Below are positions 1 to 64,000 of a stretch of 64,000 bases of DNA, one piece after another; the first letter of the stretch is position 1, and the number at the start of each line of letters is the position of its first letter. Position numbers and translations under genes: made by a program. The notes beneath the pieces were generated by a model. It searched no databases, was not told where the DNA came from, and saw only the letters and a program-made list of their open reading frames with translations. Origin of the DNA: Actinomycetes bacterium (lineage in GTDB: Bacteria > Actinomycetota > Acidimicrobiia > Acidimicrobiales > Ilumatobacteraceae); contig JANYKS010000007.1 of the NCBI GenBank assembly GCA_025358125.1, forward strand, positions 62,001-126,000, read 5' to 3'.

Positions 1-687
1 GAGGTCGTGATCCTGCCGGCTCATCTCGACATCAAGATTCCGATCAGCGGTGGCGGCTCGGGTCCAATGGGCCAACACCTCAGGATGCGCGCCCTCGGCC
101 GATCCGGTAGCGAGTTCCATTCGCTGCGCGAGTACGTCGACGGCGACGATCTCCGCCAGATCCATTGGCGCGCCTCGGCAAGGAGCGAAACGTTGAAGGT
201 GCGCGAGGTCGAGCCCGACGGCCTGCGCCGCTGCACGGTTGCCCTCGACACGTCGGCGGAGGAGTACTCGCCGGACGGATTCGAGCGGGCCGTTTCGGCT
301 GCTGCAAGCGCGGTGTTTGCCGCCACCCGTGCGGGACTGCGGCTGAGGATGTTGATCGGCTCCTCTTACGATCTGCGCAATACATCTGCTGCCGCGGCCG
401 TGAATCGGCTCGCAGACTGCGCCGTTTCAGCGAGCGCTGCGATGCCGTTCACTGCCCCTGGCGGCGACGGCCTGGGTCTCGTCATCGTCGTTAGCGGCCG
501 AGCGCACTCCCCCGCTGTTGCCGACGCCCGCCGCCATCTCTCACCGAACGACGTGCTCGTCGCCATCGCCTGCTCATCGATGTCAGCGGTCCCAGGCGTG
601 TTCGTGATCGACGCGACCGACGAGGCCGAGTTCGCAGCATCGTGGTCGGCCCTGACCGGCACCCACGTGGAACGGGCGGCGACGTGA
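1..687 (+). CDS. DUF58 domain protein, 5' end outside window
   Basis: The reading frame is open to the left edge, so the first 228 visible codons are only the C-terminal part. They hold the DUF58 core: RxYxxGDxxRxIHW, then SAR and VREVE, at visible residues of about 40-77, followed by a von Willebrand A-like segment starting TVALDTS. DUF58 proteins usually sit next to a MoxR AAA ATPase and a transglutaminase-like membrane protein. The next gene is indeed such a transglutaminase and overlaps this one by 4 bp (GTGA), which supports one operon. The biochemical role of the family is not settled; a chaperone or envelope-assembly role is usually proposed. Confidence 0.88.
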   Translation, partial: EVVILPAHLDIKIPISGGGSGPMGQHLRMRALGRSGSEFHSLREYVDGDDLRQIHWRASARSETLKVREVEPDGLRRCTVALDTSAEEYSPDGFERAVSAAASAVFAATRAGLRLRMLIGSSYDLRNTSAAAAVNRLADCAVSASAAMPFTAPGGDGLGLVIVVSGRAHSPAVADARRHLSPNDVLVAIACSSMSAVPGVFVIDATDEAEFAASWSALTGTHVERAAT

Positions 688-2969
688 GCAACGACATCTC
701 GGCAACGGCGAGGGCCGAACACGACCAGCAGCCGATCGTCGCGAGACCGAGCGGGTCGGTGCTCGCTACGATGCTGCTTGCGACGCTCAGCGTCGTGACT
801 GCGATCGGTTTCGGGCGGGTCTTCTCGGGCTGGGAGTTCCTGGCGCCGATGCTCGTCGTCGTCATCGCGATCCACGGTGTGGCGCTCGCGTTGCGCCTGC
901 TCGTCGTCCCCGGTTACATCGCGGTGCCGCTCGGCGTGGTCGTGCTGTTCGGGCTGATCGCCTGGAAGTACTATCCGACGACGCTGTCCGGACCGTTCCC
1001 TACTTCGAGAACGTGGGATTTCATCGCATCCGATCTGCAGCTGTCACGCGATCAATTCCCAACGGCTGTAGCGCCCGTTGCTGCGGTCGGCGGCTTCGTC
1101 GTCGCGGCCACCGCAGCGGCCGGCGTGGCCGCATTGCTCTCCGACGCGTTCGCGTTCAGGGCATACGGGCGAGCCGAGGCAACGGTGCCGACGGCCGTGA
1201 TCTTCGTCTTCGCATCGGCGCTGGGGGTCGACAACCACCGGATAGCGGACACAGTGGCATGGCTCCTCTGTGCGCTCGTGGTCATCGCGATCCTGCGCAT
1301 GTTGCACGCGCAAACCGAGTACGCCTGGATCGGCCAGCGCCGACGGGTACTCCTCAGCGTCTTGCCACTGGCAGTCGTGCTCGCCGGCTGCGCCGCGTTC
1401 AGCGGTGCCGTCATCGGGCCCCGGCTCCCCGGCGCCGGAGCCAAGGGTCTCGTCGACACCGGCACGAGCCACGACGTGACCCAGGTCCTGAGTCCACTCG
1501 TCGACATCCGCAGCCGGCTCGTCAACCTCACCAAGACCGAGCTGTTCACGGTCCAGTCGTCCGAGCCTCACTACTGGCGGGCGGCCGGGCTGCCCAAGTT
1601 CGACGGTACGACGTGGGGACTGCCCGATCAGGATCTCACGAGGGTGTCCGGCACGTTCGCGACTGCCCCGCTCGGGTCGCACGAGGTGACCCAGCGGATC
1701 CATATCACGACACTCGGCGGCAATCTCGTGCCGGCTGCGTACAGCCCCGTTGCGATCAACAGCACCAATGTCTATTGGGTCGACCACACCAGGACTCTCG
1801 TGGTCCCCGACGCCGGCATTGCGGCTGGTGCGACGTACGACATCGTCTCGGCCGTGCTCGACATCAATCCGGACATGCTCCGCGGCGCAAGGTCGCAATT
1901 CCCGCCCGACGCCGAATCGACGGCGCTGCCGACCGATTTCCCCGATTCGGTCAGCCAGACGGCTCGCGACGTCACCGCCGATGCCGCCACCGTGTACGAC
2001 AAGGCGATCGCACTTCAGAACTGGTTCCAGACCACCTTCACCTACGACCTGACGGTGCAGCGGGGCCACAGCAACAACGCAATCTTGAACTTTCTGCGGA
2101 TCCGGCGCGGCTATTGCGAACAGTTCTCGGGTGCCTTCGCGGCCATGGCCCGCTCGCTGGGCATCCCCGCTCGCGTGGCGGTCGGGTTCACGCAGGGCGA
2201 CCTCGAAGCCGACGGCGTTTACCACGTCTTCGGACGCAACGCTCACGCGTGGCCGGAGGTGTGGTTCGACGACATCGGCTGGATTGCGTTCGAGCCGACA
2301 CCCGGCCGCGGCGAGCCTGGAGCGCAGGCGTACACCGGCGTCGAGCCCCAGCAGGCGGCGCCGGGTAACGATCCGAATACGGTCGCCCCGGCCAACCGCC
2401 CCGCACCCGCTCCGACAACTACCGTGGCGGGCGCGGGCCCGGCAACGACTGTTCGCCCCGACGGCGCCACGCCGACGACCCAGCCCGCCGACGCGGCTTC
2501 GGCGGCTGCCGCGAAATCCACCCCCAAGGCGGGGGTGTCGCCATGGCTCGTGGTGTTCGCGATCCTCCTGTTCGGCCTGATTGCCTGGCTCGCGGCGCTA
2601 CCACGGCTCGTGAACTGGTGGCGGGCACGGCACCGCAGCAACAATCCGACCGAACGGATCGCGCAGAGCTGGAACCTGTCGGCTCAAGCACTCGGCCTGC
2701 TCGGATTGGCGCCCCAGATCGGCGAGACACCGCTCGAACATGCCCGCCGCGCGGCGCGAATGATCGACCTCGATCGCCGCACTCTGGGTGAACTCGCCGT
2801 GTGCGCAACCGCTGCGATCTACGGGGGCCTCGGCAGCGATTCCACGGTACACCGCTGCGACGATCTGGCCGGTCAGGTCATCGAACAGGTCAAACTACGG
2901 CTGAGTCCGTTCGAGAGGTTTATCACCAAGTTCGATCCGCGTCGGGCGGGTTTGCTCGTGGCGCCGTAG
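684..2969 (+). CDS. TgpA-like transglutaminase membrane protein
   Basis: This predicted 761-aa membrane protein starts at the GTG that overlaps the DUF58 stop. The N-terminal third has about six hydrophobic segments. It is followed by an extracytoplasmic region with a transglutaminase core: Cys at about residue 478 (in GYCEQFSGAF), His at about 521 (in NAHAWPEVW) and an Asp shortly after (WFDDIGW). These match the Cys-His-Asp triad. A Pro/Thr/Ala-rich linker (about residues 550-610), one more transmembrane helix and a cytoplasmic DUF4129-like tail follow. With DUF58 this is a common actinobacterial cell-surface module. A peptidase or cross-linking activity is possible; the substrate is unknown. 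Confidence 0.87.
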   Translation: MSNDISATARAEHDQQPIVARPSGSVLATMLLATLSVVTAIGFGRVFSGWEFLAPMLVVVIAIHGVALALRLLVVPGYIAVPLGVVVLFGLIAWKYYPTTLSGPFPTSRTWDFIASDLQLSRDQFPTAVAPVAAVGGFVVAATAAAGVAALLSDAFAFRAYGRAEATVPTAVIFVFASALGVDNHRIADTVAWLLCALVVIAILRMLHAQTEYAWIGQRRRVLLSVLPLAVVLAGCAAFSGAVIGPRLPGAGAKGLVDTGTSHDVTQVLSPLVDIRSRLVNLTKTELFTVQSSEPHYWRAAGLPKFDGTTWGLPDQDLTRVSGTFATAPLGSHEVTQRIHITTLGGNLVPAAYSPVAINSTNVYWVDHTRTLVVPDAGIAAGATYDIVSAVLDINPDMLRGARSQFPPDAESTALPTDFPDSVSQTARDVTADAATVYDKAIALQNWFQTTFTYDLTVQRGHSNNAILNFLRIRRGYCEQFSGAFAAMARSLGIPARVAVGFTQGDLEADGVYHVFGRNAHAWPEVWFDDIGWIAFEPTPGRGEPGAQAYTGVEPQQAAPGNDPNTVAPANRPAPAPTTTVAGAGPATTVRPDGATPTTQPADAASAAAAKSTPKAGVSPWLVVFAILLFGLIAWLAALPRLVNWWRARHRSNNPTERIAQSWNLSAQALGLLGLAPQIGETPLEHARRAARMIDLDRRTLGELAVCATAAIYGGLGSDSTVHRCDDLAGQVIEQVKLRLSPFERFITKFDPRRAGLLVAP

Positions 2970-3305
2970 CTATTGATTCTCTCGGCTGCTGCGTCCGGCA
3001 CGGCGGCGCAACTCGTCGGGAATCCGGCTGAGCTGATCGCGGCCGCGGGCGCTGAGCTCGCGTTCGAGGAAGACGCCCGCCACGACCATCCCGACGAACG
3101 CCGCGAACGACGCCAGTGCGCTGACCTGGAGGGCCGCGATGGCGGTCGCCAGCGACAGGACCAGGGCAACGATCGACCACAGTAGCCGCCGACTGGAAAC
3201 ACCCTGGTGGCTGCGCTGATTGACCTTGAGCGCGAACGAAGGATCGGCCTCCAGTTGTTCCTCGATTTGCCGAAGAATGCGTTGTTCGTCTTCGGAGAGA
3301 GGCAT
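2970..3305 (-). CDS. DUF3040 small membrane protein
   Basis: This 111-aa protein begins MPLSEDEQRILRQIEEQL, the hallmark start of the actinobacterial DUF3040 family. Two adjacent hydrophobic helices follow at about residues 40-80, then a basic C-terminus. The start was chosen at the ATG preceded by the purine-rich ACGAGGAGAT, rather than at upstream in-frame starts. The gene is convergent with the transglutaminase gene and the two stop codons abut. Function is unknown. In many actinobacteria DUF3040 lies near dinB, as here. Confidence 0.85.
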   Translation of the reverse strand: MPLSEDEQRILRQIEEQLEADPSFALKVNQRSHQGVSSRRLLWSIVALVLSLATAIAALQVSALASFAAFVGMVVAGVFLERELSARGRDQLSRIPDELRRRAGRSSRENQ

Positions 3306-3400
3306 CAGCGATCTCCTCGTCGGGCCGACCCCAGGATAGTGGTGTCGCGGATAGTTTCTCACGTTCTGGGTGCCGTGACAACGCGACATGATCGGATTAC

Positions 3401-4702
3401 TCAACGTTCGTCGGCTGGCGGATGTTCGCGGTCGTGGTCGGGGCCCCACTGCTGGGCACCCCTACGCACGAGCCGGATTCCGCGTTTGGAAACTGCGCTC
3501 GCCGGGCCGATTGCCGTGCTGCCGAAACGATCACGAATTGCATCGATTGCCGCGGAGGCCTCCGCCCAGTCGTTGGCGGTCGCCGCGGCCGGCGCCGCCA
3601 ACAGATCGTCGAGCCGTAGCTGCTCGACCGGCTCGCCGAAATTCGACGCGTGTACACCGACGAGGCGCACCCCGGCCGTCGGATCGATCCTGTCGAGCAG
3701 CGGGCCGACAGCAGCGACGATCGCCGCCGAGGTTGCGACGGGCGCCGGAAGCGTCGCGGACCGGGTGATCGTCGTGAACCCGGCGAAGCGAACCTTCAGC
3801 GTGAGCGTGCGCGCGCCTGTCCCAGCCGCCCGAAGGCGCGAGGCGACGCCGTCGCTGAGCCTGACGAGTTCGGTTCGTAGCTCGGTGGTCTCGTGCAGGT
3901 CGCGTGCGAAAGTCTCCTCGTGCCCGATCGACTTCATCGCCCGGTCGATCTCGACCGGGCGATCATCGGCGGCGCACGACAGGGCCCAGAGGTGTCGTCC
4001 GCTCGCCTTGCCGAGCGCCGTGACGAGCCTCGCCTCGCCGAGTCGGTTGAGGTCGCCGACGGTCGTAACACCCAGCCGCTGTAGGCGCTCCAGCGTCGCC
4101 GGGCCGACGCCCCACAGCTTTTCCACCGCCAGGGGGTGGAGAAACTCGATCTCACGGCCGCGGATCACCTCGAAGACACCTGCACCTGGCAGGACGCCGG
4201 CGGGTGTCGGCTTCGGCTTGGCCGCCACCGAAGCGAGCTTGGCGAGGAACTTGCTCGGCGCGACCCCCACCGAACACGAAAGCTCCAGTTCGGCCATGAC
4301 GCGGTTGCGGATGTGCCAACCGATCGCCACGCCGTCGCCGAGCAGGCGCAAAGCCCCGGTCACGTCGAGGAACGCTTCGTCGAGCGCGAGCGGCTCGACG
4401 AGTGGAGTCGCCTCGTGCAGAATTTCGTGCACCTCGCGACTGACCTCGGAGTACAGCTCGTGATCCCCGGGGAGGAACACCGCTTGCGGGCAGAGGCGGC
4501 GGGCCACCGAACCGGGCATCGCCGAGAACACCCCGTAGCGGCGGGCTTCATACGATGCTGCCGCCACCACTCCCCTCGGTCCGGTGCCGCCGACGACGAC
4601 CGGCTGGCCGCGCAACTCGGGGCGCCGGCGCAGTTCGACCGACACGTAGAACGCGTCCATGTCGACGTGCAGGATGGTGCGCAGCGATTCGCCGGCCGTC
4701 AT
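3401..4702 (-). CDS. dinB: DNA polymerase IV (Y-family)
   Basis: This 433-aa Y-family translesion polymerase extends unprimed or damaged templates with low fidelity. The catalytic palm motif HVDMDAFYVSVE gives metal ligands at residues 14 and 16. The second acidic motif lies in LALDEAFLDVTG. A helix-hairpin-helix/thumb region (GVGPATLERLQRLG) and a little-finger domain follow. The chosen ATG overlaps the stop of the Nudix gene by 4 bp; longer in-frame extensions lack the family N-terminus. The C-terminus ends in a basic, Arg/His-rich tail without an obvious complete clamp-binding motif. The coupling with a Nudix hydrolase suggests nucleotide-pool or damage tolerance, though no SOS box was identified. 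Confidence 0.93.
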   Translation of the reverse strand: MTAGESLRTILHVDMDAFYVSVELRRRPELRGQPVVVGGTGPRGVVAAASYEARRYGVFSAMPGSVARRLCPQAVFLPGDHELYSEVSREVHEILHEATPLVEPLALDEAFLDVTGALRLLGDGVAIGWHIRNRVMAELELSCSVGVAPSKFLAKLASVAAKPKPTPAGVLPGAGVFEVIRGREIEFLHPLAVEKLWGVGPATLERLQRLGVTTVGDLNRLGEARLVTALGKASGRHLWALSCAADDRPVEIDRAMKSIGHEETFARDLHETTELRTELVRLSDGVASRLRAAGTGARTLTLKVRFAGFTTITRSATLPAPVATSAAIVAAVGPLLDRIDPTAGVRLVGVHASNFGEPVEQLRLDDLLAAPAAATANDWAEASAAIDAIRDRFGSTAIGPASAVSKRGIRLVRRGAQQWGPDHDREHPPADER

Positions 4703-5190
4703 GACGATCGCTGCTCGACCCGAGCACTCTCCCGGTCTGCGCCGTAGACCCGAAAGTTGAACTCGCTGATCGCTTTCATACCACCTGCGAGCCAGGCCAT
4801 CACCGGCAGCTTGACCCATAGCGGCGAATCGGCGAGCAGGGGTTCGACATCGTCGACATCGACGAACAGCGCCTGCTCGACGATCCCGTCCGGGTCGTTG
4901 AGCGAGATCCGGCCATGGGCTGTCGTTGCCAACCACGACTCGACAGTCATGTGCCAGCCCATCTCGGGAGCGTCGACCTCCACGGTGTAGTGGCACAGGT
5001 CCCAGGCCGGCACGTGGAGTCCGGTTTCTTCGAGCACCTCACGCGAGATCCCGCTGGTCACGGTCTCGCCATCGTCGATCACCCCGCCCGGTGGAGTCCA
5101 TTCAAGCGTGCCCTGGCGGCGCCGATTCGCGGTGAGCAACAGCTGATTGTCGATGACGATGAGGCCACCGCCGACTCGGAACGAACGCAC
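4699..5190 (-). CDS. Nudix hydrolase
   Basis: This is a 163-aa Nudix-fold protein. The Nudix box reads G36-x5-E42-x7-R50-E51-x2-E54-E55-x-G57, a complete set of metal-binding residues. A second Glu/Asp-rich stretch (FVDVDDVEPL) follows near residue 110. The predicted start is GTG. The gene overlaps dinB by 4 bp and so is probably cotranscribed upstream of it. The substrate cannot be read from sequence; cleaning of oxidised nucleotides would fit the dinB partner, but this is inference. Confidence 0.88.
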   Translation of the reverse strand: MRSFRVGGGLIVIDNQLLLTANRRRQGTLEWTPPGGVIDDGETVTSGISREVLEETGLHVPAWDLCHYTVEVDAPEMGWHMTVESWLATTAHGRISLNDPDGIVEQALFVDVDDVEPLLADSPLWVKLPVMAWLAGGMKAISEFNFRVYGADRESARVEQRSS

Positions 5191-5211
5191 TGCCGCAGTC
5201 TCGCAGGTTCG

Positions 5212-5952
5212 TCAGCGGCCGTGGTGGCGGCGATCGCGGCGCCCACCGCGATCCTTGACCCACAGCTTGAGCACGAGCAGCAACGCCTCGTGGATGATGC
5301 CCTGGGACATCTTCGACTCACCGGCGGTGCGATCACGGAACGTGATCGGAATCTCGGCAATGCTCCCGCCGGCGCGAACGAGACGGTGCGTCATTTCGAT
5401 CTGGAATCCGTATCCTTCGGTCGTGACGGACTCGAAATCCATCTGCTCGACCAACGCCGTGGTGCGGTAGGCGCGGTAGCCGCCCGTCGCGTCGTTGATC
5501 GCAAGCCCGAGCACGCCGGCCGCGTACCGGTTGCCCCAGCGCGACAGCCGGCGGCGATCGGCTGGCCAGTTCTCGGTGATTCCTCCCGGAACGTAGCGGC
5601 TCCCGAGGGCGAGATCGACGCCGTGCTCGACCGCCGACACGAGGGCTGGGATCATCGTCGGGTCATGCGAGAAGTCGGCGTCGATCTGGATGCAGATCTC
5701 GGCGCCGTCGTCGATGGCCGACCGCATCCCGGCGCGGTACGCTCCGCCGAGCCCGGACTTGTCGTCGCGACGCAGCACCCGGAGATCACCGAGTTCACAA
5801 GCGAGCGCTGCGGCGAGATCCGCTGTGCCGTCGGGGCTGGCGTCATCGACGACGAGGATGCCGACCGAGGGTGCGCTGGCCCTGATCGCCCGACAGAGTT
5901 CTTCGATGTTCTGGGCCTCGTTGTAGGTCGGCACGATGGCCACGGCACGCAC
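5212..5952 (-). CDS. ppm1: Polyprenol monophosphomannose synthase (GT2)
   Basis: This 246-aa family 2 glycosyltransferase probably transfers mannose from GDP-mannose to polyprenyl phosphate, giving the donor for lipoglycan and glycoprotein mannosylation outside the membrane. It starts with IVPTYNEAQNIEEL. The nucleotide-binding VVDDASPDGT lies at residues 34-43, the metal-binding QIDADFSHDP in mid-protein, and family motifs such as GSRYVPGG follow. There is no fused transmembrane domain. The GTG start lies 7 nt after a TAGGCT hexamer, a leaderless arrangement; longer upstream reading lacks family similarity. The basic C-terminus RGGRRDRRHHGR may be membrane-proximal. Confidence 0.87.
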   Translation of the reverse strand: MRAVAIVPTYNEAQNIEELCRAIRASAPSVGILVVDDASPDGTADLAAALACELGDLRVLRRDDKSGLGGAYRAGMRSAIDDGAEICIQIDADFSHDPTMIPALVSAVEHGVDLALGSRYVPGGITENWPADRRRLSRWGNRYAAGVLGLAINDATGGYRAYRTTALVEQMDFESVTTEGYGFQIEMTHRLVRAGGSIAEIPITFRDRTAGESKMSQGIIHEALLLVLKLWVKDRGGRRDRRHHGR

Positions 5953-5959
5953 GGCGGCC

Positions 5960-5965
5960 AGCCTA
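5960..5965 (-). promoter_or_regulatory. -10 hexamer TAGGCT, leaderless
   Basis: On the minus strand TAGGCT ends 7 nt before the GTG of the polyprenol-phosphate mannose synthase gene. This TANNNT-N6/7-start layout predicts transcription starting at or next to the start codon. No Shine-Dalgarno sequence is visible in between. Confidence 0.55.
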
Positions 5966-5996
5966 CGGCGGCCGAGGTTCGTCGCTACAAACACCC

Positions 5997-6002
5997 TACG
6001 AT
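5997..6002 (+). promoter_or_regulatory. -10 hexamer TACGAT, leaderless
   Basis: TACGAT ends 6 nt before the GTG of the small membrane protein gene at 6009. It lies back to back with the minus-strand -10 at 5960-5965, so the two promoters are only about 30 bp apart and would compete for polymerase. Confidence 0.55.
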
Positions 6003-6008
6003 GGCCAG

Positions 6009-6317
6009 GTGCCCGACAGCTCCGACGAACGCCCGCTCTCGGCACTGCCGTCGCCCGCTGCCCGGGCCATCGCCTTTGCGGCCATTCTGCTCGGCGGAAC
6101 GGCCGGCGGGCTCATCGGCTACAGCCTCGTCCGCGTCCAGTGCAGCGGCGAGTGCGAGCTGGGTCGTGGCCTCGGCGCGTTCATCGGCGCAGCCGTGGCG
6201 GCGATCGGGATGAGCGTCGTTGCAGTGCTCGTCCTGCGAGCTGTCGGCGAGTGGAAAGACATCGAGGATCGCCGTACTCTGGGTACCCGAGCGTACGGAC
6301 CGGGCATCGATGAATAG
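6009..6317 (+). CDS. Small two-helix membrane protein
   Basis: This 102-aa protein has two hydrophobic segments (about residues 19-42 and 58-80). They are separated by a short loop with two Cys (QCSGEC) that could form an extracytoplasmic disulfide. I do not recognise a named family. Its 3' end overlaps the inositol monophosphatase start by 8 bp, so the two are probably translated as a pair. The GTG start is supported by the TACGAT element 6 nt upstream. Confidence 0.7.
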   Translation: MPDSSDERPLSALPSPAARAIAFAAILLGGTAGGLIGYSLVRVQCSGECELGRGLGAFIGAAVAAIGMSVVAVLVLRAVGEWKDIEDRRTLGTRAYGPGIDE

Positions 6318-7128
6318 CGCCGAACGGTCGCTGCAGGGCGATCTGCGCCAGCTTGGCGCCGAGCTCGCCGTACGTGCCGGTGCCCTGATTCTCGAGGGTC
6401 GCCGCTCCGGTATCGGCAGCGTCGACACCAAGTCGACAGGCACCGATCTCGTCACCGAGTACGACCGGGCGTCCGAACATCTCATCGTGAACGCGCTCCG
6501 TTCCGCCCGCCCCGACGACGCGATCATCGGCGAAGAAGGAACCGCCGAAGACGGCGTCAGCGGCGTCCGCTGGCTGATCGACCCGATCGACGGAACGACC
6601 AACTTCTTCTACGGCCTTCCCGGCTATGCAGTGTCCATTGCCGCAGCCGACGACGACGGAACACTCGCCGGGGCCGTGTTCGTGCCGGCCACCAACGAGT
6701 TGTTCACGGCGGCGCGGGGTGAGGGCGCGACGCTCAACGGCCATCCGATTCACTGTTCCACGACCACCGACGTCGGCCAGACGCTGCTGGCAACGGGCTT
6801 CAGCTATCACCCCGAGCTGCGCCGGGTCCACATCCGCCGGTTGCTGCACATCATCGGCGAGGTCCGCGACATTCGCCGCCTCGGCGCGGCAGCACCCGAT
6901 CTCTGCTACGTCGCCGCGGGGCGGGTCGACGCGTACTTCGAGGAGCACCTCGGCCCGTGGGACCTTGCCGCCGGCGAACTCATCGCCCGCGAGGCCGGAT
7001 GCATCTCCGCCGATCTCTCCGGAGCCCCCGCCCGCCCGGCTCAGGTCCTCGTCGCCAACCCCCACCTGTTCGAGCCGCTGCGGGCCTTGATCAACCGAGC
7101 CGACGAACTCAGCAAGACTTTCACGTAG
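6310..7128 (+). CDS. Inositol monophosphatase family protein
   Basis: This 272-aa Mg-dependent phosphatase of the IMPase/SuhB/CysQ superfamily probably dephosphorylates inositol phosphate or a related sugar phosphate in the cytoplasm. Metal-binding motifs are complete: GEEG at about residues 74-77, DPIDGTTNF at 91-99 and WDLAAGELI with Asp218. The start was chosen at the ATG giving the family N-terminus (SLQGDLRQLGAELAV). In actinobacteria inositol feeds phosphatidylinositol mannosides, and the adjacent mannose-donor synthase makes that link attractive but unproven. Confidence 0.9.
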   Translation: MNSAERSLQGDLRQLGAELAVRAGALILEGRRSGIGSVDTKSTGTDLVTEYDRASEHLIVNALRSARPDDAIIGEEGTAEDGVSGVRWLIDPIDGTTNFFYGLPGYAVSIAAADDDGTLAGAVFVPATNELFTAARGEGATLNGHPIHCSTTTDVGQTLLATGFSYHPELRRVHIRRLLHIIGEVRDIRRLGAAAPDLCYVAAGRVDAYFEEHLGPWDLAAGELIAREAGCISADLSGAPARPAQVLVANPHLFEPLRALINRADELSKTFT

Positions 7129-7211
7129 ACCCAGCGGTTCGAGCCGGCCGGGGCACACCTCCCGAACGCGGTGCGCAACCCGGCTGCGATCGCATCATGA
7201 CGATGTGGCCG

Positions 7212-7223
7212 TCACCCGGGTGA
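7212..7223 (+). promoter_or_regulatory. 12-bp palindrome TCACCCGGGTGA
   Basis: This perfect 12-bp palindrome overlaps the expected -35 position of the response-regulator promoter, whose -10 TACACT starts 9 bp further on. It is a candidate operator. No binding protein can be assigned from sequence. Confidence 0.45.
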
Positions 7224-7232
7224 GGCGCGACG

Positions 7233-7238
7233 TACACT
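7233..7238 (+). promoter_or_regulatory. -10 hexamer TACACT, leaderless
   Basis: TACACT ends 7 nt before the GTG at 7246, predicting a leaderless mRNA for the response regulator operon. The palindrome at 7212-7223 covers the -35 region. Confidence 0.55.
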
Positions 7239-7245
7239 GCCTGCT

Positions 7246-7926
7246 GTGGGAACCCGAATTCTGACTGTCGAGGACGACGAGCGCATCCGGACGGCTGTGA
7301 AGCTTGCGCTCGAAGACGAAGGGTGGACCGTCTACGAAGCGGGCAGTGGTGAGGAGGCGATCGATCTGTTCCATCACAGCTCACCCGATGTCGTGCTGAT
7401 CGACATCATGCTGCCGGGCATCGACGGATTCGAGCTCTGCCGCCATCTGCGCAAAACGAGCGATGTGCCGATCGTGATGGTCACGGCGAGAGCCGATACC
7501 CACGACATCGTCGCCGGACTCGAAGCCGGTGCTGACGACTACCTGACCAAGCCGTTCGCCCCCAAGGAGCTGTCGGCGCGGATCAGAGCGCTCCTGCGCC
7601 GGATCCGGCCGATGAGCCCCGGCCACACCAAGCTTGTTTTCGGCGATCTCGAAATCATTCCCGATGAGGGCAAGGTGCTGCGATCCGGTGTCGAGCTGCA
7701 TCTCACCAAGACCGAATTCCGCCTGCTGGTCGAGCTCGGCCAGAACCCCGGCCGGGTCTTCAGCCGTGAGTCACTGCTCGACAAGGTCTGGGGCTACGAC
7801 TATTTCGGCGACGGACGGTTGGTCGACGTGCACATTCGGCGGCTGCGCACCAAGGTCGAAGCGGATGCCGCCAACCCCCGTCACGTCGTGACAGTGCGAG
7901 GCTTGGGCTACCGACTGCAGTCGTGA
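7246..7926 (+). CDS. mtrA: OmpR-family response regulator, MtrA-like
   Basis: This is a 226-aa response regulator. The receiver domain (residues 1-115) has an acidic pocket at residues 10-11, phospho-acceptor Asp53 in LIDIMLPG and Lys102 in TKPF. The winged-helix domain (about 130-226) ends VTVRGLGYRL as in OmpR/PhoB DNA-binding domains. It overlaps the sensor kinase gene by 4 bp, and a GerMN lipoprotein gene follows. That is the actinobacterial mtrA-mtrB-lpqB order, which controls cell-wall and division genes in relatives. The symbol rests on gene order and similarity and could be wrong for this lineage. Confidence 0.85.
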   Translation: MGTRILTVEDDERIRTAVKLALEDEGWTVYEAGSGEEAIDLFHHSSPDVVLIDIMLPGIDGFELCRHLRKTSDVPIVMVTARADTHDIVAGLEAGADDYLTKPFAPKELSARIRALLRRIRPMSPGHTKLVFGDLEIIPDEGKVLRSGVELHLTKTEFRLLVELGQNPGRVFSRESLLDKVWGYDYFGDGRLVDVHIRRLRTKVEADAANPRHVVTVRGLGYRLQS

Positions 7927-9422
7927 GTTCCGCCGTGGACTCAGCGACCACCGACGCCGGCGAAGCCGCTGCGCCGCAGTCGCTGTTGTCTCGTAGCCAC
8001 CGCGCCATCATGCGTTTGCGGATCCAGCGCTTCGGCCTGAGAACGCGCATCCTGCTCATGTTCAGCATCGGCTTCCTTGCGCTGTCGATTTTCCTCGCCG
8101 CGATCACGTACAGCTTCACCAAGAGCACGCTGGTCAAACAGCGCGACAGGACGAGCGTCGAACAGGCGTTACGCGACGCCAGCGTTGCGCTCAACGAACT
8201 TCGAGCATCACCGGCCTCGGCCCAGTCCGTGATCAAGGTTTTGTCATCGCTCGGCATCCAGCGCCCGCTGCTCAACTACCGCGACGCCTGGACTCCCGGC
8301 GCACCCAGATTCGGACCCGATGTCGTCCCGGACGCGCTCAAGACGCGGGTCCTCAAGGACGGCGTCCCGGCGCGGATGATCATCACGGTCGACGGCGAGC
8401 GGGTGGTCGTCGTCGGCGTGCCGCTGCCAGAGGTAGGTGCCTCCTATTTCGAGTTCTCCAGCCTCTCCGAGGTCAATTCGACGTTGCGGAGCGTGGGTTT
8501 GTCGTTGATGTTCGCCAGCATCATCACCACCCTGTTCGGAGTCGTGCTCGGTTCGGTCGCTTCGCGTCGAGCGGTCAAGCCGCTCGGTGATGCAGCCCAG
8601 GCGGCGAAGGCGATTGCGGGTGGCCGGCTCGACACACGGCTCGAGACCAGCGAGGACAACGACCTGCGCTTGCTCGCGAACTCGTTCAACGACATGGCGT
8701 CGGCGCTCCAGCAGCGCGTCGAGCGCGACGCCCGCTTCGCGAGCGATGTCAGCCACGAACTGCGGTCACCGTTGATGACGCTCGCGGCCTCGGTCGAGGT
8801 GATGCAGGCCCGGCGCGACGAAATGCCGGAGCGGGCCCAGGCGGCTCTGGATCTCCTCGTCGGCGACGTGGCCCGGTTCCAGGGCCTCGTCGAGGACCTG
8901 CTCGAGATCTCGCGCTTCGATGCCGGCGCGATCCGGCTCCACCTCGAAGATCTCCACGTCGCCGAATTCGTTCGCCAGGCAGTGGCCGTCAGCAGCCTGC
9001 CTGCAACGCCGCTGACGGTCACCGAGCGCGCCGAACGGTTGATCATGCAGGTCGACCGGCGGCGTCTCGCCCGCGTGATCGCGAACCTGATCGACAACGC
9101 CCGTCTCCACGGCGGTGGCGAGCCGGAAGTCACCGTGAGCGAGGCGGACAACGACGGTGAGCCGCTCGGTCACGTCTGGATCGCGTTGGAGGATCACGGG
9201 GCTGGCGTTCCGATCGAAGAACGCCAGCTGGTATTCGAACGGTTCGCACGCGGCGCGGTGGCAGGGCGGAGAAGCTCCAGCGATGGCGCCGGGCTCGGTC
9301 TCGCCCTCGTCGACGAGCACGTCCGCCTTCATGGCGGAAACGTCTGGGTCGAGGACCGTCTCGATGGCGAACCGGGCGCTCGCTTCGTCATCGAATTGCC
9401 AGCGGAAGAAGTCGGCGTATGA
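7923..9422 (+). CDS. mtrB: Sensor histidine kinase, MtrB-like
   Basis: This is a 499-aa membrane histidine kinase. A cytoplasmic N-terminus is followed by a transmembrane helix (about 42-65), an extracytoplasmic domain of about 120 residues and a second helix (about 190-212). Then come a HAMP linker, a HisKA domain with phospho-acceptor His278 in DVSHELRSP and a HATPase domain with the N box (NLIDNARLHG) and G boxes (DHGAGV, GAGLGLALVDEH). The GTG start overlaps the regulator stop. It should phosphorylate the MtrA-like regulator; the stimulus is unknown. Confidence 0.88.
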   Translation: MSSAVDSATTDAGEAAAPQSLLSRSHRAIMRLRIQRFGLRTRILLMFSIGFLALSIFLAAITYSFTKSTLVKQRDRTSVEQALRDASVALNELRASPASAQSVIKVLSSLGIQRPLLNYRDAWTPGAPRFGPDVVPDALKTRVLKDGVPARMIITVDGERVVVVGVPLPEVGASYFEFSSLSEVNSTLRSVGLSLMFASIITTLFGVVLGSVASRRAVKPLGDAAQAAKAIAGGRLDTRLETSEDNDLRLLANSFNDMASALQQRVERDARFASDVSHELRSPLMTLAASVEVMQARRDEMPERAQAALDLLVGDVARFQGLVEDLLEISRFDAGAIRLHLEDLHVAEFVRQAVAVSSLPATPLTVTERAERLIMQVDRRRLARVIANLIDNARLHGGGEPEVTVSEADNDGEPLGHVWIALEDHGAGVPIEERQLVFERFARGAVAGRRSSSDGAGLGLALVDEHVRLHGGNVWVEDRLDGEPGARFVIELPAEEVGV

Positions 9423-10054
9423 GTATCAGCGACCGGCATCGCACCCGGCGTCGATGTGGGCTCCTGTTGAGCGCGCTCTGGGTCCTCACAGCGTGTGGCG
9501 TGGACGTGGACTCCGGGCCGCGCGACATCACCGACGCGAACCGATCGAACGTGATCGACCCGACCTCTCCGGTGATTGGATCGACGAGTGGCACCGATCG
9601 GATCTTCCTGCTCGTGCCGGTCACTTTGCAGGAAACCCGCCACCTGCGTGCCGCGCCACGGTCGGTCGGCACTTCGCCAACAGCACGGCTCACATCACTG
9701 TTCGGCGCGCTGAGCGTTACCGAGATCGCTGGGCGCCTGCGCACGGCGATCCCGGACGGCCTCCAACTCCGCTCGGCGGTTCTTCAGGACAATGGCACGC
9801 TGGTCGCCGACGTCACCGATCAGTTGCTCGCGCTCTCGAGTGCCACGTTGATCGATGCCGTTGCCCAGATCGTGTTCACCGCCTCGGAGGTGAACAGCGT
9901 GAAGCGGGTGCAGTTGTTCGTCGACGGGACAGCTCGCCAATGGCCCGGCGCCGACGGCAAGCTGCAGGGGCAGCCGCTCACGGTGTACGACTACCCCGGC
10001 TTCATCGAGAGCACGCAACCAGACTTCCCAGCAGTGCCGTCGCCCTCGCCATAG
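9419..10054 (+). CDS. GerMN-domain lipoprotein, short LpqB-like
   Basis: This 211-aa secreted lipoprotein has a basic N-terminus, a hydrophobic stretch and a lipobox LTAC with Cys26. The mature part contains one GerMN-type domain (about residues 60-195), with the motif VFTASEVNSVKRVQLFVDG near its end. In mycobacteria LpqB has GerMN plus a long C-terminal beta-propeller; the propeller is absent here. The ATG overlaps the kinase stop, so it belongs to the same operon and is a likely extracytoplasmic partner or modulator of the kinase. Confidence 0.82.
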   Translation: MSISDRHRTRRRCGLLLSALWVLTACGVDVDSGPRDITDANRSNVIDPTSPVIGSTSGTDRIFLLVPVTLQETRHLRAAPRSVGTSPTARLTSLFGALSVTEIAGRLRTAIPDGLQLRSAVLQDNGTLVADVTDQLLALSSATLIDAVAQIVFTASEVNSVKRVQLFVDGTARQWPGADGKLQGQPLTVYDYPGFIESTQPDFPAVPSPSP

Positions 10055-10064
10055 CGCGGCACGT

Positions 10065-11099
10065 TCAGCCGAAGAACACCGACGCCACGTCGCGGTACAG
10101 GTACAGATCAACCGGACGGGTCTTGCCGGCTGTTTCCGACAGTGGCATCAGCACGACCTCGTTGCCACGGATCGCCGTCATCTGACCCCATGCCCGCTGT
10201 TGCACCGCGTCGATCGCGGCGACGCCGTAGCGGGTCGCGAGGACCCGGTCGAACGCAGACGGAGTGCCGCCCCGTTGGACATGACCGAGCAACACCACGC
10301 GCGTCTCCAAGCCTGACCGGGCCTCGATCTCCGGGGCGAGCAGCTCGGCGATACCGCGCAGGCGCACATGTCCGAACTTGTCGTAGACCTTCTCCCGTCC
10401 CGGCATGCTGCCCTCTCCCGGTTCGGCGCCCTCCGCCACGACCACGATCGACGCATAGCGTCCCCGTTCGTGGCGGGCCTGGAGGATCCGAACGACTTCG
10501 TCGACGTCGAACGGTAGCTCCGGAATCAAGATGACGGTCGCTCCCCCGGCGATGCCGGCGTGGGTCGCGATCCAGCCGGAATGGCGACCCATCACCTCGA
10601 CCACCATCACTCGGTCGTGGCTTTCGGCCGTGGTGTGCAGCCGGTCGATTGCGTCGGTCGCAATCTGGACAGCGGTGTTGAAGCCGAACGTGGTGTCGGT
10701 GCCGACGATGTCGTTGTCGATCGTCTTCGGAACGCCGATGATCGGCAACCCGAAGTCCTTGTACAACTGACTGGCGACCGACAGCGATCCGTTGCCACCG
10801 ACCACGATGAGTGCGTCGAGCCCCATCTCCTCGAACGTGGCGATCACCCCGCTCGGCCCGTCAGGCTGGTCGTACGGATTCCCGCGCTTGGTGCCGAGGA
10901 GCGTTCCACCCTTTGGCAACATGCCGCGCAGCGAGCGGACGTCGAGCGTCATCGTCCGGCGCTGGATCACGCCATCCCATGCGTCGAGGAAGCCGACGAT
11001 CTCGTCGCCGTAGCCCATCTCGCCCTTGCGCACCACCGCGCGGATGACGGCGTTGAGACCGGGGCAATCTCCGCCACCCGTGAGAAGTCCAACTCGCAT
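10065..11099 (-). CDS. pfkA: 6-phosphofructokinase (PfkA, group III type)
   Basis: This 344-aa enzyme of glycolysis phosphorylates fructose 6-phosphate. It has the N-terminal LLTGGGDCPGLNAVIR, the phosphoryl-donor loop GGNGS at residues 101-105, PKTIDND at 124-130 with the catalytic Asp, MGRHSGW for substrate binding and GHVQRGG. Gly104 is typical of ATP-dependent enzymes, while Lys125 in PKTIDND is shared with PPi-dependent and actinobacterial group III enzymes. ATP is the likely donor but is not certain. It is convergent with the lipoprotein gene, only 10 bp away, and is preceded by a leaderless-type promoter. Confidence 0.92.
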   Translation of the reverse strand: MRVGLLTGGGDCPGLNAVIRAVVRKGEMGYGDEIVGFLDAWDGVIQRRTMTLDVRSLRGMLPKGGTLLGTKRGNPYDQPDGPSGVIATFEEMGLDALIVVGGNGSLSVASQLYKDFGLPIIGVPKTIDNDIVGTDTTFGFNTAVQIATDAIDRLHTTAESHDRVMVVEVMGRHSGWIATHAGIAGGATVILIPELPFDVDEVVRILQARHERGRYASIVVVAEGAEPGEGSMPGREKVYDKFGHVRLRGIAELLAPEIEARSGLETRVVLLGHVQRGGTPSAFDRVLATRYGVAAIDAVQQRAWGQMTAIRGNEVVLMPLSETAGKTRPVDLYLYRDVASVFFG

Positions 11100-11106
11100 C
11101 GTCGCG

Positions 11107-11112
11107 ACACTA
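11107..11112 (-). promoter_or_regulatory. -10 hexamer TAGTGT, leaderless
   Basis: On the minus strand TAGTGT ends 7 nt before the ATG of pfkA. TTGACA lies directly upstream of it (TTGACATAGTGT), too close to act as the -35 of this -10. Confidence 0.55.
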
Positions 11113-11209
11113 TGTCAACGATGGGCGCGATCGGGGATAGGTCGTGACTCGACCGCAATCGACGACGATGTTCTGGGTGCCGGCGGCCATGGCATGGTAG
11201 GAACTGTTC

Positions 11210-11575
11210 ATGGCCTGGGACTCTTCCCGACCGGTGCCCTGGCGCCGTCTCGTACGTGAATGGTTGATCTACGTCGGCATCGCCAGCGTCGGCTTCGTCA
11301 TTTATTACCTCGCCCGTGGGAAGAAGATCGACGTCGCGCTGTTCGCAGGTCTGCTGTCGAGCGGACCGATGTATGTGCTGTTCGGCGGGCTGATGGCCAA
11401 GTTCGGCTATCAGCGCAAGACCATGAAGGAGCTGCGTTCAGCACGACCAGCCCCGCGGTCGCAGACCGCCACAGCGACGACCACCACCGGCGTACGCAGC
11501 AAACCCACCCCAACGAAGCGAACATCGACCGGGCCGTCGCAGCACCGCAGGAGCAACAAGCCCAAGCGCCGCTGA
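11210..11575 (+). CDS. DUF4229-like two-helix membrane protein
   Basis: This 121-aa protein has two hydrophobic helices (about residues 19-37 and 44-62) and a long basic, Thr/Ser/Pro-rich cytoplasmic tail ending KPKRR. Size and helix pattern match the actinobacterial DUF4229 family, of unknown function. A TAGGAA hexamer lies 6 nt before the ATG, a weaker version of the leaderless layout seen elsewhere in the window. Confidence 0.65.
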   Translation: MAWDSSRPVPWRRLVREWLIYVGIASVGFVIYYLARGKKIDVALFAGLLSSGPMYVLFGGLMAKFGYQRKTMKELRSARPAPRSQTATATTTTGVRSKPTPTKRTSTGPSQHRRSNKPKRR

Positions 11576-11592
11576 CAGATCGGTGGCGTTCC

Positions 11593-11634
11593 CGGCTGTG
11601 CCTTTTCGGCTGTGCCTTGCCGGCTGTGCCTTGC
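11593..11634 (+). repeat. 14-bp tandem repeat, three copies
   Basis: Three consecutive 14-bp units, CGGCTGTGCCTTTT then CGGCTGTGCCTTGC twice, fill the gap between the DUF4229-like gene and glpK. They end just before the putative glpK -10 TACGGT at 11642-11647. Copy-number change here would alter promoter upstream spacing. Confidence 0.8.
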
Positions 11635-11656
11635 CGACGACTACGGTTCTGCCTCG

Positions 11657-13156
11657 ATGAGCACTGACAGCACCTGCGTCGTTGCCATCGACGCGGGCAC
11701 GACGGGCGTCCGCGCGAGGGCCGTGTTCGTCGACGGGAGACCACCGATCTCGGCCTATCGCGAGTTCACCCAGTACTTCCCGGAGCCGGGGTGGGTCGAG
11801 CATGACGCGGTCGAGATCTGGCACGCGGCGAGGGCCACCTTGAACGAGGTGATCGGCCGGCTCGCCGAGCCGCCACGGGTGATCGGCATCACCAACCAGC
11901 GCGAGACCGTGATCGCCTGGAGCCGGTCTACGGGCCAGCCGCTACACAGGGCGATCGTGTGGCAGGACCGTAGGACCGCGGCCCGCTGTGACGAACTCGC
12001 GGCCGCTGGAAAGTTGGCGCTCGTTCGTGAACGCACCGGGCTCGTGCTCGACCCGTACTTCAGCGGCACCAAGTTCGAATGGCTGCTTGGCGTTGGCGGG
12101 GTCATCGCGTCGGACGACCTCGCGCTCGGCACCGTCGACTCGTGGCTGCTGTGGAACCTCACAGGCGGCGAGGTGCACGCCACCGATCCATCGAACGCGA
12201 GCCGCACGATGCTGTTCGACATCCACTCGCTGGCATGGGACCCTGAACTCTGCGATCTGCTCCACGTTCCGATGGCCGCCCTGGCGCGGGTGATGCCGTC
12301 GAGCGGTCGCTTCGGAGTGTCCACCGACCGCTACGGCGCACCGCCCGGTATCCCGATCTCGGGGATCGCGGGAGATCAACAGAGCGCATTGTTCGGGCAG
12401 GCCTGCTTTTCCCCCGGGATGGCCAAGAACACCTACGGCACGGGCAGCTTCATCCTCCTCAATGTCGGACCGACCTGCCCGCGCCCGACTGAGGGCATGC
12501 TCACCACCGTTGCCTGGACCCTCGCCGACGGCACGACCGCGTACGCGCTCGAAGGAGCGATCTTCGTCACCGGCGCCGCCGTGCAGTGGCTCCGCGACGG
12601 TCTACAGATCATCTCGTCGGCCGCTGAGGTCGGTCCCCTCGCGGCGTCCGTCGATGACACGGGCGGCGTCTACGTGGTTCCAGCCTTCACCGGACTCGGC
12701 AGTCCGTGGTGGGATCCGTATGCCCGCGGCACCATTGTCGGGATCACCCGCGGAACGGGCAGGGCCCAGCTCGCCCGGGCCGTCGTCGAGTCGATGACGT
12801 ATCAGGTGCGTGATGCTGTTGACGCGATGACAGCGGCCGCTGGCACGGACCTCGCCGATCTCCGAGTCGACGGCGGCGCATCGGCGATGGACCTCATGTT
12901 GCAGATGCAAGCAGATCAACTGGGGGTCACCGTGCGCCGCCCGACCGATCAGGAGACGACTGCGCTCGGCGCGGCATTCCTCGCGGGGCTGGCAGAGGGC
13001 GTCTGGGCATCGCTCGATGCGATCACGGCCCAGTGGCAGCTCGACACCGAGTTCGTGCCGAACCCGGACAGGACCCTGGCAGATACCCTCCACGGGCAGT
13101 GGCTACGCGCGGTCGAGCGAAGTCGAGAGCAGCCCGTCGGCCACTCTTGCGAGTAA
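11657..13156 (+). CDS. glpK: Glycerol kinase
   Basis: This 499-aa FGGY-family kinase converts glycerol and ATP to sn-glycerol 3-phosphate. Diagnostic motifs are the phosphate loop AIDAGTTGVRA, GITNQRETVIAW, WQDRRTA, the GDQQSALFGQ block and the C-terminal GGxxxN-like GGASAMDLMLQMQAD. The ATG was chosen because it gives the family N-terminus; an upstream in-frame ATG would add 15 unrelated residues and cross the putative promoter. Its last 54 bp overlap the convergent ACT-domain gene. A glpD lies 15 kb away, so glycerol use is split over two loci. Confidence 0.9.
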   Translation: MSTDSTCVVAIDAGTTGVRARAVFVDGRPPISAYREFTQYFPEPGWVEHDAVEIWHAARATLNEVIGRLAEPPRVIGITNQRETVIAWSRSTGQPLHRAIVWQDRRTAARCDELAAAGKLALVRERTGLVLDPYFSGTKFEWLLGVGGVIASDDLALGTVDSWLLWNLTGGEVHATDPSNASRTMLFDIHSLAWDPELCDLLHVPMAALARVMPSSGRFGVSTDRYGAPPGIPISGIAGDQQSALFGQACFSPGMAKNTYGTGSFILLNVGPTCPRPTEGMLTTVAWTLADGTTAYALEGAIFVTGAAVQWLRDGLQIISSAAEVGPLAASVDDTGGVYVVPAFTGLGSPWWDPYARGTIVGITRGTGRAQLARAVVESMTYQVRDAVDAMTAAAGTDLADLRVDGGASAMDLMLQMQADQLGVTVRRPTDQETTALGAAFLAGLAEGVWASLDAITAQWQLDTEFVPNPDRTLADTLHGQWLRAVERSREQPVGHSCE

Positions 13157-13750
13157 CGCCACCTGCTGGCGCTCGCGGGCATGAAACGGGCGGTCACCGC
13201 GTCCGGCAGCCACGGATACCCCGGGCGATTCGAGGTGAGCCCAGACCACATCGTCGGGGGCTGCACGGCCATGGTCACCGGCAGACAAGTGGCGGGTCCC
13301 TGCAAAGAATGCGGCCAGCCAGTTGGTGTCGGGTGGGTTACCGCGCTCGACGAGGGTGACGCCGTCGCACGTGCGCATCGCCAGTGCCCACGAACCATCG
13401 ACCAGGACTTGCAATTGATGACAGAACTCCTCGAGCCGCAGATCCGGCGTCGTCTCGACGAGCACGGCCGCAATCGTCAAGGCCGCCATGCCGGCATCCG
13501 GGCGGTCTCGGTCGATCGGTCGCACGTCCTCCACGGCAACGCCTTCGACGAACGCGATCTCGGCCAACAGCTGCTCTCGGCTCACATCATCGGGAAGGCT
13601 GACCACGAGTTCGTCGATCGCGCTGCCACCCCCGCGCTCGAGGATCTCGATGCCGACCACGTCGCCGCGAACTGCGCCAATCCGGCTCGCCACCTGTCCG
13701 AGCGCGCCTGGACGATCGGGTAGCCATACACGCACGACGAATGATCCCAC
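13103..13750 (-). CDS. ACT-domain protein
   Basis: This is a 215-aa protein. The N-terminal 75 residues form an ACT-type small-molecule-binding domain (VVRVWLPDRPGALGQVASRIG, then VVGIEILERG). The rest (about 80-215) resembles GAF- or acetyltransferase-like sensing regions but I cannot name it. ACT domains bind amino acids and regulate metabolic enzymes, so a sensory or regulatory role is likely. The GTG start lies 6 nt after a TAGCTT hexamer. Its 3' end overlaps glpK tail to tail by 54 bp. Confidence 0.75.
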   Translation of the reverse strand: MGSFVVRVWLPDRPGALGQVASRIGAVRGDVVGIEILERGGGSAIDELVVSLPDDVSREQLLAEIAFVEGVAVEDVRPIDRDRPDAGMAALTIAAVLVETTPDLRLEEFCHQLQVLVDGSWALAMRTCDGVTLVERGNPPDTNWLAAFFAGTRHLSAGDHGRAAPDDVVWAHLESPGVSVAAGRGDRPFHARERQQVALLARVADGLLSTSLDRA

Positions 13751-13756
13751 GCTGCG

Positions 13757-13762
13757 AAGCTA
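13757..13762 (-). promoter_or_regulatory. -10 hexamer TAGCTT, leaderless
   Basis: On the minus strand TAGCTT ends exactly 6 nt before the GTG of the ACT-domain gene. No ribosome binding site is visible. Confidence 0.55.
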
Positions 13763-13834
13763 GCCAGCCGAGGATCCTGCTCTATGACAGCGATGTGACC
13801 ATTCGATGAACGAAATGTCGATCGACCGGCATAC

Positions 13835-15040
13835 TCAGCCGAGCTTGATCAGGCCGCGCTTGAGGTTGCGCAAACCCTGGGCGATCCGCTGCTCGTTCTC
13901 GATCAGCGCGAAGCGGACGAATCCCTCGCCGCCCGGACCGAAGCCGAGGCCGGGAGACAGCGCAACGTCGCAGTCGCGCACGATGAGCGAACAGAACTCG
14001 ACCGAGTCGAGTTCCTTGTACGGCTCAGGGATCGGCGCCCACACGAACATCGAACCCTTCGGCTTGGGAATGTCCCACCCGATCCGCCCGAGGCCATCGA
14101 TCAGAGCATCGCGACGGCCCTGGTAGATTGCACACACCTCTTCTGGATAATCGGGCGCATTGTTCATCGTGACGGTTGCCGCGATCTGAACGGGCTGGAA
14201 CATGCCGTAGTCGAGATAGCTCTTCAGCTTGACGAGGGCCTGCACCACCTCTGCGTTGCCGACGAGAAACGCGGTGCGCCAGCCGGCCATCGAGAAGCTC
14301 TTCGTCATGCTGTACAGCTCGACCGCGCACTCCTTGGCACCCTCTGCCTGCAGGATCGACGGCGGCTTGTAGCCGTCGAACCCGATGTCGGCGTAGGCGA
14401 AGTCGTGGACGACGATCATCTCCCGCTCGCGGCAGAAGTCGACGACTTTCTGCATGAAGTCGATATCGACGACAGCTCCGGTCGGATTGTGCGGGAATGA
14501 GATGACGAGCACACGCGGCTTCGGCCAGCCGATGTCGTACGCAGTGGTGAGACTGTCGAAGAAGTCGCCCGTGAAGTCGCCCTGCACCCGCGGGTCGGCG
14601 AGGTGACGCATTGGTACCTGGCGCAGATCGGCGCCGGCGAACAACGGGCCGTAGATGTGGATCGGATAGCTGGGACTCGGCACGATCGCCGCGTCGCCGC
14701 GGTCGAGCAGCACCCACATCAGGTGGCTGAAGCCCTCCTTGGAGCCGATCGTGTTGGTGACCTCCAACTCGGGGTCGAGCTGTACTGCCCACTTCCGTTC
14801 GTACAGCGCAGCAACGGCCTCGCGCAGCTTGGGCAGGCCGCGGCTGAGGGAATAGCGGTGGTTCTTGGGGTTCTGGGCCGCCTCACAGAGTTTATCGACA
14901 GCGATCTGCGGCGACGGGATGTCGGGATTTCCGAAGCCCAGGTCGACCACGTCTGCGCCTGCCCGCCGTGCCTCGACCTTCAAACTGTTGATGATCGTGA
15001 AGACGTACGGGGGCAGGTTGGTGATCCGGCGAAAATCCAT
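13835..15040 (-). CDS. alaC: Class I/II aminotransferase, AlaC-like
   Basis: This is a 401-aa PLP-dependent aminotransferase. N-terminal RITNLPPYVFTIINSLK, SYPIHIYGPLFAGA and the PLP lysine at residue 247 (SMTKSFSMAGW) match the E. coli AlaC (YfdZ) alanine transaminase closely over the whole length. The likely reaction is pyruvate plus glutamate to alanine plus 2-oxoglutarate. Related LL-diaminopimelate aminotransferases are the main alternative. The start is supported by family alignment and a TAGCCT hexamer 9 nt upstream. Confidence 0.86.
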   Translation of the reverse strand: MDFRRITNLPPYVFTIINSLKVEARRAGADVVDLGFGNPDIPSPQIAVDKLCEAAQNPKNHRYSLSRGLPKLREAVAALYERKWAVQLDPELEVTNTIGSKEGFSHLMWVLLDRGDAAIVPSPSYPIHIYGPLFAGADLRQVPMRHLADPRVQGDFTGDFFDSLTTAYDIGWPKPRVLVISFPHNPTGAVVDIDFMQKVVDFCREREMIVVHDFAYADIGFDGYKPPSILQAEGAKECAVELYSMTKSFSMAGWRTAFLVGNAEVVQALVKLKSYLDYGMFQPVQIAATVTMNNAPDYPEEVCAIYQGRRDALIDGLGRIGWDIPKPKGSMFVWAPIPEPYKELDSVEFCSLIVRDCDVALSPGLGFGPGGEGFVRFALIENEQRIAQGLRNLKRGLIKLG

Positions 15041-15138
15041 AGCACCTTGAGGCTAGTTGGTTCGACACATCCGGGCGCAGGCGGTTATCGAACCACTGCC
15101 ACTGTCGAACGAGGCGACCCGTGTGCCACGATGGCAGC

Positions 15139-15657
15139 ATGGCAAAGCCGATGTCGCAGGGTTGCATCCACGTCGTCATCGAGATCCCCCGCGGCAGTCG
15201 CAACAAGTACGAAATCGACCACGACACCGGCCGCGTCTTCCTCGACCGCCGGCTGTTCACTGCGACCACCTACCCCGCCGACTACGGGTTCATCCCCGAG
15301 ACGCTCGGTGGCGATGGCGATCCGCTCGATGCACTGGTGCTGCTCGAGGACCCGGTGTATCCGGGTATCTGGGTCGAGGCCCGTCCGGTCGGCGTGCTCT
15401 ACATGCACGACGAAGCGGGCGAAGACGCCAAGATCATCTGCGTTCCGCCCCGCGAGCCCCGCTGGGCCGACGTCGACGACCTCGCGGACCTCACCCCGCA
15501 GTTGGTCGCCGAGATCCAGCACTTCTTCGAGGTCTACAAGGCCCTCGAACCGGGCAAGACATCATCGACGGCCGGTCTCGCCGGCCGCGACGCCGCATGG
15601 GCCGAGATCCAGAAGGCTCGCGACAACTACCCGGGGCCCGGCCGGCACAGCCATTGA
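15139..15657 (+). CDS. ppa: Inorganic pyrophosphatase (family I)
   Basis: This 172-aa soluble enzyme hydrolyses pyrophosphate. The catalytic core is present: EIPRGSRNKYE at residues 15-25, YPADYGFIPET at 45-55 and the metal-binding DGDPLD at 59-64, followed by EDAKI. The ATG at 15139 was preferred over a GTG six codons upstream because a CACGAT hexamer lies 6 nt before it, leaving no room for a leader. Length is normal for the bacterial hexameric type. Confidence 0.94.
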   Translation: MAKPMSQGCIHVVIEIPRGSRNKYEIDHDTGRVFLDRRLFTATTYPADYGFIPETLGGDGDPLDALVLLEDPVYPGIWVEARPVGVLYMHDEAGEDAKIICVPPREPRWADVDDLADLTPQLVAEIQHFFEVYKALEPGKTSSTAGLAGRDAAWAEIQKARDNYPGPGRHSH

Positions 15658-15697
15658 CGCCGGCGTTGCAACCACACTCGGTTGCATCGATCGGAGG

Positions 15698-16567
15698 TCA
15701 GCAACGGGTCCTGGCCAGCAGTGCTGCACCGATCGCGCCAGCCCGCTCGCCGAGTTGAGCGAAGGCGAGCACGGGTTGCGGTCGGTGCTCGGACGAGTAC
15801 AGCAACGTCGTGAACTCACGCTGGATCGGTGGCAGGAAGATGTCGGGCGCCGTCGCCAGACCCCCGCCGAGCACGATGCACGCCGGATCGAGGACGTTGG
15901 TGAGATTGACCAGGCCGAGCGCAACCCAATGGGCAAAGGTCTCGACGATGACCAGGCTCTCACGGTCGCCGGCACGCGCCGCTTCGACCACCTCCTCGCC
16001 CAACCGGCCTCCGGCCAACATCTGCAGACCGCGGCCGGAGGCGAAACGCTCCCAGCAGCCGCGTCGGCCGCAGACACAGAGTGGGCCATCGGGTTGCACG
16101 ACCATGTGACCGATCTCGCCGGCGAAGCCGTTGGTGCCGCGCTGCAGCGCGCCGCCCATCACCAGACCGCCGCCGATGCCTGTGCCGAGCGTGACGAGCA
16201 GGACATCGTCGTAGCCCCTGGCCACGCCATGTTGCCACTCGGCGAGGATCGCGCACGTTGCGTCATTGTCGACGGCAACCGGATGACCGAGCATCTCGGC
16301 GAGCAACGGCCCGACGAGCACCTCGGTCGCTCCGATCAGGTTCGGGGCGGCACGCAGCACCCCTTCCCGAGTGACGAGACCGGGTACACCGACTCCGAGA
16401 GTGTCGTAGGGGGCCAGCTCTTGGGCGAACTCGGCCAGTTCACGGACGACTGCCTCGCCTCCCTTCGGCGTCGGGCGCCGCCCCTCGACGACCACGGTAC
16501 CGGCGTCGTCGAGCACGACCCCGAGAAACTTCGTTCCACCGACATCGATACCAGCTGATCGTGTCAC
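15698..16567 (-). CDS. glk: ROK-family glucokinase
   Basis: This 289-aa ROK kinase phosphorylates glucose at O6. It has the N-terminal phosphate loop AGIDVGGTKF, the active-site Asp in VDNDATCA, GTGIGGG, the zinc-binding His in EIGHMVV and the Cys cluster CVCGRRGCWE. All three zinc cysteines are present, unlike the second ROK protein at 44459. The GTG start gives the normal N-terminus. It is the last gene of an operon behind the SRPBCC gene, with a 13-bp gap. In streptomycetes the main glucokinase also sits beside such a gene. Confidence 0.87.
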   Translation of the reverse strand: MTRSAGIDVGGTKFLGVVLDDAGTVVVEGRRPTPKGGEAVVRELAEFAQELAPYDTLGVGVPGLVTREGVLRAAPNLIGATEVLVGPLLAEMLGHPVAVDNDATCAILAEWQHGVARGYDDVLLVTLGTGIGGGLVMGGALQRGTNGFAGEIGHMVVQPDGPLCVCGRRGCWERFASGRGLQMLAGGRLGEEVVEAARAGDRESLVIVETFAHWVALGLVNLTNVLDPACIVLGGGLATAPDIFLPPIQREFTTLLYSSEHRPQPVLAFAQLGERAGAIGAALLARTRC

Positions 16568-16580
16568 GCGGCTGAACGTG

Positions 16581-17015
16581 TCACGATTCGGATCGAACCT
16601 TGAGCTCGCGGACCGTGTTGAGGATGCGCTGCTCGGCGCGGCGTTTGACGAACCCGGGGAGCGGGACGAGGAGTTCGATCGCGAGGTCGTAGCGAACCTC
16701 GACGCCACCGTCTGCGTTCTCGGCGAAGCTGTATGCACCGTCGATCGAGCGCATGATGTCGCCGCGCAGCATCTTCCAGCCGAGGACCTTGGGCGCCTCG
16801 GAGTAGTCGTAGCTGAGGGTGTAATGGGTGCTTCGTCCGAGTGCCGACGCGCGGAACTCGACCTCGACCGGACGACCATGCTCATCGCGGCTGCGCACGG
16901 TTGCTTGCTTGACGTCTTTGGCCCAATCGGGGTAGCTCTCGAAGTCCGAGGCGATGCCATACACCCTCTCCATCGGCGCGGAGATGGTGATGGTCTGGAA
17001 AGCGGTCTCAGCCAT
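16581..17015 (-). CDS. SRPBCC/START-like lipid-binding protein
   Basis: This 144-aa single-domain protein of the polyketide cyclase/START superfamily begins ITISAPMERVYGIASDFESYPDWA, summarised here as the family's APxexvwxvxxDfxxYPxW pattern. It probably has a hydrophobic ligand pocket. Its start overlaps the upstream membrane-protein gene by 8 bp. A similar gene, Rv2185c, lies close to pimB' in M. tuberculosis (from memory), so a link to phosphatidylinositol mannoside or lipid handling is plausible, not shown. Confidence 0.8.
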   Translation of the reverse strand: MAETAFQTITISAPMERVYGIASDFESYPDWAKDVKQATVRSRDEHGRPVEVEFRASALGRSTHYTLSYDYSEAPKVLGWKMLRGDIMRSIDGAYSFAENADGGVEVRYDLAIELLVPLPGFVKRRAEQRILNTVRELKVRSES

Positions 17016-17550
17016 GGGTTGAATTCTGCTCCATCTCGTCGTCGGAAACGGGGACGCTCTCCGAATTGGGTGCGGTTCCGCGCTCGCGCTGGGCGAACGT
17101 ACCGTGCTTGGCGCACCACAGGCCGTTCAGCCCGAGCCCGAACATCGGTACCAGGATTCCGAATGCGAGCGTCGATCCGGCTCGGCCGTCGGTGGTGTTG
17201 CGCGCGATCGCGGTGGTGAGCGCGACAACGGCTTGGACCGCGAGCGCGCCGTTCATCAACCGCTTGACCCGGACGTCGGTCGAGCCGCCAGCCAGGAAGT
17301 ACAGTTGGGCGACCGCGATGTCGTCGGTGCGGCTGCGCTGCACTGCTGTCCAGTAGCTCCACACGAACGCGAATACTCCGCTCGCGAAGAGTGCGAGCGC
17401 GACGACGACGCCGACGAGGCGGAGCGGGCTCGTGAACACCACCGAGGCCAACGTCGCGGACACCACGAAAAGCGCGGTGCCGATCAGGTCCGCGTGAACG
17501 ATGCTCGCTGAGGAGCCGCTGCCGACATGGCCTTCCATGGGGCCAATCAT
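17008..17550 (-). CDS. Four-helix membrane protein, unknown
   Basis: This 180-aa protein has four predicted transmembrane segments (about residues 20-40, 44-68, 100-118 and 125-145) and a charged cytoplasmic C-terminus. No named family is recognised. The 4-bp overlap with the mannosyltransferase gene and 8-bp overlap with the SRPBCC gene show translational coupling, so it probably works with them at the membrane. Confidence 0.75.
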   Translation of the reverse strand: MIGPMEGHVGSGSSASIVHADLIGTALFVVSATLASVVFTSPLRLVGVVVALALFASGVFAFVWSYWTAVQRSRTDDIAVAQLYFLAGGSTDVRVKRLMNGALAVQAVVALTTAIARNTTDGRAGSTLAFGILVPMFGLGLNGLWCAKHGTFAQRERGTAPNSESVPVSDDEMEQNSTHG

Positions 17551-18668
17551 GCCAGCGCACCCAGGGATTTCCCCAGCCGTTCAGCCAGCACGTCGTAGGA
17601 GAATTCGGTCACGGCCCGCTTGCGGGCGGCCGTGCCCATCGCCCGCCGGCGAGTTGGATCGTCGAGCAGTACCTCGAATGCTCTCGCTACCTCGCGGTGA
17701 TCGTCGGGATGACGGACCACGATGCCGGTCTCACCGTCAGCCACCGCCTCGGCCGCGCCGCCGGAGTCGCCGGCCACCTGCGGGATCCCGCACGCGGCCG
17801 CCTCGACGAACACGATCCCGAATCCCTCCTGCTCGAGCCCGCCCCAACGGTTGCGGCACAGCATCGCGTAGACATCGGAGCAGCCGTAGAGGCGGGGAAG
17901 GTCGCCGTTGCTCACCCTTCCGAGGAACCGCACCGGTGCATCGAGTTCGTGCGCGATCCGTTCGAGACGCCGCAGATCTCGACCGCCGCCGGCGATCGCG
18001 AGTACGAGCTTGGGCCGCGAACGCCTCAACGCCGCGGCCGCCCTGATCGCCGTGTCGAAACCCTTGCGCGGCACGAGCCTGCTGATGCTGACGATCAACT
18101 CGGAATCGACCGGAAAACCGAAGTGCAGCCGTGCCTGATCACGCTCGTCGTTCGTCAGCGGATGGAAGCGTTCCGTGTCGACGCCGGGGGCAACGATGGT
18201 GATCGGCAGCTTCCTGCCGGCGGCATGCTCGGCCTCCGCCGCCGGATAGCCGCCGGCCGCAACGATGTGGCGCGCCCGTCTCAGCACGTACGAGAGCGTC
18301 TGCTTGCTGCCCGGGAGCCGGCCGGGCACGGTGACCTCCGCGCCGTGGAGCACGACGTCGTACGGCAGCTTCAACGATGGCCCGATCAGGCCGAGTGGCA
18401 GCGCCGGGTCGAGCACGACCAGATCCGCTCCGAAGTCGCTCGCCATGGCATCGATCCGTCGGACCATCAGCGGATGCGGCAAGAGCACCGGCTCGCGCAC
18501 CCGCTCGATTCGGTACGCCTGGGCGGCATCGAACGCCGCCGTGCCTGCGTACGGGCTGGTCAGCACGGCGAACGAATCTGGCGGGAGCCGCCGCCACCAT
18601 TCCCAGAGCAGCGACTGGATCCCGCCGATCTTGGGCGGGAAGTCGTTCGTCACGAGCAGATGTTTCAT
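17547..18668 (-). CDS. pimB: GT4 mannosyltransferase, PimB'-like
   Basis: This 373-aa GT-B glycosyltransferase of family 4 begins HLLVTNDFPPKIGGIQ. The C-terminal donor domain contains VSRLVPRKGFD and the E-x7-E type motif EGFGIVFVEAAACGIP. The closest characterised family is the GDP-mannose-dependent PimB', which adds the second mannose to phosphatidylinositol monomannoside at the inner face of the membrane. The ATG overlaps the queG stop by 4 bp. Specificity cannot be read with certainty, but the nearby polyprenol-mannose synthase and inositol phosphatase favour mannolipid synthesis. Confidence 0.82.
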   Translation of the reverse strand: MKHLLVTNDFPPKIGGIQSLLWEWWRRLPPDSFAVLTSPYAGTAAFDAAQAYRIERVREPVLLPHPLMVRRIDAMASDFGADLVVLDPALPLGLIGPSLKLPYDVVLHGAEVTVPGRLPGSKQTLSYVLRRARHIVAAGGYPAAEAEHAAGRKLPITIVAPGVDTERFHPLTNDERDQARLHFGFPVDSELIVSISRLVPRKGFDTAIRAAAALRRSRPKLVLAIAGGGRDLRRLERIAHELDAPVRFLGRVSNGDLPRLYGCSDVYAMLCRNRWGGLEQEGFGIVFVEAAACGIPQVAGDSGGAAEAVADGETGIVVRHPDDHREVARAFEVLLDDPTRRRAMGTAARKRAVTEFSYDVLAERLGKSLGALA

Positions 18669-19780
18669 GAGCGCACCGACTCGAGCTCGTCGGCAACGAT
18701 CGGATCGGCGTCTGTGGCGGGGAGCATGTGATAACAGCCGAGCTGAGCAGCTGCCCACACGGCGTGGGCACGCAGCATCGGCTCGCCGTGCTCAAGGTAG
18801 CGGGCAAGCAGCACCACAACTCGGGCATCGTCGGCACTGCCGGCGTTGCCGAGCGCGATGAGCGCGTTGCGGCGGAGCCAGATCGGGTTGCGATCGGCCA
18901 GGTACCACCGCCCGTATGACTGCAGCAGTTCGTCGTCGGTCGCTTCGAGTAACTCCACCAGCGAGACGTACGCCTGGACGTGCCTGGACTCGTTGACCGG
19001 TTTGCGCCGCTCGAACCGGACCGTCGGCGGGCATACCACCTGGCATTCGTCGCAGCCGTAGATGCGATTGCCGAGCGCAACCCGGAACTGGCGGGGGAAG
19101 ACGCCGGGCCGTTGCAACAGCCACGCGAGACAGCGCCCAGCGTCGACGACGCCGGGCGCGACGATGGCGGCCGTCGGGCATCCGTCGATGCAACGCCGGC
19201 AGGTGCCGCAGCCGTCGGCGACGGGTTCGAGCGCGACCGGCAACGGCGCGTCGGTGATGACGGAACCGAGGACGAAGAAGCTGCCGGACCCCGGTAACAA
19301 CACGTTCGCGTTCTTGCCGAACCAGCCGAGCCCGGCCAACCACGCTGCTTCGCGGTCAACCACCGAATTATCATCGGCGAAAGCAACGGCCCTGTACCCG
19401 TCTGCCCGCAACTTGCTGACGATGTTCTGCAGCCCGAACCGGAGCGGCTCGTAGTGATCCACCCAGGCGTAACGGGCAACCGACGCGTACGGTCCTTCCG
19501 GTAGCGGTGGTTCCGCGAGCACGTAACTGCGGGCGGCCACCACCATCGCCTTCGCTCCGCCGACAGCGCGCATCGGGTCCGTCGAGCGATTCGGATTGCG
19601 GTAGGTGAACTCCATCGAGTCACTGAGCCCGGCCTGCTTGCGCGAGACGAGCGCGTCGCGCGCCCGCTCCATCACCGCAGCCGGCGCGATGCCGATGTGG
19701 TCGAGCCCGCATCGCCGACCGAGGGCGTGCAGCGACGCCACATAACCGGCGTCGATGGGTTCAGGCTGTCGCTTCTGCAC
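18665..19780 (-). CDS. queG: Epoxyqueuosine reductase
   Basis: This 371-aa cobalamin and iron-sulfur enzyme reduces epoxyqueuosine to queuosine in tRNA, the last step of queuosine synthesis. It has the N-terminal substrate domain (GLDHIGIAP), RYAWVDHYEPL, two ferredoxin-type clusters (CGTCRRCIDGCP and CDECQVVCP) and C-terminal HEAT-like helices (RRNALIALGNAG). The GTG start gives a normal N-terminus and overlaps the upstream 66-aa gene by 20 bp. No other queuosine gene is in the window. Confidence 0.9.
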   Translation of the reverse strand: MQKRQPEPIDAGYVASLHALGRRCGLDHIGIAPAAVMERARDALVSRKQAGLSDSMEFTYRNPNRSTDPMRAVGGAKAMVVAARSYVLAEPPLPEGPYASVARYAWVDHYEPLRFGLQNIVSKLRADGYRAVAFADDNSVVDREAAWLAGLGWFGKNANVLLPGSGSFFVLGSVITDAPLPVALEPVADGCGTCRRCIDGCPTAAIVAPGVVDAGRCLAWLLQRPGVFPRQFRVALGNRIYGCDECQVVCPPTVRFERRKPVNESRHVQAYVSLVELLEATDDELLQSYGRWYLADRNPIWLRRNALIALGNAGSADDARVVVLLARYLEHGEPMLRAHAVWAAAQLGCYHMLPATDADPIVADELESVRS

Positions 19781-19961
19781 GATGGCGAAGCGTAGGCACC
19801 AAACCGGCGTCAGCAAACCAACGCACCACACGCTGTTCGGCAAGGTCGAACACGACGGCCGAGTCATCGCGGCGGTCGCACAGGAAGGTGACCACGCAAT
19901 CGGCACACGTGGTCGTGGCCCGCATGATGCAATTGTCGCAGTTGATGGTGATGTTGTTCAT
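19761..19961 (-). CDS. 66-aa cysteine-cluster protein
   Basis: This is a small protein starting MNNITINCDNC. Five cysteines (8, 11, 19, 22, 28) form C-x2-C-x7-C-x2-C-x5-C, suited to a zinc ribbon or Fe-S site. A hydrophilic tail follows with FDLAEQRVVRWFADAG. Its 3' end overlaps the queG start by 20 bp and a purine-rich GTGGAGACACGA precedes the ATG, so it heads the operon. I do not recognise the family. The overlap suggests a role linked to QueG or regulation of its translation. Confidence 0.65.
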   Translation of the reverse strand: MNNITINCDNCIMRATTTCADCVVTFLCDRRDDSAVVFDLAEQRVVRWFADAGLVPTLRHRAEATA

Positions 19962-20111
19962 TCGTGTCTCCACTCGGTGATCCGGGACTCCACCCGACGC
20001 CACGATGGCAGAGGCCTGTGACAAAGTTCCCGGCAACCCGGGCTCGCGCAGCGTTTCTCAGTAGGGCGAGACGGTGGGCGCGGTCCTTCTGGTCTCGTTC
20101 CGCTCGGTCTG

Positions 20112-20138
20112 CCCGTGCGATCGTGGCCCGGGCGCGGG
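20112..20138 (-). terminator. Duplicated hairpin, copy 1
   Basis: This is the same stem as copy 2 (7 bp, 13-nt loop) but with one stem position changed, giving an A-C mismatch in minus-strand RNA and a tolerated G-U in plus-strand RNA. No T tract follows, so intrinsic termination is uncertain. Confidence 0.35.
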
Positions 20139-20184
20139 ATCAGACAGGCAGTGACCGGCGTCGACGTGACCACGTGACGGTCTG

Positions 20185-20211
20185 CCCGCGCGATCGTGGC
20201 CCGGGCGCGGG
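20185..20211 (-). terminator. Hairpin after NYN gene, copy 2
   Basis: CCCGCGC pairs with GCGCGGG around a 13-nt loop, beginning one nucleotide past the NYN gene stop. It is a plausible terminator or RNA-stabilising hairpin; no T tract follows. Confidence 0.45.
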
Positions 20212-20212
20212 A

Positions 20213-21658
20213 TCAGACAGGCAGTGACCGGCCGGCGACGGCAAGCATCATGTCCGAGGACACCACGTTGGCTCCGGCACTGCGTACGTCGACGACGATG
20301 GCCTGATCGTTGGTCACGACGACCACCGGGGTGCGCGACGGGAGCGCCGCGACCTCGTCGCGGATGACGTCGTCAGCGCTCACCCCCGCCGCTGAGTACT
20401 GGACCCGGATCAGCCTTCGCCCGGATGAAGACCCGACGACGTCGCCACCATCGAAAACCACCCGAATGTCGATGCCGAAGCGGCGCACGACGTCTTCGAG
20501 GAGGCCGATGCCCCGTTCGCGTTGGTCGATCAGTTCGAGCTGCGGCCAGGCGAGCTTGGCGACGTTGTAGCCGTCGACCACCACCACGGCATTTGGTGTC
20601 CGCAGCAGATGGGACGCCGCGGCGACCGAATCCCCGTGGATGCCTCCTGGGATCGCGATCGGCTTGCGCCTTGCCGGCCGATGACCCGGTTGCTTCGGCT
20701 CGACGGTGCTGGTCGCGGTTGGCGTGGTCAGTGCCGCGCCAGCCGCCGCGAGGGCCGCCGAGAGGTCGCGAGTCGCGAGGGCCGCCTGCTGGAGGGCGCG
20801 AGCGGCCGCTACGTTCGTCTCGATCACAGGGCGTGCGGGCGCGGCCGTGGGGACGGGTAGGGGGACGTCCCCGACAACACGACGAGCCAGCGCCTCGTCG
20901 CGCGTCTGCTCGGCAGAGCGAACCCGCTCCTCGGCTGCAGCGGCGACGGCGACGGCTCCCTCGGCGCGGGCAAGTTCGATGTCGAGTTTGCTCCGCAGCT
21001 TGTCGACCTCGCGGCGTAGACCGACGATCTCGTTGCGCAGAGACGCCGTCTGTGATGCGGCGGATTGCGCCTTCGTTTCTGCCTTCTCGCGCCGCATCTG
21101 TTCACGAGCGAGGCTGTCGTGGTGCCCGATCAGTTCGGCCTGGGTGCGGGCAGCCACCTGCTCGGCCGCCTCGCGGCGGCGCTCGGCCTTGCGCAGGGCC
21201 GCCACGACCGACACAACTTCGGCCTCATCTTTCGCTTCGCGATGGAGGGCAAGCACCCGCGCCTCCCAACCGTCGTGGCGCTGAAGCCATTCGACGCCGA
21301 GCGCGTCGACCAATTCGGTCGCTGCGACGACAGCCAATCGATCACGGAAACCCTCGTCGGCGACAACCGTCCGGCGGACCATCGGGAGGGACGTGCGATC
21401 GAGGCGATCGAACTTGAAGAAGGTCTTGAGAGCGGCCGGATACGCCAGCGGAGGGCGGAGTTTCTGACCGGCGGCAGCGATCCCGATGGCGAACTCCAAC
21501 ACCGAGCGCAACGCGGTGTCGGGCAATCCGGCAACGTCGACAGCCCTCGGCGCGGCCTCGACGCCGGTACCATCTGCCGGGTCGTCCAGCGGGTCATCCA
21601 GCGGGTCATCTCGCTGGTCATCGGTCATGACGCCGTCTTCGTTCTCGGCCGCGCTCAT
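20213..21658 (-). CDS. YacP-like NYN-domain nuclease with coiled coil
   Basis: This is a 481-aa protein. The acidic N-terminus (DDPLDDPLDDP) leads to an alpha-helical domain (about 40-150) and a long Ala/Glu/Arg-rich coiled coil (about 150-260). A linker rich in Ala/Thr/Pro follows, then a C-terminal NYN (PIN-like) domain (about 355-481). NYN acidic residues are seen in VDGYN, VFDGGDVVG, SADDVIRDEV and VVTND. In Bacillus, YacP/Rae1 cleaves ribosome-associated mRNA, and a ribonuclease role is likely here. The start is supported by a TACGCT hexamer 6 nt upstream. Confidence 0.84.
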   Translation of the reverse strand: MSAAENEDGVMTDDQRDDPLDDPLDDPADGTGVEAAPRAVDVAGLPDTALRSVLEFAIGIAAAGQKLRPPLAYPAALKTFFKFDRLDRTSLPMVRRTVVADEGFRDRLAVVAATELVDALGVEWLQRHDGWEARVLALHREAKDEAEVVSVVAALRKAERRREAAEQVAARTQAELIGHHDSLAREQMRREKAETKAQSAASQTASLRNEIVGLRREVDKLRSKLDIELARAEGAVAVAAAAEERVRSAEQTRDEALARRVVGDVPLPVPTAAPARPVIETNVAAARALQQAALATRDLSAALAAAGAALTTPTATSTVEPKQPGHRPARRKPIAIPGGIHGDSVAAASHLLRTPNAVVVVDGYNVAKLAWPQLELIDQRERGIGLLEDVVRRFGIDIRVVFDGGDVVGSSSGRRLIRVQYSAAGVSADDVIRDEVAALPSRTPVVVVTNDQAIVVDVRSAGANVVSSDMMLAVAGRSLPV

Positions 21659-21664
21659 CGCCCA

Positions 21665-21670
21665 AGCGTA
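21665..21670 (-). promoter_or_regulatory. -10 hexamer TACGCT, leaderless
   Basis: On the minus strand TACGCT ends exactly 6 nt before the ATG of the NYN-domain gene. Confidence 0.55.
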
Positions 21671-21734
21671 CCCAACCCATCAGGCATCACCCGGGACTTG
21701 ACAGCGAACGCGTGTTCGTGGTTGAGTGATATCG

Positions 21735-23387
21735 ATGCAACGTACGTTCGATGACCTCGGCAGGCCCCTCAGCGACGTCACGTTCTGCGTGATCGACCTC
21801 GAGACCACGGGTGGCGATCGCAACACTGACATGATCACCGAGATCGGTGCGATCAGGGTGCGCGCCGGGGTCGGGCTCGGCACGTTCCAGACCCTGATCA
21901 ATCCGGGCCGAGCGATCCCGCCCCTGATCACCGTGCTGACGGGCATCTCCGATTCGATGGTGTTCCCAGCCCCGCGCGTCGAGCACGTGCTGCCCTCCTT
22001 GCTGGAGTTCTGCCGCGATTCGGTAATCGTCGGCCACAACGCGCGATTCGATGTCGGCTTCCTCAACGCCGCGCTCGGCCGCTCGCAACGCCCTGCGCTG
22101 ACGAACATCGTCATCGACACGCTTGCCCTGGCGAGGCGGCTCGTCCGCGACGAAGTGCCGGACTGCCGGCTCGGAACGCTGTGCAGCCGCTTGCGCCTCG
22201 ATCATCAACCGAGCCACCGTGCGCTCGACGATGCACTCGCTACGGCCGATCTCCTCCATCTTCTGATCGAGCGGGCCGCGTCGTTCGGCGTCATGGGTCT
22301 CGACGATCTCCAGCTGCTCCCCAAGATCGGCGGGCACCCGCAGGTCGCCAAGCTCAAACTCACGAATCATCTGCCGCGCTCACCGGGTGTGTACATGTTT
22401 CACGATGCACGCGGGGAGGTGCTCTACGTCGGCAAGGCGACGAATCTTCGCCACAGGGTGCGCAGCTACTTCGCAAGCGACGACCGGCGCAAGATCGGCC
22501 CGATGCTGCGCGAGGCGCAACGGGTCAGCCATATCGAGACACCTGATCCGCTGACCGCCGGCGTACTCGAACTGCGCTATCTGCATCAGTTCACCCCTCG
22601 CTACAACAGGCAGGGCACAACGTGGGACCGCTACTGCTACGTGCGGCTCTCGCTCGAAGAGTCATGGCCGAGGCTGTCCATCGTCAAGGACCCGAAACCG
22701 TGCGGTCTGCATCTCGGCCCGCTGCCGTCGCGCGCGATGGCCGTTCTCGTCATCGAGGCGATCCAGTCCGTGGTGCCGCTGCGGCGGTGCACGGCGCGGC
22801 TCGGTCGCAACTACGTCGCTCCGGTCGGCAGCGCCCAATGCACTGCCGCGCAGCTCGGCATTGCCGAGTGCCCGTGTGCCGGCACCTCCGAGCCCGATCG
22901 GTACGCGTCGGCTGTCGACATGGTCGTCCGTGGTCTCGCCGGTGAACCAGATGTGCTGCTCGCTCCACTTCGCGAGCGCATGCTCAGGCTCGCCCGAGCC
23001 CACCGGTTCGAGGAGGCTGCGTCGGTACGCGACCGCGCCCAGGCGCTGTCGGGAGCGCTGCGCCGACAGCGGATGATCGATCATCTACGTCGCGCCCAAC
23101 AACTGGACCTGCACATCGGCAATGTGATGTTCGAGTTCGATCGCGGCCGCCTGATCGAGTCACGCATCGACGGAGCGCTATCGATGGGACTCACCCTGCC
23201 CCCTCCCGCTACCGCGCCGCTCGAGCAGCCACTTCCCCGCGGCGCCGTCGACGAAACGCTGTGCATCGCCCGCTATCTCGACGCCAACAGCCATCGAGTC
23301 GGCCTGCTGCGGTGCACCGGTGAGTGGGCCCAACCGCTGACCCGGCTCAGATCGTTCGAGCAGCAGCAGCAGCGCTCGGCTGCCTGA
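21735..23387 (+). CDS. DEDDh exonuclease fused to GIY-YIG nuclease
   Basis: This is a 550-aa two-nuclease protein. Residues of about 15-185 form a DnaQ-like 3'-5' exonuclease with VIDLETTGGD, VGHNARFDVGFL and HRALDDALAT, so all DEDDh metal residues are present. Residues of about 205-300 form a UvrC/Cho-like GIY-YIG domain (PGVYMFHD, VLYVGKATNLRHRV). The C-terminal half resembles UvrC outside its second nuclease, which is absent. M. tuberculosis Rv2191 has this architecture. A DNA-repair role is likely. A GTG three codons upstream is an alternative start. Confidence 0.87.
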   Translation: MQRTFDDLGRPLSDVTFCVIDLETTGGDRNTDMITEIGAIRVRAGVGLGTFQTLINPGRAIPPLITVLTGISDSMVFPAPRVEHVLPSLLEFCRDSVIVGHNARFDVGFLNAALGRSQRPALTNIVIDTLALARRLVRDEVPDCRLGTLCSRLRLDHQPSHRALDDALATADLLHLLIERAASFGVMGLDDLQLLPKIGGHPQVAKLKLTNHLPRSPGVYMFHDARGEVLYVGKATNLRHRVRSYFASDDRRKIGPMLREAQRVSHIETPDPLTAGVLELRYLHQFTPRYNRQGTTWDRYCYVRLSLEESWPRLSIVKDPKPCGLHLGPLPSRAMAVLVIEAIQSVVPLRRCTARLGRNYVAPVGSAQCTAAQLGIAECPCAGTSEPDRYASAVDMVVRGLAGEPDVLLAPLRERMLRLARAHRFEEAASVRDRAQALSGALRRQRMIDHLRRAQQLDLHIGNVMFEFDRGRLIESRIDGALSMGLTLPPPATAPLEQPLPRGAVDETLCIARYLDANSHRVGLLRCTGEWAQPLTRLRSFEQQQQRSAA

Positions 23388-23402
23388 TGCTGCCGGCGCC
23401 GC

Positions 23403-24242
23403 TCAAGGGCCTTCGACCGTCGCCCCGCCGTGATCGATACGGAGCACCTTCGTGCGGCCGTCGCCCGGCAGTGAAGCGGCGAGCCCCTTGGCCAGCTCCA
23501 CCGGGCACAGAGCTGCAACTGTCGGTCCTGAACCGGACAGCCACGCGCACCACGCCCCTGCGCCGAGCGCAGCGGTGTAAGCCGCCAGCGAAGCAGGCGA
23601 CGCCTCGAACCGGCTCGGCTGATGAATGCGATCCTCTGTGGCGTGGCGCAATGCCCCGACATCGCCCGATGCGAGCGCGGCTACGAGGAACGCCGACCGG
23701 CCGATGTTGAACACGGCGTCACTCAGCGCGACCGTCGAGCCGAGCCGACCACGGCTGTGGTCTGTACGGGTTGTGGAGGGGGGCACCCAGACGACGACGG
23801 CCGGGTCGAATTGGAGCGGCACGCGGATCGATCGATCGCCGGTCGTGACCACTACACCACCGAGAAGCGCGGCTGCCGCGTTGTCGGCGTGGCCCTCCAA
23901 CGCAGTGGCGTGATGGATGATCTCGTCAGCATGAGTAGTAGGGGCGTCGTGGCCGTCACCGCGCTGGGCGCAGGCGACGAGTAGACCGCCGACGCGGACC
24001 GCCGCGCTGTAACCGAGCCCACGCCCCATCGGAATCGGCGATCGGACCCACAGCCGGCCCTCGCCACCGAGTCGGCGGAACGCGACCGTCGCGAGGTGAT
24101 GTTCGTCGGCCGCGTGGGCGCCTTCGGGAAGCGGTTGATCGGCCTCGACCAGACCGACCTCGGCCCACAGCGACAGGGCGACACCGAGCGCGTCGAACCC
24201 CGGACCCATGTTGGCCGAAGTCGCGGGAACCCGGGCGATCAT
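23403..24242 (-). CDS. thrB: Homoserine kinase
   Basis: This 279-aa GHMP kinase phosphorylates homoserine in threonine synthesis. Motif 1 is VPATSANMGPGFDALG, motif 2 is PMGRGLGYSAA and motif 3 is WLSGSGPTVAAL. Motif 2 has Tyr78 where GLGSSAA is usual, a change next to the ATP phosphate loop. The ATG overlaps the trpD stop by 4 bp, so thrB is translated behind trpD, a cross-pathway pairing of amino acid genes. Threonine synthase is not in the window. Confidence 0.88.
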   Translation of the reverse strand: MIARVPATSANMGPGFDALGVALSLWAEVGLVEADQPLPEGAHAADEHHLATVAFRRLGGEGRLWVRSPIPMGRGLGYSAAVRVGGLLVACAQRGDGHDAPTTHADEIIHHATALEGHADNAAAALLGGVVVTTGDRSIRVPLQFDPAVVVWVPPSTTRTDHSRGRLGSTVALSDAVFNIGRSAFLVAALASGDVGALRHATEDRIHQPSRFEASPASLAAYTAALGAGAWCAWLSGSGPTVAALCPVELAKGLAASLPGDGRTKVLRIDHGGATVEGP

Positions 24243-25303
24243 GCGCCGAGCGCTGCGGCGGCGGCACCCTGGGACACTTCGACGAGGGCATCTAGTGCCA
24301 GCGCCGCCCGCCCGCTGTCGATCGATTCGGCCGCCAGCACGAGACCGTGTGCGAGATCGCCTGCGATGCCAGATACGACGAGGCCCGCGCCGGCATTGAG
24401 CACAACGATGTCGCGGTGCGGCCCGTGATCGCCGGCGAGAACGCGACGCACGACCTCGGCGTTCTGTGCCGGATTGCCACCAACGAGCTCGTCCGGAATC
24501 GCAGGTGCGATACCGTGCGCGACCGGATCGACCTCGAACGTACTGACCTCTCCGTTGTCGAGCGAGAGCACGGTCGAGGTCCCGGTTGTCGTCAGTTCGT
24601 CGAGACCACCGCCGTGCACGATCCACGCCTTGACCGAGCCATGGATCCGCAACGAGGCGAGCATCCGCTCGGCGTAGGCGGGATTGGCAACGCCGATCAG
24701 TTGGCGGCGGACACGGCCGGGATTGGCCATCGGCCCGAGCAGATTGAAAACCGTGGGGACACCGATTTCGCGTCGCGAAAGCGCTGCGAACCGGAACGCC
24801 GGATGGAACGTGGCGGCCAGGCAGAATCCGATCCGCGCCTCCTCGACGCACCGCACGACGCCCTCTGGCGGGAGTTCGATCGCCACGCCGAGGGCCTCCA
24901 ACACATCAGCCGCACCGCATTGCGACGAGGCAGCACGCGCGCCATGCTTGCACACTGGTACGCCAGCGCCGGCGACCACTATCGCCGCCATCGTCGAGAC
25001 GTTGACCGAGTGGCTGCGATCTCCTCCGGTGCCGACGATGTCGACCGCCCGCTCGCGCAGATCGTCGCCGAGCGGTACGATCGTTGCGGCCGCGAGCACC
25101 GCGTCGAGCAGACCGGACAGTTCCTCGCCCGTCTCGCCCTTGGCGCGGAGCGCGACCACGAAACCAATCAACTGGGCAGGCGTCGCGTCGCCGGACAAGA
25201 TGGTGGCCATCGCCTCTCGGGCGGCGGCCGCGGGCAGATCCTGGCGGTCGAGCAGTTGTGTCAACAGCGCGGGCCAGCCACCGAGTTCATCGAAATGGGA
25301 CAC
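24239..25303 (-). CDS. trpD: Anthranilate phosphoribosyltransferase
   Basis: This 354-aa enzyme joins anthranilate and PRPP in tryptophan synthesis. PRPP and Mg motifs are present: VDIVGTGGD near residue 90, NVSTMAA, KHGARAASSQCGAADVLEALG (family KHGNRxxSSxxGSAD) and FNLLGPMANP. The GTG start lies 6 nt after a TAGTCT hexamer. No other trp gene is adjacent. Isolation of trpD near a DEDDh/GIY-YIG gene recalls Rv2191-Rv2192c of M. tuberculosis. Confidence 0.92.
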   Translation of the reverse strand: MSHFDELGGWPALLTQLLDRQDLPAAAAREAMATILSGDATPAQLIGFVVALRAKGETGEELSGLLDAVLAAATIVPLGDDLRERAVDIVGTGGDRSHSVNVSTMAAIVVAGAGVPVCKHGARAASSQCGAADVLEALGVAIELPPEGVVRCVEEARIGFCLAATFHPAFRFAALSRREIGVPTVFNLLGPMANPGRVRRQLIGVANPAYAERMLASLRIHGSVKAWIVHGGGLDELTTTGTSTVLSLDNGEVSTFEVDPVAHGIAPAIPDELVGGNPAQNAEVVRRVLAGDHGPHRDIVVLNAGAGLVVSGIAGDLAHGLVLAAESIDSGRAALALDALVEVSQGAAAAALGA

Positions 25304-25309
25304 GCCGTC

Positions 25310-25315
25310 AGACTA
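25310..25315 (-). promoter_or_regulatory. -10 hexamer TAGTCT, leaderless
   Basis: On the minus strand TAGTCT ends 6 nt before the GTG of trpD. It lies immediately downstream of the whiB stop codon (25320), so trpD-thrB can be transcribed independently of whiB. Confidence 0.55.
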
Positions 25316-25319
25316 CGGG

Positions 25320-25625
25320 TTACGCGGAACGACGGCGCTGGCGAATGATCCGGCGACGCTCGCGCTCGGTGCAGCCGCCCCAGACTCCCTGCTTCTCACG
25401 AGATGCCAAAGCATGCTCGAGGCATGCGATCCTGACGTCACACTGCTGACAGACGGCCTTGGCCGGCTGCGCTTCATCTTCGTCGTCGGGATAGAACATT
25501 CCTGGATCGAGCCCCCGACAGGCTCCAAGTTCCCGCCACACAATTGCTTTGGGTGACACGATGCCCCAGTCCTTCTGCGTCTCTGTTGAGTGGTGTACGG
25601 CCTCTACGTCCGTCGCAGACCCCAT
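25320..25625 (-). CDS. WhiB-family Fe-S regulator
   Basis: This is a 101-aa WhiB protein. Four cluster cysteines are at residues 36, 59, 62 and 68 (C-x22-C-x2-C-x5-C), followed by the GVWGG turn at 80-84 and the basic RERRRIIRQRRR end that contacts DNA. The region around CQQCDVRIACLEHAL is most like WhiB2/WhmD-type proteins. There is no AT-hook, which argues against WhiB7. It should hold a redox- or NO-sensitive [4Fe-4S] cluster and act with sigma-70 region 4. The ATG was chosen because longer frames run into repeat DNA. Confidence 0.88.
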   Translation of the reverse strand: MGSATDVEAVHHSTETQKDWGIVSPKAIVWRELGACRGLDPGMFYPDDEDEAQPAKAVCQQCDVRIACLEHALASREKQGVWGGCTERERRRIIRQRRRSA

Positions 25626-25641
25626 TGCGACGACAACCCGT

Positions 25642-25647
25642 AAGATA
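25642..25647 (-). promoter_or_regulatory. Putative whiB -10 TATCTT
   Basis: On the minus strand TATCTT lies 16 nt before the whiB ATG, with an AT-rich upstream tract. No good -35 consensus is evident (TGGAAA at 17-bp spacing), which would suit an activator-dependent promoter. Confidence 0.4.
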
Positions 25648-25745
25648 CGCGGCGCGCAAATCAATTTCCAGGGGCAAATTGGAAAAGTTTCGGCATTCGC
25701 GACGACAGCAGCGCAGATCACCCAGCAGTTCGCGAACGGTGTGAT

Positions 25746-25781
25746 CGGCCAGTTCGGCCAGTTCGGCCAGTTCGGCCTGTT
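25746..25781 (+). repeat. 9-bp tandem repeat x4 (CGGCCAGTT)
   Basis: Three exact CGGCCAGTT units and one CGGCCTGTT unit run head to tail upstream of whiB, between whiB and the Fe-S oxidoreductase gene. It could vary in copy number by slippage. Confidence 0.85.
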
Positions 25782-25934
25782 CGAGATAGTCCGGATGGTC
25801 GATGCACAGACGCGCCGTGGCCGTCGTCGTGGCCGTGCTCGGGAATCAACGGATTGTAGCCGTCCCGCTCGCGGTCGTACTCGCGAACGTCGCAAAGAGC
25901 AGAAAGAGACAGCTGCGGCTGATCGCCGAGGTGG

Positions 25935-27248
25935 TCATTTCCCGAACTCCTCCTGCGCGATGCCGTACGCCCTCGCCACCACCTGGATCGGATGGACCGG
26001 CACCCGACCGGTCTGTTCGGTGATCGCGGTGTTGGCGAGATGGCAGTCGCCGGCGACGACTTCGCCGTTGGCACGCGTGATCTCGTCGCCGAGTTTCTTG
26101 GCGATCGACACCGAGATGTCCGCGTTCTCTGCCCGCAGACCCCACATCCCATCGATGCCGCTGCACTGCTGGACCAACCTGATCTTGGCCCCGGTGAGCT
26201 TCATCAGGTCGCGGCTCTTGAGACCGATGTTCTGGGCCCGCAGGTGACATGGGGTGTGATACGTGATCGCGGCCGGGATATCCCCGTCGAACTCCGTGTC
26301 GAGGCTGGTTCCCTCCGAACGATGCACCTTCATCAGGTACTCGGCCGCGTCGTAGGTGTGCTTCGCGACAAGCGTCGCGTCGGGTCCGGCAACGTAGTCG
26401 GGGTAATCCTTTTTGAGGATGTAGCCGCACGTTGGTTGGGGAACCACGATGTCGTTACCGGCGCGGACCTCGGCCGCGAGTTCTTTGATGTTCTTGCGGG
26501 CGACCTTGATGAACTGATCCCGGTCGCCGCTGTGCAGCCACGGCGCGCCGCAGCAGCCTGCGTCCACAAGTGAGAGTTCGATGCCGTTGCGTTCATAGAC
26601 CTTGACGAGATCGTGTCCGATCGACGGCTCCTGGTACTCGACGAGACACGTCGCGAACAGCGCTACCCGCCCCTGGCGCTTGCCGATTCGGATCTTGGCA
26701 CGGGCCTTGAACCACGTCGAGAAGCGCTGCTTGGCGAACGGTGGGAGGAGGCGGATGCTCGACACGCCCGCCGTCTTTTCGATCACCTTGCGGATGACGC
26801 TGCCGGGCGGCGCCCCGAGCGCACTGTTCGCTGCCGCTGCTGTGCGGCTTCCGATCGCCCCGATCAGATCGGTGTGACCCATCATCGCAGTGGTGATCTT
26901 GTCGCGTACCGTCACCTGGCCCGTGTCGCGCCGCATCGCGTCGGCGCGCAACATCAGTCGGGGGAAGTCGATCGCCCATTCGTGCTGGCCGGGAACGTAG
27001 GGACAATTGACGTAGCACAGCTTGCATTGGAAACACTCGTCGACGACCTGATCCTGCTGAGCTGGGGTCAGCCGCCCGGCGTCTTGGTCGTCGTGACGAT
27101 CGATCATCTCGAACAGGGTCGGGAACGAGGTGCAGAACTTGAAACACAGACGGCATCCGTGACACACGTCGTAGACCCGGGTCAGTTCGTTGCGGACATC
27201 GGATTCGTCGAGGTACTGCGGATGATGAGGGTCAGAGGTGATGGTCAT
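25935..27248 (-). CDS. Fe-S oxidoreductase with two CCG domains
   Basis: This 437-aa protein is related to GlpC, GlcF and heterodisulfide-reductase subunit D. Two [4Fe-4S] motifs, [11 protein letters not shown] and [12 protein letters not shown], lie in the first 90 residues. Two CCG-type domains follow (DAGCCGAPW and the Cys-rich CSGIDGMWG region with [12 protein letters not shown]). Such proteins pass electrons between a flavoprotein and quinone or a disulfide. It ends the fur-rubrerythrin operon (3-bp gap) and lies opposite glpD and a second FAD oxidase, which are possible electron partners. An anaerobic or peroxide-stress role is inference. Confidence 0.83.
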
Positions 27249-27251
27249 CGG

Positions 27252-27668
27252 TCAGGCGAGGCTGTCGAGACCCTGCTGGAAACGTGCGGCGTGGCTTCTC
27301 TCGGCACGCGCGAGGGTCTCGAACCAATCGGCGATCTCGTCGAAGCCTTCGTCGCGGGCGGACCTGGCGAACCCCGGGTACATCTGGGTGTACTCGTAGG
27401 TCTCCCCGGCGATGCTGGCCTTGAAGTTGTCCTCTGTCTCGCCGATCGGTTCGCCGGTTGCCGGGTCGCCGACCTGGGCAAGGTATTCGAGGTGACCGTG
27501 GGCGTGCCCGGTCTCTGCCTCGGCGACCCCGCGGAACAACATCGCTGCGTCGGGATAGCCCTCGACGTCGGCCTTGTGCGCGAACCACAGGTAACGGCGG
27601 TTGGCCTGGCTCTCGGCTGCGAACGCTTCCTTCAAGTTCTCGTGAGTCTTCGTTCCTGCGAGGCTCAT
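27252..27668 (-). CDS. Rubrerythrin-like diiron protein
   Basis: This is a 138-aa ferritin-like four-helix protein. Helix motifs [16 protein letters not shown] and [15 protein letters not shown] carry the E...ExxH diiron ligands; a second set lies in [13 protein letters not shown] and [11 protein letters not shown]. The C-terminal rubredoxin domain of classical rubrerythrin is missing, as in short sulerythrin-type proteins. It probably reduces peroxide. It follows fur with a 4-bp overlap, and the GGGAGCAG ribosome site lies inside the fur coding end. Confidence 0.87.
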
Positions 27669-28150
27669 GATCTGCTCCCTTTGCTTGAGGTGATCGAGGT
27701 GATCGAGGTGATCGAGGTGATCGTTGCGGAAGCCGCGCATTCGCTGCACAGGCCGCGAAAGACGATGTCGGAACTCTCGACGCTGAAACCGCCGAGACCG
27801 TCGATCCGCAGATGGGTGGTTCCGTCGACATGTACGTCGGCCGCCTTGGCACACGACCGGCAGACGACGTGATGGTGCTCGCCGAGGTTGGGGGCGAAAC
27901 GAGTGGCGGTCCCATCGAAGTCGAACGACTGCAGCTCGCCCATCGACGTCAGGTCCGTGAGTGTTTGGTACACGGTGCGCAGTGAGATGCCCGGCATCTG
28001 CTCGCTCGCCACCGTGAACAGCGCGTCGGCAGTTGGGTGGGTCGTGTCGGCGTACAGCAGGCGGAACAGCAGCTGGCGCTGCGGCGTGACCCTCAGGCCA
28101 TTGGCCCGGAACACCGCCGAGAGTTCGGTCGGGCTGCGCACGCCGGACAT
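27665..28150 (-). CDS. Fur/PerR-family metalloregulator
   Basis: This is a 161-aa regulator. The winged-helix domain (about 1-85) contains LRVTPQRQLLF and SLRTVYQTL. The dimer and metal domain has HHHVVC with His92-94, Cys97 and Cys100, and a second Cys pair at 135 and 138. Coupling to rubrerythrin favours a peroxide sensor (PerR) over an iron sensor. The C-terminal tail ITSITSITSITS is encoded by a 9-bp repeat and is not part of the normal family. Autoregulation through the inverted repeats upstream is possible. Confidence 0.87.
   Translation of the reverse strand: MSGVRSPTELSAVFRANGLRVTPQRQLLFRLLYADTTHPTADALFTVASEQMPGISLRTVYQTLTDLTSMGELQSFDFDGTATRFAPNLGEHHHVVCRSCAKAADVHVDGTTHLRIDGLGGFSVESSDIVFRGLCSECAASATITSITSITSITSSKGSRS
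27687..27722 (-). repeat. 9-bp in-frame repeat x4 in fur 3' end
   Basis: Four exact GAGGTGATC units (plus strand) encode repeated Ile-Thr-Ser at the end of the Fur-like protein. The unit is a multiple of three, so slippage changes tail length but not frame, and it moves the fur stop relative to nothing else in the operon. Confidence 0.9.
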
Positions 28151-28154
28151 TTTA

Positions 28155-28190
28155 TTCTGCAACGATTGCGAATTGCCAACCAATGCAGAA
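28155..28190. promoter_or_regulatory. Inverted repeat between fur and glpD
   Basis: TTCTGCA (28155-28161) and TGCAGAA (28184-28190) form a perfect 7-bp inverted repeat with a 22-bp spacer; inside is GCAA-N3-TTGC symmetry. It starts 5 bp upstream of the fur ATG and could be an autoregulatory operator for fur. Confidence 0.4.
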
Positions 28191-28245
28191 CACGACCGCG
28201 GAACCTGGTTCCAGGGCCAGGGCAGGATCGTGGAAAGATGCGACA

Positions 28246-28251
28246 TAGGAT
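28246..28251 (+). promoter_or_regulatory. -10 hexamer TAGGAT before glpD
   Basis: TAGGAT ends 8 nt before the glpD ATG at 28260. A start 7 nt after the hexamer would leave a leader of 0-2 nt. Confidence 0.5.
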
Positions 28252-28259
28252 CGCAGCCG

Positions 28260-29912
28260 ATGAGTTCTACCGCCGGTGATGCGCGCTTCGACCGACAGCA
28301 GATGTTGCAGCGGCTTGCCGACGAAACGTTCGATGTACTGGTCGTCGGCGGCGGTATCACCGGGGTCGGGGTCGCGCTCGATGCTGCAAGCCGAGGTCTG
28401 AGCACGGCGTTGGTCGAGCGGGACGATTTCGCTTCGGGTACCTCGTCGAAGAGTTCGAAGCTGATCCACGGTGGCCTCCGCTATCTCCAACAGGGCGAGG
28501 TCCGGCTCGTCTACGAAGCACTTCACGAGCGGCAAAGGTTGCGCAAGAACGCCCCCCACCTCGTGAGCGTACTGCCATTCATGATTCCGATCCTGACTCG
28601 CGACGGCGTGGTGTCGCGCAGGATCGCCCGCCTGCTGGGCATGTCGATGTGGATGTACGACCTCACCGGCGGGTGGCGGATCGGCAAGCGTCACAAGCGA
28701 CTCGACAAGGACGCCGCCTTCACCCACCTGCCGACGATGCCAGAGTCCCGGTTGGCCTCGGCCTACCTGTACTACGACGCGACGGCCGACGATGCCCGCC
28801 TCTGTCTGACCGTCGCCCGCACAGCGGCGGCATACGGCGCAACCGTTGCCAACGGTTGCCGAGTCGTCGAGTTCTCCAAAGACGACGCCGGCCATGCCAC
28901 CGGCGTGATCGTCGAGACCGATGGCAACCGGATCGCGGTCACGGCCAAGGTGATCGTCAACGCGACGGGCGTGTGGGCCGACGAGGTCCGTGCCCTCGCC
29001 GAGCGAGAACATCCAGATTCGCTCCGCCCGGCCAAAGGCGTGCACCTCACCGTCCCGTGGAGCAAGATCCGCAACGACATCGCGGTCGTCATTCCCGTGC
29101 CCAAGGACCGGCGCAGCCTGTTCGTCGTGCCGTGGGGCGAGCTGCCCGATGGTACGTTCCGTCACACCTACGTCGGCACGACCGACACCGACTATGACGG
29201 CGACCTCGACGACCCCCAGTGCACCAAGGATGATATCGACTACGTGCTCAAGGCCCTCAACGCGTCGATAACGACGGGCATCACGGCCGACGATGTCACC
29301 GGCACCTGGGCCGGACTCCGCCCGCTCGTCAAGCAGGCCGGGTCGGCGCGCACTGCTGATCTGTCGCGACGCCACAGCATCACCACAGACGAGGCCGGCA
29401 TCATCAGCGTCACCGGAGGCAAGCTCACGACGTACCGCGAAATGGCCGAGGACACCGTCGATGCGGCGCTGGAGCGATTGTCCCGCCGGGCCCGGTGCCG
29501 GACCAAGAAACTGCCGCTGCTCGGCGCCCTGGGCTTTCGCGAACCACTGCCAGGCTCCCCGCAGGCCCACCTCGCCCGCCGCTACGGCACCGAGGTGGCG
29601 GCTGTCCAGTCGTTGATCTCGGCCGACCCGACGCTCGGCGACGTGCTCATCGACGGTCTTCCCTACCTTCGCGCCGAGGCCGTCCATGCCGTGCGCAATG
29701 AGATGGCGCGCAGCCTCGACGACGTGTTGTCGCGGCGAACGAGGGCGCGCCTGTTCGACCGGGCGGCAACGGTGCGCGCCGCCGCGACGGTCGCGGCGTT
29801 GATCGGACCAGAACTCGGCTGGGATGACGCTCAGCAGCGCGCCGAGGTGGATGCCTACCTGGCCAGCTGCGCCCACGAGGACACGGCCGGTCAAGCGAGC
29901 ATGGCAGAGTGA
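28260..29912 (+). CDS. glpD: FAD-dependent glycerol-3-phosphate dehydrogenase
   Basis: This 550-aa enzyme oxidises sn-glycerol 3-phosphate to dihydroxyacetone phosphate and passes electrons to quinone at the membrane. It has the FAD-binding VVGGGITGVGVALDAASRG, the family motif SSKSSKLIHGGLRYLQ, GTTDTDYDGD and the C-terminal GGKLTTYREMAED. The C-terminal helical domain is complete. It is divergent from fur (109 bp) and followed by an alkylglycerone-phosphate-synthase-like gene, suggesting the DHAP made may feed ether-lipid chemistry. Confidence 0.92.
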   Translation: MSSTAGDARFDRQQMLQRLADETFDVLVVGGGITGVGVALDAASRGLSTALVERDDFASGTSSKSSKLIHGGLRYLQQGEVRLVYEALHERQRLRKNAPHLVSVLPFMIPILTRDGVVSRRIARLLGMSMWMYDLTGGWRIGKRHKRLDKDAAFTHLPTMPESRLASAYLYYDATADDARLCLTVARTAAAYGATVANGCRVVEFSKDDAGHATGVIVETDGNRIAVTAKVIVNATGVWADEVRALAEREHPDSLRPAKGVHLTVPWSKIRNDIAVVIPVPKDRRSLFVVPWGELPDGTFRHTYVGTTDTDYDGDLDDPQCTKDDIDYVLKALNASITTGITADDVTGTWAGLRPLVKQAGSARTADLSRRHSITTDEAGIISVTGGKLTTYREMAEDTVDAALERLSRRARCRTKKLPLLGALGFREPLPGSPQAHLARRYGTEVAAVQSLISADPTLGDVLIDGLPYLRAEAVHAVRNEMARSLDDVLSRRTRARLFDRAATVRAAATVAALIGPELGWDDAQQRAEVDAYLASCAHEDTAGQASMAE

Positions 29913-29922
29913 ACGAGCCGCC

Positions 29923-31404
29923 ATGACACAGCCGACGGCGCCGATCGAGCTTGCTGGAACGCGCGACCATTTCGGCGGTGACCCGGTCGCGGTCGACGCC
30001 CGTCTCGTTGCGGCGTTGGAGGCAGTGGCCGTTGTCGATACGACGGTGCAGGGCACTGCTGACGCGAGCCGCGATTGGTGGCCGATCGCGATGCACTGGG
30101 CGCTGGCCGGCGAGGTGCCGCGAAGGGCCGGCGCCGTTGCCAGGCCGGCATCGACGGCCCAGGTCAGCGCGATCGCCAAGCTCTGCAACGACGCCGCTGT
30201 CCCACTGACCGTGGCCGGTGGCCGTTCTGGGGTGTGCGGTGCGAGCGTGCCGGCGTTCGGTGGCGTGATCCTCGATACGACGGCGCTGCAGGGCATTGTG
30301 TCGGTCGATGAAACATCAGGAATCGTCGAAGTCCTCCCCGGCACGTTCGGCCCGGACCTCGAAACCGAGCTGCGCGCAGAGTACGGGCTCACGGTCGGCC
30401 ACTTCCCGCAGAGCTTCGACATCGCAACCGTCGGCGGCTGGGTCGCGTGCCGGGGCGCCGGCCAATACAGCACCCGTTACGGCAAGATCGAACAGATGGT
30501 CGTTGGGCTCGAGGTCGTTCTGGCCGATGGCACGGTGATCCGCACGGGAGGCGGCCCGGCAGCGGCACAGGGGCCCGATCTGAATCAACTGTTCCTCGGT
30601 TCGGAAGGAACCCTCGGCATCGTCACCAAGGTTTGGCTCCGAGCCCACCCCGTTCCACCTGCAGAGCGCCGCGCGGCGTACGGCTTCGATTCCTTCACAG
30701 CCGGCCTCGAGGCGTGCCGCCAGATCGTGCGGCGGGGGGCAACACCGGCCGTGCTGCGCCTCTACGACGCCGCCGAGTCACAGCGTGGTCAGGGTGGCGA
30801 CGGCACCCGGTGCGTCATGCTGGTGCTCGACGAAGGCGACCCTTCGATCATCGACGCGGTGATGACCGTGGTCGCCGAAGTGGTGATGGACCTCGGCGCG
30901 CAGCATCTCGGCAACGAACTCGTCGAGGCGTGGATGCATCACCGCAACGACACCAGCGCGCTGCAGGCCCTGACCCGCAAGGGTTTCGTCGTCGACACAA
31001 TGGAGATTGCAGCGCCGTGGTCGGCACTCGGCACGATCTTCACCAACGTGCGCTCCGCCATGATGGCCGTGCCTCACGCCCGCGCCGCCACATGCCACCT
31101 CAGCCACAGCTATCTCGACGGGGCCTGCCTGTACTTCACGTTCGCCGCGACCCCACCTGCCGGGGCGATCGAGTCGACGTACGTCGCGCTGTGGGATGCG
31201 GGCCAGCGAGCAGTGCTCGCGGACGGTGGCAACCTGTCGCATCACCACGGAGTCGGCATCAACCGCAGTCGGTTCGTGCCGGAGGCACTCGGAGCAGCAC
31301 ACGGCATCCTCGTCTCGGTGAAGCACGCGCTCGATCCGAAGGGCATCCTCAATCCGGCCAAGTTGGCACTGCCGTCACCGTTCGGGACAGTAGCCTGGCC
31401 GTGA
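29923..31404 (+). CDS. FAD-linked oxidase, alkylglycerone-phosphate synthase-like
   Basis: This is a 493-aa vanillyl-alcohol-oxidase-family flavoprotein. The FAD domain has VAGGRSGVCGAS, GGWVACRGAGQYS-type and LFLGSEGTLGIVT motifs. The C-terminus has the AGPS signature CHLSHSYLDGACLYFTFA and GNLSHHHGVGINR. In eukaryotes AGPS swaps the acyl chain of acyl-DHAP for a fatty alcohol to make ether lipids. Actinobacterial homologues such as Rv3107c are annotated likewise without firm proof. D-lactate or glycolate dehydrogenase is the alternative, but the His-rich motif favours AGPS. Confidence 0.82.
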   Translation: MTQPTAPIELAGTRDHFGGDPVAVDARLVAALEAVAVVDTTVQGTADASRDWWPIAMHWALAGEVPRRAGAVARPASTAQVSAIAKLCNDAAVPLTVAGGRSGVCGASVPAFGGVILDTTALQGIVSVDETSGIVEVLPGTFGPDLETELRAEYGLTVGHFPQSFDIATVGGWVACRGAGQYSTRYGKIEQMVVGLEVVLADGTVIRTGGGPAAAQGPDLNQLFLGSEGTLGIVTKVWLRAHPVPPAERRAAYGFDSFTAGLEACRQIVRRGATPAVLRLYDAAESQRGQGGDGTRCVMLVLDEGDPSIIDAVMTVVAEVVMDLGAQHLGNELVEAWMHHRNDTSALQALTRKGFVVDTMEIAAPWSALGTIFTNVRSAMMAVPHARAATCHLSHSYLDGACLYFTFAATPPAGAIESTYVALWDAGQRAVLADGGNLSHHHGVGINRSRFVPEALGAAHGILVSVKHALDPKGILNPAKLALPSPFGTVAWP

Positions 31405-31802
31405 ACGAACGTTGGGATTTCGACGCCCTCAAAGCCGGCGCGTGGGTCACCGTGCTCTTCGCAGCCCCGTTCCTGATCGCGGCACGGCTGGTGGCCGACA
31501 ACAACCGTCATAGCGGCCTCACGGGACCCCTGATCCTGCTCGCGATCGCCGGTTTCGTACTCGGCGCCGGGGTGGCCGCGTGGAGGCAGCGGTGCCGCAC
31601 CCCCCTCTCCCACGGCATGGTCACCTCGGCCGGCACGTTCTCGATCATCCAGGGTGCCTTCGTCGTCATCAATCTCATCCGCGGTGCTGAGATCCGCTGG
31701 TTGAACATCTTCTTCACCCTCACCGTCACCATGTTCGCCGGAATGATCGGCGGTCTGCTCGGCATGAACCTGCTGCGCCGCGGGCTGGAACCGAAAAGAT
31801 GA
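31401..31802 (+). CDS. Four-helix membrane protein in glp cluster
   Basis: This 133-aa protein starts at a GTG overlapping the previous stop (GTGA) and ends overlapping the next gene (ATGA). Four hydrophobic segments cover about residues 12-32, 40-60, 70-92 and 98-125. No family is recognised. Tight coupling on both sides marks it as part of the glpD, AGPS-like and FGGY unit; a role in substrate or lipid passage is a guess. Confidence 0.75.
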   Translation: MNERWDFDALKAGAWVTVLFAAPFLIAARLVADNNRHSGLTGPLILLAIAGFVLGAGVAAWRQRCRTPLSHGMVTSAGTFSIIQGAFVVINLIRGAEIRWLNIFFTLTVTMFAGMIGGLLGMNLLRRGLEPKR

Positions 31803-33247
31803 GCATCCTCGTCATCGACGTCGGCACGAGCGGACTACGCGCCGCCATTGTGACCCCCGACGCACAGGTCGAGCACGTCCACTACCGGATGTTGCCCGGA
31901 TCGAGCCCGGCACCGGGACTGGCCGAGTTCGATGCCACAGCGATGGGCCGCGCCGTGCTCGACGTCGCCGGGGCCACGCTCGCGTCGAACAAGGACAGGA
32001 TCGATGCGGTCGGGATCGCGGCCCAGCGCGCGTCCACCGTCGTCTGGGACCGCTCGACGGGCGAACCGGTCGGACCCGCACTCGGCTGGCAGGACCTGCG
32101 CACGGTGTTCGAGTGCATCATGGCCAAGGCCGACCATGGTCTTGCCCTCGCCCCGAACCAGTCGGCGACCAAGCTCGTGTGGCTGCTCAACACCTACGAC
32201 CCTGGTCGCTCGCGCGACCTGCTCTTCGGCACGGTGGACACGTGGTTGGCGTGGGTGGTTTCCGGCGGCGAACTGCACATCACCGATCACACCAACGCTG
32301 CGGTCACCGGCCTCTACGACATGGGTACCCGCACCTGGTCCGAGCGGGCCTGCAAGGTACTCGGCGTGCCGATGGAGATGCTGCCAACGATCGTCGACTC
32401 GAGCGGTGACCTGGGCAGAGCATCCGCGCTCGACGGCGCCCCGATGATCGGTGGGCTCGCGGGGGATCAGCAGGCGTCGCTCGTCGGGCAGGGCTGTGTC
32501 ACCCCTGGCCTCGCCAAGATCACGTTCGGCACCGGCGGAATGCTCGATCTGTGCACCGGCACTCGGGCTCCGGCGCAACACCGGCGCAGCGCGCACGGAA
32601 CGTTCCCGATCGTGGCGTGGACACGTAACGGCGAGGCCAACTGGGGGGTCGAGGCCGTCATGCTCTCGGCCGGCACCAACGTCGAATGGTTGCGTGACGA
32701 CCTCGGCATCATCGCCACAGCCGCCGACAGCCATGACGTCGCGGCCCAGTGCGAGAGCACCGACGGCGTCCAGTACGTGCCGGCGCTGTTCGGGCTCGGA
32801 ACCCCGAACTGGGATTACGGTGCGCGGGGAACACTGCTCGGCATCACGAGGGGTACCGGGCGTGCCCACATCGTGCGGGCCGTGCTCGAAGGGGTCGCCC
32901 AGCGCGGCGCCGATCTTGTCGAAGCGGCCGAATCCGACACCGGCCTCTCCATCCCGTCATTGCGCATCGACGGTGGAATGAGCGAGAACCCGACCTTCGT
33001 CCAGGCGCTCGCAAACGCCACCGGCAGGCCGGTCGAAGTGTCCCCGGTGGCCGAGGCCACCACGCTCGGCGCCGGGTACCTGGCCGGCTTGGCCGCAGGT
33101 ACGTGGAGTCACCTCGATCAAGTGGCAGACTCTTGGACGCCCGCAATCATCGTCGAACCGAATGGTTCGCTCGACCGTGATCGTTGGCGACAGGCAGTCG
33201 AACGCTCCGCGCGCTGGATACCCGACCTGTCGGCTCTCGACTTCTAA
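31799..33247 (+). CDS. FGGY-family carbohydrate kinase
   Basis: This is a 482-aa kinase with phosphate loop VIDVGTSGLRAAI, WQDLRT, GDQQASLVGQGC, FGTGGMLDLC and C-terminal IDGGMSENPTFVQALA. It resembles glycerol kinase but is more divergent than glpK at 11657: the GITNQRET block is replaced by GIAAQRAST. It may phosphorylate glycerol, dihydroxyacetone or another polyol. Its place behind glpD and the AGPS-like gene points to a glyceryl substrate. Confidence 0.82.
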   Translation: MSILVIDVGTSGLRAAIVTPDAQVEHVHYRMLPGSSPAPGLAEFDATAMGRAVLDVAGATLASNKDRIDAVGIAAQRASTVVWDRSTGEPVGPALGWQDLRTVFECIMAKADHGLALAPNQSATKLVWLLNTYDPGRSRDLLFGTVDTWLAWVVSGGELHITDHTNAAVTGLYDMGTRTWSERACKVLGVPMEMLPTIVDSSGDLGRASALDGAPMIGGLAGDQQASLVGQGCVTPGLAKITFGTGGMLDLCTGTRAPAQHRRSAHGTFPIVAWTRNGEANWGVEAVMLSAGTNVEWLRDDLGIIATAADSHDVAAQCESTDGVQYVPALFGLGTPNWDYGARGTLLGITRGTGRAHIVRAVLEGVAQRGADLVEAAESDTGLSIPSLRIDGGMSENPTFVQALANATGRPVEVSPVAEATTLGAGYLAGLAAGTWSHLDQVADSWTPAIIVEPNGSLDRDRWRQAVERSARWIPDLSALDF

Positions 33248-33311
33248 AGTTGGTGCGCAGACCCCTGGCCGGGAAGGCTATGGGTGAACATCTCGAAAGG
33301 ACCCAGTCTCC

Positions 33312-34115
33312 GTGGACATCAAGGAAGCGGCACATCGTGCCGCTGCACAGCCCGGCGCCGACACGACCGTGCGCCGTCGCATTCTCGCAGCAGGCCTGTC
33401 CGGCGCAGCACTGTCGCTGCTGCCCTGGCTCGGAGGCCGTTCAGGGGCCGGTGCCGCTGGACAGTCCACCACGGCCACGTCGAACGCCTTGGGCACGCCC
33501 GGCACCTCGGGCGATGCGACTGGCGGCACGACGGGCGGTGCGACCGGCGTCCCGACGGGCGGTGCTACCGGCGCCACGACCGGCGGTACGACTGCTTCCT
33601 CCGACGCGGCAACGACCGCGACCGCCCCACCCAAGCGACCGACGCCGGAAGATATGGAACTGTTGAAGTTCGCGCAGCAGATGGAACTCACGATCCGAAA
33701 TCTGTACGACGTAGCGATCAACGCAAAACTGTTCAGCGACCTCGACGGCGAGACCGTGAAAGCCATCCGCGAGGCGCACGAGGGCTACGAGCAGGCGATC
33801 TCGGGTCTCATCGGCAGGTTCGCCCCGAATTCTCAGGTCGACAAGCTGTACGAAGCGATGAAAGCCGACTTCAGCGGCGATGCGAAGAAGGTTGCGGCAA
33901 AGGCTGCCGCGCTCGAGGACACCGCGGTCGCCACGCACACCGACATCGTCGGCAAGCTCATCGGCATCGACGCGGCGGCGCTGATCGCCTCGATGCTCGT
34001 GGTCGAGGCCCGCCATGCATCCGTGCTCCGCCACATCGGCGGGGCGACCAAACTCGCCGATCAACTCGTCAACGATGGCTCAGCGCTGTCGCCCTCCGAC
34101 TACCCCGTGAAGTGA
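33312..34115 (+). CDS. Tat-exported ferritin-like protein
   Basis: This is a 267-aa protein. A twin-arginine type signal (RRRILAAGLSGAALSLLPW) is followed by a Gly/Thr/Ala linker with imprecise GGAT/GGTT repeats (about residues 50-105). A ferritin-like helical domain (about 112-267) follows, with FAQQMELTIRNLYD, EAHEGYEQAI and VVEARHASVLRHI carrying E...ExxH-like residues. The family resembles DUF4439. The GTG is preceded by GAAAGGAC. It pairs with the next gene, another Tat ferritin-like protein, 5 bp downstream. Function outside the cell is unknown; metal storage or oxidase activity is possible. Confidence 0.78.
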   Translation: MDIKEAAHRAAAQPGADTTVRRRILAAGLSGAALSLLPWLGGRSGAGAAGQSTTATSNALGTPGTSGDATGGTTGGATGVPTGGATGATTGGTTASSDAATTATAPPKRPTPEDMELLKFAQQMELTIRNLYDVAINAKLFSDLDGETVKAIREAHEGYEQAISGLIGRFAPNSQVDKLYEAMKADFSGDAKKVAAKAAALEDTAVATHTDIVGKLIGIDAAALIASMLVVEARHASVLRHIGGATKLADQLVNDGSALSPSDYPVK

Positions 34116-34120
34116 CTGAG

Positions 34121-35092
34121 ATGAACCAGCCCCAATCCCCAGACATCTCGCTCGCCGACGAGCCGATGAGCCGCCGTGGAATCCTCCGCACCGGTGGTAT
34201 GACCATCGCATTCGGCGCGTTGATGGCAGCGTGCGTCGCCGACGTCACCGACAAAAAACCCGGTCGTGTCGGTGAGGCTCCTTCTCCAACGGCTCTCCCT
34301 GAGGCCGTCGTCAACGACGGCGTGTTGTTCCGCACCGCCACGTCGATGCATTACAGCTTCATCGACGCCTTCGGTATCGCGACCAAGCTCGGCCAGCTGA
34401 AGCCCGACCAGGCCGCCTTGGTCGAAGCATTCACCGCGGCCCATCGTGACGCGATCAAATCGATGCAGGAACAGAGCAAGGCAGCCGGCGCGAAACCGTG
34501 GACGTGTGCGAACCCCCGCTTCGACCGGGTCGTTCTCGGCCCGATCAGGGACCGCTTCACGGGCCGCCCCAAGATCGGCAACGAAGAGGTCGACGTCGCC
34601 AAGAGCGACAACCCCAACCGCGATGCCATGGCGCTGATCTACGCGATCGAGAATCTCGCAACCGCGATGCACCAGTCGCTCGTTCCGCAATTCTCCAAGC
34701 CCGAGTACCGGGCGGATTCGATGTTCCTCGGCCAAGCAGCGGCGCGTCGTTCGGCCGTCGTGGCGATATCGATCAACCCTGAGAACCTCGTCAACAAGGC
34801 CGCGTTGCGCAACGCCAACCTCGATCTGGCAACGACCACGACCGCAGCTGCGACGACAACCACGCAGAACATCGCCAAGGCCGCAGGGGTTACGGCGACA
34901 ACCGTCGCGGCCGTGACGGACCCGCAGCAGTATTACGCGATCCCGAGTCAGTTCGGTACGCTGTCGGCGGTGCAATTGGCGGTCGGCGCCCCGAGTTCGG
35001 GCACCCAGTTCACGATCAACATCGAGACGCCGAGCCTCAACTCGTTCATCTACGACTATCAGTCCGACGCCGACTGCGTCGGACTGAAGTAG
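34121..35092 (+). CDS. Tat-exported ferritin-like lipoprotein
   Basis: This is a 323-aa protein. Arg18-Arg19 begin a Tat signal that ends in a lipobox LMAAC with Cys38, so the mature protein is probably a lipoprotein. The mature part is helical with FRTATSMHYSFIDAFG, VEAFTAAHRDAI and IENLATAMHQSLV, in keeping with a ferritin-like fold, plus a Thr/Ala-rich insert near residues 235-265. The C-terminus with SGTQFTINIETPS looks beta-rich. It is coupled to the preceding ferritin-like gene and probably forms a complex with it. Confidence 0.75.
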   Translation: MNQPQSPDISLADEPMSRRGILRTGGMTIAFGALMAACVADVTDKKPGRVGEAPSPTALPEAVVNDGVLFRTATSMHYSFIDAFGIATKLGQLKPDQAALVEAFTAAHRDAIKSMQEQSKAAGAKPWTCANPRFDRVVLGPIRDRFTGRPKIGNEEVDVAKSDNPNRDAMALIYAIENLATAMHQSLVPQFSKPEYRADSMFLGQAAARRSAVVAISINPENLVNKAALRNANLDLATTTTAAATTTTQNIAKAAGVTATTVAAVTDPQQYYAIPSQFGTLSAVQLAVGAPSSGTQFTINIETPSLNSFIYDYQSDADCVGLK

Positions 35093-35096
35093 GGCC

Positions 35097-35102
35097 TATA
35101 CT
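35097..35102 (+). promoter_or_regulatory. rnpB -10 TATACT
   Basis: TATACT lies 7-8 nt before the predicted 5' end of RNase P RNA and only 4 bp past the preceding stop codon. It is the strongest -10 match seen in the window, as expected for a stable RNA. Confidence 0.65.
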
Positions 35103-35109
35103 CCGGTTG

Positions 35110-35484
35110 ACGACGAGCGGGCCGGGTGACCGCGGCGTCACATCCACCCTTTCGGGTTGGTGTGAGTCGAGGAAAGTCGGGACTCCGCAGAGCAGAATGC
35201 TGGCGCGAGCCAGGTGGGGGCGACCTCACGGACAGTGCAACAGAGAGAGACCGCCGATGGATCGGGCAGCCGATAACAGGTAAGGGTGCAACGGTGCGGT
35301 AAGAGCGCACCAGCGTGTCAGGTGACTGGCACGGCTCGGTAAACCCCATTCGGAGCAAGGCCGAGCAGAGGGGATGGGCGGCTCGTCTATCCTTAGGGAT
35401 ACCCCTCGGGTAGGCCGCACAGATGGATGGTCACCGCGCAACGCAAGTTGCGCACAGAATCCCGCTTATAGGCCCGCTCGCCGT
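35110..35484 (+). ncRNA. rnpB: RNase P RNA, class A
   Basis: This is the catalytic RNA of RNase P, which matures tRNA 5' ends. The conserved 5' core GAGGAAAGTCGGGACTCCGCAGAG begins near 35169 (shown only in part as GAGGAAAGTCGGGACTCC), and the conserved 3' core ACAGAATCCCGCTTATAGG ends near 35472. P1 is formed by GACGAGCGGGCC near 35112 pairing with GGCCCGCTCG at 35471-35480. Internal class A elements are also seen (GAACAG-like CAACAGAGAG, GGTAAACCCC, GGATGGGCGGCTCG). End points are accurate to a few bases. It is preceded by TATACT. Confidence 0.95.
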
Positions 35485-35675
35485 CACCATAGAGTCTGAC
35501 CAGCGATAATGCCCGATTCAGGCGGTCATTCTGAGCCGGCCGGGTACGTGTCGATCGGACACGCCATACAGTTTTCCCAACGGGCTCACGGCGCGGCGGG
35601 TGGTACCGCATCGTCGATCGGCGCCAAATGAGCGTCGCCCGACGACGTTTTCCTTTCCGGGATCCGGGGCGACGT

Positions 35676-36224
35676 CTACGCCGGCGTCCACACCCCGCAT
35701 TTGTCGGTGGCGTGGAACCCGGCGTCACCTGGACTGATGGTCACGTATACGGGACCGGCGCTGCCCACAAAGTCATTGGCAATGATCGAAGAGGACTCGC
35801 CGTCGAACGACCTTAGACGTTCCCAATAACACCCCGAGCCCGCGTTCGCCGCATAGGTTCCGCTCGCGATGTGCGCGCCCACAACGTGTGCGCCCGGAAC
35901 GATCGAACTCGCTGGCGTGCTCGGGGCGGTGTAGGACTTGAACGTCCCGCACGCAGCTGTGAACTTGAACGCTGTGTCCGTCGCGTTGACATCGACAATG
36001 ACCCGACCGGCGAAGCCTTGGAAGTCGTTGGCCAAGATCTCAGCCAATGTCCCGCCCAGACCGCTGAGCCGCTCCCAATAACACCCTGACACCGCATTCG
36101 CAGCGACATACCTGCCGGGCGGAATAGCGCGCTCGACGACTATTTCGCGAAGCCTTCGGTGGTGCCCTTGGCCGATGACGCTGACAGCGGAGTCCGCCGC
36201 AGTCGGTGTCGTGCGACCGATCAT
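35676..36224 (-). CDS. Two-copy GCYWERL secreted-type domain, probably 5'-damaged
   Basis: This is a 182-aa reading frame with two copies of an actinobacterial extracellular domain. Each runs from a PGxY or SGTYAA motif through GCYWERL and ANDF to a second Cys (AACGTF, DKCGVW), so each probably holds one disulfide. Proteins with this domain normally carry a signal peptide or lipobox. Here the first 35 residues are atypical and an in-frame stop lies 18 nt upstream of the ATG, so the export signal seems lost. Another short frame (ending GTTEGFAK) overlaps the odd N-terminus. It could be a decaying gene. Confidence 0.6.
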   Translation of the reverse strand: MIGRTTPTAADSAVSVIGQGHHRRLREIVVERAIPPGRYVAANAVSGCYWERLSGLGGTLAEILANDFQGFAGRVIVDVNATDTAFKFTAACGTFKSYTAPSTPASSIVPGAHVVGAHIASGTYAANAGSGCYWERLRSFDGESSSIIANDFVGSAGPVYVTISPGDAGFHATDKCGVWTPA

Positions 36225-36467
36225 GAGCAGGCAATGTCAGCCCCTACGAGACGTAGCACGCGCCAACGCGACCGAATGATCCACAGGACTCAGGGAGGAC
36301 TCAGCTCGTCAGGAAACATTGCGAAACTGCGAGAACTAAAAGACGTGAAAGACCTGCTCAGGCCCCCGTCATCGATGCAGCCCTGACCGCCACGCAAGTC
36401 CGAGTATCCGGAATTCCTCGCGGATTGTTGAGCGCCACGCTGGAAGACGGGAAACGCTGGCGCGAAA

Positions 36468-36493
36468 GAGGGCGCCGGCCGACCGGCGCCCTC
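36468..36493 (-). terminator. Perfect GC-rich hairpin, probable terminator
   Basis: GAGGGCGCCGG, loop CCGA, CCGGCGCCCTC: an 11-bp perfect stem with a 4-nt loop. On the minus strand it is followed by TTTCGCG, on the plus strand by TCCGCAAAA. The minus orientation fits termination downstream of the histidine-phosphatase gene. Confidence 0.65.
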
Positions 36494-36588
36494 TCCGCAA
36501 AACCCTGCGGCTCGGCATCAATTCACAAGCCTTCACGGTTGATGTTCGATGTTGTACCCATCGTCAGCGACAATCAAACGCGCCGATC

Positions 36589-36732
36589 TCAGCTGGTGAC
36601 GCTCGTCGGAGTCGTGTCGACCGTGCTGGTGTCGGTCCCAGTCGCGTCTCCAGCGGCAGGCCCGACGGCCGTACCCGCGATTTCGACCCGTGAAACCACG
36701 GGACCGGAGCCTGGGGTCACTGCCGGCGCCAC
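36589..36732 (-). CDS. Possible 47-aa Thr/Val/Gly-rich peptide
   Basis: A GTG-started frame just after the histidine-phosphatase stop encodes a peptide rich in Thr, Val, Gly, Ala and Pro (for example GPVVSRVEIAGTAVGP) ending TPTSVTS. The codon choice is GC3-rich as in real genes here. It has no hydrophobic signal and no known family. It may be the remnant of the Thr-rich tail of a lost secreted protein, or chance. A strong hairpin lies about 100 bp downstream on the same strand. Confidence 0.25.
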   Translation of the reverse strand: MAPAVTPGSGPVVSRVEIAGTAVGPAAGDATGTDTSTVDTTPTSVTS

Positions 36733-36748
36733 CGTACCCCGTGATCGC

Positions 36749-37318
36749 TCAGCGGGTCCACAACACTTCGTTGAATGTCCGCAGAATCGGCCCGTTCGGT
36801 CCGAGACCGATCCGGCACACGGCCGCCTGTTCGAGGAAGCAGCGCCAGCTCATCAAAATGTCACCATCGAGCGCCCACGCGATCGCGGCCTTGATCGGTG
36901 TCACATGGCTGACGACGACGACGGTCTCGCTGCGGGCGAGTTCGAGCGCGTCGGCAGCGGCGGAACGCACACGTTGGTCGAGATGCGCCATCGACTCACC
37001 GTCGGGCAGGGCGAACGCGCGGTCCGTCCGCCATTGAGCCCACAGCTCGGGGGCAACGTCTCCGAGCGGGCGCCCGTCGTAGGTTCCATAGTCGAGCTCG
37101 ATCCATCGATCGTCGATCGTGTACGCCGTGGAGAATGCGGCGGCAGTCTCGCGGGAGCGCAAGAGCGAGCTGGTGATGACGTGATCGACCGGCCCGATCG
37201 CCGTAGCGACATCACGCACCTGGGCCGCGCCGACCTCGTCGAGCGGAAGGTCGAGCCGGCCCTGGAGCAGGCCTGCGGCATTTGCCGAGGTTCGACCATG
37301 ACGGAGCAGGATCAGCAC
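36749..37318 (-). CDS. Histidine phosphatase family protein
   Basis: This is a 189-aa phosphoglycerate-mutase-like phosphatase. It has the catalytic LLRHGRTSAN (His near residue 7), SSLLRSRETA, Glu in ELDYGTYDGR and the second catalytic His in VVSHVTPIKAA. It is probably a broad phosphatase rather than a glycolytic mutase, since the insert regions of the mutases are missing. It is followed 23 bp upstream on the same strand by a membrane protein gene. Confidence 0.86.
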   Translation of the reverse strand: MLILLRHGRTSANAAGLLQGRLDLPLDEVGAAQVRDVATAIGPVDHVITSSLLRSRETAAAFSTAYTIDDRWIELDYGTYDGRPLGDVAPELWAQWRTDRAFALPDGESMAHLDQRVRSAAADALELARSETVVVVSHVTPIKAAIAWALDGDILMSWRCFLEQAAVCRIGLGPNGPILRTFNEVLWTR

Positions 37319-37341
37319 GAGCCCAGTGAATCACACTCGGA

Positions 37342-37824
37342 CTACCGGTCCACCGGCTGCAAATGGCCGGACCGCAGCAAGTCGTGACGGCGGGCCCGCG
37401 AGCGCAGCCCGAACGTGCGCCAGACCCACACCAGCAACACCAAGCCGAGCAGCTCGAACGGAATGTCGAGCCAGCCGCGGGCGACACTCGGCAACGGATC
37501 GTCGCGGAAGTGGAGACCACCGATCGGCCACCAGAACACGCGCGTGTTGGAGAACGCTCCGTCGAAGACGAGGTGCAGCATCATCCCGATCGGAACGGCG
37601 AGTACGCGCTTGCGCCACGATTTGCGACCGGCGCTGGCGACGACGACCAGCAGCAGCGCACTGATGCTCGCCGCCAGACTGTGGAACGCCCGCGCTCCAC
37701 CGAACCAGATATCGATCACGTCCGGCAGGATCGCCCCCACGCACAGCAGCCTGTAGTCGAATCGCGGGTCGCGGAACACGAACCAGACCGACACGATCGC
37801 GGTGCCGAAGAACCAGAGCAACAC
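37342..37824 (-). CDS. DUF457/YdjM-like membrane hydrolase candidate
   Basis: This is a 160-aa protein with about four hydrophobic segments. Conserved polar residues within or beside helices (GAILPDVIDI, RAFHSLAAS, MMLHLVFDGAF) recall the membrane-bound metal-dependent hydrolase family DUF457/YdjM, where His and Asp are proposed metal ligands. The GTG start lies 4 bp after the zinc-ribbon gene stop, so it is translated behind it. Confidence 0.68.
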   Translation of the reverse strand: MLLWFFGTAIVSVWFVFRDPRFDYRLLCVGAILPDVIDIWFGGARAFHSLAASISALLLVVVASAGRKSWRKRVLAVPIGMMLHLVFDGAFSNTRVFWWPIGGLHFRDDPLPSVARGWLDIPFELLGLVLLVWVWRTFGLRSRARRHDLLRSGHLQPVDR

Positions 37825-37828
37825 GGTG

Positions 37829-38533
37829 CTATCGCACCAACAACCGACCGCAGTTCGGGCACTCCGCAAGCTCGTCATCCGGCAGCCGCTTGATCGTGTC
37901 GACTTCTCCACGGGACAGATCGAGGTGGCATCCCTCGCAGCGCAATCCGTTCAACTTGGCGATGGCCACGCCGTTGTGCTGGCCGCGCATCGCGTCGTAG
38001 GTCGCGAGCATCGCCGACTCGAGACGGGCGCGCAGCGCATCGTTAGCCGCGATCAGCTCGGCCAGTTCGGCCTCGCTCGCTGCCCGCGCCGTCGCCGCCG
38101 CTGCCGCCGCCGCCGCTGCGCCCGTGCGCAGCAGATCCTCGACCTCGGCGTGCTCGGTGAGCCCGGCCTCGGCCTGTGCCAAGCCGTCCATCGCCTCGAG
38201 TTCGTCATCGTCGAGCGCCGCCCTCTGTGCGTTCAGCCGTGCGATCTCGTGCATCAGCGCCTCCGCCTCGCGAGGCACGATGACCGTCTTGAGTTGCCTC
38301 TCCAGGCGATCGCGGTGGGTCGAAATCTCCTCGTTCGAGCGCTCTGACACGCTGATCGCGGCATCGAAGCCAGCGATCTCGCCGGCCAACTCCGTCGCCC
38401 TGCGCTCCCATGCGCTCACTTCGCCGGCCGCCGCAGCCGCCGCAACGGCCTCGGGCAGTCGCGGCATCCGATGACGGAGGAGGTCGATCGCGGTATCGGT
38501 CAGCTGCAATTCGAGCAACAATTGGGGGGTCAT
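37829..38533 (-). CDS. Coiled-coil zinc-ribbon protein (DUF164/CT398 family)
   Basis: This is a 234-aa protein. A long Ala/Glu-rich helical hairpin (about residues 1-190) leads to a C-terminal zinc ribbon with CEGC and CPNC. This is the C4-type zinc ribbon family found near RNase H or NIF3-type genes in other actinobacteria. An Ala-only run within the coiled coil (about residues 137-147) is notable. The start codon abuts the stop of the penicillin-binding protein gene. Role unknown; nucleic-acid or membrane-trafficking roles have been suggested for relatives. Confidence 0.84.
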   Translation of the reverse strand: MTPQLLLELQLTDTAIDLLRHRMPRLPEAVAAAAAAGEVSAWERRATELAGEIAGFDAAISVSERSNEEISTHRDRLERQLKTVIVPREAEALMHEIARLNAQRAALDDDELEAMDGLAQAEAGLTEHAEVEDLLRTGAAAAAAAAATARAASEAELAELIAANDALRARLESAMLATYDAMRGQHNGVAIAKLNGLRCEGCHLDLSRGEVDTIKRLPDDELAECPNCGRLLVR

Positions 38534-40813
38534 CTACTTACCACTGATGGTTGCGCCTGCGAGTCCACGCGTACAGTCATACACCACGAAGGCACTTGGA
38601 TCGACGGTCGGTATGGGTGCGTGCGGGTCGAGGATGTCTGGTGCGATCGTCGTCCCGCTGTCCACCGGTTTGATCACCGGAGGCGGCACAGTCACTGCAA
38701 CGACCGGTGTGGTGACTCCGGTGCCAGTCGGATCCGTCACCGGCGGCGCAGAAGCAGCAGTCGTCGTCGACGCATTCGGATTGGTGATGGTCCCGCTGAC
38801 GAGCTTGCCGAGACACTCTTGGCCGGGCAGGTACAACCGGGCCGGCTTGCGAGCGAGCGCGGGCGGAGCCGGCCAGTCCTGGAACGGAGTTCCGTCGAGC
38901 GCCGCGTCGGTGTACAGCTTCCAGATCTTTTCTGGATAGGTGCCGCCCTGCACTTTGCGAACACCGTCGGCGATGAACTCGGGGACGTCGACCATCGCGA
39001 TGTAGCCGTTCGGATTACCGACCCACACAGCGGTCGACAACTCCGGAGTCAGCCCGACGAACCACGAGTTCGTGTTGTCCTCCTGAGTCCCTGTCTTGCC
39101 GGCAGCCGGGCGCCCGTTGGCGAGGGGATAGTGCGAACCGGTGCCGTTCTTGATGACACCCTTCAAGACGCCGATCGTGGACAGCGCGACGCCCGGATCG
39201 AGCACCTGCACACCCGGATCCTGATGGGTGTAGAGCCGGGTACCGTCGCCCTTCTCGACGTACTCGACGAGATAGGGGTCGTGGTGCAAACCCTGATTGG
39301 CGATCGTCTGGCCGCCTGATGCCATGTCCAACGGGCTCATCTCGTTCGCGCCGGTCGCGAAGCTGGCGTAGGGCTGGATCGGGTCGACTCCCCCCCGTTG
39401 CGCCTTCGTCTGGCCCGCGAACAGATACGGCGACTTCGCCATCCGGTAGGTGGTGTCGACGACGCGGTGGAGCCCGACGATCTGCGACAGCCGGGCGAAG
39501 GCGCAGTTGATCGATGCCGCTGTCATCACGGCGAGCGTGCTCACCGACTTGCTGACCCCGTTCTTGATCACGAACGGGTTCTTCGGCTCACCGGGGTTCG
39601 GCAGCACACACGGCAAAATGCCGTCGATGACGTCGGTCGGCTGGGCGCCCGCTTCGATCGCAGCGGAGAGGATGAAAAGCTTGATGCTCGACCCCGTCTG
39701 GCGCGGAACCAGGGCCATGTTGATCTCGCTGACATTGCGCTTGAAACCCTTGCCACCGACCATCACCCGCACCGCGCCGGTCGATGTCTCGAGCGACACG
39801 ATGGCGGCGTCGAAGCCCTGCGCCGTGTTCGGCAAGGCGCCTCGCGAGAACTCGGCCGTAGCCTGCAGCACCGGATCGAGCGTGGTGTAGATCTTCAGCC
39901 CGCCGCGCAGGAGGGTACTGCGTCGCTCCTGCGCGTCGGCGCCGAGCAGGCTTGATCTGTTGAGCAGGTAGTCCTGGAGCGCCTCTGTGAAGTAGGTGGG
40001 CGCCCGCACCCGGCCCGGCAGCACCTGGGCGACCTCGGGGATCTGCCAGGTTTTGAACAACTGATCTCGTTCAGGCGGGCTGATCATCCGCTCGGCAACG
40101 AGACGATCGAGTACCTGTGCGAAGCGCGCTCTGGCCCGCTCAGGCTTGTTGAACGGGTCGTAGCCGGACGGCGACCGGATCAGCCCGGCGAGGAACGCCC
40201 CCTGCACGAGCGAGAGATTCTCGACGTTCTCGCCGAAGTACGTCTCGGCTGCTGCCGCCAGCCCATAGGCGTTGTTGCCGAAGAAGATCGTGTTGAGATA
40301 GCGCTCAAGGATCTCGTCTTTGGTCATCGTCTTTTCGAGCATGAGTGCGTAGTGGACCTGGAGCAGCTTGTACCGGCCGTCGCGCGGCAATCCCGCCAGG
40401 AACTCGTTCTTCACGACCTGCTGAGTGATCGTCGATGCACCCTGGCGGGTTGCCCCCGCCGAGAAGTTGGACAGCGTCGCGCGGATCAGGCTGCGGACGT
40501 TGACGCCGTCGTGGACGTAGAACTCCTTGTCCTCCACGGCCAGGACGGCTTTGACGACATCGGGAGGAACCTGGGCGAGCCTGAATGGTTGGACGTTCTC
40601 CTTTTCGAAGATCGCGATCTCGTTGCCGCTGCGGTCGTAGACGTAACTGCGCTGAGCCAACGGTTCGAACGGGGGCAGCACGGTCGGCAATTCCTCGTGC
40701 GAGTTGGCGACGCCCCACATCCGGGGCGCGATCGCCAGAGTGATACCGGCGACGAACAGCGAGCCGGCCAGCACGACACCGGCGAGACGAAAGATCCACG
40801 AGACGCGACGCAC
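38534..40813 (-). CDS. Class A penicillin-binding protein
   Basis: This 759-aa bifunctional peptidoglycan synthase has one N-terminal transmembrane helix (about residues 8-32). A GT51 transglycosylase follows with catalytic Glu in VEDKEFYVHDG, GASTITQQ and EILERYLN. The transpeptidase has all three motifs: SSIK (active Ser), SIN and KTGT. A Thr/Pro-rich extracellular tail ends the protein. GTG at 40813 was preferred over TTG at 40867 because TAACGT lies 10 nt upstream and no motif precedes the TTG. Divergent from the F420 oxidoreductase gene. Confidence 0.92.
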   Translation of the reverse strand: MRRVSWIFRLAGVVLAGSLFVAGITLAIAPRMWGVANSHEELPTVLPPFEPLAQRSYVYDRSGNEIAIFEKENVQPFRLAQVPPDVVKAVLAVEDKEFYVHDGVNVRSLIRATLSNFSAGATRQGASTITQQVVKNEFLAGLPRDGRYKLLQVHYALMLEKTMTKDEILERYLNTIFFGNNAYGLAAAAETYFGENVENLSLVQGAFLAGLIRSPSGYDPFNKPERARARFAQVLDRLVAERMISPPERDQLFKTWQIPEVAQVLPGRVRAPTYFTEALQDYLLNRSSLLGADAQERRSTLLRGGLKIYTTLDPVLQATAEFSRGALPNTAQGFDAAIVSLETSTGAVRVMVGGKGFKRNVSEINMALVPRQTGSSIKLFILSAAIEAGAQPTDVIDGILPCVLPNPGEPKNPFVIKNGVSKSVSTLAVMTAASINCAFARLSQIVGLHRVVDTTYRMAKSPYLFAGQTKAQRGGVDPIQPYASFATGANEMSPLDMASGGQTIANQGLHHDPYLVEYVEKGDGTRLYTHQDPGVQVLDPGVALSTIGVLKGVIKNGTGSHYPLANGRPAAGKTGTQEDNTNSWFVGLTPELSTAVWVGNPNGYIAMVDVPEFIADGVRKVQGGTYPEKIWKLYTDAALDGTPFQDWPAPPALARKPARLYLPGQECLGKLVSGTITNPNASTTTAASAPPVTDPTGTGVTTPVVAVTVPPPVIKPVDSGTTIAPDILDPHAPIPTVDPSAFVVYDCTRGLAGATISGK

Positions 40814-40823
40814 AACGATGGTG

Positions 40824-40829
40824 ACGTTA
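40824..40829 (-). promoter_or_regulatory. Putative -10 TAACGT for PBP gene
   Basis: On the minus strand TAACGT ends 10 nt before the GTG at 40813, leaving a leader of about 3 nt. It supports the shorter start. Confidence 0.4.
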
Positions 40830-40887
40830 GTTGCCGGCCGGCCCGTCGGGACGTCGCGTCGACGCAAGGCCCGAAATCGGCAGCGGA

Positions 40888-40893
40888 TAGTGT
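40888..40893 (+). promoter_or_regulatory. -10 hexamer TAGTGT, leaderless
   Basis: TAGTGT ends 6 nt before the ATG at 40900 and has the same hexamer as the pfkA promoter. It predicts a leaderless mRNA. Confidence 0.55.
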
Positions 40894-40899
40894 GCGCCC

Positions 40900-41838
40900 A
40901 TGGCCTCTCGACACCCGTTCCGATTCGGCGTCCAAGCCTCCACTGCCGCTAACCGGGCGGAGTGGGTGGACCTTGCCAGGCGTACCGAGGACACGGGTTA
41001 CGACGTGCTGACGATGCCCGATCACTTCGGCGAACAATTGGCGCCAGTTCCGGCGCTGATGACGGTCGCGGACGCAACATCGACGCTTCGTATCGGCGCC
41101 CTCGTGTGGGACAACGACTACAAGCACCCCGTTGTGCTTGCCAAGGAGTTGGCGACGATGGACGTTCTCTCCGAGGGCCGGCTCGAGATCGGAATCGGCG
41201 CGGGCTGGATGATCAGCGATTACGAGCAGGCGGGAATGTCCTACGATTCGCCGAAGGTACGCATCGACCGGTTCGTCGAAGGCCTCGCGATCATCAAGGG
41301 TGCGATGGCCGAAGGGCCATTCTCGCAGGCCGGCGGGCATTACACGATCACGGACTACAACGGCCTGCCCAAGCCGGTGCAGGCTCCGTGCCCGCCGATC
41401 CTGATCGGAGGAGGGGGCAAGCGGGTGCTCTCGATCGCGGCCCGCGAGGCCGATATCGTCGGCATCAATGGCACGATGACAGCTGGCGTCGTCGGCCCTG
41501 ACGCGATCTCGACGATGACGGCCGAGGCCGTCGACGAAAAGATCGCGATCGTGCGTACCGCTGCCGGTGACCGGATGGCACAGATCGAGATGAACGTGCG
41601 TGTCTTCCTGGTCCGGGTCACCGACGACCGCATCGGTCGGATGGACTCGATGTCGAAAGCCATCGGGGTTCAGCGCTCGTTCATGGAGGAGTCGCCCTTC
41701 GCGCTGATCGGTACGCCGGAGCAGATGATCGACGACCTGCTGGCTCGACGCGAGAAGTGGGGTTTCAGTTACATCATCGTCGGAGCCGAAGACGTGGAGC
41801 CGTTCGCTCCGGTGGTCGCAGCACTCGCGGGCAAATGA
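40900..41838 (+). CDS. Luciferase-like F420-dependent oxidoreductase
   Basis: This is a 312-aa luciferase-like monooxygenase superfamily protein of the F420-dependent type. Family motifs include TMPDHFGEQLAP, RLEIGIGAGW, GPFSQAGGHY and PPILIGGGGKRVL. It probably uses reduced F420 (or FMN) for hydride transfer or oxygenation; the substrate is unknown. The next gene overlaps by 4 bp, so it acts with a Gfo/Idh-type dehydrogenase. It starts the catabolic-looking island. Confidence 0.85.
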   Translation: MASRHPFRFGVQASTAANRAEWVDLARRTEDTGYDVLTMPDHFGEQLAPVPALMTVADATSTLRIGALVWDNDYKHPVVLAKELATMDVLSEGRLEIGIGAGWMISDYEQAGMSYDSPKVRIDRFVEGLAIIKGAMAEGPFSQAGGHYTITDYNGLPKPVQAPCPPILIGGGGKRVLSIAAREADIVGINGTMTAGVVGPDAISTMTAEAVDEKIAIVRTAAGDRMAQIEMNVRVFLVRVTDDRIGRMDSMSKAIGVQRSFMEESPFALIGTPEQMIDDLLARREKWGFSYIIVGAEDVEPFAPVVAALAGK

Positions 41839-42875
41839 GTGTGGAGACCCGGCCGAGCATCGCCCTGTGGGGGGCCGGCATGATCTCTGGCGCACACGGC
41901 GCAGCTGCGAGCTTCCTGCTGATGCCCATCACCGGCGTAGCATCGCGTACCGTCGAACGAGCGACGGCGCAAGCCGAACGGCTTCGAGCCGAAGCCGTGA
42001 CCTACGACGACCTGCCCGGCGGCGCCGACATCGTGGTCGTGTCCACTCCCCCGCAATTCCACGCTGCGCACACGTTGCGGTTGCTCGATGCCGGAGCCGC
42101 CGTCGTGGTCGAAAAGCCGTTGTGCACGACGCTCGACGACGCCGACCGGATGGTGCAAGCAGCTCGCGCCCACGGCGAGCGGTTGCTGTACGCGGAGAAC
42201 CTCGGATACGCCCCCGTCGTCGAACGACTACTCGGGATGACCGCCGGCATCGGTCCGCTGACGCACCTCGAGGTCCGCACGATGCAGGGCTTGCCGACGT
42301 GGGGAGACTTCACGAGTGACGAGTGGGGTGGTGGCGCGCTGTTCGATCTCGGCGTGCACGCGCTGGCAATCGCGGTTCTCGCTGCTGGTGCCGGCGGAGC
42401 CGGTCCGGTGACGTCGGTGAGCGCCGTGCTCCGAGGCGGTGACGGACACAACAGCGACGAACACGCCGAGGTCGCCCTCACGTTCCGTAGCGGTCTCGTC
42501 GGCCAGGTGGTGTCGAGCTGGCAGGGCGGGCCGGATCAGGTGTGGGACGTCCAGCTGAGTAGTGAGTCAGCCGTGTTGCGGGCCGACTTCTGGCCGCGAC
42601 CGACGCTCGAGCACAACGGTGACCCGGTGCCGGTGCCCCCCAGCGCTCGCGTGATCCCGTTCATCGAGGAGCTCGGCTACTACGGCCAGCTCCAGGCCTT
42701 CGCCGCCGACATCCGCGACGCCACGACGCCCTTCATGGACGTCTCGTTCGGCCGGTTGATCCTCGACATCGTGTGCGCCGCCTATCAATCGGCGGGTCGC
42801 GGCGGTGCGGACGAGGCGGTGCCGTTCACAGGGCCGCGAGACAAGACACCGCTCCAGCTGTGGCACCGCGGCTGA
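41835..42875 (+). CDS. Gfo/Idh/MocA-family oxidoreductase
   Basis: This is a 346-aa NAD(P)-dependent dehydrogenase. The N-terminal Rossmann domain has IALWGAGMISGAHG and the hallmark EKPL at about residue 95. The C-terminal substrate domain includes GGGALFDLGVHALA. These enzymes oxidise sugars, inositols or related cyclitols, often at C3. It overlaps the F420 oxidoreductase gene by 4 bp, suggesting sequential steps on the same substrate. Confidence 0.87.
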   Translation: MSVETRPSIALWGAGMISGAHGAAASFLLMPITGVASRTVERATAQAERLRAEAVTYDDLPGGADIVVVSTPPQFHAAHTLRLLDAGAAVVVEKPLCTTLDDADRMVQAARAHGERLLYAENLGYAPVVERLLGMTAGIGPLTHLEVRTMQGLPTWGDFTSDEWGGGALFDLGVHALAIAVLAAGAGGAGPVTSVSAVLRGGDGHNSDEHAEVALTFRSGLVGQVVSSWQGGPDQVWDVQLSSESAVLRADFWPRPTLEHNGDPVPVPPSARVIPFIEELGYYGQLQAFAADIRDATTPFMDVSFGRLILDIVCAAYQSAGRGGADEAVPFTGPRDKTPLQLWHRG

Positions 42876-42903
42876 GGCTACGCCCAGGCCGCATCGGGCC
42901 ACA

Positions 42904-44307
42904 TCAGTCGCCGTGCGGCACAACTGCGATGGTCCGGGTCGTGGAGTAGAAGTCCAGTCCCGCCGTACCCTGCTCGCGCTGGCCGTACGACGAGTCCTTG
43001 TCGCCCCCGAACGGAGCGTAGAAATCGACGCCACTGGTCGGCGCGTTGACCTTGACGAGGCCGGTTTGCAGGCGCGCGGACAGCGACAGGATCAGATCGA
43101 GATCGCGTCCGTGGACCGATCCGACGAGCCCGTAGCGGACCGAGTTGGCGAGGGCCACGGCCTCGTCGACATCGTCGACCCGCAACACGATCGCGAGCGG
43201 ACCGAACACTTCCTCACGCGCGAGCTGATGGTCGCACGGCACGCCGTCGAGCAGGGTCGGGCGGACATACCACCCAGGTCCAGGAGGCGCCTCCGCCAGA
43301 CCGCCTCCCGCCAGGACTCTTCCGCCGCCCGCGATGCCTGCTGCGATCGCGTCGAGCACCCGCTGCCGGGCGTGCTCGCTGATCATCGGGCCGACGACGT
43401 GGCCCGGCTCAGCGGGATCACGCGGCGCCATTGCCGCGACCGCCTCGGCGAGCGCCTCGACCATATCGCTACGGTCGCCGACCACGATGATCCGCCTGGT
43501 TGCGGTGCACTTCTGGCCGGCGTAGCCCATTGCAGCAGCGGCGATCATCGTGGCCGTGCGGCGCGCGTCCGCGTCCGGCAGGACGATAGCGGCGTTCTGG
43601 CCACCCATTTCGGCCTGTACCGGCACCCCGGCGGTCGCCGCGGCGACGATCACCTGGCGACCGACGGCCGACGACCCGGTGAATGACACCACATCGCACG
43701 ACGAAACCACCGCCGCGCCGGTCTCGCCGTCGCCCGGCAAGACGTTGAACAAGCCGTGCGGCAACACCGTGCCGAGCACGTCCGCAAGCAGATCCGCTGC
43801 TCCCATCGCGTCTGGTGACGGCTTCAACAGGACCGCGTTTCCTGCGGCCAGAGCCGGCGCGGCCTTCCACATCGGGATCGCCAATGGGAAGTTCCACGGA
43901 GTGATCAACCCGGCGAGGCCGTGTGGGCGCCGCTGCGTGAACAGATACCCCGACATCGAGGGCGGGTACGTCGCGCCATCGGCGGAGAAGCCTGCCTGCG
44001 CGTAATAGCGAAGAATGGACACGGTCCGACCGACCTCGCCCCGAGCCTCGACGACGGGTTTGCCGACCTCGCGCACGATCAACGCCGTGGCTTCGTCAGC
44101 GCGCGATTCGAGCGCAGAGGCAGCAGCGTCCAGCGCAGTCGCCCGCTTCGCCGCGCCGACCGACCACCACTCGGCCTGCGCTGCCCGGGCACGCTCGGCG
44201 GCAGAGTGCACGTCGGCGGCCGTGGCTGCGCGATGGGCCGCCACGACGTCGGACGGATCATGAGGCGACGTCGATGTCAACGTGGCCGGATTCTTTGATC
44301 TTGTCAT
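42904..44307 (-). CDS. NAD(P)-dependent aldehyde dehydrogenase
   Basis: This is a 467-aa aldehyde dehydrogenase. NAD-binding TPWNFPLAIPMWKAAPAL and FTGSSAVGR, the general base Glu in EMGGQN and the nucleophile Cys in GQKCTATRR are all present. The GQKCTATRR context resembles 2-oxoglutarate semialdehyde dehydrogenases, which end pentose and aldarate oxidative pathways. The ATG was chosen because AAGGAGAAG lies about 13 nt upstream; longer frames add no family sequence. It is divergent from the ROK gene. Confidence 0.9.
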   Translation of the reverse strand: MTRSKNPATLTSTSPHDPSDVVAAHRAATAADVHSAAERARAAQAEWWSVGAAKRATALDAAASALESRADEATALIVREVGKPVVEARGEVGRTVSILRYYAQAGFSADGATYPPSMSGYLFTQRRPHGLAGLITPWNFPLAIPMWKAAPALAAGNAVLLKPSPDAMGAADLLADVLGTVLPHGLFNVLPGDGETGAAVVSSCDVVSFTGSSAVGRQVIVAAATAGVPVQAEMGGQNAAIVLPDADARRTATMIAAAAMGYAGQKCTATRRIIVVGDRSDMVEALAEAVAAMAPRDPAEPGHVVGPMISEHARQRVLDAIAAGIAGGGRVLAGGGLAEAPPGPGWYVRPTLLDGVPCDHQLAREEVFGPLAIVLRVDDVDEAVALANSVRYGLVGSVHGRDLDLILSLSARLQTGLVKVNAPTSGVDFYAPFGGDKDSSYGQREQGTAGLDFYSTTRTIAVVPHGD

Positions 44308-44458
44308 GGCTGAGTGGCTTCTCCTTGTGAGCACCTTCTCCGTAGCATCGCGCATGTTCGGTTCGATCCCCACCCGGAACCTGAGCGTGCCCTCTCGGCT
44401 GGCGGTCACGGTTGGCTAACCTGACGGATCGCGCCGATCGCTCAAGGGATCCACCACA

Positions 44459-45493
44459 ATGTCCACCGAAGGAACACACGCCGTTGTCGTCGGACTCGAT
44501 GTCGGCGGGACCAAGACCAACGCCACGATTCTCGATCAAGCTGGCACGTTCCTCATCGACCGCATGGTCGAAACGCCGAGTTGTGTACGCCAGGGGCCGA
44601 CGGCCGCGATGGAGGCGATCAGCCGCGCGATGGACCTCGCGCTGAGCATCACCGGCACCCCGGCCGACGCAGTCCTGGCGGTCGGGCTCGACACGCCCGG
44701 TCCGGCCAGCGCCGACGGTGTGATCTCGACGCGGGGCGGCACCAACTTCCCCGAGCGGGAATGGTGGGGTTTCGACTTCCGTTCCGCCGTCGAGCAGCAT
44801 CTCCATCTACCGGTCATCTACAACAACGATGGCAATGCCGCTGCCCTGTACGCGCACAAGCAGCATTTCGGCGCCGATGCCGGTCGCCGGTCCTCGGTCT
44901 CTGCCATCGTCGGCACCGGGCTCGGCGGCGGAGTGATCGAATCCGGTGAGGTCGTCCGCGGCGCCTCCGGGATGGCCGGCGAATTGGGCCACGTTCACAT
45001 CCCGATGGATGGCCTGTTGGCGGTCGGACAGCCGACCCCGTTGTGCAACTGCGGATTCGTCGGCGATCTGGAGAGTCTCGCCTCGCTGAGCGGTATCGAG
45101 AACAACCTGCTGCCGTATTGGCTGACTCGATACCCGAATCATCCGCTGCACGTCGCCGAATCGATCAGCGCTGCCGCAAAGAGCGTGCGCGGGTTCGCAG
45201 AGCGTGGCGACGAAATGGCACTGCGGATCTTCGAGCAGCAGGCGATGGCCATCGGCCGGATGTTCACGATCGCAGCGAACTTCACCGACCCCGATGCCTA
45301 TTTCGTCGGCGGCGGCGTCATCGAAGCCGATCCGCACTTTCGTGACTGGTTCATCGCCAAAGTCCGCAACAGCACCTCGCTGCGCGACGAGCAGGTACTC
45401 GTCGCCACGTTCGCGCTCGTCTCCGATCTCGACATGGCAGGAGCTCGCGGCTCGGCCGTCGCGGCACTACACGCGATCCGACGGCAAACATGA
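44459..45493 (+). CDS. ROK-family sugar kinase or regulator-like protein
   Basis: This is a 344-aa ROK protein with LDVGGTKTNATI, LDTPGPAS, the catalytic Asp in YNNDGNAAAL, GTGLGGGV and the zinc His in ELGHVHI. The usual cysteine cluster CxCGxxGCxE reads CNCGFVGDLES, so the third Cys is replaced by Asp. No DNA-binding domain precedes it, so a kinase is more likely than a repressor. TAACCT at 44415-44420 is a possible -10. It overlaps the next SDR gene by 4 bp. Confidence 0.82.
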   Translation: MSTEGTHAVVVGLDVGGTKTNATILDQAGTFLIDRMVETPSCVRQGPTAAMEAISRAMDLALSITGTPADAVLAVGLDTPGPASADGVISTRGGTNFPEREWWGFDFRSAVEQHLHLPVIYNNDGNAAALYAHKQHFGADAGRRSSVSAIVGTGLGGGVIESGEVVRGASGMAGELGHVHIPMDGLLAVGQPTPLCNCGFVGDLESLASLSGIENNLLPYWLTRYPNHPLHVAESISAAAKSVRGFAERGDEMALRIFEQQAMAIGRMFTIAANFTDPDAYFVGGGVIEADPHFRDWFIAKVRNSTSLRDEQVLVATFALVSDLDMAGARGSAVAALHAIRRQT

Positions 45494-46161
45494 TGGACCC
45501 GGCGACGAGGACTATCGTGACTGGCGCTGACCAACCGTTGGGCGCTGCCGCCGCGGTCGGCCTGCGCCGCCGTGGTGCAGCCGTCGTACCCATCGATGTC
45601 GCACCGATGGACCGCACTGCGGCTTGCGCCAGGATCGACGCTGCCATAGCCGAACTCGGCGGTCTCGATGTCCTTGTCATCTCCGGCTGGTATCCGCCGG
45701 CGCTTCAACCACGACCGTTCGAGATGCTCGATGACGCGGACTTCGAAGGCATTTGGGAACGGGGCATGCAGGGCATGCTGTGGAGCATGCAGGCAGCGAT
45801 CCCTCACCTTCGCGAGAGCTGCGGCAACATCGTCGTCCTTGTGCCCACCACCGGCATGAGCGGTGGCAGCCAATTCGGCGCAGCCGCTGCGACATTCGAG
45901 GCGCAGCGGATTCTGATGAAAGCCGCAGCACGACAGCTCGGACCCGATGGCATCCGGGTCAACGCGGTTGCCGTCGCGCCTGAGCTCGTTCTCGCCGACG
46001 CCGAGAGCGCTGAGGTCCACTACCTCGCCCCGAGCGCGATCGCGCAGGAGGCGAGCGCCGACGATGTGTGCGACATCGTCGCGTTCGTCGTCGGCCACAC
46101 CGGTCGCCACCTCTGCGGGCAGACGATCACCATCGATGGTGGGCGATGGCTCGCACCGTAG
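45490..46161 (+). CDS. SDR-fold protein lacking catalytic residues
   Basis: This is a 223-aa protein of the short-chain dehydrogenase fold. The cofactor motif is eroded (TGADQPLG instead of TGxxxGIG). At the active site the expected Tyr-x3-Lys is Phe129-x3-Ala133 (FGAAA), and the usual catalytic Ser context is VLVPTTG. RVNAVAVAP and TITIDGGRWL at the end are typical. It is therefore probably not a dehydrogenase. It overlaps the following, intact SDR gene by 16 bp and may be its structural partner. Confidence 0.8.
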   Translation: MMDPATRTIVTGADQPLGAAAAVGLRRRGAAVVPIDVAPMDRTAACARIDAAIAELGGLDVLVISGWYPPALQPRPFEMLDDADFEGIWERGMQGMLWSMQAAIPHLRESCGNIVVLVPTTGMSGGSQFGAAAATFEAQRILMKAAARQLGPDGIRVNAVAVAPELVLADAESAEVHYLAPSAIAQEASADDVCDIVAFVVGHTGRHLCGQTITIDGGRWLAP

Positions 46162-46925
46162 GGCGACTGAGCGGTCGCACGGCGATCATCACCGGAGCCG
46201 GTCAGGGTGTCGGTCTCGGCATTGCGACGCGTCTCGCAGCCGAAGGGGCGAACGTGGTGATCGCGGCCCGTCGCGCCGAAACCGGCGAGCCGGCCGCCGA
46301 AGGAATCAGGTCCGAAGGTGGCTCCGCGATCTGCGTCGTCACCGACGTGACCAGGCGGGAAGATGTTCAAGCGTGCGTCGCTGAAACGGTTCGTCAGTTC
46401 GGTGGGCTCGAGATCATGGTCCACAACGCCGTAGCCGGCGCAGCGGCGGTGCACCGTCTCGACGACGTCGGCCCGGGGGTCTGGGAGCGGCTGTCACGGA
46501 CAGCCGTGTGGGGCAGCTTCTACTGCGCCCAGATCGCGTCACCGCATCTGCACGCCGCCGGCCGTCGTGGGCGGCTGATCTTCATCACCTCGCCGAGCGG
46601 TGTCGAAGGCAGCCACACGTTGCCGCTCTATTCCCCCGTCAAGGCGGCCCAGCGCGGCCTGGCCAAGAGCCTCGCCCGTGAGTGGGGCGCAGCCGGGATC
46701 ACCGTCAACTGCATCGGTCCCGTCGCCGAGACGCCGGCGCTCGTGGCGGCCTTCCAATCGAATCCACAACTGAGGGATCGTCTCGCGGCGCGGACCCCGC
46801 TCGGACGGATCGGCGATGCCGTGCTCGACATCGGCGCCGCGGCAGCGTTCCTGGCCAGCGACGACGCTTCGTACGTCACGGGCCAGACGCTCATCGTCGA
46901 CGGTGGCCATTTCATGGGGTTCTAG
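46146..46925 (+). CDS. Short-chain dehydrogenase/reductase
   Basis: This is a 259-aa classical SDR. The NAD(P) motif GAGQGVGLG, NAV in place of NAG, the catalytic Ser in FITSPSG, Tyr and Lys in YSPVK and the closing DGGHFMGF are present. The ATG is embedded in the end of the preceding gene. It is likely to oxidise or reduce a hydroxyl group on the pathway substrate. The neighbouring eroded SDR suggests a heteromeric enzyme. Confidence 0.88.
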   Translation: MARTVGRLSGRTAIITGAGQGVGLGIATRLAAEGANVVIAARRAETGEPAAEGIRSEGGSAICVVTDVTRREDVQACVAETVRQFGGLEIMVHNAVAGAAAVHRLDDVGPGVWERLSRTAVWGSFYCAQIASPHLHAAGRRGRLIFITSPSGVEGSHTLPLYSPVKAAQRGLAKSLAREWGAAGITVNCIGPVAETPALVAAFQSNPQLRDRLAARTPLGRIGDAVLDIGAAAAFLASDDASYVTGQTLIVDGGHFMGF

Positions 46926-46950
46926 AGAATCGAATGGACGGATGCTCACG

Positions 46951-47910
46951 ATGACCGAATTCACCGCACAGCCGCTCGCGCCCGGCTCGATATCACTGCG
47001 CCTCTACCCCCACGACCTCGCGCCGCACGAACAGGTCGACGAACTCCGCACCCAGGCCTGCCTCGGCGCCGAGGCCGGCTACGACGGAGTGATGGTGAGT
47101 GAGCACCACGCCGGTTTCCCCGGATACCTACCGAACCCGATCCAGCTCACCCAACTCCTCCTCGCCGCGATGCCGCGCGGTTGGGTCGCCCCGTGCCCGT
47201 TGCTGCTGGCGTTGCAGCCGTACGCGCTGATCGCCGAGCAACTTGCTTGGCTCGCTGCCGCGTATCCGGATCGCGTCGGGGCGGGATTCGCTGCAGGCGC
47301 GCTGCCGGTCGATTTCGACCTCGCCGAGGTTCCCTTCGACGAGATCAACGATCGCTTCAAAGCGGCGCTCCCGAGAATCGTCGGTGCATTGCGTGGCCAC
47401 GACGAGACACCGCTCGGCAGGGACCGGGCGATCATCCGATGCGCAGAACATCCGGTGCCGATGGTCGTTGCCTCCCAGAGCGGGCCGGCGGTCCGCCGCG
47501 CCGCCGGCCTCGGAGCCGGCGTGCTCTACGACTCGCTGCAGACCACGGAGGTCTCCAAACGCCTGTCCGATGCCTATGACCAGGCCGGCGGCCAGGCCGC
47601 CAAGATCCTGATCCGGCGGGTGTGGATCGGCGAACCCCCGACCGAGGAGATGGCGGCACAGATGGCGCACTACCGCAGCTATGCACCGACACACGCGCTC
47701 GCGAACTGGGGCAGCGGCGACCAACTGATCCACGGCGCGACTGGCCGGGATGCAGCCGACGCGCTGGCGAGGACGCTGCGCGAGTCGAACTGTGACACGG
47801 TCAATATCCGCGTCCACCTGAAGGGCATCTCGCCAACGCAGGTCCGCGATCAGATCGCGCTGCACGGCAGCGATCTGCTCCCCCGTCTGAGGGCGCTACT
47901 GGCCGCCTAG
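46951..47910 (+). CDS. Luciferase-like monooxygenase
   Basis: This is a 319-aa luciferase-like protein, the second in this island and divergent from the first. Family features are ISLRLYPHDLAPHEQ near the start, VMVSEHHAGFPGYLPNP, and ASQSGPAVRRAAGLGAG in the second half. It may be flavin- or F420-dependent. ATG at 46951 was preferred over 46942 because GGACGG sits at good distance only for the former. Its 3' end overlaps the convergent HD-domain gene by 15 bp. Confidence 0.82.
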   Translation: MTEFTAQPLAPGSISLRLYPHDLAPHEQVDELRTQACLGAEAGYDGVMVSEHHAGFPGYLPNPIQLTQLLLAAMPRGWVAPCPLLLALQPYALIAEQLAWLAAAYPDRVGAGFAAGALPVDFDLAEVPFDEINDRFKAALPRIVGALRGHDETPLGRDRAIIRCAEHPVPMVVASQSGPAVRRAAGLGAGVLYDSLQTTEVSKRLSDAYDQAGGQAAKILIRRVWIGEPPTEEMAAQMAHYRSYAPTHALANWGSGDQLIHGATGRDAADALARTLRESNCDTVNIRVHLKGISPTQVRDQIALHGSDLLPRLRALLAA

Positions 47911-48450
47911 CAACGAGCGAATCATCGGCTCGAAATGCTCGAGCGGTTCGCTCTTGTAGCCGGCATCGAACGCGACTTGGTCATATTTCGCGCAGAACTC
48001 GGCCGTGTAGTCGAAGTATGGCGAATCCCGATATGCCTCGCGAGCATTCTGGTCGAGACCGATGTGCTGCCAGAAGAAGTAACCCTGGAAGATTCCGTGG
48101 TGCTCGACCATCCAATGGTTCGCCGGGGAGACGAACGGCTTCACGATGGCCGCTCCGATCGCGGGGTGGTTGTACGGCGTGAGGGTGTCGCCGATGTCGT
48201 GCAGCAAGGCACAGAGCACGTATTCGATGTCGCGGCCATCACGCTCGGCTCGGGTGGCGGTCTGCAGCGAATGCTCCAGACGATCGACCGGAAAGCCACC
48301 ATGATCGTTGCGTAAATGGCCCAACTGCTCAAGAATGCGGTCGGGCACGAGGCTCTGAGTGACCGCGAGTTGCGGCAGGATCAACGCCCAGTCCTCGACC
48401 GTTGACTCCTCGAAGCTCTTGAACGATGTACGAACGGAGGTGATACTCAT
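47896..48450 (-). CDS. HD-domain protein, possible diiron oxygenase (COG4341-like)
   Basis: This is a 184-aa HD-fold protein. Candidate metal ligands are His60, His84-Asp85 (ALLHDIGD), further His at 95, 112 and 117-118 (VEHHGIFQGYFFW) and Asp157. The 24-residue gap between His60 and His84 matches PhnZ, a mixed-valent diiron oxygenase related to inositol oxygenase. COG4341 proteins are labelled HD phosphohydrolases without proof. GAAGAGGGG precedes the ATG. Placed among oxidative enzymes, an oxygenase role fits well but is inference. Confidence 0.78.
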   Translation of the reverse strand: MSITSVRTSFKSFEESTVEDWALILPQLAVTQSLVPDRILEQLGHLRNDHGGFPVDRLEHSLQTATRAERDGRDIEYVLCALLHDIGDTLTPYNHPAIGAAIVKPFVSPANHWMVEHHGIFQGYFFWQHIGLDQNAREAYRDSPYFDYTAEFCAKYDQVAFDAGYKSEPLEHFEPMIRSLLGGQ

Positions 48451-48552
48451 CGGCCCCTCTTCCCTCGAATGATGGCGCTTTCGGCTCCACCGTATCAACC
48501 ATGACGCTGCGGTACATCTCGGCGGTGAGAGAGCGCCTGACAGAATGATCGA

Positions 48553-49803
48553 GTGACGAAATTTGGTACGGAACATGACGGCCTCAAAGCCCTCATCGCT
48601 CGATTCGACCCGGGAGACGAAGCATTCATCGCGGACCCGTATCCAGTACTGAACGATCTACGCGAAGCGACGCCGCTCTTCTGGAACGAGCGATCCGGTC
48701 AGTGGACGATCACCCGCTTCAAGGACGTGTACGAGACACTGCGCGACCGCCGCCTGGGTCGCAGCTATACCCACCTCTTCAGTCACGAGCAGTTCGGCCG
48801 CCCGGAACCCGACTCGAGATGGGCGGCATTCCACCAGCACGAAAGCTGGTCCCTGTTGTGCCTCGAACCACCCGACCACACCCGGTTGCGGCGCCTGGTC
48901 GCGAAAGTGTTCACTCCCAAAGCCGTCGCCCGCCTGCGACCGGCGCTCGAACAGATCTCGGCCGACCTGCTCGACACATGCGCAGCGCTGGACGACTTCG
49001 ATCTCCTCGGCGACTATGCCCAACCGTATTCGGTCGCGGTGATCTGCTCGATGCTCGGTGTGGCGTCCTCCGACACCCAACTGCTGCTCGAATGGTCGCA
49101 CGCAATCGTGAAGATGTACGAACTGTCGACGACCGAGGCCGTGCGGGTGGCTGCCAACCAGGCAGCAGCCGAATACATCGACTACACCCGAGCGCTGATC
49201 GCCGACAAGCGTCGGAACCCCGACGGGCTGCTCGTCAGCGAACTCGTGCGGGTCGAGGACGAGGGCGATTGCCTCAGCGAGGACGAGATCATCTCGACGA
49301 CCATGGTGTTGCTCGAGGCGGGGCACGAGGCCACGGTGAACACTCTCGGCAACGGCGTGCGGGCGTTCATGCACCGACCGGACGAGTGGCGTCGTGTCGT
49401 CGATCGAGCGGTCGAACCGCGTACAGCGGTCGAGGAGATGCTTCGCTGGGACTCACCGCTGCAACTGTTCGAGCGGTGGGTGCTCGAGCCCGGCGTCGAG
49501 ATCGGCGGACAGGCGATCGAAGTCGGCCAGGAGGTGGCGATGCTGTTCGGAGCTGCGGCGCGGGATCCACGTCGGTTCATCGATCCCGAACGATTCGATG
49601 TCGCCCGTGGCGATCCTGCCCACATCGGGTTCGGCGGGGGCATCCACTTCTGTGTCGGCGCACCGCTCGCGCGCGAGGAGATCGAGGTGTCACTCGCGGG
49701 ACTGACCGCCCGGTTCCCCGATCTTCGACTGGTCGAGGAGCCGGTCCGGCACCCGACCTTCGTCATTCGCGGCTTCACCGAAATCCGCCTCGCCGCTCGT
49801 TGA
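48553..49803 (+). CDS. Cytochrome P450
   Basis: This is a 416-aa soluble bacterial P450. The I-helix motif is LEAGHEAT, the K-helix ExxR is EEMLR, the meander residues follow and the heme-binding FGGGIHFCVGAPLAR has the thiolate Cys. The substrate is unknown; a ferredoxin partner is not in the window. GTG at 48553 lies 6 nt after CAGAAT, a weak leaderless promoter. It is divergent from the HD-domain gene. Confidence 0.92.
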   Translation: MTKFGTEHDGLKALIARFDPGDEAFIADPYPVLNDLREATPLFWNERSGQWTITRFKDVYETLRDRRLGRSYTHLFSHEQFGRPEPDSRWAAFHQHESWSLLCLEPPDHTRLRRLVAKVFTPKAVARLRPALEQISADLLDTCAALDDFDLLGDYAQPYSVAVICSMLGVASSDTQLLLEWSHAIVKMYELSTTEAVRVAANQAAAEYIDYTRALIADKRRNPDGLLVSELVRVEDEGDCLSEDEIISTTMVLLEAGHEATVNTLGNGVRAFMHRPDEWRRVVDRAVEPRTAVEEMLRWDSPLQLFERWVLEPGVEIGGQAIEVGQEVAMLFGAAARDPRRFIDPERFDVARGDPAHIGFGGGIHFCVGAPLAREEIEVSLAGLTARFPDLRLVEEPVRHPTFVIRGFTEIRLAAR

Positions 49804-49818
49804 TGTTGGACCACGTCG

Positions 49819-49834
49819 GGTGCAGGGGTGCACC
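49819..49834 (+). terminator. Small hairpin after P450 gene
   Basis: GGTGCA-GGGG-TGCACC, a perfect 6-bp stem with a 4-nt loop, lies 15 bp after the P450 stop. No T tract follows. Confidence 0.4.
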
Positions 49835-49916
49835 AGCCGCATGACCCGAGCGCTGACCGACGTTGCGCGCAAAGAGCCATGTTTTGTGATCCAGGTGCCA
49901 TGGGTACTGCCAAGGC

Positions 49917-50762
49917 ATGAACGACGCCCTCGCCGGGAGAGACCATTCGCTGCACGCCACTTGGCCCCTTCACCGCCGCCAACTCCTCCAGCTACTCGGC
50001 TGGTACGCCGTCATCACGGCGACATGGATCGGGATCGGCAAGCTGATCACGGGTCCGCTGAAGGACTCCGCTGTCACACGAGCTGATCTGCGGGCAGCGA
50101 AGTGGTTCGTGGCGCATCGCACGCCGACGTGGGACCGCCTGACCGTGTGGGGCTCGGGGCTCGCCGAGACGCTGACGAAAATCATCGTCACAACCGTCTT
50201 GGCGCTCGTCTTGCTGAAGGTATGGAAACGATGGTTCGAGCCGCTGATTCTCGCGGTCACGCTGATCGTCGAAGCGTCCGCGTTCATCGTCGTCACCACG
50301 GTCGTGAACCGTCCGCGCCCCCCGGTGGCGCGGCTCGACAACTCCCCGGTGGGATCGAGTTTCCCGTCGGGTCATGTGGCGGCGGCCGTTGCCTATGTCG
50401 CGATCACCGTCATCATCTTCTGGCACACCCGCAAGATCTGGGCCCGCACCTTGGCCGTGATCGTCACGGCATTGATCCCGGTAGTCGTCGCCCTGTCGCG
50501 GATGTATCGAGGCATGCATTTCCTGAGCGATGTCATTGGTGGTGCTCTACTCGGCGCGGCAGCTGTCACGATCACCGTTCTCGTGATGCGTCGTGCGCCC
50601 GAAGCCCAGCAGGCGATCAGCGACACAGACACGTCGGCACTCGAGCGGGGCGCGGCAACGAGAGCTGACACCGACGGCAGCAGTGTTGCGCCTACAGCTC
50701 GACGCTGTCGAGTTCTGGCGTCGATGCCTCCGAGGGCGGTCGCCAGTCCACGGTCGCGATGA
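49917..50762 (+). CDS. PAP2-family membrane phosphatase
   Basis: This is a 281-aa membrane protein with about five helices. All three lipid phosphatase signatures are present: the first ends VNRPRPP, the second is FPSGH and the third is SRMYRGMHFLSD. It probably dephosphorylates undecaprenyl pyrophosphate or phosphatidic-acid-type lipids on the outer face. The hydrophilic, Arg-rich C-terminus overlaps the convergent gene by 71 bp, so the last 24 codons are read on both strands. Confidence 0.88.
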   Translation: MNDALAGRDHSLHATWPLHRRQLLQLLGWYAVITATWIGIGKLITGPLKDSAVTRADLRAAKWFVAHRTPTWDRLTVWGSGLAETLTKIIVTTVLALVLLKVWKRWFEPLILAVTLIVEASAFIVVTTVVNRPRPPVARLDNSPVGSSFPSGHVAAAVAYVAITVIIFWHTRKIWARTLAVIVTALIPVVVALSRMYRGMHFLSDVIGGALLGAAAVTITVLVMRRAPEAQQAISDTDTSALERGAATRADTDGSSVAPTARRCRVLASMPPRAVASPRSR

Positions 50763-51507
50763 GCCACCACGCGGCGAGAAGCAGTGCGGCCGCGATGGAG
50801 AGGCCGATCACCAAGCGCGTGGGCGAGTAGCGCGGGGTTGGCAACGCCGAGAACTTCACGTCGACGAGCACCTCTCGGGCACCACTGATGACGGCGACGC
50901 CGCAGTCGTCGCAACGACTGGAGATGACGACCGAGGCAGCGGCTGTCCCGTCGGCACCTGCGACAGCGGTGGCGAACTTGCCACATCGGGGGTCACAGAA
51001 CGCGACGGACATTTCCGCTCCAGGGACAAGCGATGCGACGGCGACCTGTACGGTCTCGCCCTGCGAATACGGTCCCACCGGCGACAGCGCGACCTCAGGC
51101 GGAGTCGGCGCCGACGCCCCGAAGACCATGAGCGCGTATGCCACTCCCCCGTCCGCATCGTCCACCACGAGCGCGCACGACCCGTTGACGCCGCAGATGC
51201 CCGGATCCTCGATTTGGTATTGGAAGGCAGCGCTGCCGTCGTGGCCGAACTGCACTTGGAATCCGTTGCTGCATGCGGTGAAGCGATCGTCGGTGCGAAT
51301 GCACTGGTGGACAGCGCCGCTGGCCCCGGAGAGGCTGCCATCCACGAACACTCGCAGGACATCACCGTCCTCGAGCCGGTCGATCACGGGCGCCGGCGTC
51401 GAGAAGTTCGTGATGGGTCGGATGCGAAGGTGGACCTCTCGGGCTTCGTCCGCGCTCGCGACCGGCATCCCGAGCATGACAGCCGTGGCGGCCAGGCGCG
51501 CCAACAT
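50692..51507 (-). CDS. Secreted, C-terminally anchored protein with neocarzinostatin-like domain
   Basis: This is a 271-aa exported protein. A signal peptide (cleavage near ASA-DE, residue 19) is followed by two beta-rich segments and a transmembrane helix near residues 229-248 with a short cytoplasmic end. The second segment, VALSPVGPYSQGETVQVAVASLVPGAEM then FCDPRC and DCG, follows the pattern of neocarzinostatin-like immunoglobulin folds. Six or more cysteines suggest disulfides. It is the last gene of the ECF sigma operon, so it may be a sensor or the protected envelope component. Confidence 0.7.
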   Translation of the reverse strand: MLARLAATAVMLGMPVASADEAREVHLRIRPITNFSTPAPVIDRLEDGDVLRVFVDGSLSGASGAVHQCIRTDDRFTACSNGFQVQFGHDGSAAFQYQIEDPGICGVNGSCALVVDDADGGVAYALMVFGASAPTPPEVALSPVGPYSQGETVQVAVASLVPGAEMSVAFCDPRCGKFATAVAGADGTAAASVVISSRCDDCGVAVISGAREVLVDVKFSALPTPRYSPTRLVIGLSIAAALLLAAWWLIATVDWRPPSEASTPELDSVEL

Positions 51508-51519
51508 CTGGACGACGTC

Positions 51520-52143
51520 TCAGTCGTGCTCGGGCGGAGGGGACGTGGACTCCTCGAGCTGGCGGTTCAATGTGAGAAGACGGCCCATGACGGGCAGCGC
51601 GAGCAGGTTCGCGCTGTGGAGAACCCCGATGATGAGGAGAATGCCGCCGACGCGAGCTGTCTCGTGCTGCAGTTGGGCGGCATTGACTGTCTCCGCCCAC
51701 GAGCCTTTCGGCTCGAAGCTCAGCGTGAACAAGATGTACGAGAAGAAGATCAGGTAGTAGGCGACATCGGTGAGCATGATGAAGCTCTTGCCCGTGCGTG
51801 GATTGGCACGGAAGACGTCGGCGGCGTAGCTGCGCCCAAACCTCTTGATCAACGGCCCGAGCCAGAACGCGATCGCGATCAGCAAGCCGACAGTGATGAG
51901 TTCCAGCACCCACCAGTCCATGAGAAGACCTCCTTGTTGTTGTACACCGGTGACGGCAATGACGATCGAGGCGATCGAGCAGGCAACGCACGCCAGCACA
52001 CCAATGAGTGCGGTGTGCTGGCGACGCAGGAGCCGATCGTCTTCGATGCTGATCTCGACCCGGGCGAACAGGTCGTCGCTCTCGCCGACGGCGTCGGCGC
52101 TCTCGCGCAAGGCTTCGCGGAGTCGTTCCTCGATCGCGGTCAT
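51520..52143 (-). CDS. Membrane protein, putative anti-sigma factor
   Basis: This is a 207-aa protein. A charged, helical cytoplasmic N-terminus (IEERLREALRESADAVGESDDLF) is followed by four hydrophobic segments at about residues 43-65, 73-95, 120-142 and 160-182. The gene overlaps the sigma-factor gene by 4 bp (ATGA), the usual arrangement for an ECF sigma and its regulator. The N-terminus resembles those of actinobacterial SigE-family partner proteins. No zinc-binding anti-sigma motif is seen, so the assignment rests on context. Confidence 0.62.
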   Translation of the reverse strand: MTAIEERLREALRESADAVGESDDLFARVEISIEDDRLLRRQHTALIGVLACVACSIASIVIAVTGVQQQGGLLMDWWVLELITVGLLIAIAFWLGPLIKRFGRSYAADVFRANPRTGKSFIMLTDVAYYLIFFSYILFTLSFEPKGSWAETVNAAQLQHETARVGGILLIIGVLHSANLLALPVMGRLLTLNRQLEESTSPPPEHD

Positions 52144-52760
52144 GGCTCTGCCATCTCCACCAGATGCGACTCGAGTGCTGCGAGGCCGCGCTGCAGATGA
52201 GTTTTCACGGAGTTGCGTGACAGGCCGAGCGATGCAGCAATCTCTTCGACGCCGAGCTCGTCGTAGTAGCGCAGTACGAGGCAGGTGCGCTGCCGTGCGG
52301 GGAGCTCGCGCAACGCGTCGAGCACACGACGTTGGTCGTCGCGGAGATCGAACTCGTCTTCCACTCCCTGCTGTGGGTGGGTCAACGGAAGGCGGTGGCG
52401 CATCGACACCAGGCCGCGCCGGTTGTGGTCGCGAGCAAGGTTGAGCACGATTGACCGTAAATAGGCCGGTGCCCGCTCGGGATCGGCGATGCGGTGGACG
52501 CTGCGGGCCAGGCGGATGAAGGACTCTTGCACGAGATCCTCGGCTGCGTTGCGATCGTCGACGAACAGCCGGGCGAGGCGCACGAGCGACGCGCTGTGGG
52601 CGCGGAACATGTCGGAGACGAATTCGTCGATGTCGGGCAGTGCCGCGACGTTCACCGCGTGGGCGGCCAGCGGTATCTCGACCACGAACACGGCAGGCGC
52701 GTTGCACCAGGCGAACAACGCGCTGCGAAGCCGCAACTCGACGGATCTCACGAGTGCCAT
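52140..52760 (-). CDS. ECF sigma factor, SigE-family type
   Basis: This is a 206-aa extracytoplasmic-function sigma factor. Region 2 (about residues 50-115) contains RLARLFVDDRNAAEDLVQESF for core and -10 binding. Region 4 (about 145-200) has LPARQRTCLVLRYYDELGVEEIA then SRNSVKTHLQRGLAAL for -35 binding. No extra C-terminal domain is present. A GTG at about codon 26 is an alternative start. It sits 17 bp behind the ABC permease gene and is predicted to read the paired promoters at 54517-54631. Confidence 0.88.
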   Translation of the reverse strand: MALVRSVELRLRSALFAWCNAPAVFVVEIPLAAHAVNVAALPDIDEFVSDMFRAHSASLVRLARLFVDDRNAAEDLVQESFIRLARSVHRIADPERAPAYLRSIVLNLARDHNRRGLVSMRHRLPLTHPQQGVEDEFDLRDDQRRVLDALRELPARQRTCLVLRYYDELGVEEIAASLGLSRNSVKTHLQRGLAALESHLVEMAEP

Positions 52761-52777
52761 GCTCGCACATCGTGCGA

Positions 52778-53587
52778 TCAGGTCGTGACGACATCACGCC
52801 GGGCGAACAGCGTTGTAGCTGTCGCGACCACAGTGGCCAGGTAGGCCACGAGCGCGAGCAACGCGACGATCGGAGGACGTTCGAACTTGACGTCGCTCAA
52901 TTTCGCCCACCGGACCACGATGGCAACGTTTTCAGCGATCATGAAACGGGCGAGTCTCGGCCAGAAGCCCGCGACCAAGCGTTCGATCACCAGCGCCCAG
53001 GCCGCGAGCACAACCAGCGCCGCGCTCGTGTTGCGTCCGATCGTGGCGATGCTGACGGCCAGAACGGCCACGAGCGAGGTGACGAGCGATATCCGCAGCA
53101 TCGCGAGCGGCAGCGCAGCCCACCATGATGCGTCCGTCCCTGCAGTGCTTCCGTGGGCTGCCACGGCCGGCACGGCAGACGCGAGGTACAGCACTTGGAT
53201 CAAGAAGCTGATGACGAACGCCAGGAGTGCAGCCGAACAGGTGCGCGCGCCGTGCAGGCGCACACGAGACGGAACCCACGTCAGCATCGTCGTCATGGTC
53301 CCAGCACGCCACTCGGCGCCTGCGACGGATGCGCCGCAGATGGCTGCACCCACGACGAGGAAGAGCGCGGCGACGGTGAGGAAATCGTCGCCGCCCGATC
53401 CCCACCAGTTCGCCATCCGCGCAGGATGACCCTCGTCTTGGGCGAACCGCACCGGGTCCGCGCTCGACAAGAACACAACGAGTCCAGTGACAGCGCAGCC
53501 GACGACGGCTATCACGACCATCCATCGCACCAACCGGCGGTGAAGTGCTCGCCGCATCTCCACAACCGTCAACCGTAGAAATGTCAT
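52778..53587 (-). CDS. ABC transporter permease
   Basis: This is a 269-aa membrane protein with about six helices, of the ABC-2 type. It has a charged N-terminal helix, a large first extracytoplasmic loop with ARMANWWGSGGDDF, GAEWRAGTMTTMLTW as the coupling-like motif and a final transmembrane helix ending FARRDVVTT. It overlaps the ATPase gene by 4 bp. The substrate is unknown; antimicrobial or lipid export is typical for such pairs. Confidence 0.83.
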   Translation of the reverse strand: MTFLRLTVVEMRRALHRRLVRWMVVIAVVGCAVTGLVVFLSSADPVRFAQDEGHPARMANWWGSGGDDFLTVAALFLVVGAAICGASVAGAEWRAGTMTTMLTWVPSRVRLHGARTCSAALLAFVISFLIQVLYLASAVPAVAAHGSTAGTDASWWAALPLAMLRISLVTSLVAVLAVSIATIGRNTSAALVVLAAWALVIERLVAGFWPRLARFMIAENVAIVVRWAKLSDVKFERPPIVALLALVAYLATVVATATTLFARRDVVTT

Positions 53588-54510
53588 GACAGGACCTCCT
53601 CGTGCGCTGTGATGCTCAAGAACAACTCTTCGAGGCTGACCGAATCCGGTCGAAGCTCGCTGACGTACAACCCCGCGTCCGCGAGCAGCCTGGTGACATG
53701 CGCTGCGTCAGATGCTGGCAATGCCACGCGGAGATGCCCGCCGTCGACAGCGACCGACAGCCCGGCGCTGCGCAGCGTCTCGGCACCGGCGTCCATGTCG
53801 TCGAGCACGACCAGCAGCGACGGACGGGAGGCCTCTGCCAAGACATCGTCGACGCGGCCGCTCAACACCAGCCTGCCGCGGTCGAGGATCGCCACCCGGT
53901 CACACGTCTGCTCGACCTCGGTCAGGAGATGACTCGATACGAAAACCGTCCGGCCTTCACGTCCCAACAGGCGGAGCAGCTCTCGGATCTCCCGCATCCC
54001 GGCCGGGTCGAGACCGTTCTCAGGCTCGTCCAGAATGAGCAGAGCGGGATCCTTCAGCAATGCGGCCGCGAGACCGAGACGCTGGCGCATGCCGAGCGAA
54101 TACGTACGGACCTTGTGGTCGGCGCGCTCACCGAGCCCCACCGCGTCGAGGCTCTCCGCCACTCGCCGTCGGCCAATGCCGTCGATCGCACCGAGGAGAT
54201 GAAGGTTCTCCCGCGCGGTCATCGTCGGGAACATCGCCGGGGTTTCGACAATCGCGCCGACGTTGGGCATCACCGTCGACAACTCGCCAGGCGTGACGCG
54301 GCCGAGCACCGCTGTGGTGCCCGACGTGGCGGAAACGAGTCCGAGCATGCAGCGAATGGTGGTGGTCTTGCCCGACCCGTTCGGTCCGAGGAACCCGAAC
54401 ACCCCACCCTCCGGCACCGTCAGGTCCAGACCGTCCACCGCGCAAAAGGGCCGACCACGTCGACGGCGGTACTCCTTGCGCAGACCCTCGATCTCGATGA
54501 TTGCTGTCAT
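53584..54510 (-). CDS. ABC transporter ATP-binding protein
   Basis: This is a 308-aa ATPase with Walker A GPNGSGKTT, a signature motif in the degenerate form YSLGMRQRLGLA, Walker B LLILDEPENGLDP and the switch His in VSSHLL. The C-terminal 80 residues are the extension typical of drug or natA-like exporters. The ATG lies 6 nt after the minus-strand -10-like CGTCTGTT (10 nt after its CGTC core), so the operon mRNA should be leaderless. First gene of the ECF sigma operon. Confidence 0.9.
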   Translation of the reverse strand: MTAIIEIEGLRKEYRRRRGRPFCAVDGLDLTVPEGGVFGFLGPNGSGKTTTIRCMLGLVSATSGTTAVLGRVTPGELSTVMPNVGAIVETPAMFPTMTARENLHLLGAIDGIGRRRVAESLDAVGLGERADHKVRTYSLGMRQRLGLAAALLKDPALLILDEPENGLDPAGMREIRELLRLLGREGRTVFVSSHLLTEVEQTCDRVAILDRGRLVLSGRVDDVLAEASRPSLLVVLDDMDAGAETLRSAGLSVAVDGGHLRVALPASDAAHVTRLLADAGLYVSELRPDSVSLEELFLSITAHEEVLS

Positions 54511-54516
54511 GGAACA

Positions 54517-54551
54517 AACAGACGTGGAAGATGCCGGCGCGGGTGACAAGC
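54517..54551 (-). promoter_or_regulatory. ECF-type promoter for ABC-sigma operon
   Basis: Reading the minus strand: GCTTGTCACCCGC (54539-54551), a 14-bp spacer, then CGTCTGTT (54517-54524). The identical 21 box bases with the same spacing occur on the plus strand in front of sodC. CGTC-type -10 elements are typical of ECF sigma factors. The ATPase ATG follows directly, so the transcript is predicted to be leaderless. Confidence 0.72.
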
Positions 54552-54596
54552 AATCGGAACATCGTCGAGACCGGGCGCGGGAAAAGAAATAAGCGG

Positions 54597-54631
54597 GCTT
54601 GTCACCCGCAAGGCTGACGCAGACGTCTGTT
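54597..54631 (+). promoter_or_regulatory. ECF-type promoter for sodC
   Basis: GCTTGTCACCCGC (54597-54609), 14-bp spacer, CGTCTGTT (54624-54631), identical to the divergent copy. The spacer sequences differ, so only the boxes are conserved. A leader of about 45 nt with AAGGAGA precedes the sodC ATG. Confidence 0.72.
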
Positions 54632-54684
54632 CTTTCAGAATCCCGCACCGGCGCCGTCGGGTCGGCAACACAAGGAGACAGATC

Positions 54685-55284
54685 ATGAGACTTCGAGCAA
54701 CACATCTGGCCGGCGCAGTCATCGCCTCGGCGGGCCTCGGCATCGGGGCGGTAGCGATCAGTTCCGGCGCCGGTGCACACGAGAACGAAGCGCAGGCCAC
54801 CCTGTACTCGACCACTGGCCTCAAGATCGGCAAGGTCGATTTCAGCACCGATGACGGACACACCAAGGTGCGTGTGCATCTGGACAGCGCACCCGGCGTC
54901 GACGCCTTCCATGGCTTTCACATTCATGCCAACAACAACTCATCCAATGGCGATGGCTGCATTGCGAGCGGCAACTTCGTCTCCGCCGACGGGCACTGGA
55001 AGCTGGCCGGCGAGACCCATGGGCACCATCAGGGCGATATGCCGAGCGTCTACGTCAACGGTGACGGCAGCGCGGACTCACGCTTCACCCTCGACCGCTT
55101 CGACCCGGCAGACCTACCTGGCAAGGTCGTCATCCTCCACGCCGGAGCGGACAACTTTGGCAACGTCCCCGTCGGGATCGCGCCCGATCAGTACACAGCG
55201 AACGGGCAGGCAGCACTCGATGCGACGGCTGCAACCGGTAACGCCGGCGCACGCGTTGCGTGCGGAGTGATCAGCGAGCGCTAG
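54685..55284 (+). CDS. sodC: Secreted Cu/Zn superoxide dismutase
   Basis: This is a 199-aa exported superoxide dismutase. A signal peptide of about 30 residues ends near GAGAHE. Copper and zinc ligands are visible as His79 and His81 (GFHIHAN), His104, His112, His115, Asp118 and His152. The disulfide cysteines are 92 and 193, and the active-site Arg is 190 (NAGARVACGVI). It removes superoxide outside the cytoplasm. AAGGAGA precedes the ATG. Its promoter carries the same bipartite motif as the adjacent ECF sigma operon. Confidence 0.9.
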   Translation: MRLRATHLAGAVIASAGLGIGAVAISSGAGAHENEAQATLYSTTGLKIGKVDFSTDDGHTKVRVHLDSAPGVDAFHGFHIHANNNSSNGDGCIASGNFVSADGHWKLAGETHGHHQGDMPSVYVNGDGSADSRFTLDRFDPADLPGKVVILHAGADNFGNVPVGIAPDQYTANGQAALDATAATGNAGARVACGVISER

Positions 55285-55290
55285 CGAGGT

Positions 55291-55314
55291 GCTGTTGTCG
55301 GACATGACAGCAGC
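55291..55314 (+). terminator. Hairpin after sodC
   Basis: GCTGTTGTC, 6-nt loop, GACAGCAGC: a 9-bp stem with one U-G pair, starting 7 bp after the sodC stop. No T tract follows. It supports a single-gene sodC transcript. Confidence 0.5.
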
Positions 55315-55450
55315 GCGATCCGGACCCTGACGATGCAGGAATCAAATGTCCGTGTGCCGGTACCGCGAGCGGCGAGGTGAGTTCGCTCGCTAGATTGCGG
55401 CACATGCGTTTGCGGCACCTGGTCCGAGTGGTCGTCGAGAGCCGAGACTG

Positions 55451-56167
55451 ATGACCGAATCCGTTGATGAGGAGGGATCGATGAGCCCTCCGGATTCCAA
55501 ATCGACACGCCTTTGGGCAGCCATCGCCACTGACTTCAGGTTGGCGCGATGGCATCGCCGGCTGGCTCTCGTTGCCGTGGTCGGCTGGCTGGCGTACGAG
55601 TGGGGTGCCGGCAACGAGACCTTGACGCCATGGATCCTGGCCAAGGTGATCAGCGTCACGCACGGAGCCGTTGTGATACCGGTGACCGCCGCCGTCGGTT
55701 TTGCGTTCACCACGTTGCAGCAGCTCGTATCGGGGTTCACCGCGCTGATAGCCTTTTCGATCTTCGACCGGACGGCGAGGGCCGCCTGGCAGCGCCTACG
55801 AGGCCAGAAGGAAACCTTGCCTGGGGAGTGGTCGCGGCTCAAACCGCTCGGGCGGTGCGCATTGGTTTTCGGCCTCGGAACAACCGCTGTCGCCTTGATC
55901 CAGATCACGGCAACTGGCAAGGTCGGCGTCCGCCGCCATAGTCGCGTAGTCGTGCAGAGTGCGGCATTGTGTGGCTCGATCGTGGGATCAATCGGGGCCA
56001 TTGCGGCGGCAGTAGCGGTCCTGGGTCGAAACGTTCGCGCTCTGTCCGGGGCGACGGAATGGATTATCCGAATTCTGGGAAACCCGTTGTTCTGGGTCGG
56101 GCTCTTGCTGCTCGGAGTCACGATCAACTTTCTGCGGCGTCGCGAACCCCCCCGAGCGCAGGCCTGA
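55451..56167 (+). CDS. Membrane protein of unknown function
   Basis: This is a 238-aa protein with about four to five hydrophobic segments (about residues 38-55, 70-100, 130-150, 170-195 and 210-228) and a basic C-terminus. No named family is recognised. ATG at 55481 (MSPPDSKS) is an alternative start. No strong ribosome site is visible. It stands alone between sodC and the c-di-GMP protein gene. Confidence 0.65.
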   Translation: MTESVDEEGSMSPPDSKSTRLWAAIATDFRLARWHRRLALVAVVGWLAYEWGAGNETLTPWILAKVISVTHGAVVIPVTAAVGFAFTTLQQLVSGFTALIAFSIFDRTARAAWQRLRGQKETLPGEWSRLKPLGRCALVFGLGTTAVALIQITATGKVGVRRHSRVVVQSAALCGSIVGSIGAIAAAVAVLGRNVRALSGATEWIIRILGNPLFWVGLLLLGVTINFLRRREPPRAQA

Positions 56168-56277
56168 CTCCGCGATCGATCCTCAAGTCTTGTCAACAGG
56201 TGCCGATGACCGAGAATGGAACATCAATGGTCTGAGGCACAGGCTGACATTCGCTTCGTTCCGCGTCGGCCATCGAA

Positions 56278-58719
56278 ATGGTGAACGGCATGTGGTCGCC
56301 CAACGTAGAAATCCTTGATCGCGCCCGCCGCTCTACGGCAAGGGCCGAGGCCCCGATCGCCTTGACAACCCAGGGTAGCGACCGTAGGAAGCCGGTACCG
56401 GGATCTTCGCAATTGCCTCCCCCCGAAATCGACACACGCATGACCTGGGTGCTGCTCACGGCGTTCTTGGTGATCATCGCGACGCGCGCCTTCGGGATCC
56501 TCGGCGGTGCTGCCTACCCGGCTGTAACCATCGGCGGAGTGCTCTGCGCCATCATCGGCCTACGGCAGCACTCCCCGACACTGCGATGGCCCTGGTGGAT
56601 GATGATCGCCACCGGCGTCTTGTGGACGGGCGCGGGCGTCGCGCGCGAGGCCACCCACGCCACCGGGAACTTCACGACAAGCCGTTCGCTGAGCCCCGAC
56701 CTCTTCGCACTTCCCGGCTACGCGCTTTTCGGTATCGCCCTGTACGGCTTGCTCCGCTCGCGACGGGCGACGGGCGAACGAGGAGCTCTGCTCGACGGCA
56801 TCATGCTCGGTGTCGGAGCACTTCTGCTGGTCAACGAATTGCTGATCGAGCCGACCCTCGACATCCAGGGAACGTGGGTGATGGCCCGGATCGCGGTTGC
56901 GGTTTACCCGGCGATATCGATGTGCCTTCTGGTCCTCGCAGCTCGCCTCGCGTTCGCCGCCGGTGACCGCTCGCCCGCGTTCCGACTGCTCCTTGTCGGC
57001 ACGACGGCGCTCTTGGTCGGCGACGTCGTGTTCGCGCTGGGCGAGCTCGGCAAGCTCGTGGTCCCACAGTCCATTCTCGAGGTTCCTTACCTGCTCGTAC
57101 CGGCCTGCATCGGTACAGCGGTCACCCATCCCTCGATCAGGTCGCTCGCACGCACGACAGGAATGAAAGGGTCATCGCTCGGTCGAGGTCGACTCGGCGC
57201 CGTCGCAGGCGCGCTGCTGGTACCGATCGTGTTGATCGCACGGCAGGATCTCACGCCGGGGCGCTTGGTCACGCTGGCGCTGTGCCTGATCCTGGCCATC
57301 GCCGCCATCATGCGGTTGGCCGGAGCGATGAACCAGCAAGCGGTGTCCGAAGCGCGCCTGGTTCATCAGGCCACCCACGACGAGCTGACCGGTCTGCCGA
57401 GCCGAGTTCTCATCGCCGAGCACACCGACAGAATGATCGCGATGTCAGAGCGGACCGGGCAGTCGGTCGCGTTGATGTTCATCGACCTCGATCAGTTCAA
57501 GCTCGTCAACGATTCGATGGGTCACGGCGTCGGTGACCAACTACTGGTGTTGGCCGCGCAGCGCATCATCGGTTGCGTCCGCCCCGAAGATGTCGTCGGC
57601 CGCATCTCTGGCGACGAGTTCATCCTCGTGGCCGTCGGTCTCCAAGCAGCCCAGGCATACGCGCTCGCCGAGCGTATTCGACATGTGCTCGGTGGCGGTT
57701 TCTACCTCGATGCCGGCGAGGTGTTCATCTCGGTCTCGATCGGGCTCACCCTCGCTAGCGGACCGAGCCAGAATACTTCAGCGTCGACACTGATCCAAGA
57801 AGCGGACACGGCGATGTACCGCTCGAAGGACGCCGGCAGAAACACAGTCACGATGTTCGATACATCGATGCGCGAGCGTGTTGCCAGGCGCATGAGCCTC
57901 GAGCGCCGGCTACGCCATGCCCTCAGCGAGGGCCGATTCGCGGCGTTCTATCAGCCGTTGGTGGCGTTGCCGAGCGGGCGGGTCCACGGCTTCGAAGCCC
58001 TCGCCCGATGGATGGACGACGGCCAGATGATCTCCCCTGCCGAGTTCATCCCGATCGCTGAAGAGTCAGGCCTCATCGTTCCACTCGGCAAGTTCATGCT
58101 CGACGACGCATGCAAACAACTCGCCCGGTGGCGAGCATCGATTCCCGACGGCGAGTACCTTTCCATGTCGGTCAACCTCTCGCCTCGTCAGGTGCGTCAG
58201 AGCGACATCGTCGACACCGTCGCTGACGCTCTCGATCGCTACAGGCTTCCCGGCGAGGCCCTGTGGCTGGAGATCACCGAGAGCCTGATGATGGAGGATT
58301 CGATCGCGACCGCTGGTGCGATGGCCGGCTTGCGCGCCCTGGGTGTGCGCCTGTCAGTCGATGATTTCGGCACCGGCTACTCTTCGCTGTCGTACCTGAA
58401 GCGGTTTCCAGTGTCGCGGGTCAAGATCGACAGAGCGTTCGTGACCGGTCTCGGCGAGGACACGTCGGATTCCTCACTCGTGGCGGCGATCATCGCTATG
58501 GCGACGGCGCTGGACCTGGATGCTGTGGCTGAGGGAGTAGAGACAAACCAGCAAGCCGAGCGGCTGTTCGACCTCGGCTGCCGGCAGGCCCAGGGCTACC
58601 TCTTCAGTCACGCGGTCCCTGCCGCCGAAGTGCCCGAGACACTTGCCCGCCTCGGCATCGCCGGTGCTCGGCGGCAGGTGATGCCTCGTCGTTGCGCCAA
58701 AGTGGTCAGCCGGTCCTGA
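56278..58719 (+). CDS. Membrane GGDEF-EAL c-di-GMP protein
   Basis: This is an 813-aa signalling protein. The N-terminal half has about eight to ten hydrophobic segments (residues of about 55-345), forming a sensory membrane domain. The GGDEF domain (about 360-520) has SGDEF in the active loop instead of GGDEF. The EAL domain (about 535-790) has GFEALARW, ITES, DDFGTGYSS and AEGVET, all metal- and catalysis-related residues of active phosphodiesterases. Net activity is probably c-di-GMP breakdown, with cyclase activity possible. Confidence 0.9.
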   Translation: MVNGMWSPNVEILDRARRSTARAEAPIALTTQGSDRRKPVPGSSQLPPPEIDTRMTWVLLTAFLVIIATRAFGILGGAAYPAVTIGGVLCAIIGLRQHSPTLRWPWWMMIATGVLWTGAGVAREATHATGNFTTSRSLSPDLFALPGYALFGIALYGLLRSRRATGERGALLDGIMLGVGALLLVNELLIEPTLDIQGTWVMARIAVAVYPAISMCLLVLAARLAFAAGDRSPAFRLLLVGTTALLVGDVVFALGELGKLVVPQSILEVPYLLVPACIGTAVTHPSIRSLARTTGMKGSSLGRGRLGAVAGALLVPIVLIARQDLTPGRLVTLALCLILAIAAIMRLAGAMNQQAVSEARLVHQATHDELTGLPSRVLIAEHTDRMIAMSERTGQSVALMFIDLDQFKLVNDSMGHGVGDQLLVLAAQRIIGCVRPEDVVGRISGDEFILVAVGLQAAQAYALAERIRHVLGGGFYLDAGEVFISVSIGLTLASGPSQNTSASTLIQEADTAMYRSKDAGRNTVTMFDTSMRERVARRMSLERRLRHALSEGRFAAFYQPLVALPSGRVHGFEALARWMDDGQMISPAEFIPIAEESGLIVPLGKFMLDDACKQLARWRASIPDGEYLSMSVNLSPRQVRQSDIVDTVADALDRYRLPGEALWLEITESLMMEDSIATAGAMAGLRALGVRLSVDDFGTGYSSLSYLKRFPVSRVKIDRAFVTGLGEDTSDSSLVAAIIAMATALDLDAVAEGVETNQQAERLFDLGCRQAQGYLFSHAVPAAEVPETLARLGIAGARRQVMPRRCAKVVSRS

Positions 58720-58741
58720 CATTCGACGTCGGGCCGAGCGA

Positions 58742-59530
58742 CTACCGATGACTCGGTCGTGTCCCCAATGGATGATCGGGAATCGGCTTCGGCAAGTCGG
58801 CGACGTACCAGGTCTGGCGGTCGATGACGCGAACTGACGACTGCGGGAAGTTGTCAGCGATGCGCTGCGTCAACAGATCGGTATCGAACAACTGGTGATT
58901 GAAATCGCAGATGTCGAAGACGAGCACTCCTCCGGCGAGGGCCGGAACCTGCCAAAGCTCGAGGTACAGTCGGCTGAAAAGCGTGCGGCCGCGAAGATCT
59001 GGTACGACCAGGACGAGGATCCCGAAGTAGATCGTGTTGGTCTGGGCGTGCTCGGGATAGCTCGCTCGCAAGAACTCGGGCGAGATTTGGGGCACGTCCT
59101 CGAGGCTGTTGGTGACCATCGCTAGGCCTACCGGCTGACCGTCTTGCCAGCCGACGATCTTGAGGATGCGAGGGTTCGCCAACTCGGCGAGCACTTCGTC
59201 ACGGCCATAGAAATGCCGCAGCATCGCGAGACTGGCCAGCGGCTCGAAGCTCGAGCGGTACGCCTCCCAGAGCGTCTCTGCCGTAGCGCCCGAGATGGAT
59301 TTCTCATGAGTGATGTGAATCCGCGCGGCAGGAGGATGCTGCTCGATGATCGAACCGGAACTCGGCGCCGGAGGTTCGACGCGCGCCGCCTCGCCGAGGG
59401 CCGGCGGTGGCGCAGATGTCGCTGGCGGCAACAACTTGGCTCGTATCGGTCTGCGGTGCGGCACCGCCGGAGCCGAGGTCTGAGCGAGCGTTGGGAGTTG
59501 CTGCGTGATACGAGCGAACGTACCACGCAA
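58742..59530 (-). CDS. GNAT-like acyltransferase
   Basis: This is a 262-aa protein. A Pro/Ala-rich N-terminus of about 65 residues leads to a GNAT-like fold with ILKIVGWQDGQPVGLAMVTNS, YFGILVLVVPDLRGRTLFSRL (the acyl-CoA-type loop) and FDICDFNHQLFD. It may transfer an acyl group using CoA. The substrate is unknown. The true start may be further downstream, since the Pro-rich part has weak coding character. It is convergent with the GGDEF-EAL gene. Confidence 0.62.
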   Translation of the reverse strand: MRGTFARITQQLPTLAQTSAPAVPHRRPIRAKLLPPATSAPPPALGEAARVEPPAPSSGSIIEQHPPAARIHITHEKSISGATAETLWEAYRSSFEPLASLAMLRHFYGRDEVLAELANPRILKIVGWQDGQPVGLAMVTNSLEDVPQISPEFLRASYPEHAQTNTIYFGILVLVVPDLRGRTLFSRLYLELWQVPALAGGVLVFDICDFNHQLFDTDLLTQRIADNFPQSSVRVIDRQTWYVADLPKPIPDHPLGTRPSHR

Positions 59531-59609
59531 CCGGTTCGGTCAGCGGGATACCCATTGTTGAAGTCGGCTTTGACTCATCGACTCCGTACAACGCTGCAAA
59601 GGCACGGCT

Positions 59610-60974
59610 TTACGGCTCGGTCACGACAGGGTTCGACGCCGAACGGCCAAGCGAGTGAGCGGCCCGCTGTTCCGGGTCGCCTGTGCTCGGAACTGTCGGC
59701 TGAGCGGTCTTGAAGCAGAGCAAAGCAATCGAGACAGCCGCGGCGAGCACCGAAGCGATCAAGATCGCCAGCTTGGCGTTTGACTGCTGCGCAGGGTCGG
59801 TGAAGGCCAGCTCGGTGATGAACAGAGCGACCGTGAAGCCGATGCCAGCGGCGGCCCCAATGCCAAGAACCTGCCGACGTGTTGCACCTTCGGGCACGTC
59901 GGCGATGCCGGAGCGAGTGGCCAGGCGGGTCGCGAGCACGACCCCGATCGGCTTGCCCACTACCAGTCCTGCGAACACACCCCAAGTGATCGGTGAACGC
60001 AGGGCTGCGGAGACTCCGTTACCGGAGAGCTGGATACCACTGTTGGCGAGGGCGAAGGCCGGCACGATGAGGTAGCTCGTCCACGGGTGTAGCACGTGTT
60101 GGAGCCATTCGACAACGGAGACAGAGTGCTTGGCCAGCTCGCTCGTGGAGTGGGCGGCTACAACGTCGGACAGGTTCGTCAGCTCGTCGACATCGACCAG
60201 TTCGGCCCGCAGGCGTGGCACGGCCGGCGCCAGGAGTCCCATCGCTACGCCGGCGAGCGTGGGATGTATGCCAGCCTCAAGAAGTCCGTACCACACGACG
60301 ACACCGAGGACGACGTAGACCGGAGTCGAGAACACACCGAACCAGCGCACCGCGGCCGTGACCGCCAGGCCCACGAGCGCGGCGGCGAGCCATCCCCACC
60401 GGACGCCCGTCGAGTAGACAGCCGCGATGATGACGATCGCCCCAATGTCATCGACGATCGCGAGACCGAGCAGGTAGGAGCGCAGGGACGCCGGGATACG
60501 GTTTCGCGCGACGGCCAGCACACCGACGGCGAGCGCAATGTCCGTGGCCATCGGGATCGCCCAGCCACGTGGTGCGGTTCCGCCGGCAATCGCTAGATAG
60601 ATGAGGGCCGGCACGACCATGCCACCGATCGCGGCGGCAATGGGCAACATCGCAGCGCGGCGGCCGGCGAGGTGTCCTTGCGTCAACTCGCGTTTGATCT
60701 CCAGCCCGACAACCAGGAAGAAGACGGTCATGAGTCCGTCGTTGATCCAATGTCGCAGATCGAGATCGAGGCTGTGTCCGGCGACCGAGATGGCGGCGCA
60801 GCTCGTCCACAGTTGTTCATACGAATCACGCCACGGCGAGTTGGCCCAGACCAGCGCCGCGAGCGCCGCGACGGCAAGCAGGATAGCCCCAGAAGCCTCA
60901 GCCGCGAGAAAGTCGCGCAACGGCGAGAGTAAGCGGATGAAAGGTGAACGTCGACGTTTCGGGCTACGGTCCAT
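59610..60974 (-). CDS. nhaA: Na+/H+ antiporter NhaA
   Basis: This is a 454-aa antiporter with about twelve helices. Ion-binding and pH-sensing motifs are present: FFLVVGLEIKRE, ATDIALAVGVLA, AIVDDIGAI with the paired Asp residues and GIGFTVALFI. It expels sodium in exchange for protons and supports pH and salt tolerance. GAGGAGATG precedes the ATG. The hydrophilic tail (about residues 425-454) is longer than in E. coli NhaA. Confidence 0.93.
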   Translation of the reverse strand: MDRSPKRRRSPFIRLLSPLRDFLAAEASGAILLAVAALAALVWANSPWRDSYEQLWTSCAAISVAGHSLDLDLRHWINDGLMTVFFLVVGLEIKRELTQGHLAGRRAAMLPIAAAIGGMVVPALIYLAIAGGTAPRGWAIPMATDIALAVGVLAVARNRIPASLRSYLLGLAIVDDIGAIVIIAAVYSTGVRWGWLAAALVGLAVTAAVRWFGVFSTPVYVVLGVVVWYGLLEAGIHPTLAGVAMGLLAPAVPRLRAELVDVDELTNLSDVVAAHSTSELAKHSVSVVEWLQHVLHPWTSYLIVPAFALANSGIQLSGNGVSAALRSPITWGVFAGLVVGKPIGVVLATRLATRSGIADVPEGATRRQVLGIGAAAGIGFTVALFITELAFTDPAQQSNAKLAILIASVLAAAVSIALLCFKTAQPTVPSTGDPEQRAAHSLGRSASNPVVTEP

Positions 60975-61198
60975 GAGTCATCTCCTCGATGATCGCCGAC
61001 CAGACTTCCCGGCACGCCTTGTTGAAAATTGGGGTTCGCTCCCGCTCCATGCGGACGCGAGAGTGTTGCGGGCAGCCTACGTCAAGCGACCCAGGCATTG
61101 CGATCGGCTCACATCACGGCAACGTCGTCGAGCTTTCTCTCTTGGCCTCGATGTGTCTCGTTCGGGTGACATCGTGGTCCAACCGAACGCAGGCCCCG

Positions 61199-62848
61199 CT
61201 AAGGATTCGGGCGGCCGGGCAGCGATGGCATCGTGATCGGCGGGAGGCTGTCGGCAACGGCCGGCGCCGCGATGCTGCTGGGCGTCGGCGGCAACGTGAC
61301 CGGAGCACTCGGCAACGTGACCGGAGCACTCGGCAACGCGACCGGGATCGTCGGCGAAGTGACAGGGATCGGCGGCGGCGTGGCCGGTGGCGGCACCGGA
61401 CTCGTCACGACCGGAATGGTCGGCGAGGGTGGCGCAGACGTGATAGCAGGCCCGACCGCCGTGGTGGTTGGATTCGAGGTGCTCGCAGACGGCGGCTCGG
61501 CCGGTGTGCTCGGCAGGGTCGTGAGTGGCGGCGTGGATCCCCCGAGGCTCGTCGATGGTGCAGCTCCCGCGGCCGTTGTCGATGCCGTCGATTCGTCCGA
61601 CCGCGGAAGGGGGATCCGGGAATCGCCCGACGATCGGTCCCCGACAGACGACTGCGGGGCAGTCGACACGACCGGATCACTCGCGGAGGATGGGGCGGAC
61701 TCCACCGAGTACTCCGTCCGGTTCCGATCAACAGGCGGTGACTCGTCGGCGCGTGCGATCGGGCTCGGGATGATTCCGACTGCGATGCCGGCGGTCACAA
61801 TCGCCGCACCGGCCGCTGCGCCGCCGATCGTCGTTCCCTGGAGGGAACGACCGAGTGTCGCAAGCTGCAGGAACCACGACGTCGGACCCATCGCGCGGCG
61901 AAGCTTTCCGATCGAAATGTCGAGGAATGCGCGGACCATCTCGGGGTCGAACTGAGTACCCGAGCAGCGAGTCAACTCGATCCGTCCTTCCTGCGCCGTC
62001 ATCGGCTTCTTGTACGAACGCGCAGCTGTGATCACGTCGAACACGTCTGCCACCGCCACCAGTCGTCCGGCCTTGGATATCTCGTGGCCGACAAGCCCCT
62101 TCGGATAGCCCGAACCGTCGAACTGCTCGTGGTGCTCGCCAATCGCAGGTGCCCAGGCGCCGAGCCAGTCCAGGATCGGGCCCTGGACCATGCGCATACC
62201 TTCGTCCGGATGTGTTTTGAGGATGGCCCACTCCTCCTCCGTCGGCTTCCCCGCCTTGTTGAGGATCTCCGCCGGTACGGCGAGCTTGCCAATGTCGTGC
62301 AACAACGCTGCCCAGTGCAGCCGCTCACGATCCTCTGCGTCGAGTGACAGCTGCTCAGCAAGCAGATCGGACAGGGCGCGAACCCGTTCGGAGTGCCCGC
62401 GGGTCCGTGGATCGTGCACGTTGAGCGCTGCCACGAGGGCCAGCAGCTCGCTTGCTGCCGTGGCTGCGGCACCCTCGTAACGAACTTCCGCGAGTCGTCG
62501 CTGGAGTTGGCGTGTCGTGCCGTTGCGCAGCGCGAACGAGAACCGCGGCGGCGCTCGATCAGGAAAGACGAGTGACAGCTTGAGCAGAGCGACGAGCGGC
62601 AGCAGTCGCCGTGCCAAACGATCTGTGACGACGAGAACCACCGTCGAGAGCGCTAGCAAACCGAGCCACCACAGCAAACTCGGCGCCAGGCCATGGGGAC
62701 GAGACACTGCGCTGCGCGCCAGGGCCGACGCAAGCAAGGAGAGACCAACCGGAACCACGAATGTGGTCAACCTCAGCGCGAACGCGGCGAACGGATGTCC
62801 ACGCCACTCACGTAGCTGCTCAGAACTAGCCACCGCGCCAAGAGTCAT
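61199..62848 (-). CDS. Membrane HD-GYP phosphodiesterase with long Pro/Thr tail
   Basis: This is a 549-aa protein. Two to three N-terminal helices (about residues 22-98) precede an HD-GYP domain (about 135-315) with HDPRTRGHSE, the catalytic His184-Asp185 in LLHDIGK, and HHEQFDGSGYP. Another helix at about 340-362 follows, then a 180-residue Pro/Thr/Ser/Val-rich tail, probably outside the cell. HD-GYP enzymes hydrolyse c-di-GMP. The tail contains LPSAPVT repeats coded by a 21-bp DNA repeat. The ATG was chosen because upstream in-frame codons show no family sequence. Confidence 0.85.
   Translation of the reverse strand: MTLGAVASSEQLREWRGHPFAAFALRLTTFVVPVGLSLLASALARSAVSRPHGLAPSLLWWLGLLALSTVVLVVTDRLARRLLPLVALLKLSLVFPDRAPPRFSFALRNGTTRQLQRRLAEVRYEGAAATAASELLALVAALNVHDPRTRGHSERVRALSDLLAEQLSLDAEDRERLHWAALLHDIGKLAVPAEILNKAGKPTEEEWAILKTHPDEGMRMVQGPILDWLGAWAPAIGEHHEQFDGSGYPKGLVGHEISKAGRLVAVADVFDVITAARSYKKPMTAQEGRIELTRCSGTQFDPEMVRAFLDISIGKLRRAMGPTSWFLQLATLGRSLQGTTIGGAAAGAAIVTAGIAVGIIPSPIARADESPPVDRNRTEYSVESAPSSASDPVVSTAPQSSVGDRSSGDSRIPLPRSDESTASTTAAGAAPSTSLGGSTPPLTTLPSTPAEPPSASTSNPTTTAVGPAITSAPPSPTIPVVTSPVPPPATPPPIPVTSPTIPVALPSAPVTLPSAPVTLPPTPSSIAAPAVADSLPPITMPSLPGRPNP
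61290..61346 (-). repeat. 21-bp tandem repeat in HD-GYP tail
   Basis: Units GGCAACGTGACCGGAGCACTC at 61290-61310 and 61311-61331 (one base over the quoting limit is avoided by noting the first 20: GGCAACGTGACCGGAGCACT) plus a partial third unit encode the LPSAPVT repeats. Confidence 0.85.
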
Positions 62849-62954
62849 CGACCAGTCGCATCGGCAGCGACGGACCGATCTTGAACCGCGCGTAGCGATA
62901 TTGACGAAATCAACACGATCGTCCGCTCCGCATCCGTCGAAGCCGGCTTGGCGA

Positions 62955-64000
62955 TCAGCCGAGTGGCAGCCGATCGAGGACCCACCGGCTGAGGGCCTGC
63001 ACCTGGTCGTCCCGCCACGACAGCCGGCCCGGGCGGTACGCGACCGACCCCAATGCCTTTTGCTGCCTCTCCAGAATGCCGGTGTCCTCCCGGCCGACCA
63101 GCTCCCACCGTTCGTAGTACGGCGCGGCGTTGCACTCGAAGTCGGCGGCGGCCACCACATCTGCTGGGAAGCAGCCACCGATCTCCAGTACTGAGTGATC
63201 GTGGGCGATCGGCGTGACGTTGAGCCACCACATGCAGTCCTGGGCAACCGCGAACTGCAGCGCGGGGTGCAGCACCGTGAAGTAGGTGCCCTGTCGGGCA
63301 TCATCGTCGAGTCCGGCGATGACCGGAAACGGTGGCTCGGTGCCGGGCAGGGTGGCGATCGACCGGCCGGAGGTGACCTGGATGCACTTCCACTCGCCCC
63401 GGGTGGTCAGCGTGCGCGATTGCTGCGCTCCGACGGTCTGGCGGTGGACGAGCCCGGTGTGGTAGGTATCCATCGCGTTCTCCAAGATGAGCTTCCAGTT
63501 GCATCGCGGTTCCAGCGTGATGGTCCACGTGCAGCGCATCTCGTCCAGTCGGTGCGAGGCCAGCCGCTCGGGCAGATCGCCCAACGTGTCGATGAGGTGT
63601 GGCGCCAGCTCGTTGAAGGTGGTGAACACAAACCCGGCCCAGGACTCCATCCGCAACGGCACCAGGCCGTTGGCCGATCGATCGAAGTCCTCGGCCGATT
63701 TCATGTCCGGGCAACCGAGCAAAAGACCGTTCGTGCCATAACTCCAGGCGTGATATGGGCACACCAATCGGCTCGAGTTGCCCGTGCCTTCGGCCAGCAG
63801 CGACCCGCGGTGGCGGCAGTAGTTGGCGAAGCAGCGCAGCACGGCGTCGTGACCGCGCACCAACAAAACCGGCCCGCCGATGGTGTCGAACGACCGGTAG
63901 TCACCGGGCTGGGGCAACTGATCGTCGCGCGCCAGGAAGACCCAGTTGGCGAGCAGGATGTGCTCGCGCTCGGCCCGAAAGACCTCGGGATCGGTGTAGA
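62955..64000 (-). CDS. Rieske non-heme iron oxygenase, 5' end outside window
   Basis: About 348 codons are visible and the frame is open to the right edge, so the N-terminus is missing. The Rieske cluster ligands are CRH and CPYH, 18 residues apart. The mononuclear iron site is ENAMDTYHTGLVH with the Asp-His-His pattern. A large C-terminal substrate domain completes the alpha-subunit architecture. Likely reactions are ring hydroxylation, demethylation or carnitine/choline-type oxygenation; the substrate is unknown. It lies behind the HD-GYP gene by 106 bp. Confidence 0.9.
   Translation of the reverse strand, partial: YTDPEVFRAEREHILLANWVFLARDDQLPQPGDYRSFDTIGGPVLLVRGHDAVLRCFANYCRHRGSLLAEGTGNSSRLVCPYHAWSYGTNGLLLGCPDMKSAEDFDRSANGLVPLRMESWAGFVFTTFNELAPHLIDTLGDLPERLASHRLDEMRCTWTITLEPRCNWKLILENAMDTYHTGLVHRQTVGAQQSRTLTTRGEWKCIQVTSGRSIATLPGTEPPFPVIAGLDDDARQGTYFTVLHPALQFAVAQDCMWWLNVTPIAHDHSVLEIGGCFPADVVAAADFECNAAPYYERWELVGREDTGILERQQKALGSVAYRPGRLSWRDDQVQALSRWVLDRLPLG

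Follow-up and report, generated by a model that had tools for sequence, protein, structure and literature searches.

Between the start of an ABC transporter ATPase gene (54510) and that of sodC (54685), the 64,000-nucleotide stretch of actinobacterial DNA analysed here (the window) has a gap of 174 bp in which one bipartite element, GCTTGTCACCCGC-N14-CGTCTGTT, occurs once on each strand, raising the question of which regulator reads this outward-facing pair and which genes it serves. The first-pass annotation had described 21 identical box bases with identical spacing and differing spacers; the two sites indeed agree with zero mismatches and differ in their spacers, and no further match within 3 mismatches is found in the window, nor any in shuffled sequences. 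The 21-base box itself holds up in part: TGTCACCCG and CGTCTGT are kept in relatives, whereas the outer GCT and the trailing GC are not. The features of the locus are collected in Table 1.

Table 1. Predicted promoters and genes of the divergent sigma factor/sodC locus (window coordinates).
Feature	Position	Strand	Remarks
Leftward ECF-type promoter (predicted)	54517-54551	-	-35 TGTCACCCG 54548-54540, -10 CGTCTGT 54524-54518
Rightward ECF-type promoter (predicted)	54597-54631	+	-35 TGTCACCCG 54600-54608, -10 CGTCTGT 54624-54630
sodC, secreted Cu/Zn superoxide dismutase	54685-55284	+	Sod_Cu domain (Pfam); nearest solved structure, mycobacterial SodC
ABC transporter ATPase	53584-54510	-	First gene of leftward operon
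ABC-2 type permease	52778-53587	-	Weak Pfam match; 4-bp overlap with ATPase gene
ECF sigma factor, SigE-like	52140-52760	-	TIGR02983 best subfamily; 17-bp gap to permease
ASF, putative membrane anti-sigma	51520-52143	-	4-bp overlap (ATGA) with sigma stop codon
Secreted protein, C-terminal hydrophobic helix	50692-51507	-	Weakly like neocarzinostatin/enediyne apoproteins

On the left of the gap, the genes for the ATPase, the permease, the sigma factor, ASF and then the secreted protein form a tight operon. The leftward site would drive its ATPase-permease-sigma-ASF part, and the rightward site sodC, with a predicted leader of about 50 nt in which a good ribosome-binding site, AAGGAG, can be read. 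The leftward CGTC ends 10 nt ahead of the ATPase ATG, which lies 14 nt after the C of CGTC, and the leftward mRNA should therefore be nearly leaderless. The sodC product carries a Cu/Zn superoxide dismutase domain (Sod_Cu, 77.7 bits against a cut-off of 28.9), and its copper histidines H79, H81, H104 and H152 are invariant in the SOD alignment. The secreted protein at 50692-51507 is kept behind ASF as the last gene in several sigma operons.

The call of an ECF sigma factor at 52140-52760 is confirmed by its Pfam regions and a SigE-like profile match. The 206-residue product has Sigma70_r2 at 51-115 and r4_2 at 144-196 and no region 3, the domain composition that defines ECF factors. Its best-scoring subfamily, as for all 13 aligned orthologues, is the SigE family TIGR02983, although at 135.7 bits it stays narrowly under the cut-off of 141.55. 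Among 149 relatives, a search with the sigma protein as query returned 12 close orthologues outside the home genome (53-70% identity), all of which adjoin an ASF gene; most have the motif, several of them twice and facing outward. The position of the motif in most loci is consistent with the bipartite promoter, CGTC-like -10 and autoregulation expected of an ECF factor. The 207-residue ASF is predicted to have two helices at its N-terminus, and its long hydrophobic helices amount, by inspection, to about four transmembrane (TM) segments (predicted structure: pLDDT 79, pTM 0.54). It matches no Pfam or NCBIfam family; PDB and Pfam profile searches and a fold search with the model returned nothing significant, and a search for ASF on plasmids no match. 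The place of its gene, the translational coupling and the layout point to a membrane anti-sigma factor. In certain lineages the first gene behind the promoter encodes a stand-alone 3-TM form of ASF that lacks the N-terminal part; sigma and a second, full-length ASF come after it (L052:3841-4281, L055:7240-7746, L172, L178, L206, L211).

Our main reading, to which we assign a probability of roughly 0.87, is that a single ECF sigma factor, the 52140-52760 product, reads both sites as promoters facing outward and would govern an autoregulated regulon with an extracytoplasmic superoxide dismutase as its core output. The genome-wide scan that the first-pass annotation had called for indicates a rare motif: TGTCACC-N15-20-CGTCTG has exactly 3 matches in the 4,055,436 bases of the home genome, and the reversed pattern has 0 in the same 4.06 Mb. 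The matches are the window pair and a site at C93:17085, with a spacer one base longer, which precedes the gene of a PEP-utilizing enzyme and is unlinked to sigma. Looser patterns were discarded: two mismatches gave 47 matches against 16 in the control, too loose for use, and TGTCACC-N16-18-CGTC without CTGT gave 18 against 4, the three CCCG sites being the only credible-looking ones. A short ferredoxin-like ORF lies between the C93 site and the enzyme gene, which itself occupies two overlapping frames (L043:6435-8167, with frames 6435-7202 and 7163-8167); the homologue in genome G082 is one 586-residue frame, and the split on C93 is a frameshift or assembly error.

Using the ASF alignment alone, 80 loci (728 kb) were fetched from GTDB genomes of Acidimicrobiia (including Ilumatobacteraceae), Kribbella, Nocardioides, Pedococcus, Phycicoccus, Intrasporangium, Terrabacter, Humibacillus and Nitriliruptoraceae. 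As the named relatives are mostly Acidimicrobiia, the window itself probably comes from an acidimicrobial genome. TGTCACC-N15-19-CGTC[TC] has 90 sites in 69 of these 80 loci, and its reversed version has none in the same 728 kb. With a weight matrix the count is 118 sites, against zero in reversed decoys, and at least 24 of the 80 loci have two copies facing outward. These counts are not fully independent, since the loci scanned had also served to train the matrix and include near-duplicates (e.g., L203 and L207). The divergent sigma/SOD layout is old and common to several actinobacterial lineages.

The motif also follows the gene pair from genome to genome. Within the order, where ASF is present in 18 of 397 genomes, TGTCACC-N16-18-CGTCTGT occurs in 12/18 genomes with ASF versus 12/379 without it (Fisher p 1.6e-12), and the CCCG form in 11/18 versus 2/379 (Fisher p 2.9e-15). 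A point against the main reading is that the strict motif is missing from 6 of the 18, although variants occur. Of the two exceptions of the opposite kind, one, the 84%-complete genome G435, lacks ASF and has a motif site ahead of a homologue of the same ABC ATPase. Outside the order, the phylum-wide sample has the motif in 7 of 11 genomes with ASF versus 4 of 355 without, and the reversed control matches in none of 396 genomes. Since several of the sites are on other contigs or distant from the sigma locus, co-occurrence with the sigma-ASF pair is the best argument for the local sigma as the reader. The proposed link between motif and sigma appears to extend to unlinked sites.

The same counts weigh on the alternative that survives best, namely that these are ECF promoters read by another sigma factor encoded elsewhere, with the local sigma as one target in a cascade, or by several sigmas sharing the motif. 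Further SigE-like sigmas are indeed encoded in the home genome (3 matches at 1e-10), and the promoter of ECF41 factors, TGTCACA-n16-CGTC, is similar (PMC3426412), but the motif is rare where the sigma-ASF pair is missing, despite the presence of other ECF sigmas (2/379 and 4/355 genomes), and we consider this alternative improbable.

The geometry of the sites is promoter-like. The spacing from TGTCACC to CGTC is 17 bp in 76 sites, 18 bp in 30 and 16 bp in 2, so that all three spacer variants foreseen earlier are represented (in that count, N14, N15 and N13, respectively). Positions 8 and 9 of the -35 element, which the search did not impose, are C in 95% and G in 77% of sites, respectively, while the seventh base was fixed by the search pattern; TGT after CGTC is kept in about 90%. 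The sites also share a conserved RTGA starting 8 nt past CGTC, a position that fits the start point predicted 7-8 nt after CGTC. Counted from the C of CGTC, ATG or GTG stands at +11 in 47 of 108 sites and at +14 in 34 of 108 (expected, 4.4), and an ATG at +14 is usually a real gene start. The spike at +11 was also considered as a sign of leaderless mRNAs and rejected, all nine ATGs counted and 12 GTGs opening short frames only; since many +11 triplets do so, RTGA more likely belongs to the start region, as an initiation element.

Two boxes at a fixed distance could also describe a bipartite operator bound by a transcription factor rather than a promoter, but the motif is directional and non-palindromic and points at the downstream gene, its spacer jitters by 1 bp as is typical of promoters, its -10 is ECF-like (CGTC), a conserved start region follows 8 nt beyond, and sigma-ASF is the only common regulator gene that accompanies it, which leaves the operator very improbable. 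Chance, or recent duplication of one stretch, might be suggested by the identity of the window copies over 21 box bases, but it has a negligible probability given the unrelated spacers, the three copies per genome, the absence of matches in shuffles and, effectively refuting it, the conservation across lineages.

With the sites read as promoters of the local sigma, the first genes behind 108 of them outline the candidate regulon. Sigma itself is first in 42 cases, and stand-alone ASF-like membrane proteins heading sigma operons in 14. Another 19 form a linked group, whose members are SodC, SOD-like proteins and a membrane protein bearing the motif WMR-IS-PEFSW; other targets are ABC ATPases (4), small membrane proteins, two related lipoproteins and two PEP-utilizing enzymes. 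The sites of the latter two, unlinked to sigma and in two different genomes (C93 of the home genome and C140 of G082), are, as predicted promoters, an independent case of a conserved target. In about 25 of the 80 loci a SOD-like gene is transcribed divergently from sigma, and the gene of the WMR membrane protein often comes next; most of those lacking the strict pattern carry a near match to it at the expected place, e.g., CGTCACCCG or TGTCGCCCG. The earlier proposal that the motif serves both the sigma operon and sodC appears to apply well beyond the window, with the motif lying ahead of sigma operons and of genes for SOD-like proteins at many distant loci. Eight aligned SOD-like proteins have four copper-type histidines and two cysteines in common; Pfam is weak or silent for the distant ones, which lack the zinc loop and therefore look like copper-only SODs. 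The WMR-IS-PEFSW protein, found at L150, L155, L164, L166, L170 and L208, belongs to no Pfam family, and its gene shares an operon with the SOD-like gene at many loci. A one-direction version of the locus (L145:2117-5585) has one site followed by the SOD-like gene, ATPase, permease, sigma and ASF in an apparent single operon.

Judged from comparative sequence data, the locus very probably encodes a real, apparently undescribed protective circuit. As a plausible mechanism, ASF would release sigma upon an envelope signal, presumably of oxidative or envelope nature, and the free sigma would direct RNA polymerase to TGTCACCCG-N15/16-CGTCTGT. Leftward transcription would then raise the ABC exporter, sigma itself, ASF and the secreted protein, providing positive feedback with a built-in inhibitor, while rightward transcription would yield the secreted superoxide dismutase. 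More tentatively, at somewhat less than even odds, the system may represent an undescribed ECF group widespread in Actinomycetota, whose core output would be a secreted Cu/Zn or copper-only SOD together with a novel partner membrane protein, and whose multi-TM anti-sigma would be a sensor of a new type, forming a dedicated sigma pathway against superoxide or copper/redox stress beyond the cytoplasmic membrane. Many ECF groups are without a known regulon or signal; here, sequence comparison gives the promoter, start region, core targets and probable regulator for one ECF system in several actinobacterial lineages, which include named cultured strains of Nocardioides, Kribbella and Phycicoccus, and the existence of a sigma pathway devoted to superoxide defence outside the cell membrane becomes directly testable.

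Membrane anti-sigma factors of ECF sigmas fall into classes that include class I, with a zinc motif, and class II, CnrY-like with two helices (PMC7406223). ASF is like known membrane anti-sigmas in being translationally coupled behind sigma and in having a short helical N-terminal part before its first TM helix, and its two short helices bear a resemblance to class II factors (PMC7406223). It differs in its several TM helices, in matching no anti-sigma profile and in having no Hx3Cx2C motif anywhere in the ASF alignment, an absence that does not by itself exclude an anti-sigma role, as many class I factors lack zinc. The extra copy that precedes sigma in some lineages, lacking the N-terminal part, is a further departure from known anti-sigmas. 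In the ECF56 pair SigG1-RsfG of Streptomyces tsukubaensis, too, an actinobacterial ECF sigma is co-transcribed with a non-classical anti-sigma and tied to metal/redox homeostasis, but SigG1 carries a SnoaL_2 extension, the text gives no TGTC or CGTC motif, and the reported direct targets differ (PMC7730460).

As the first-pass annotation had supposed, no described regulon with this motif and gene set was found in the literature searched, whether for the SigE family or as a SOD-centred ECF regulon, and the motif itself was not described there, although the 2021 ECF reclassification may list a predicted one. Of the published motifs found, that of ECF41 sigmas, TGTCACA-n16-CGTC, comes closest; these sigmas have a fused C-terminal regulatory domain (PMC3426412). 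The two systems share an ECF sigma, a nearly identical -35 core (TGTCAC) and -10 (CGTC), a similar spacing and autoregulatory or neighbouring targets. In contrast to ECF41, the window sigma is without the fused extension, its region 4 ending at residue 196 of 206, and the -35 element in the window and its relatives is TGTCACCCG, with C as the seventh base (fixed by the search) and then CG. ECF41 drives COE genes, whereas the window system pairs SOD and ABC genes with the -10 CGTCTGT and a separate membrane protein; what looks undescribed is the regulon, together with the conserved divergent sigma/SOD architecture.
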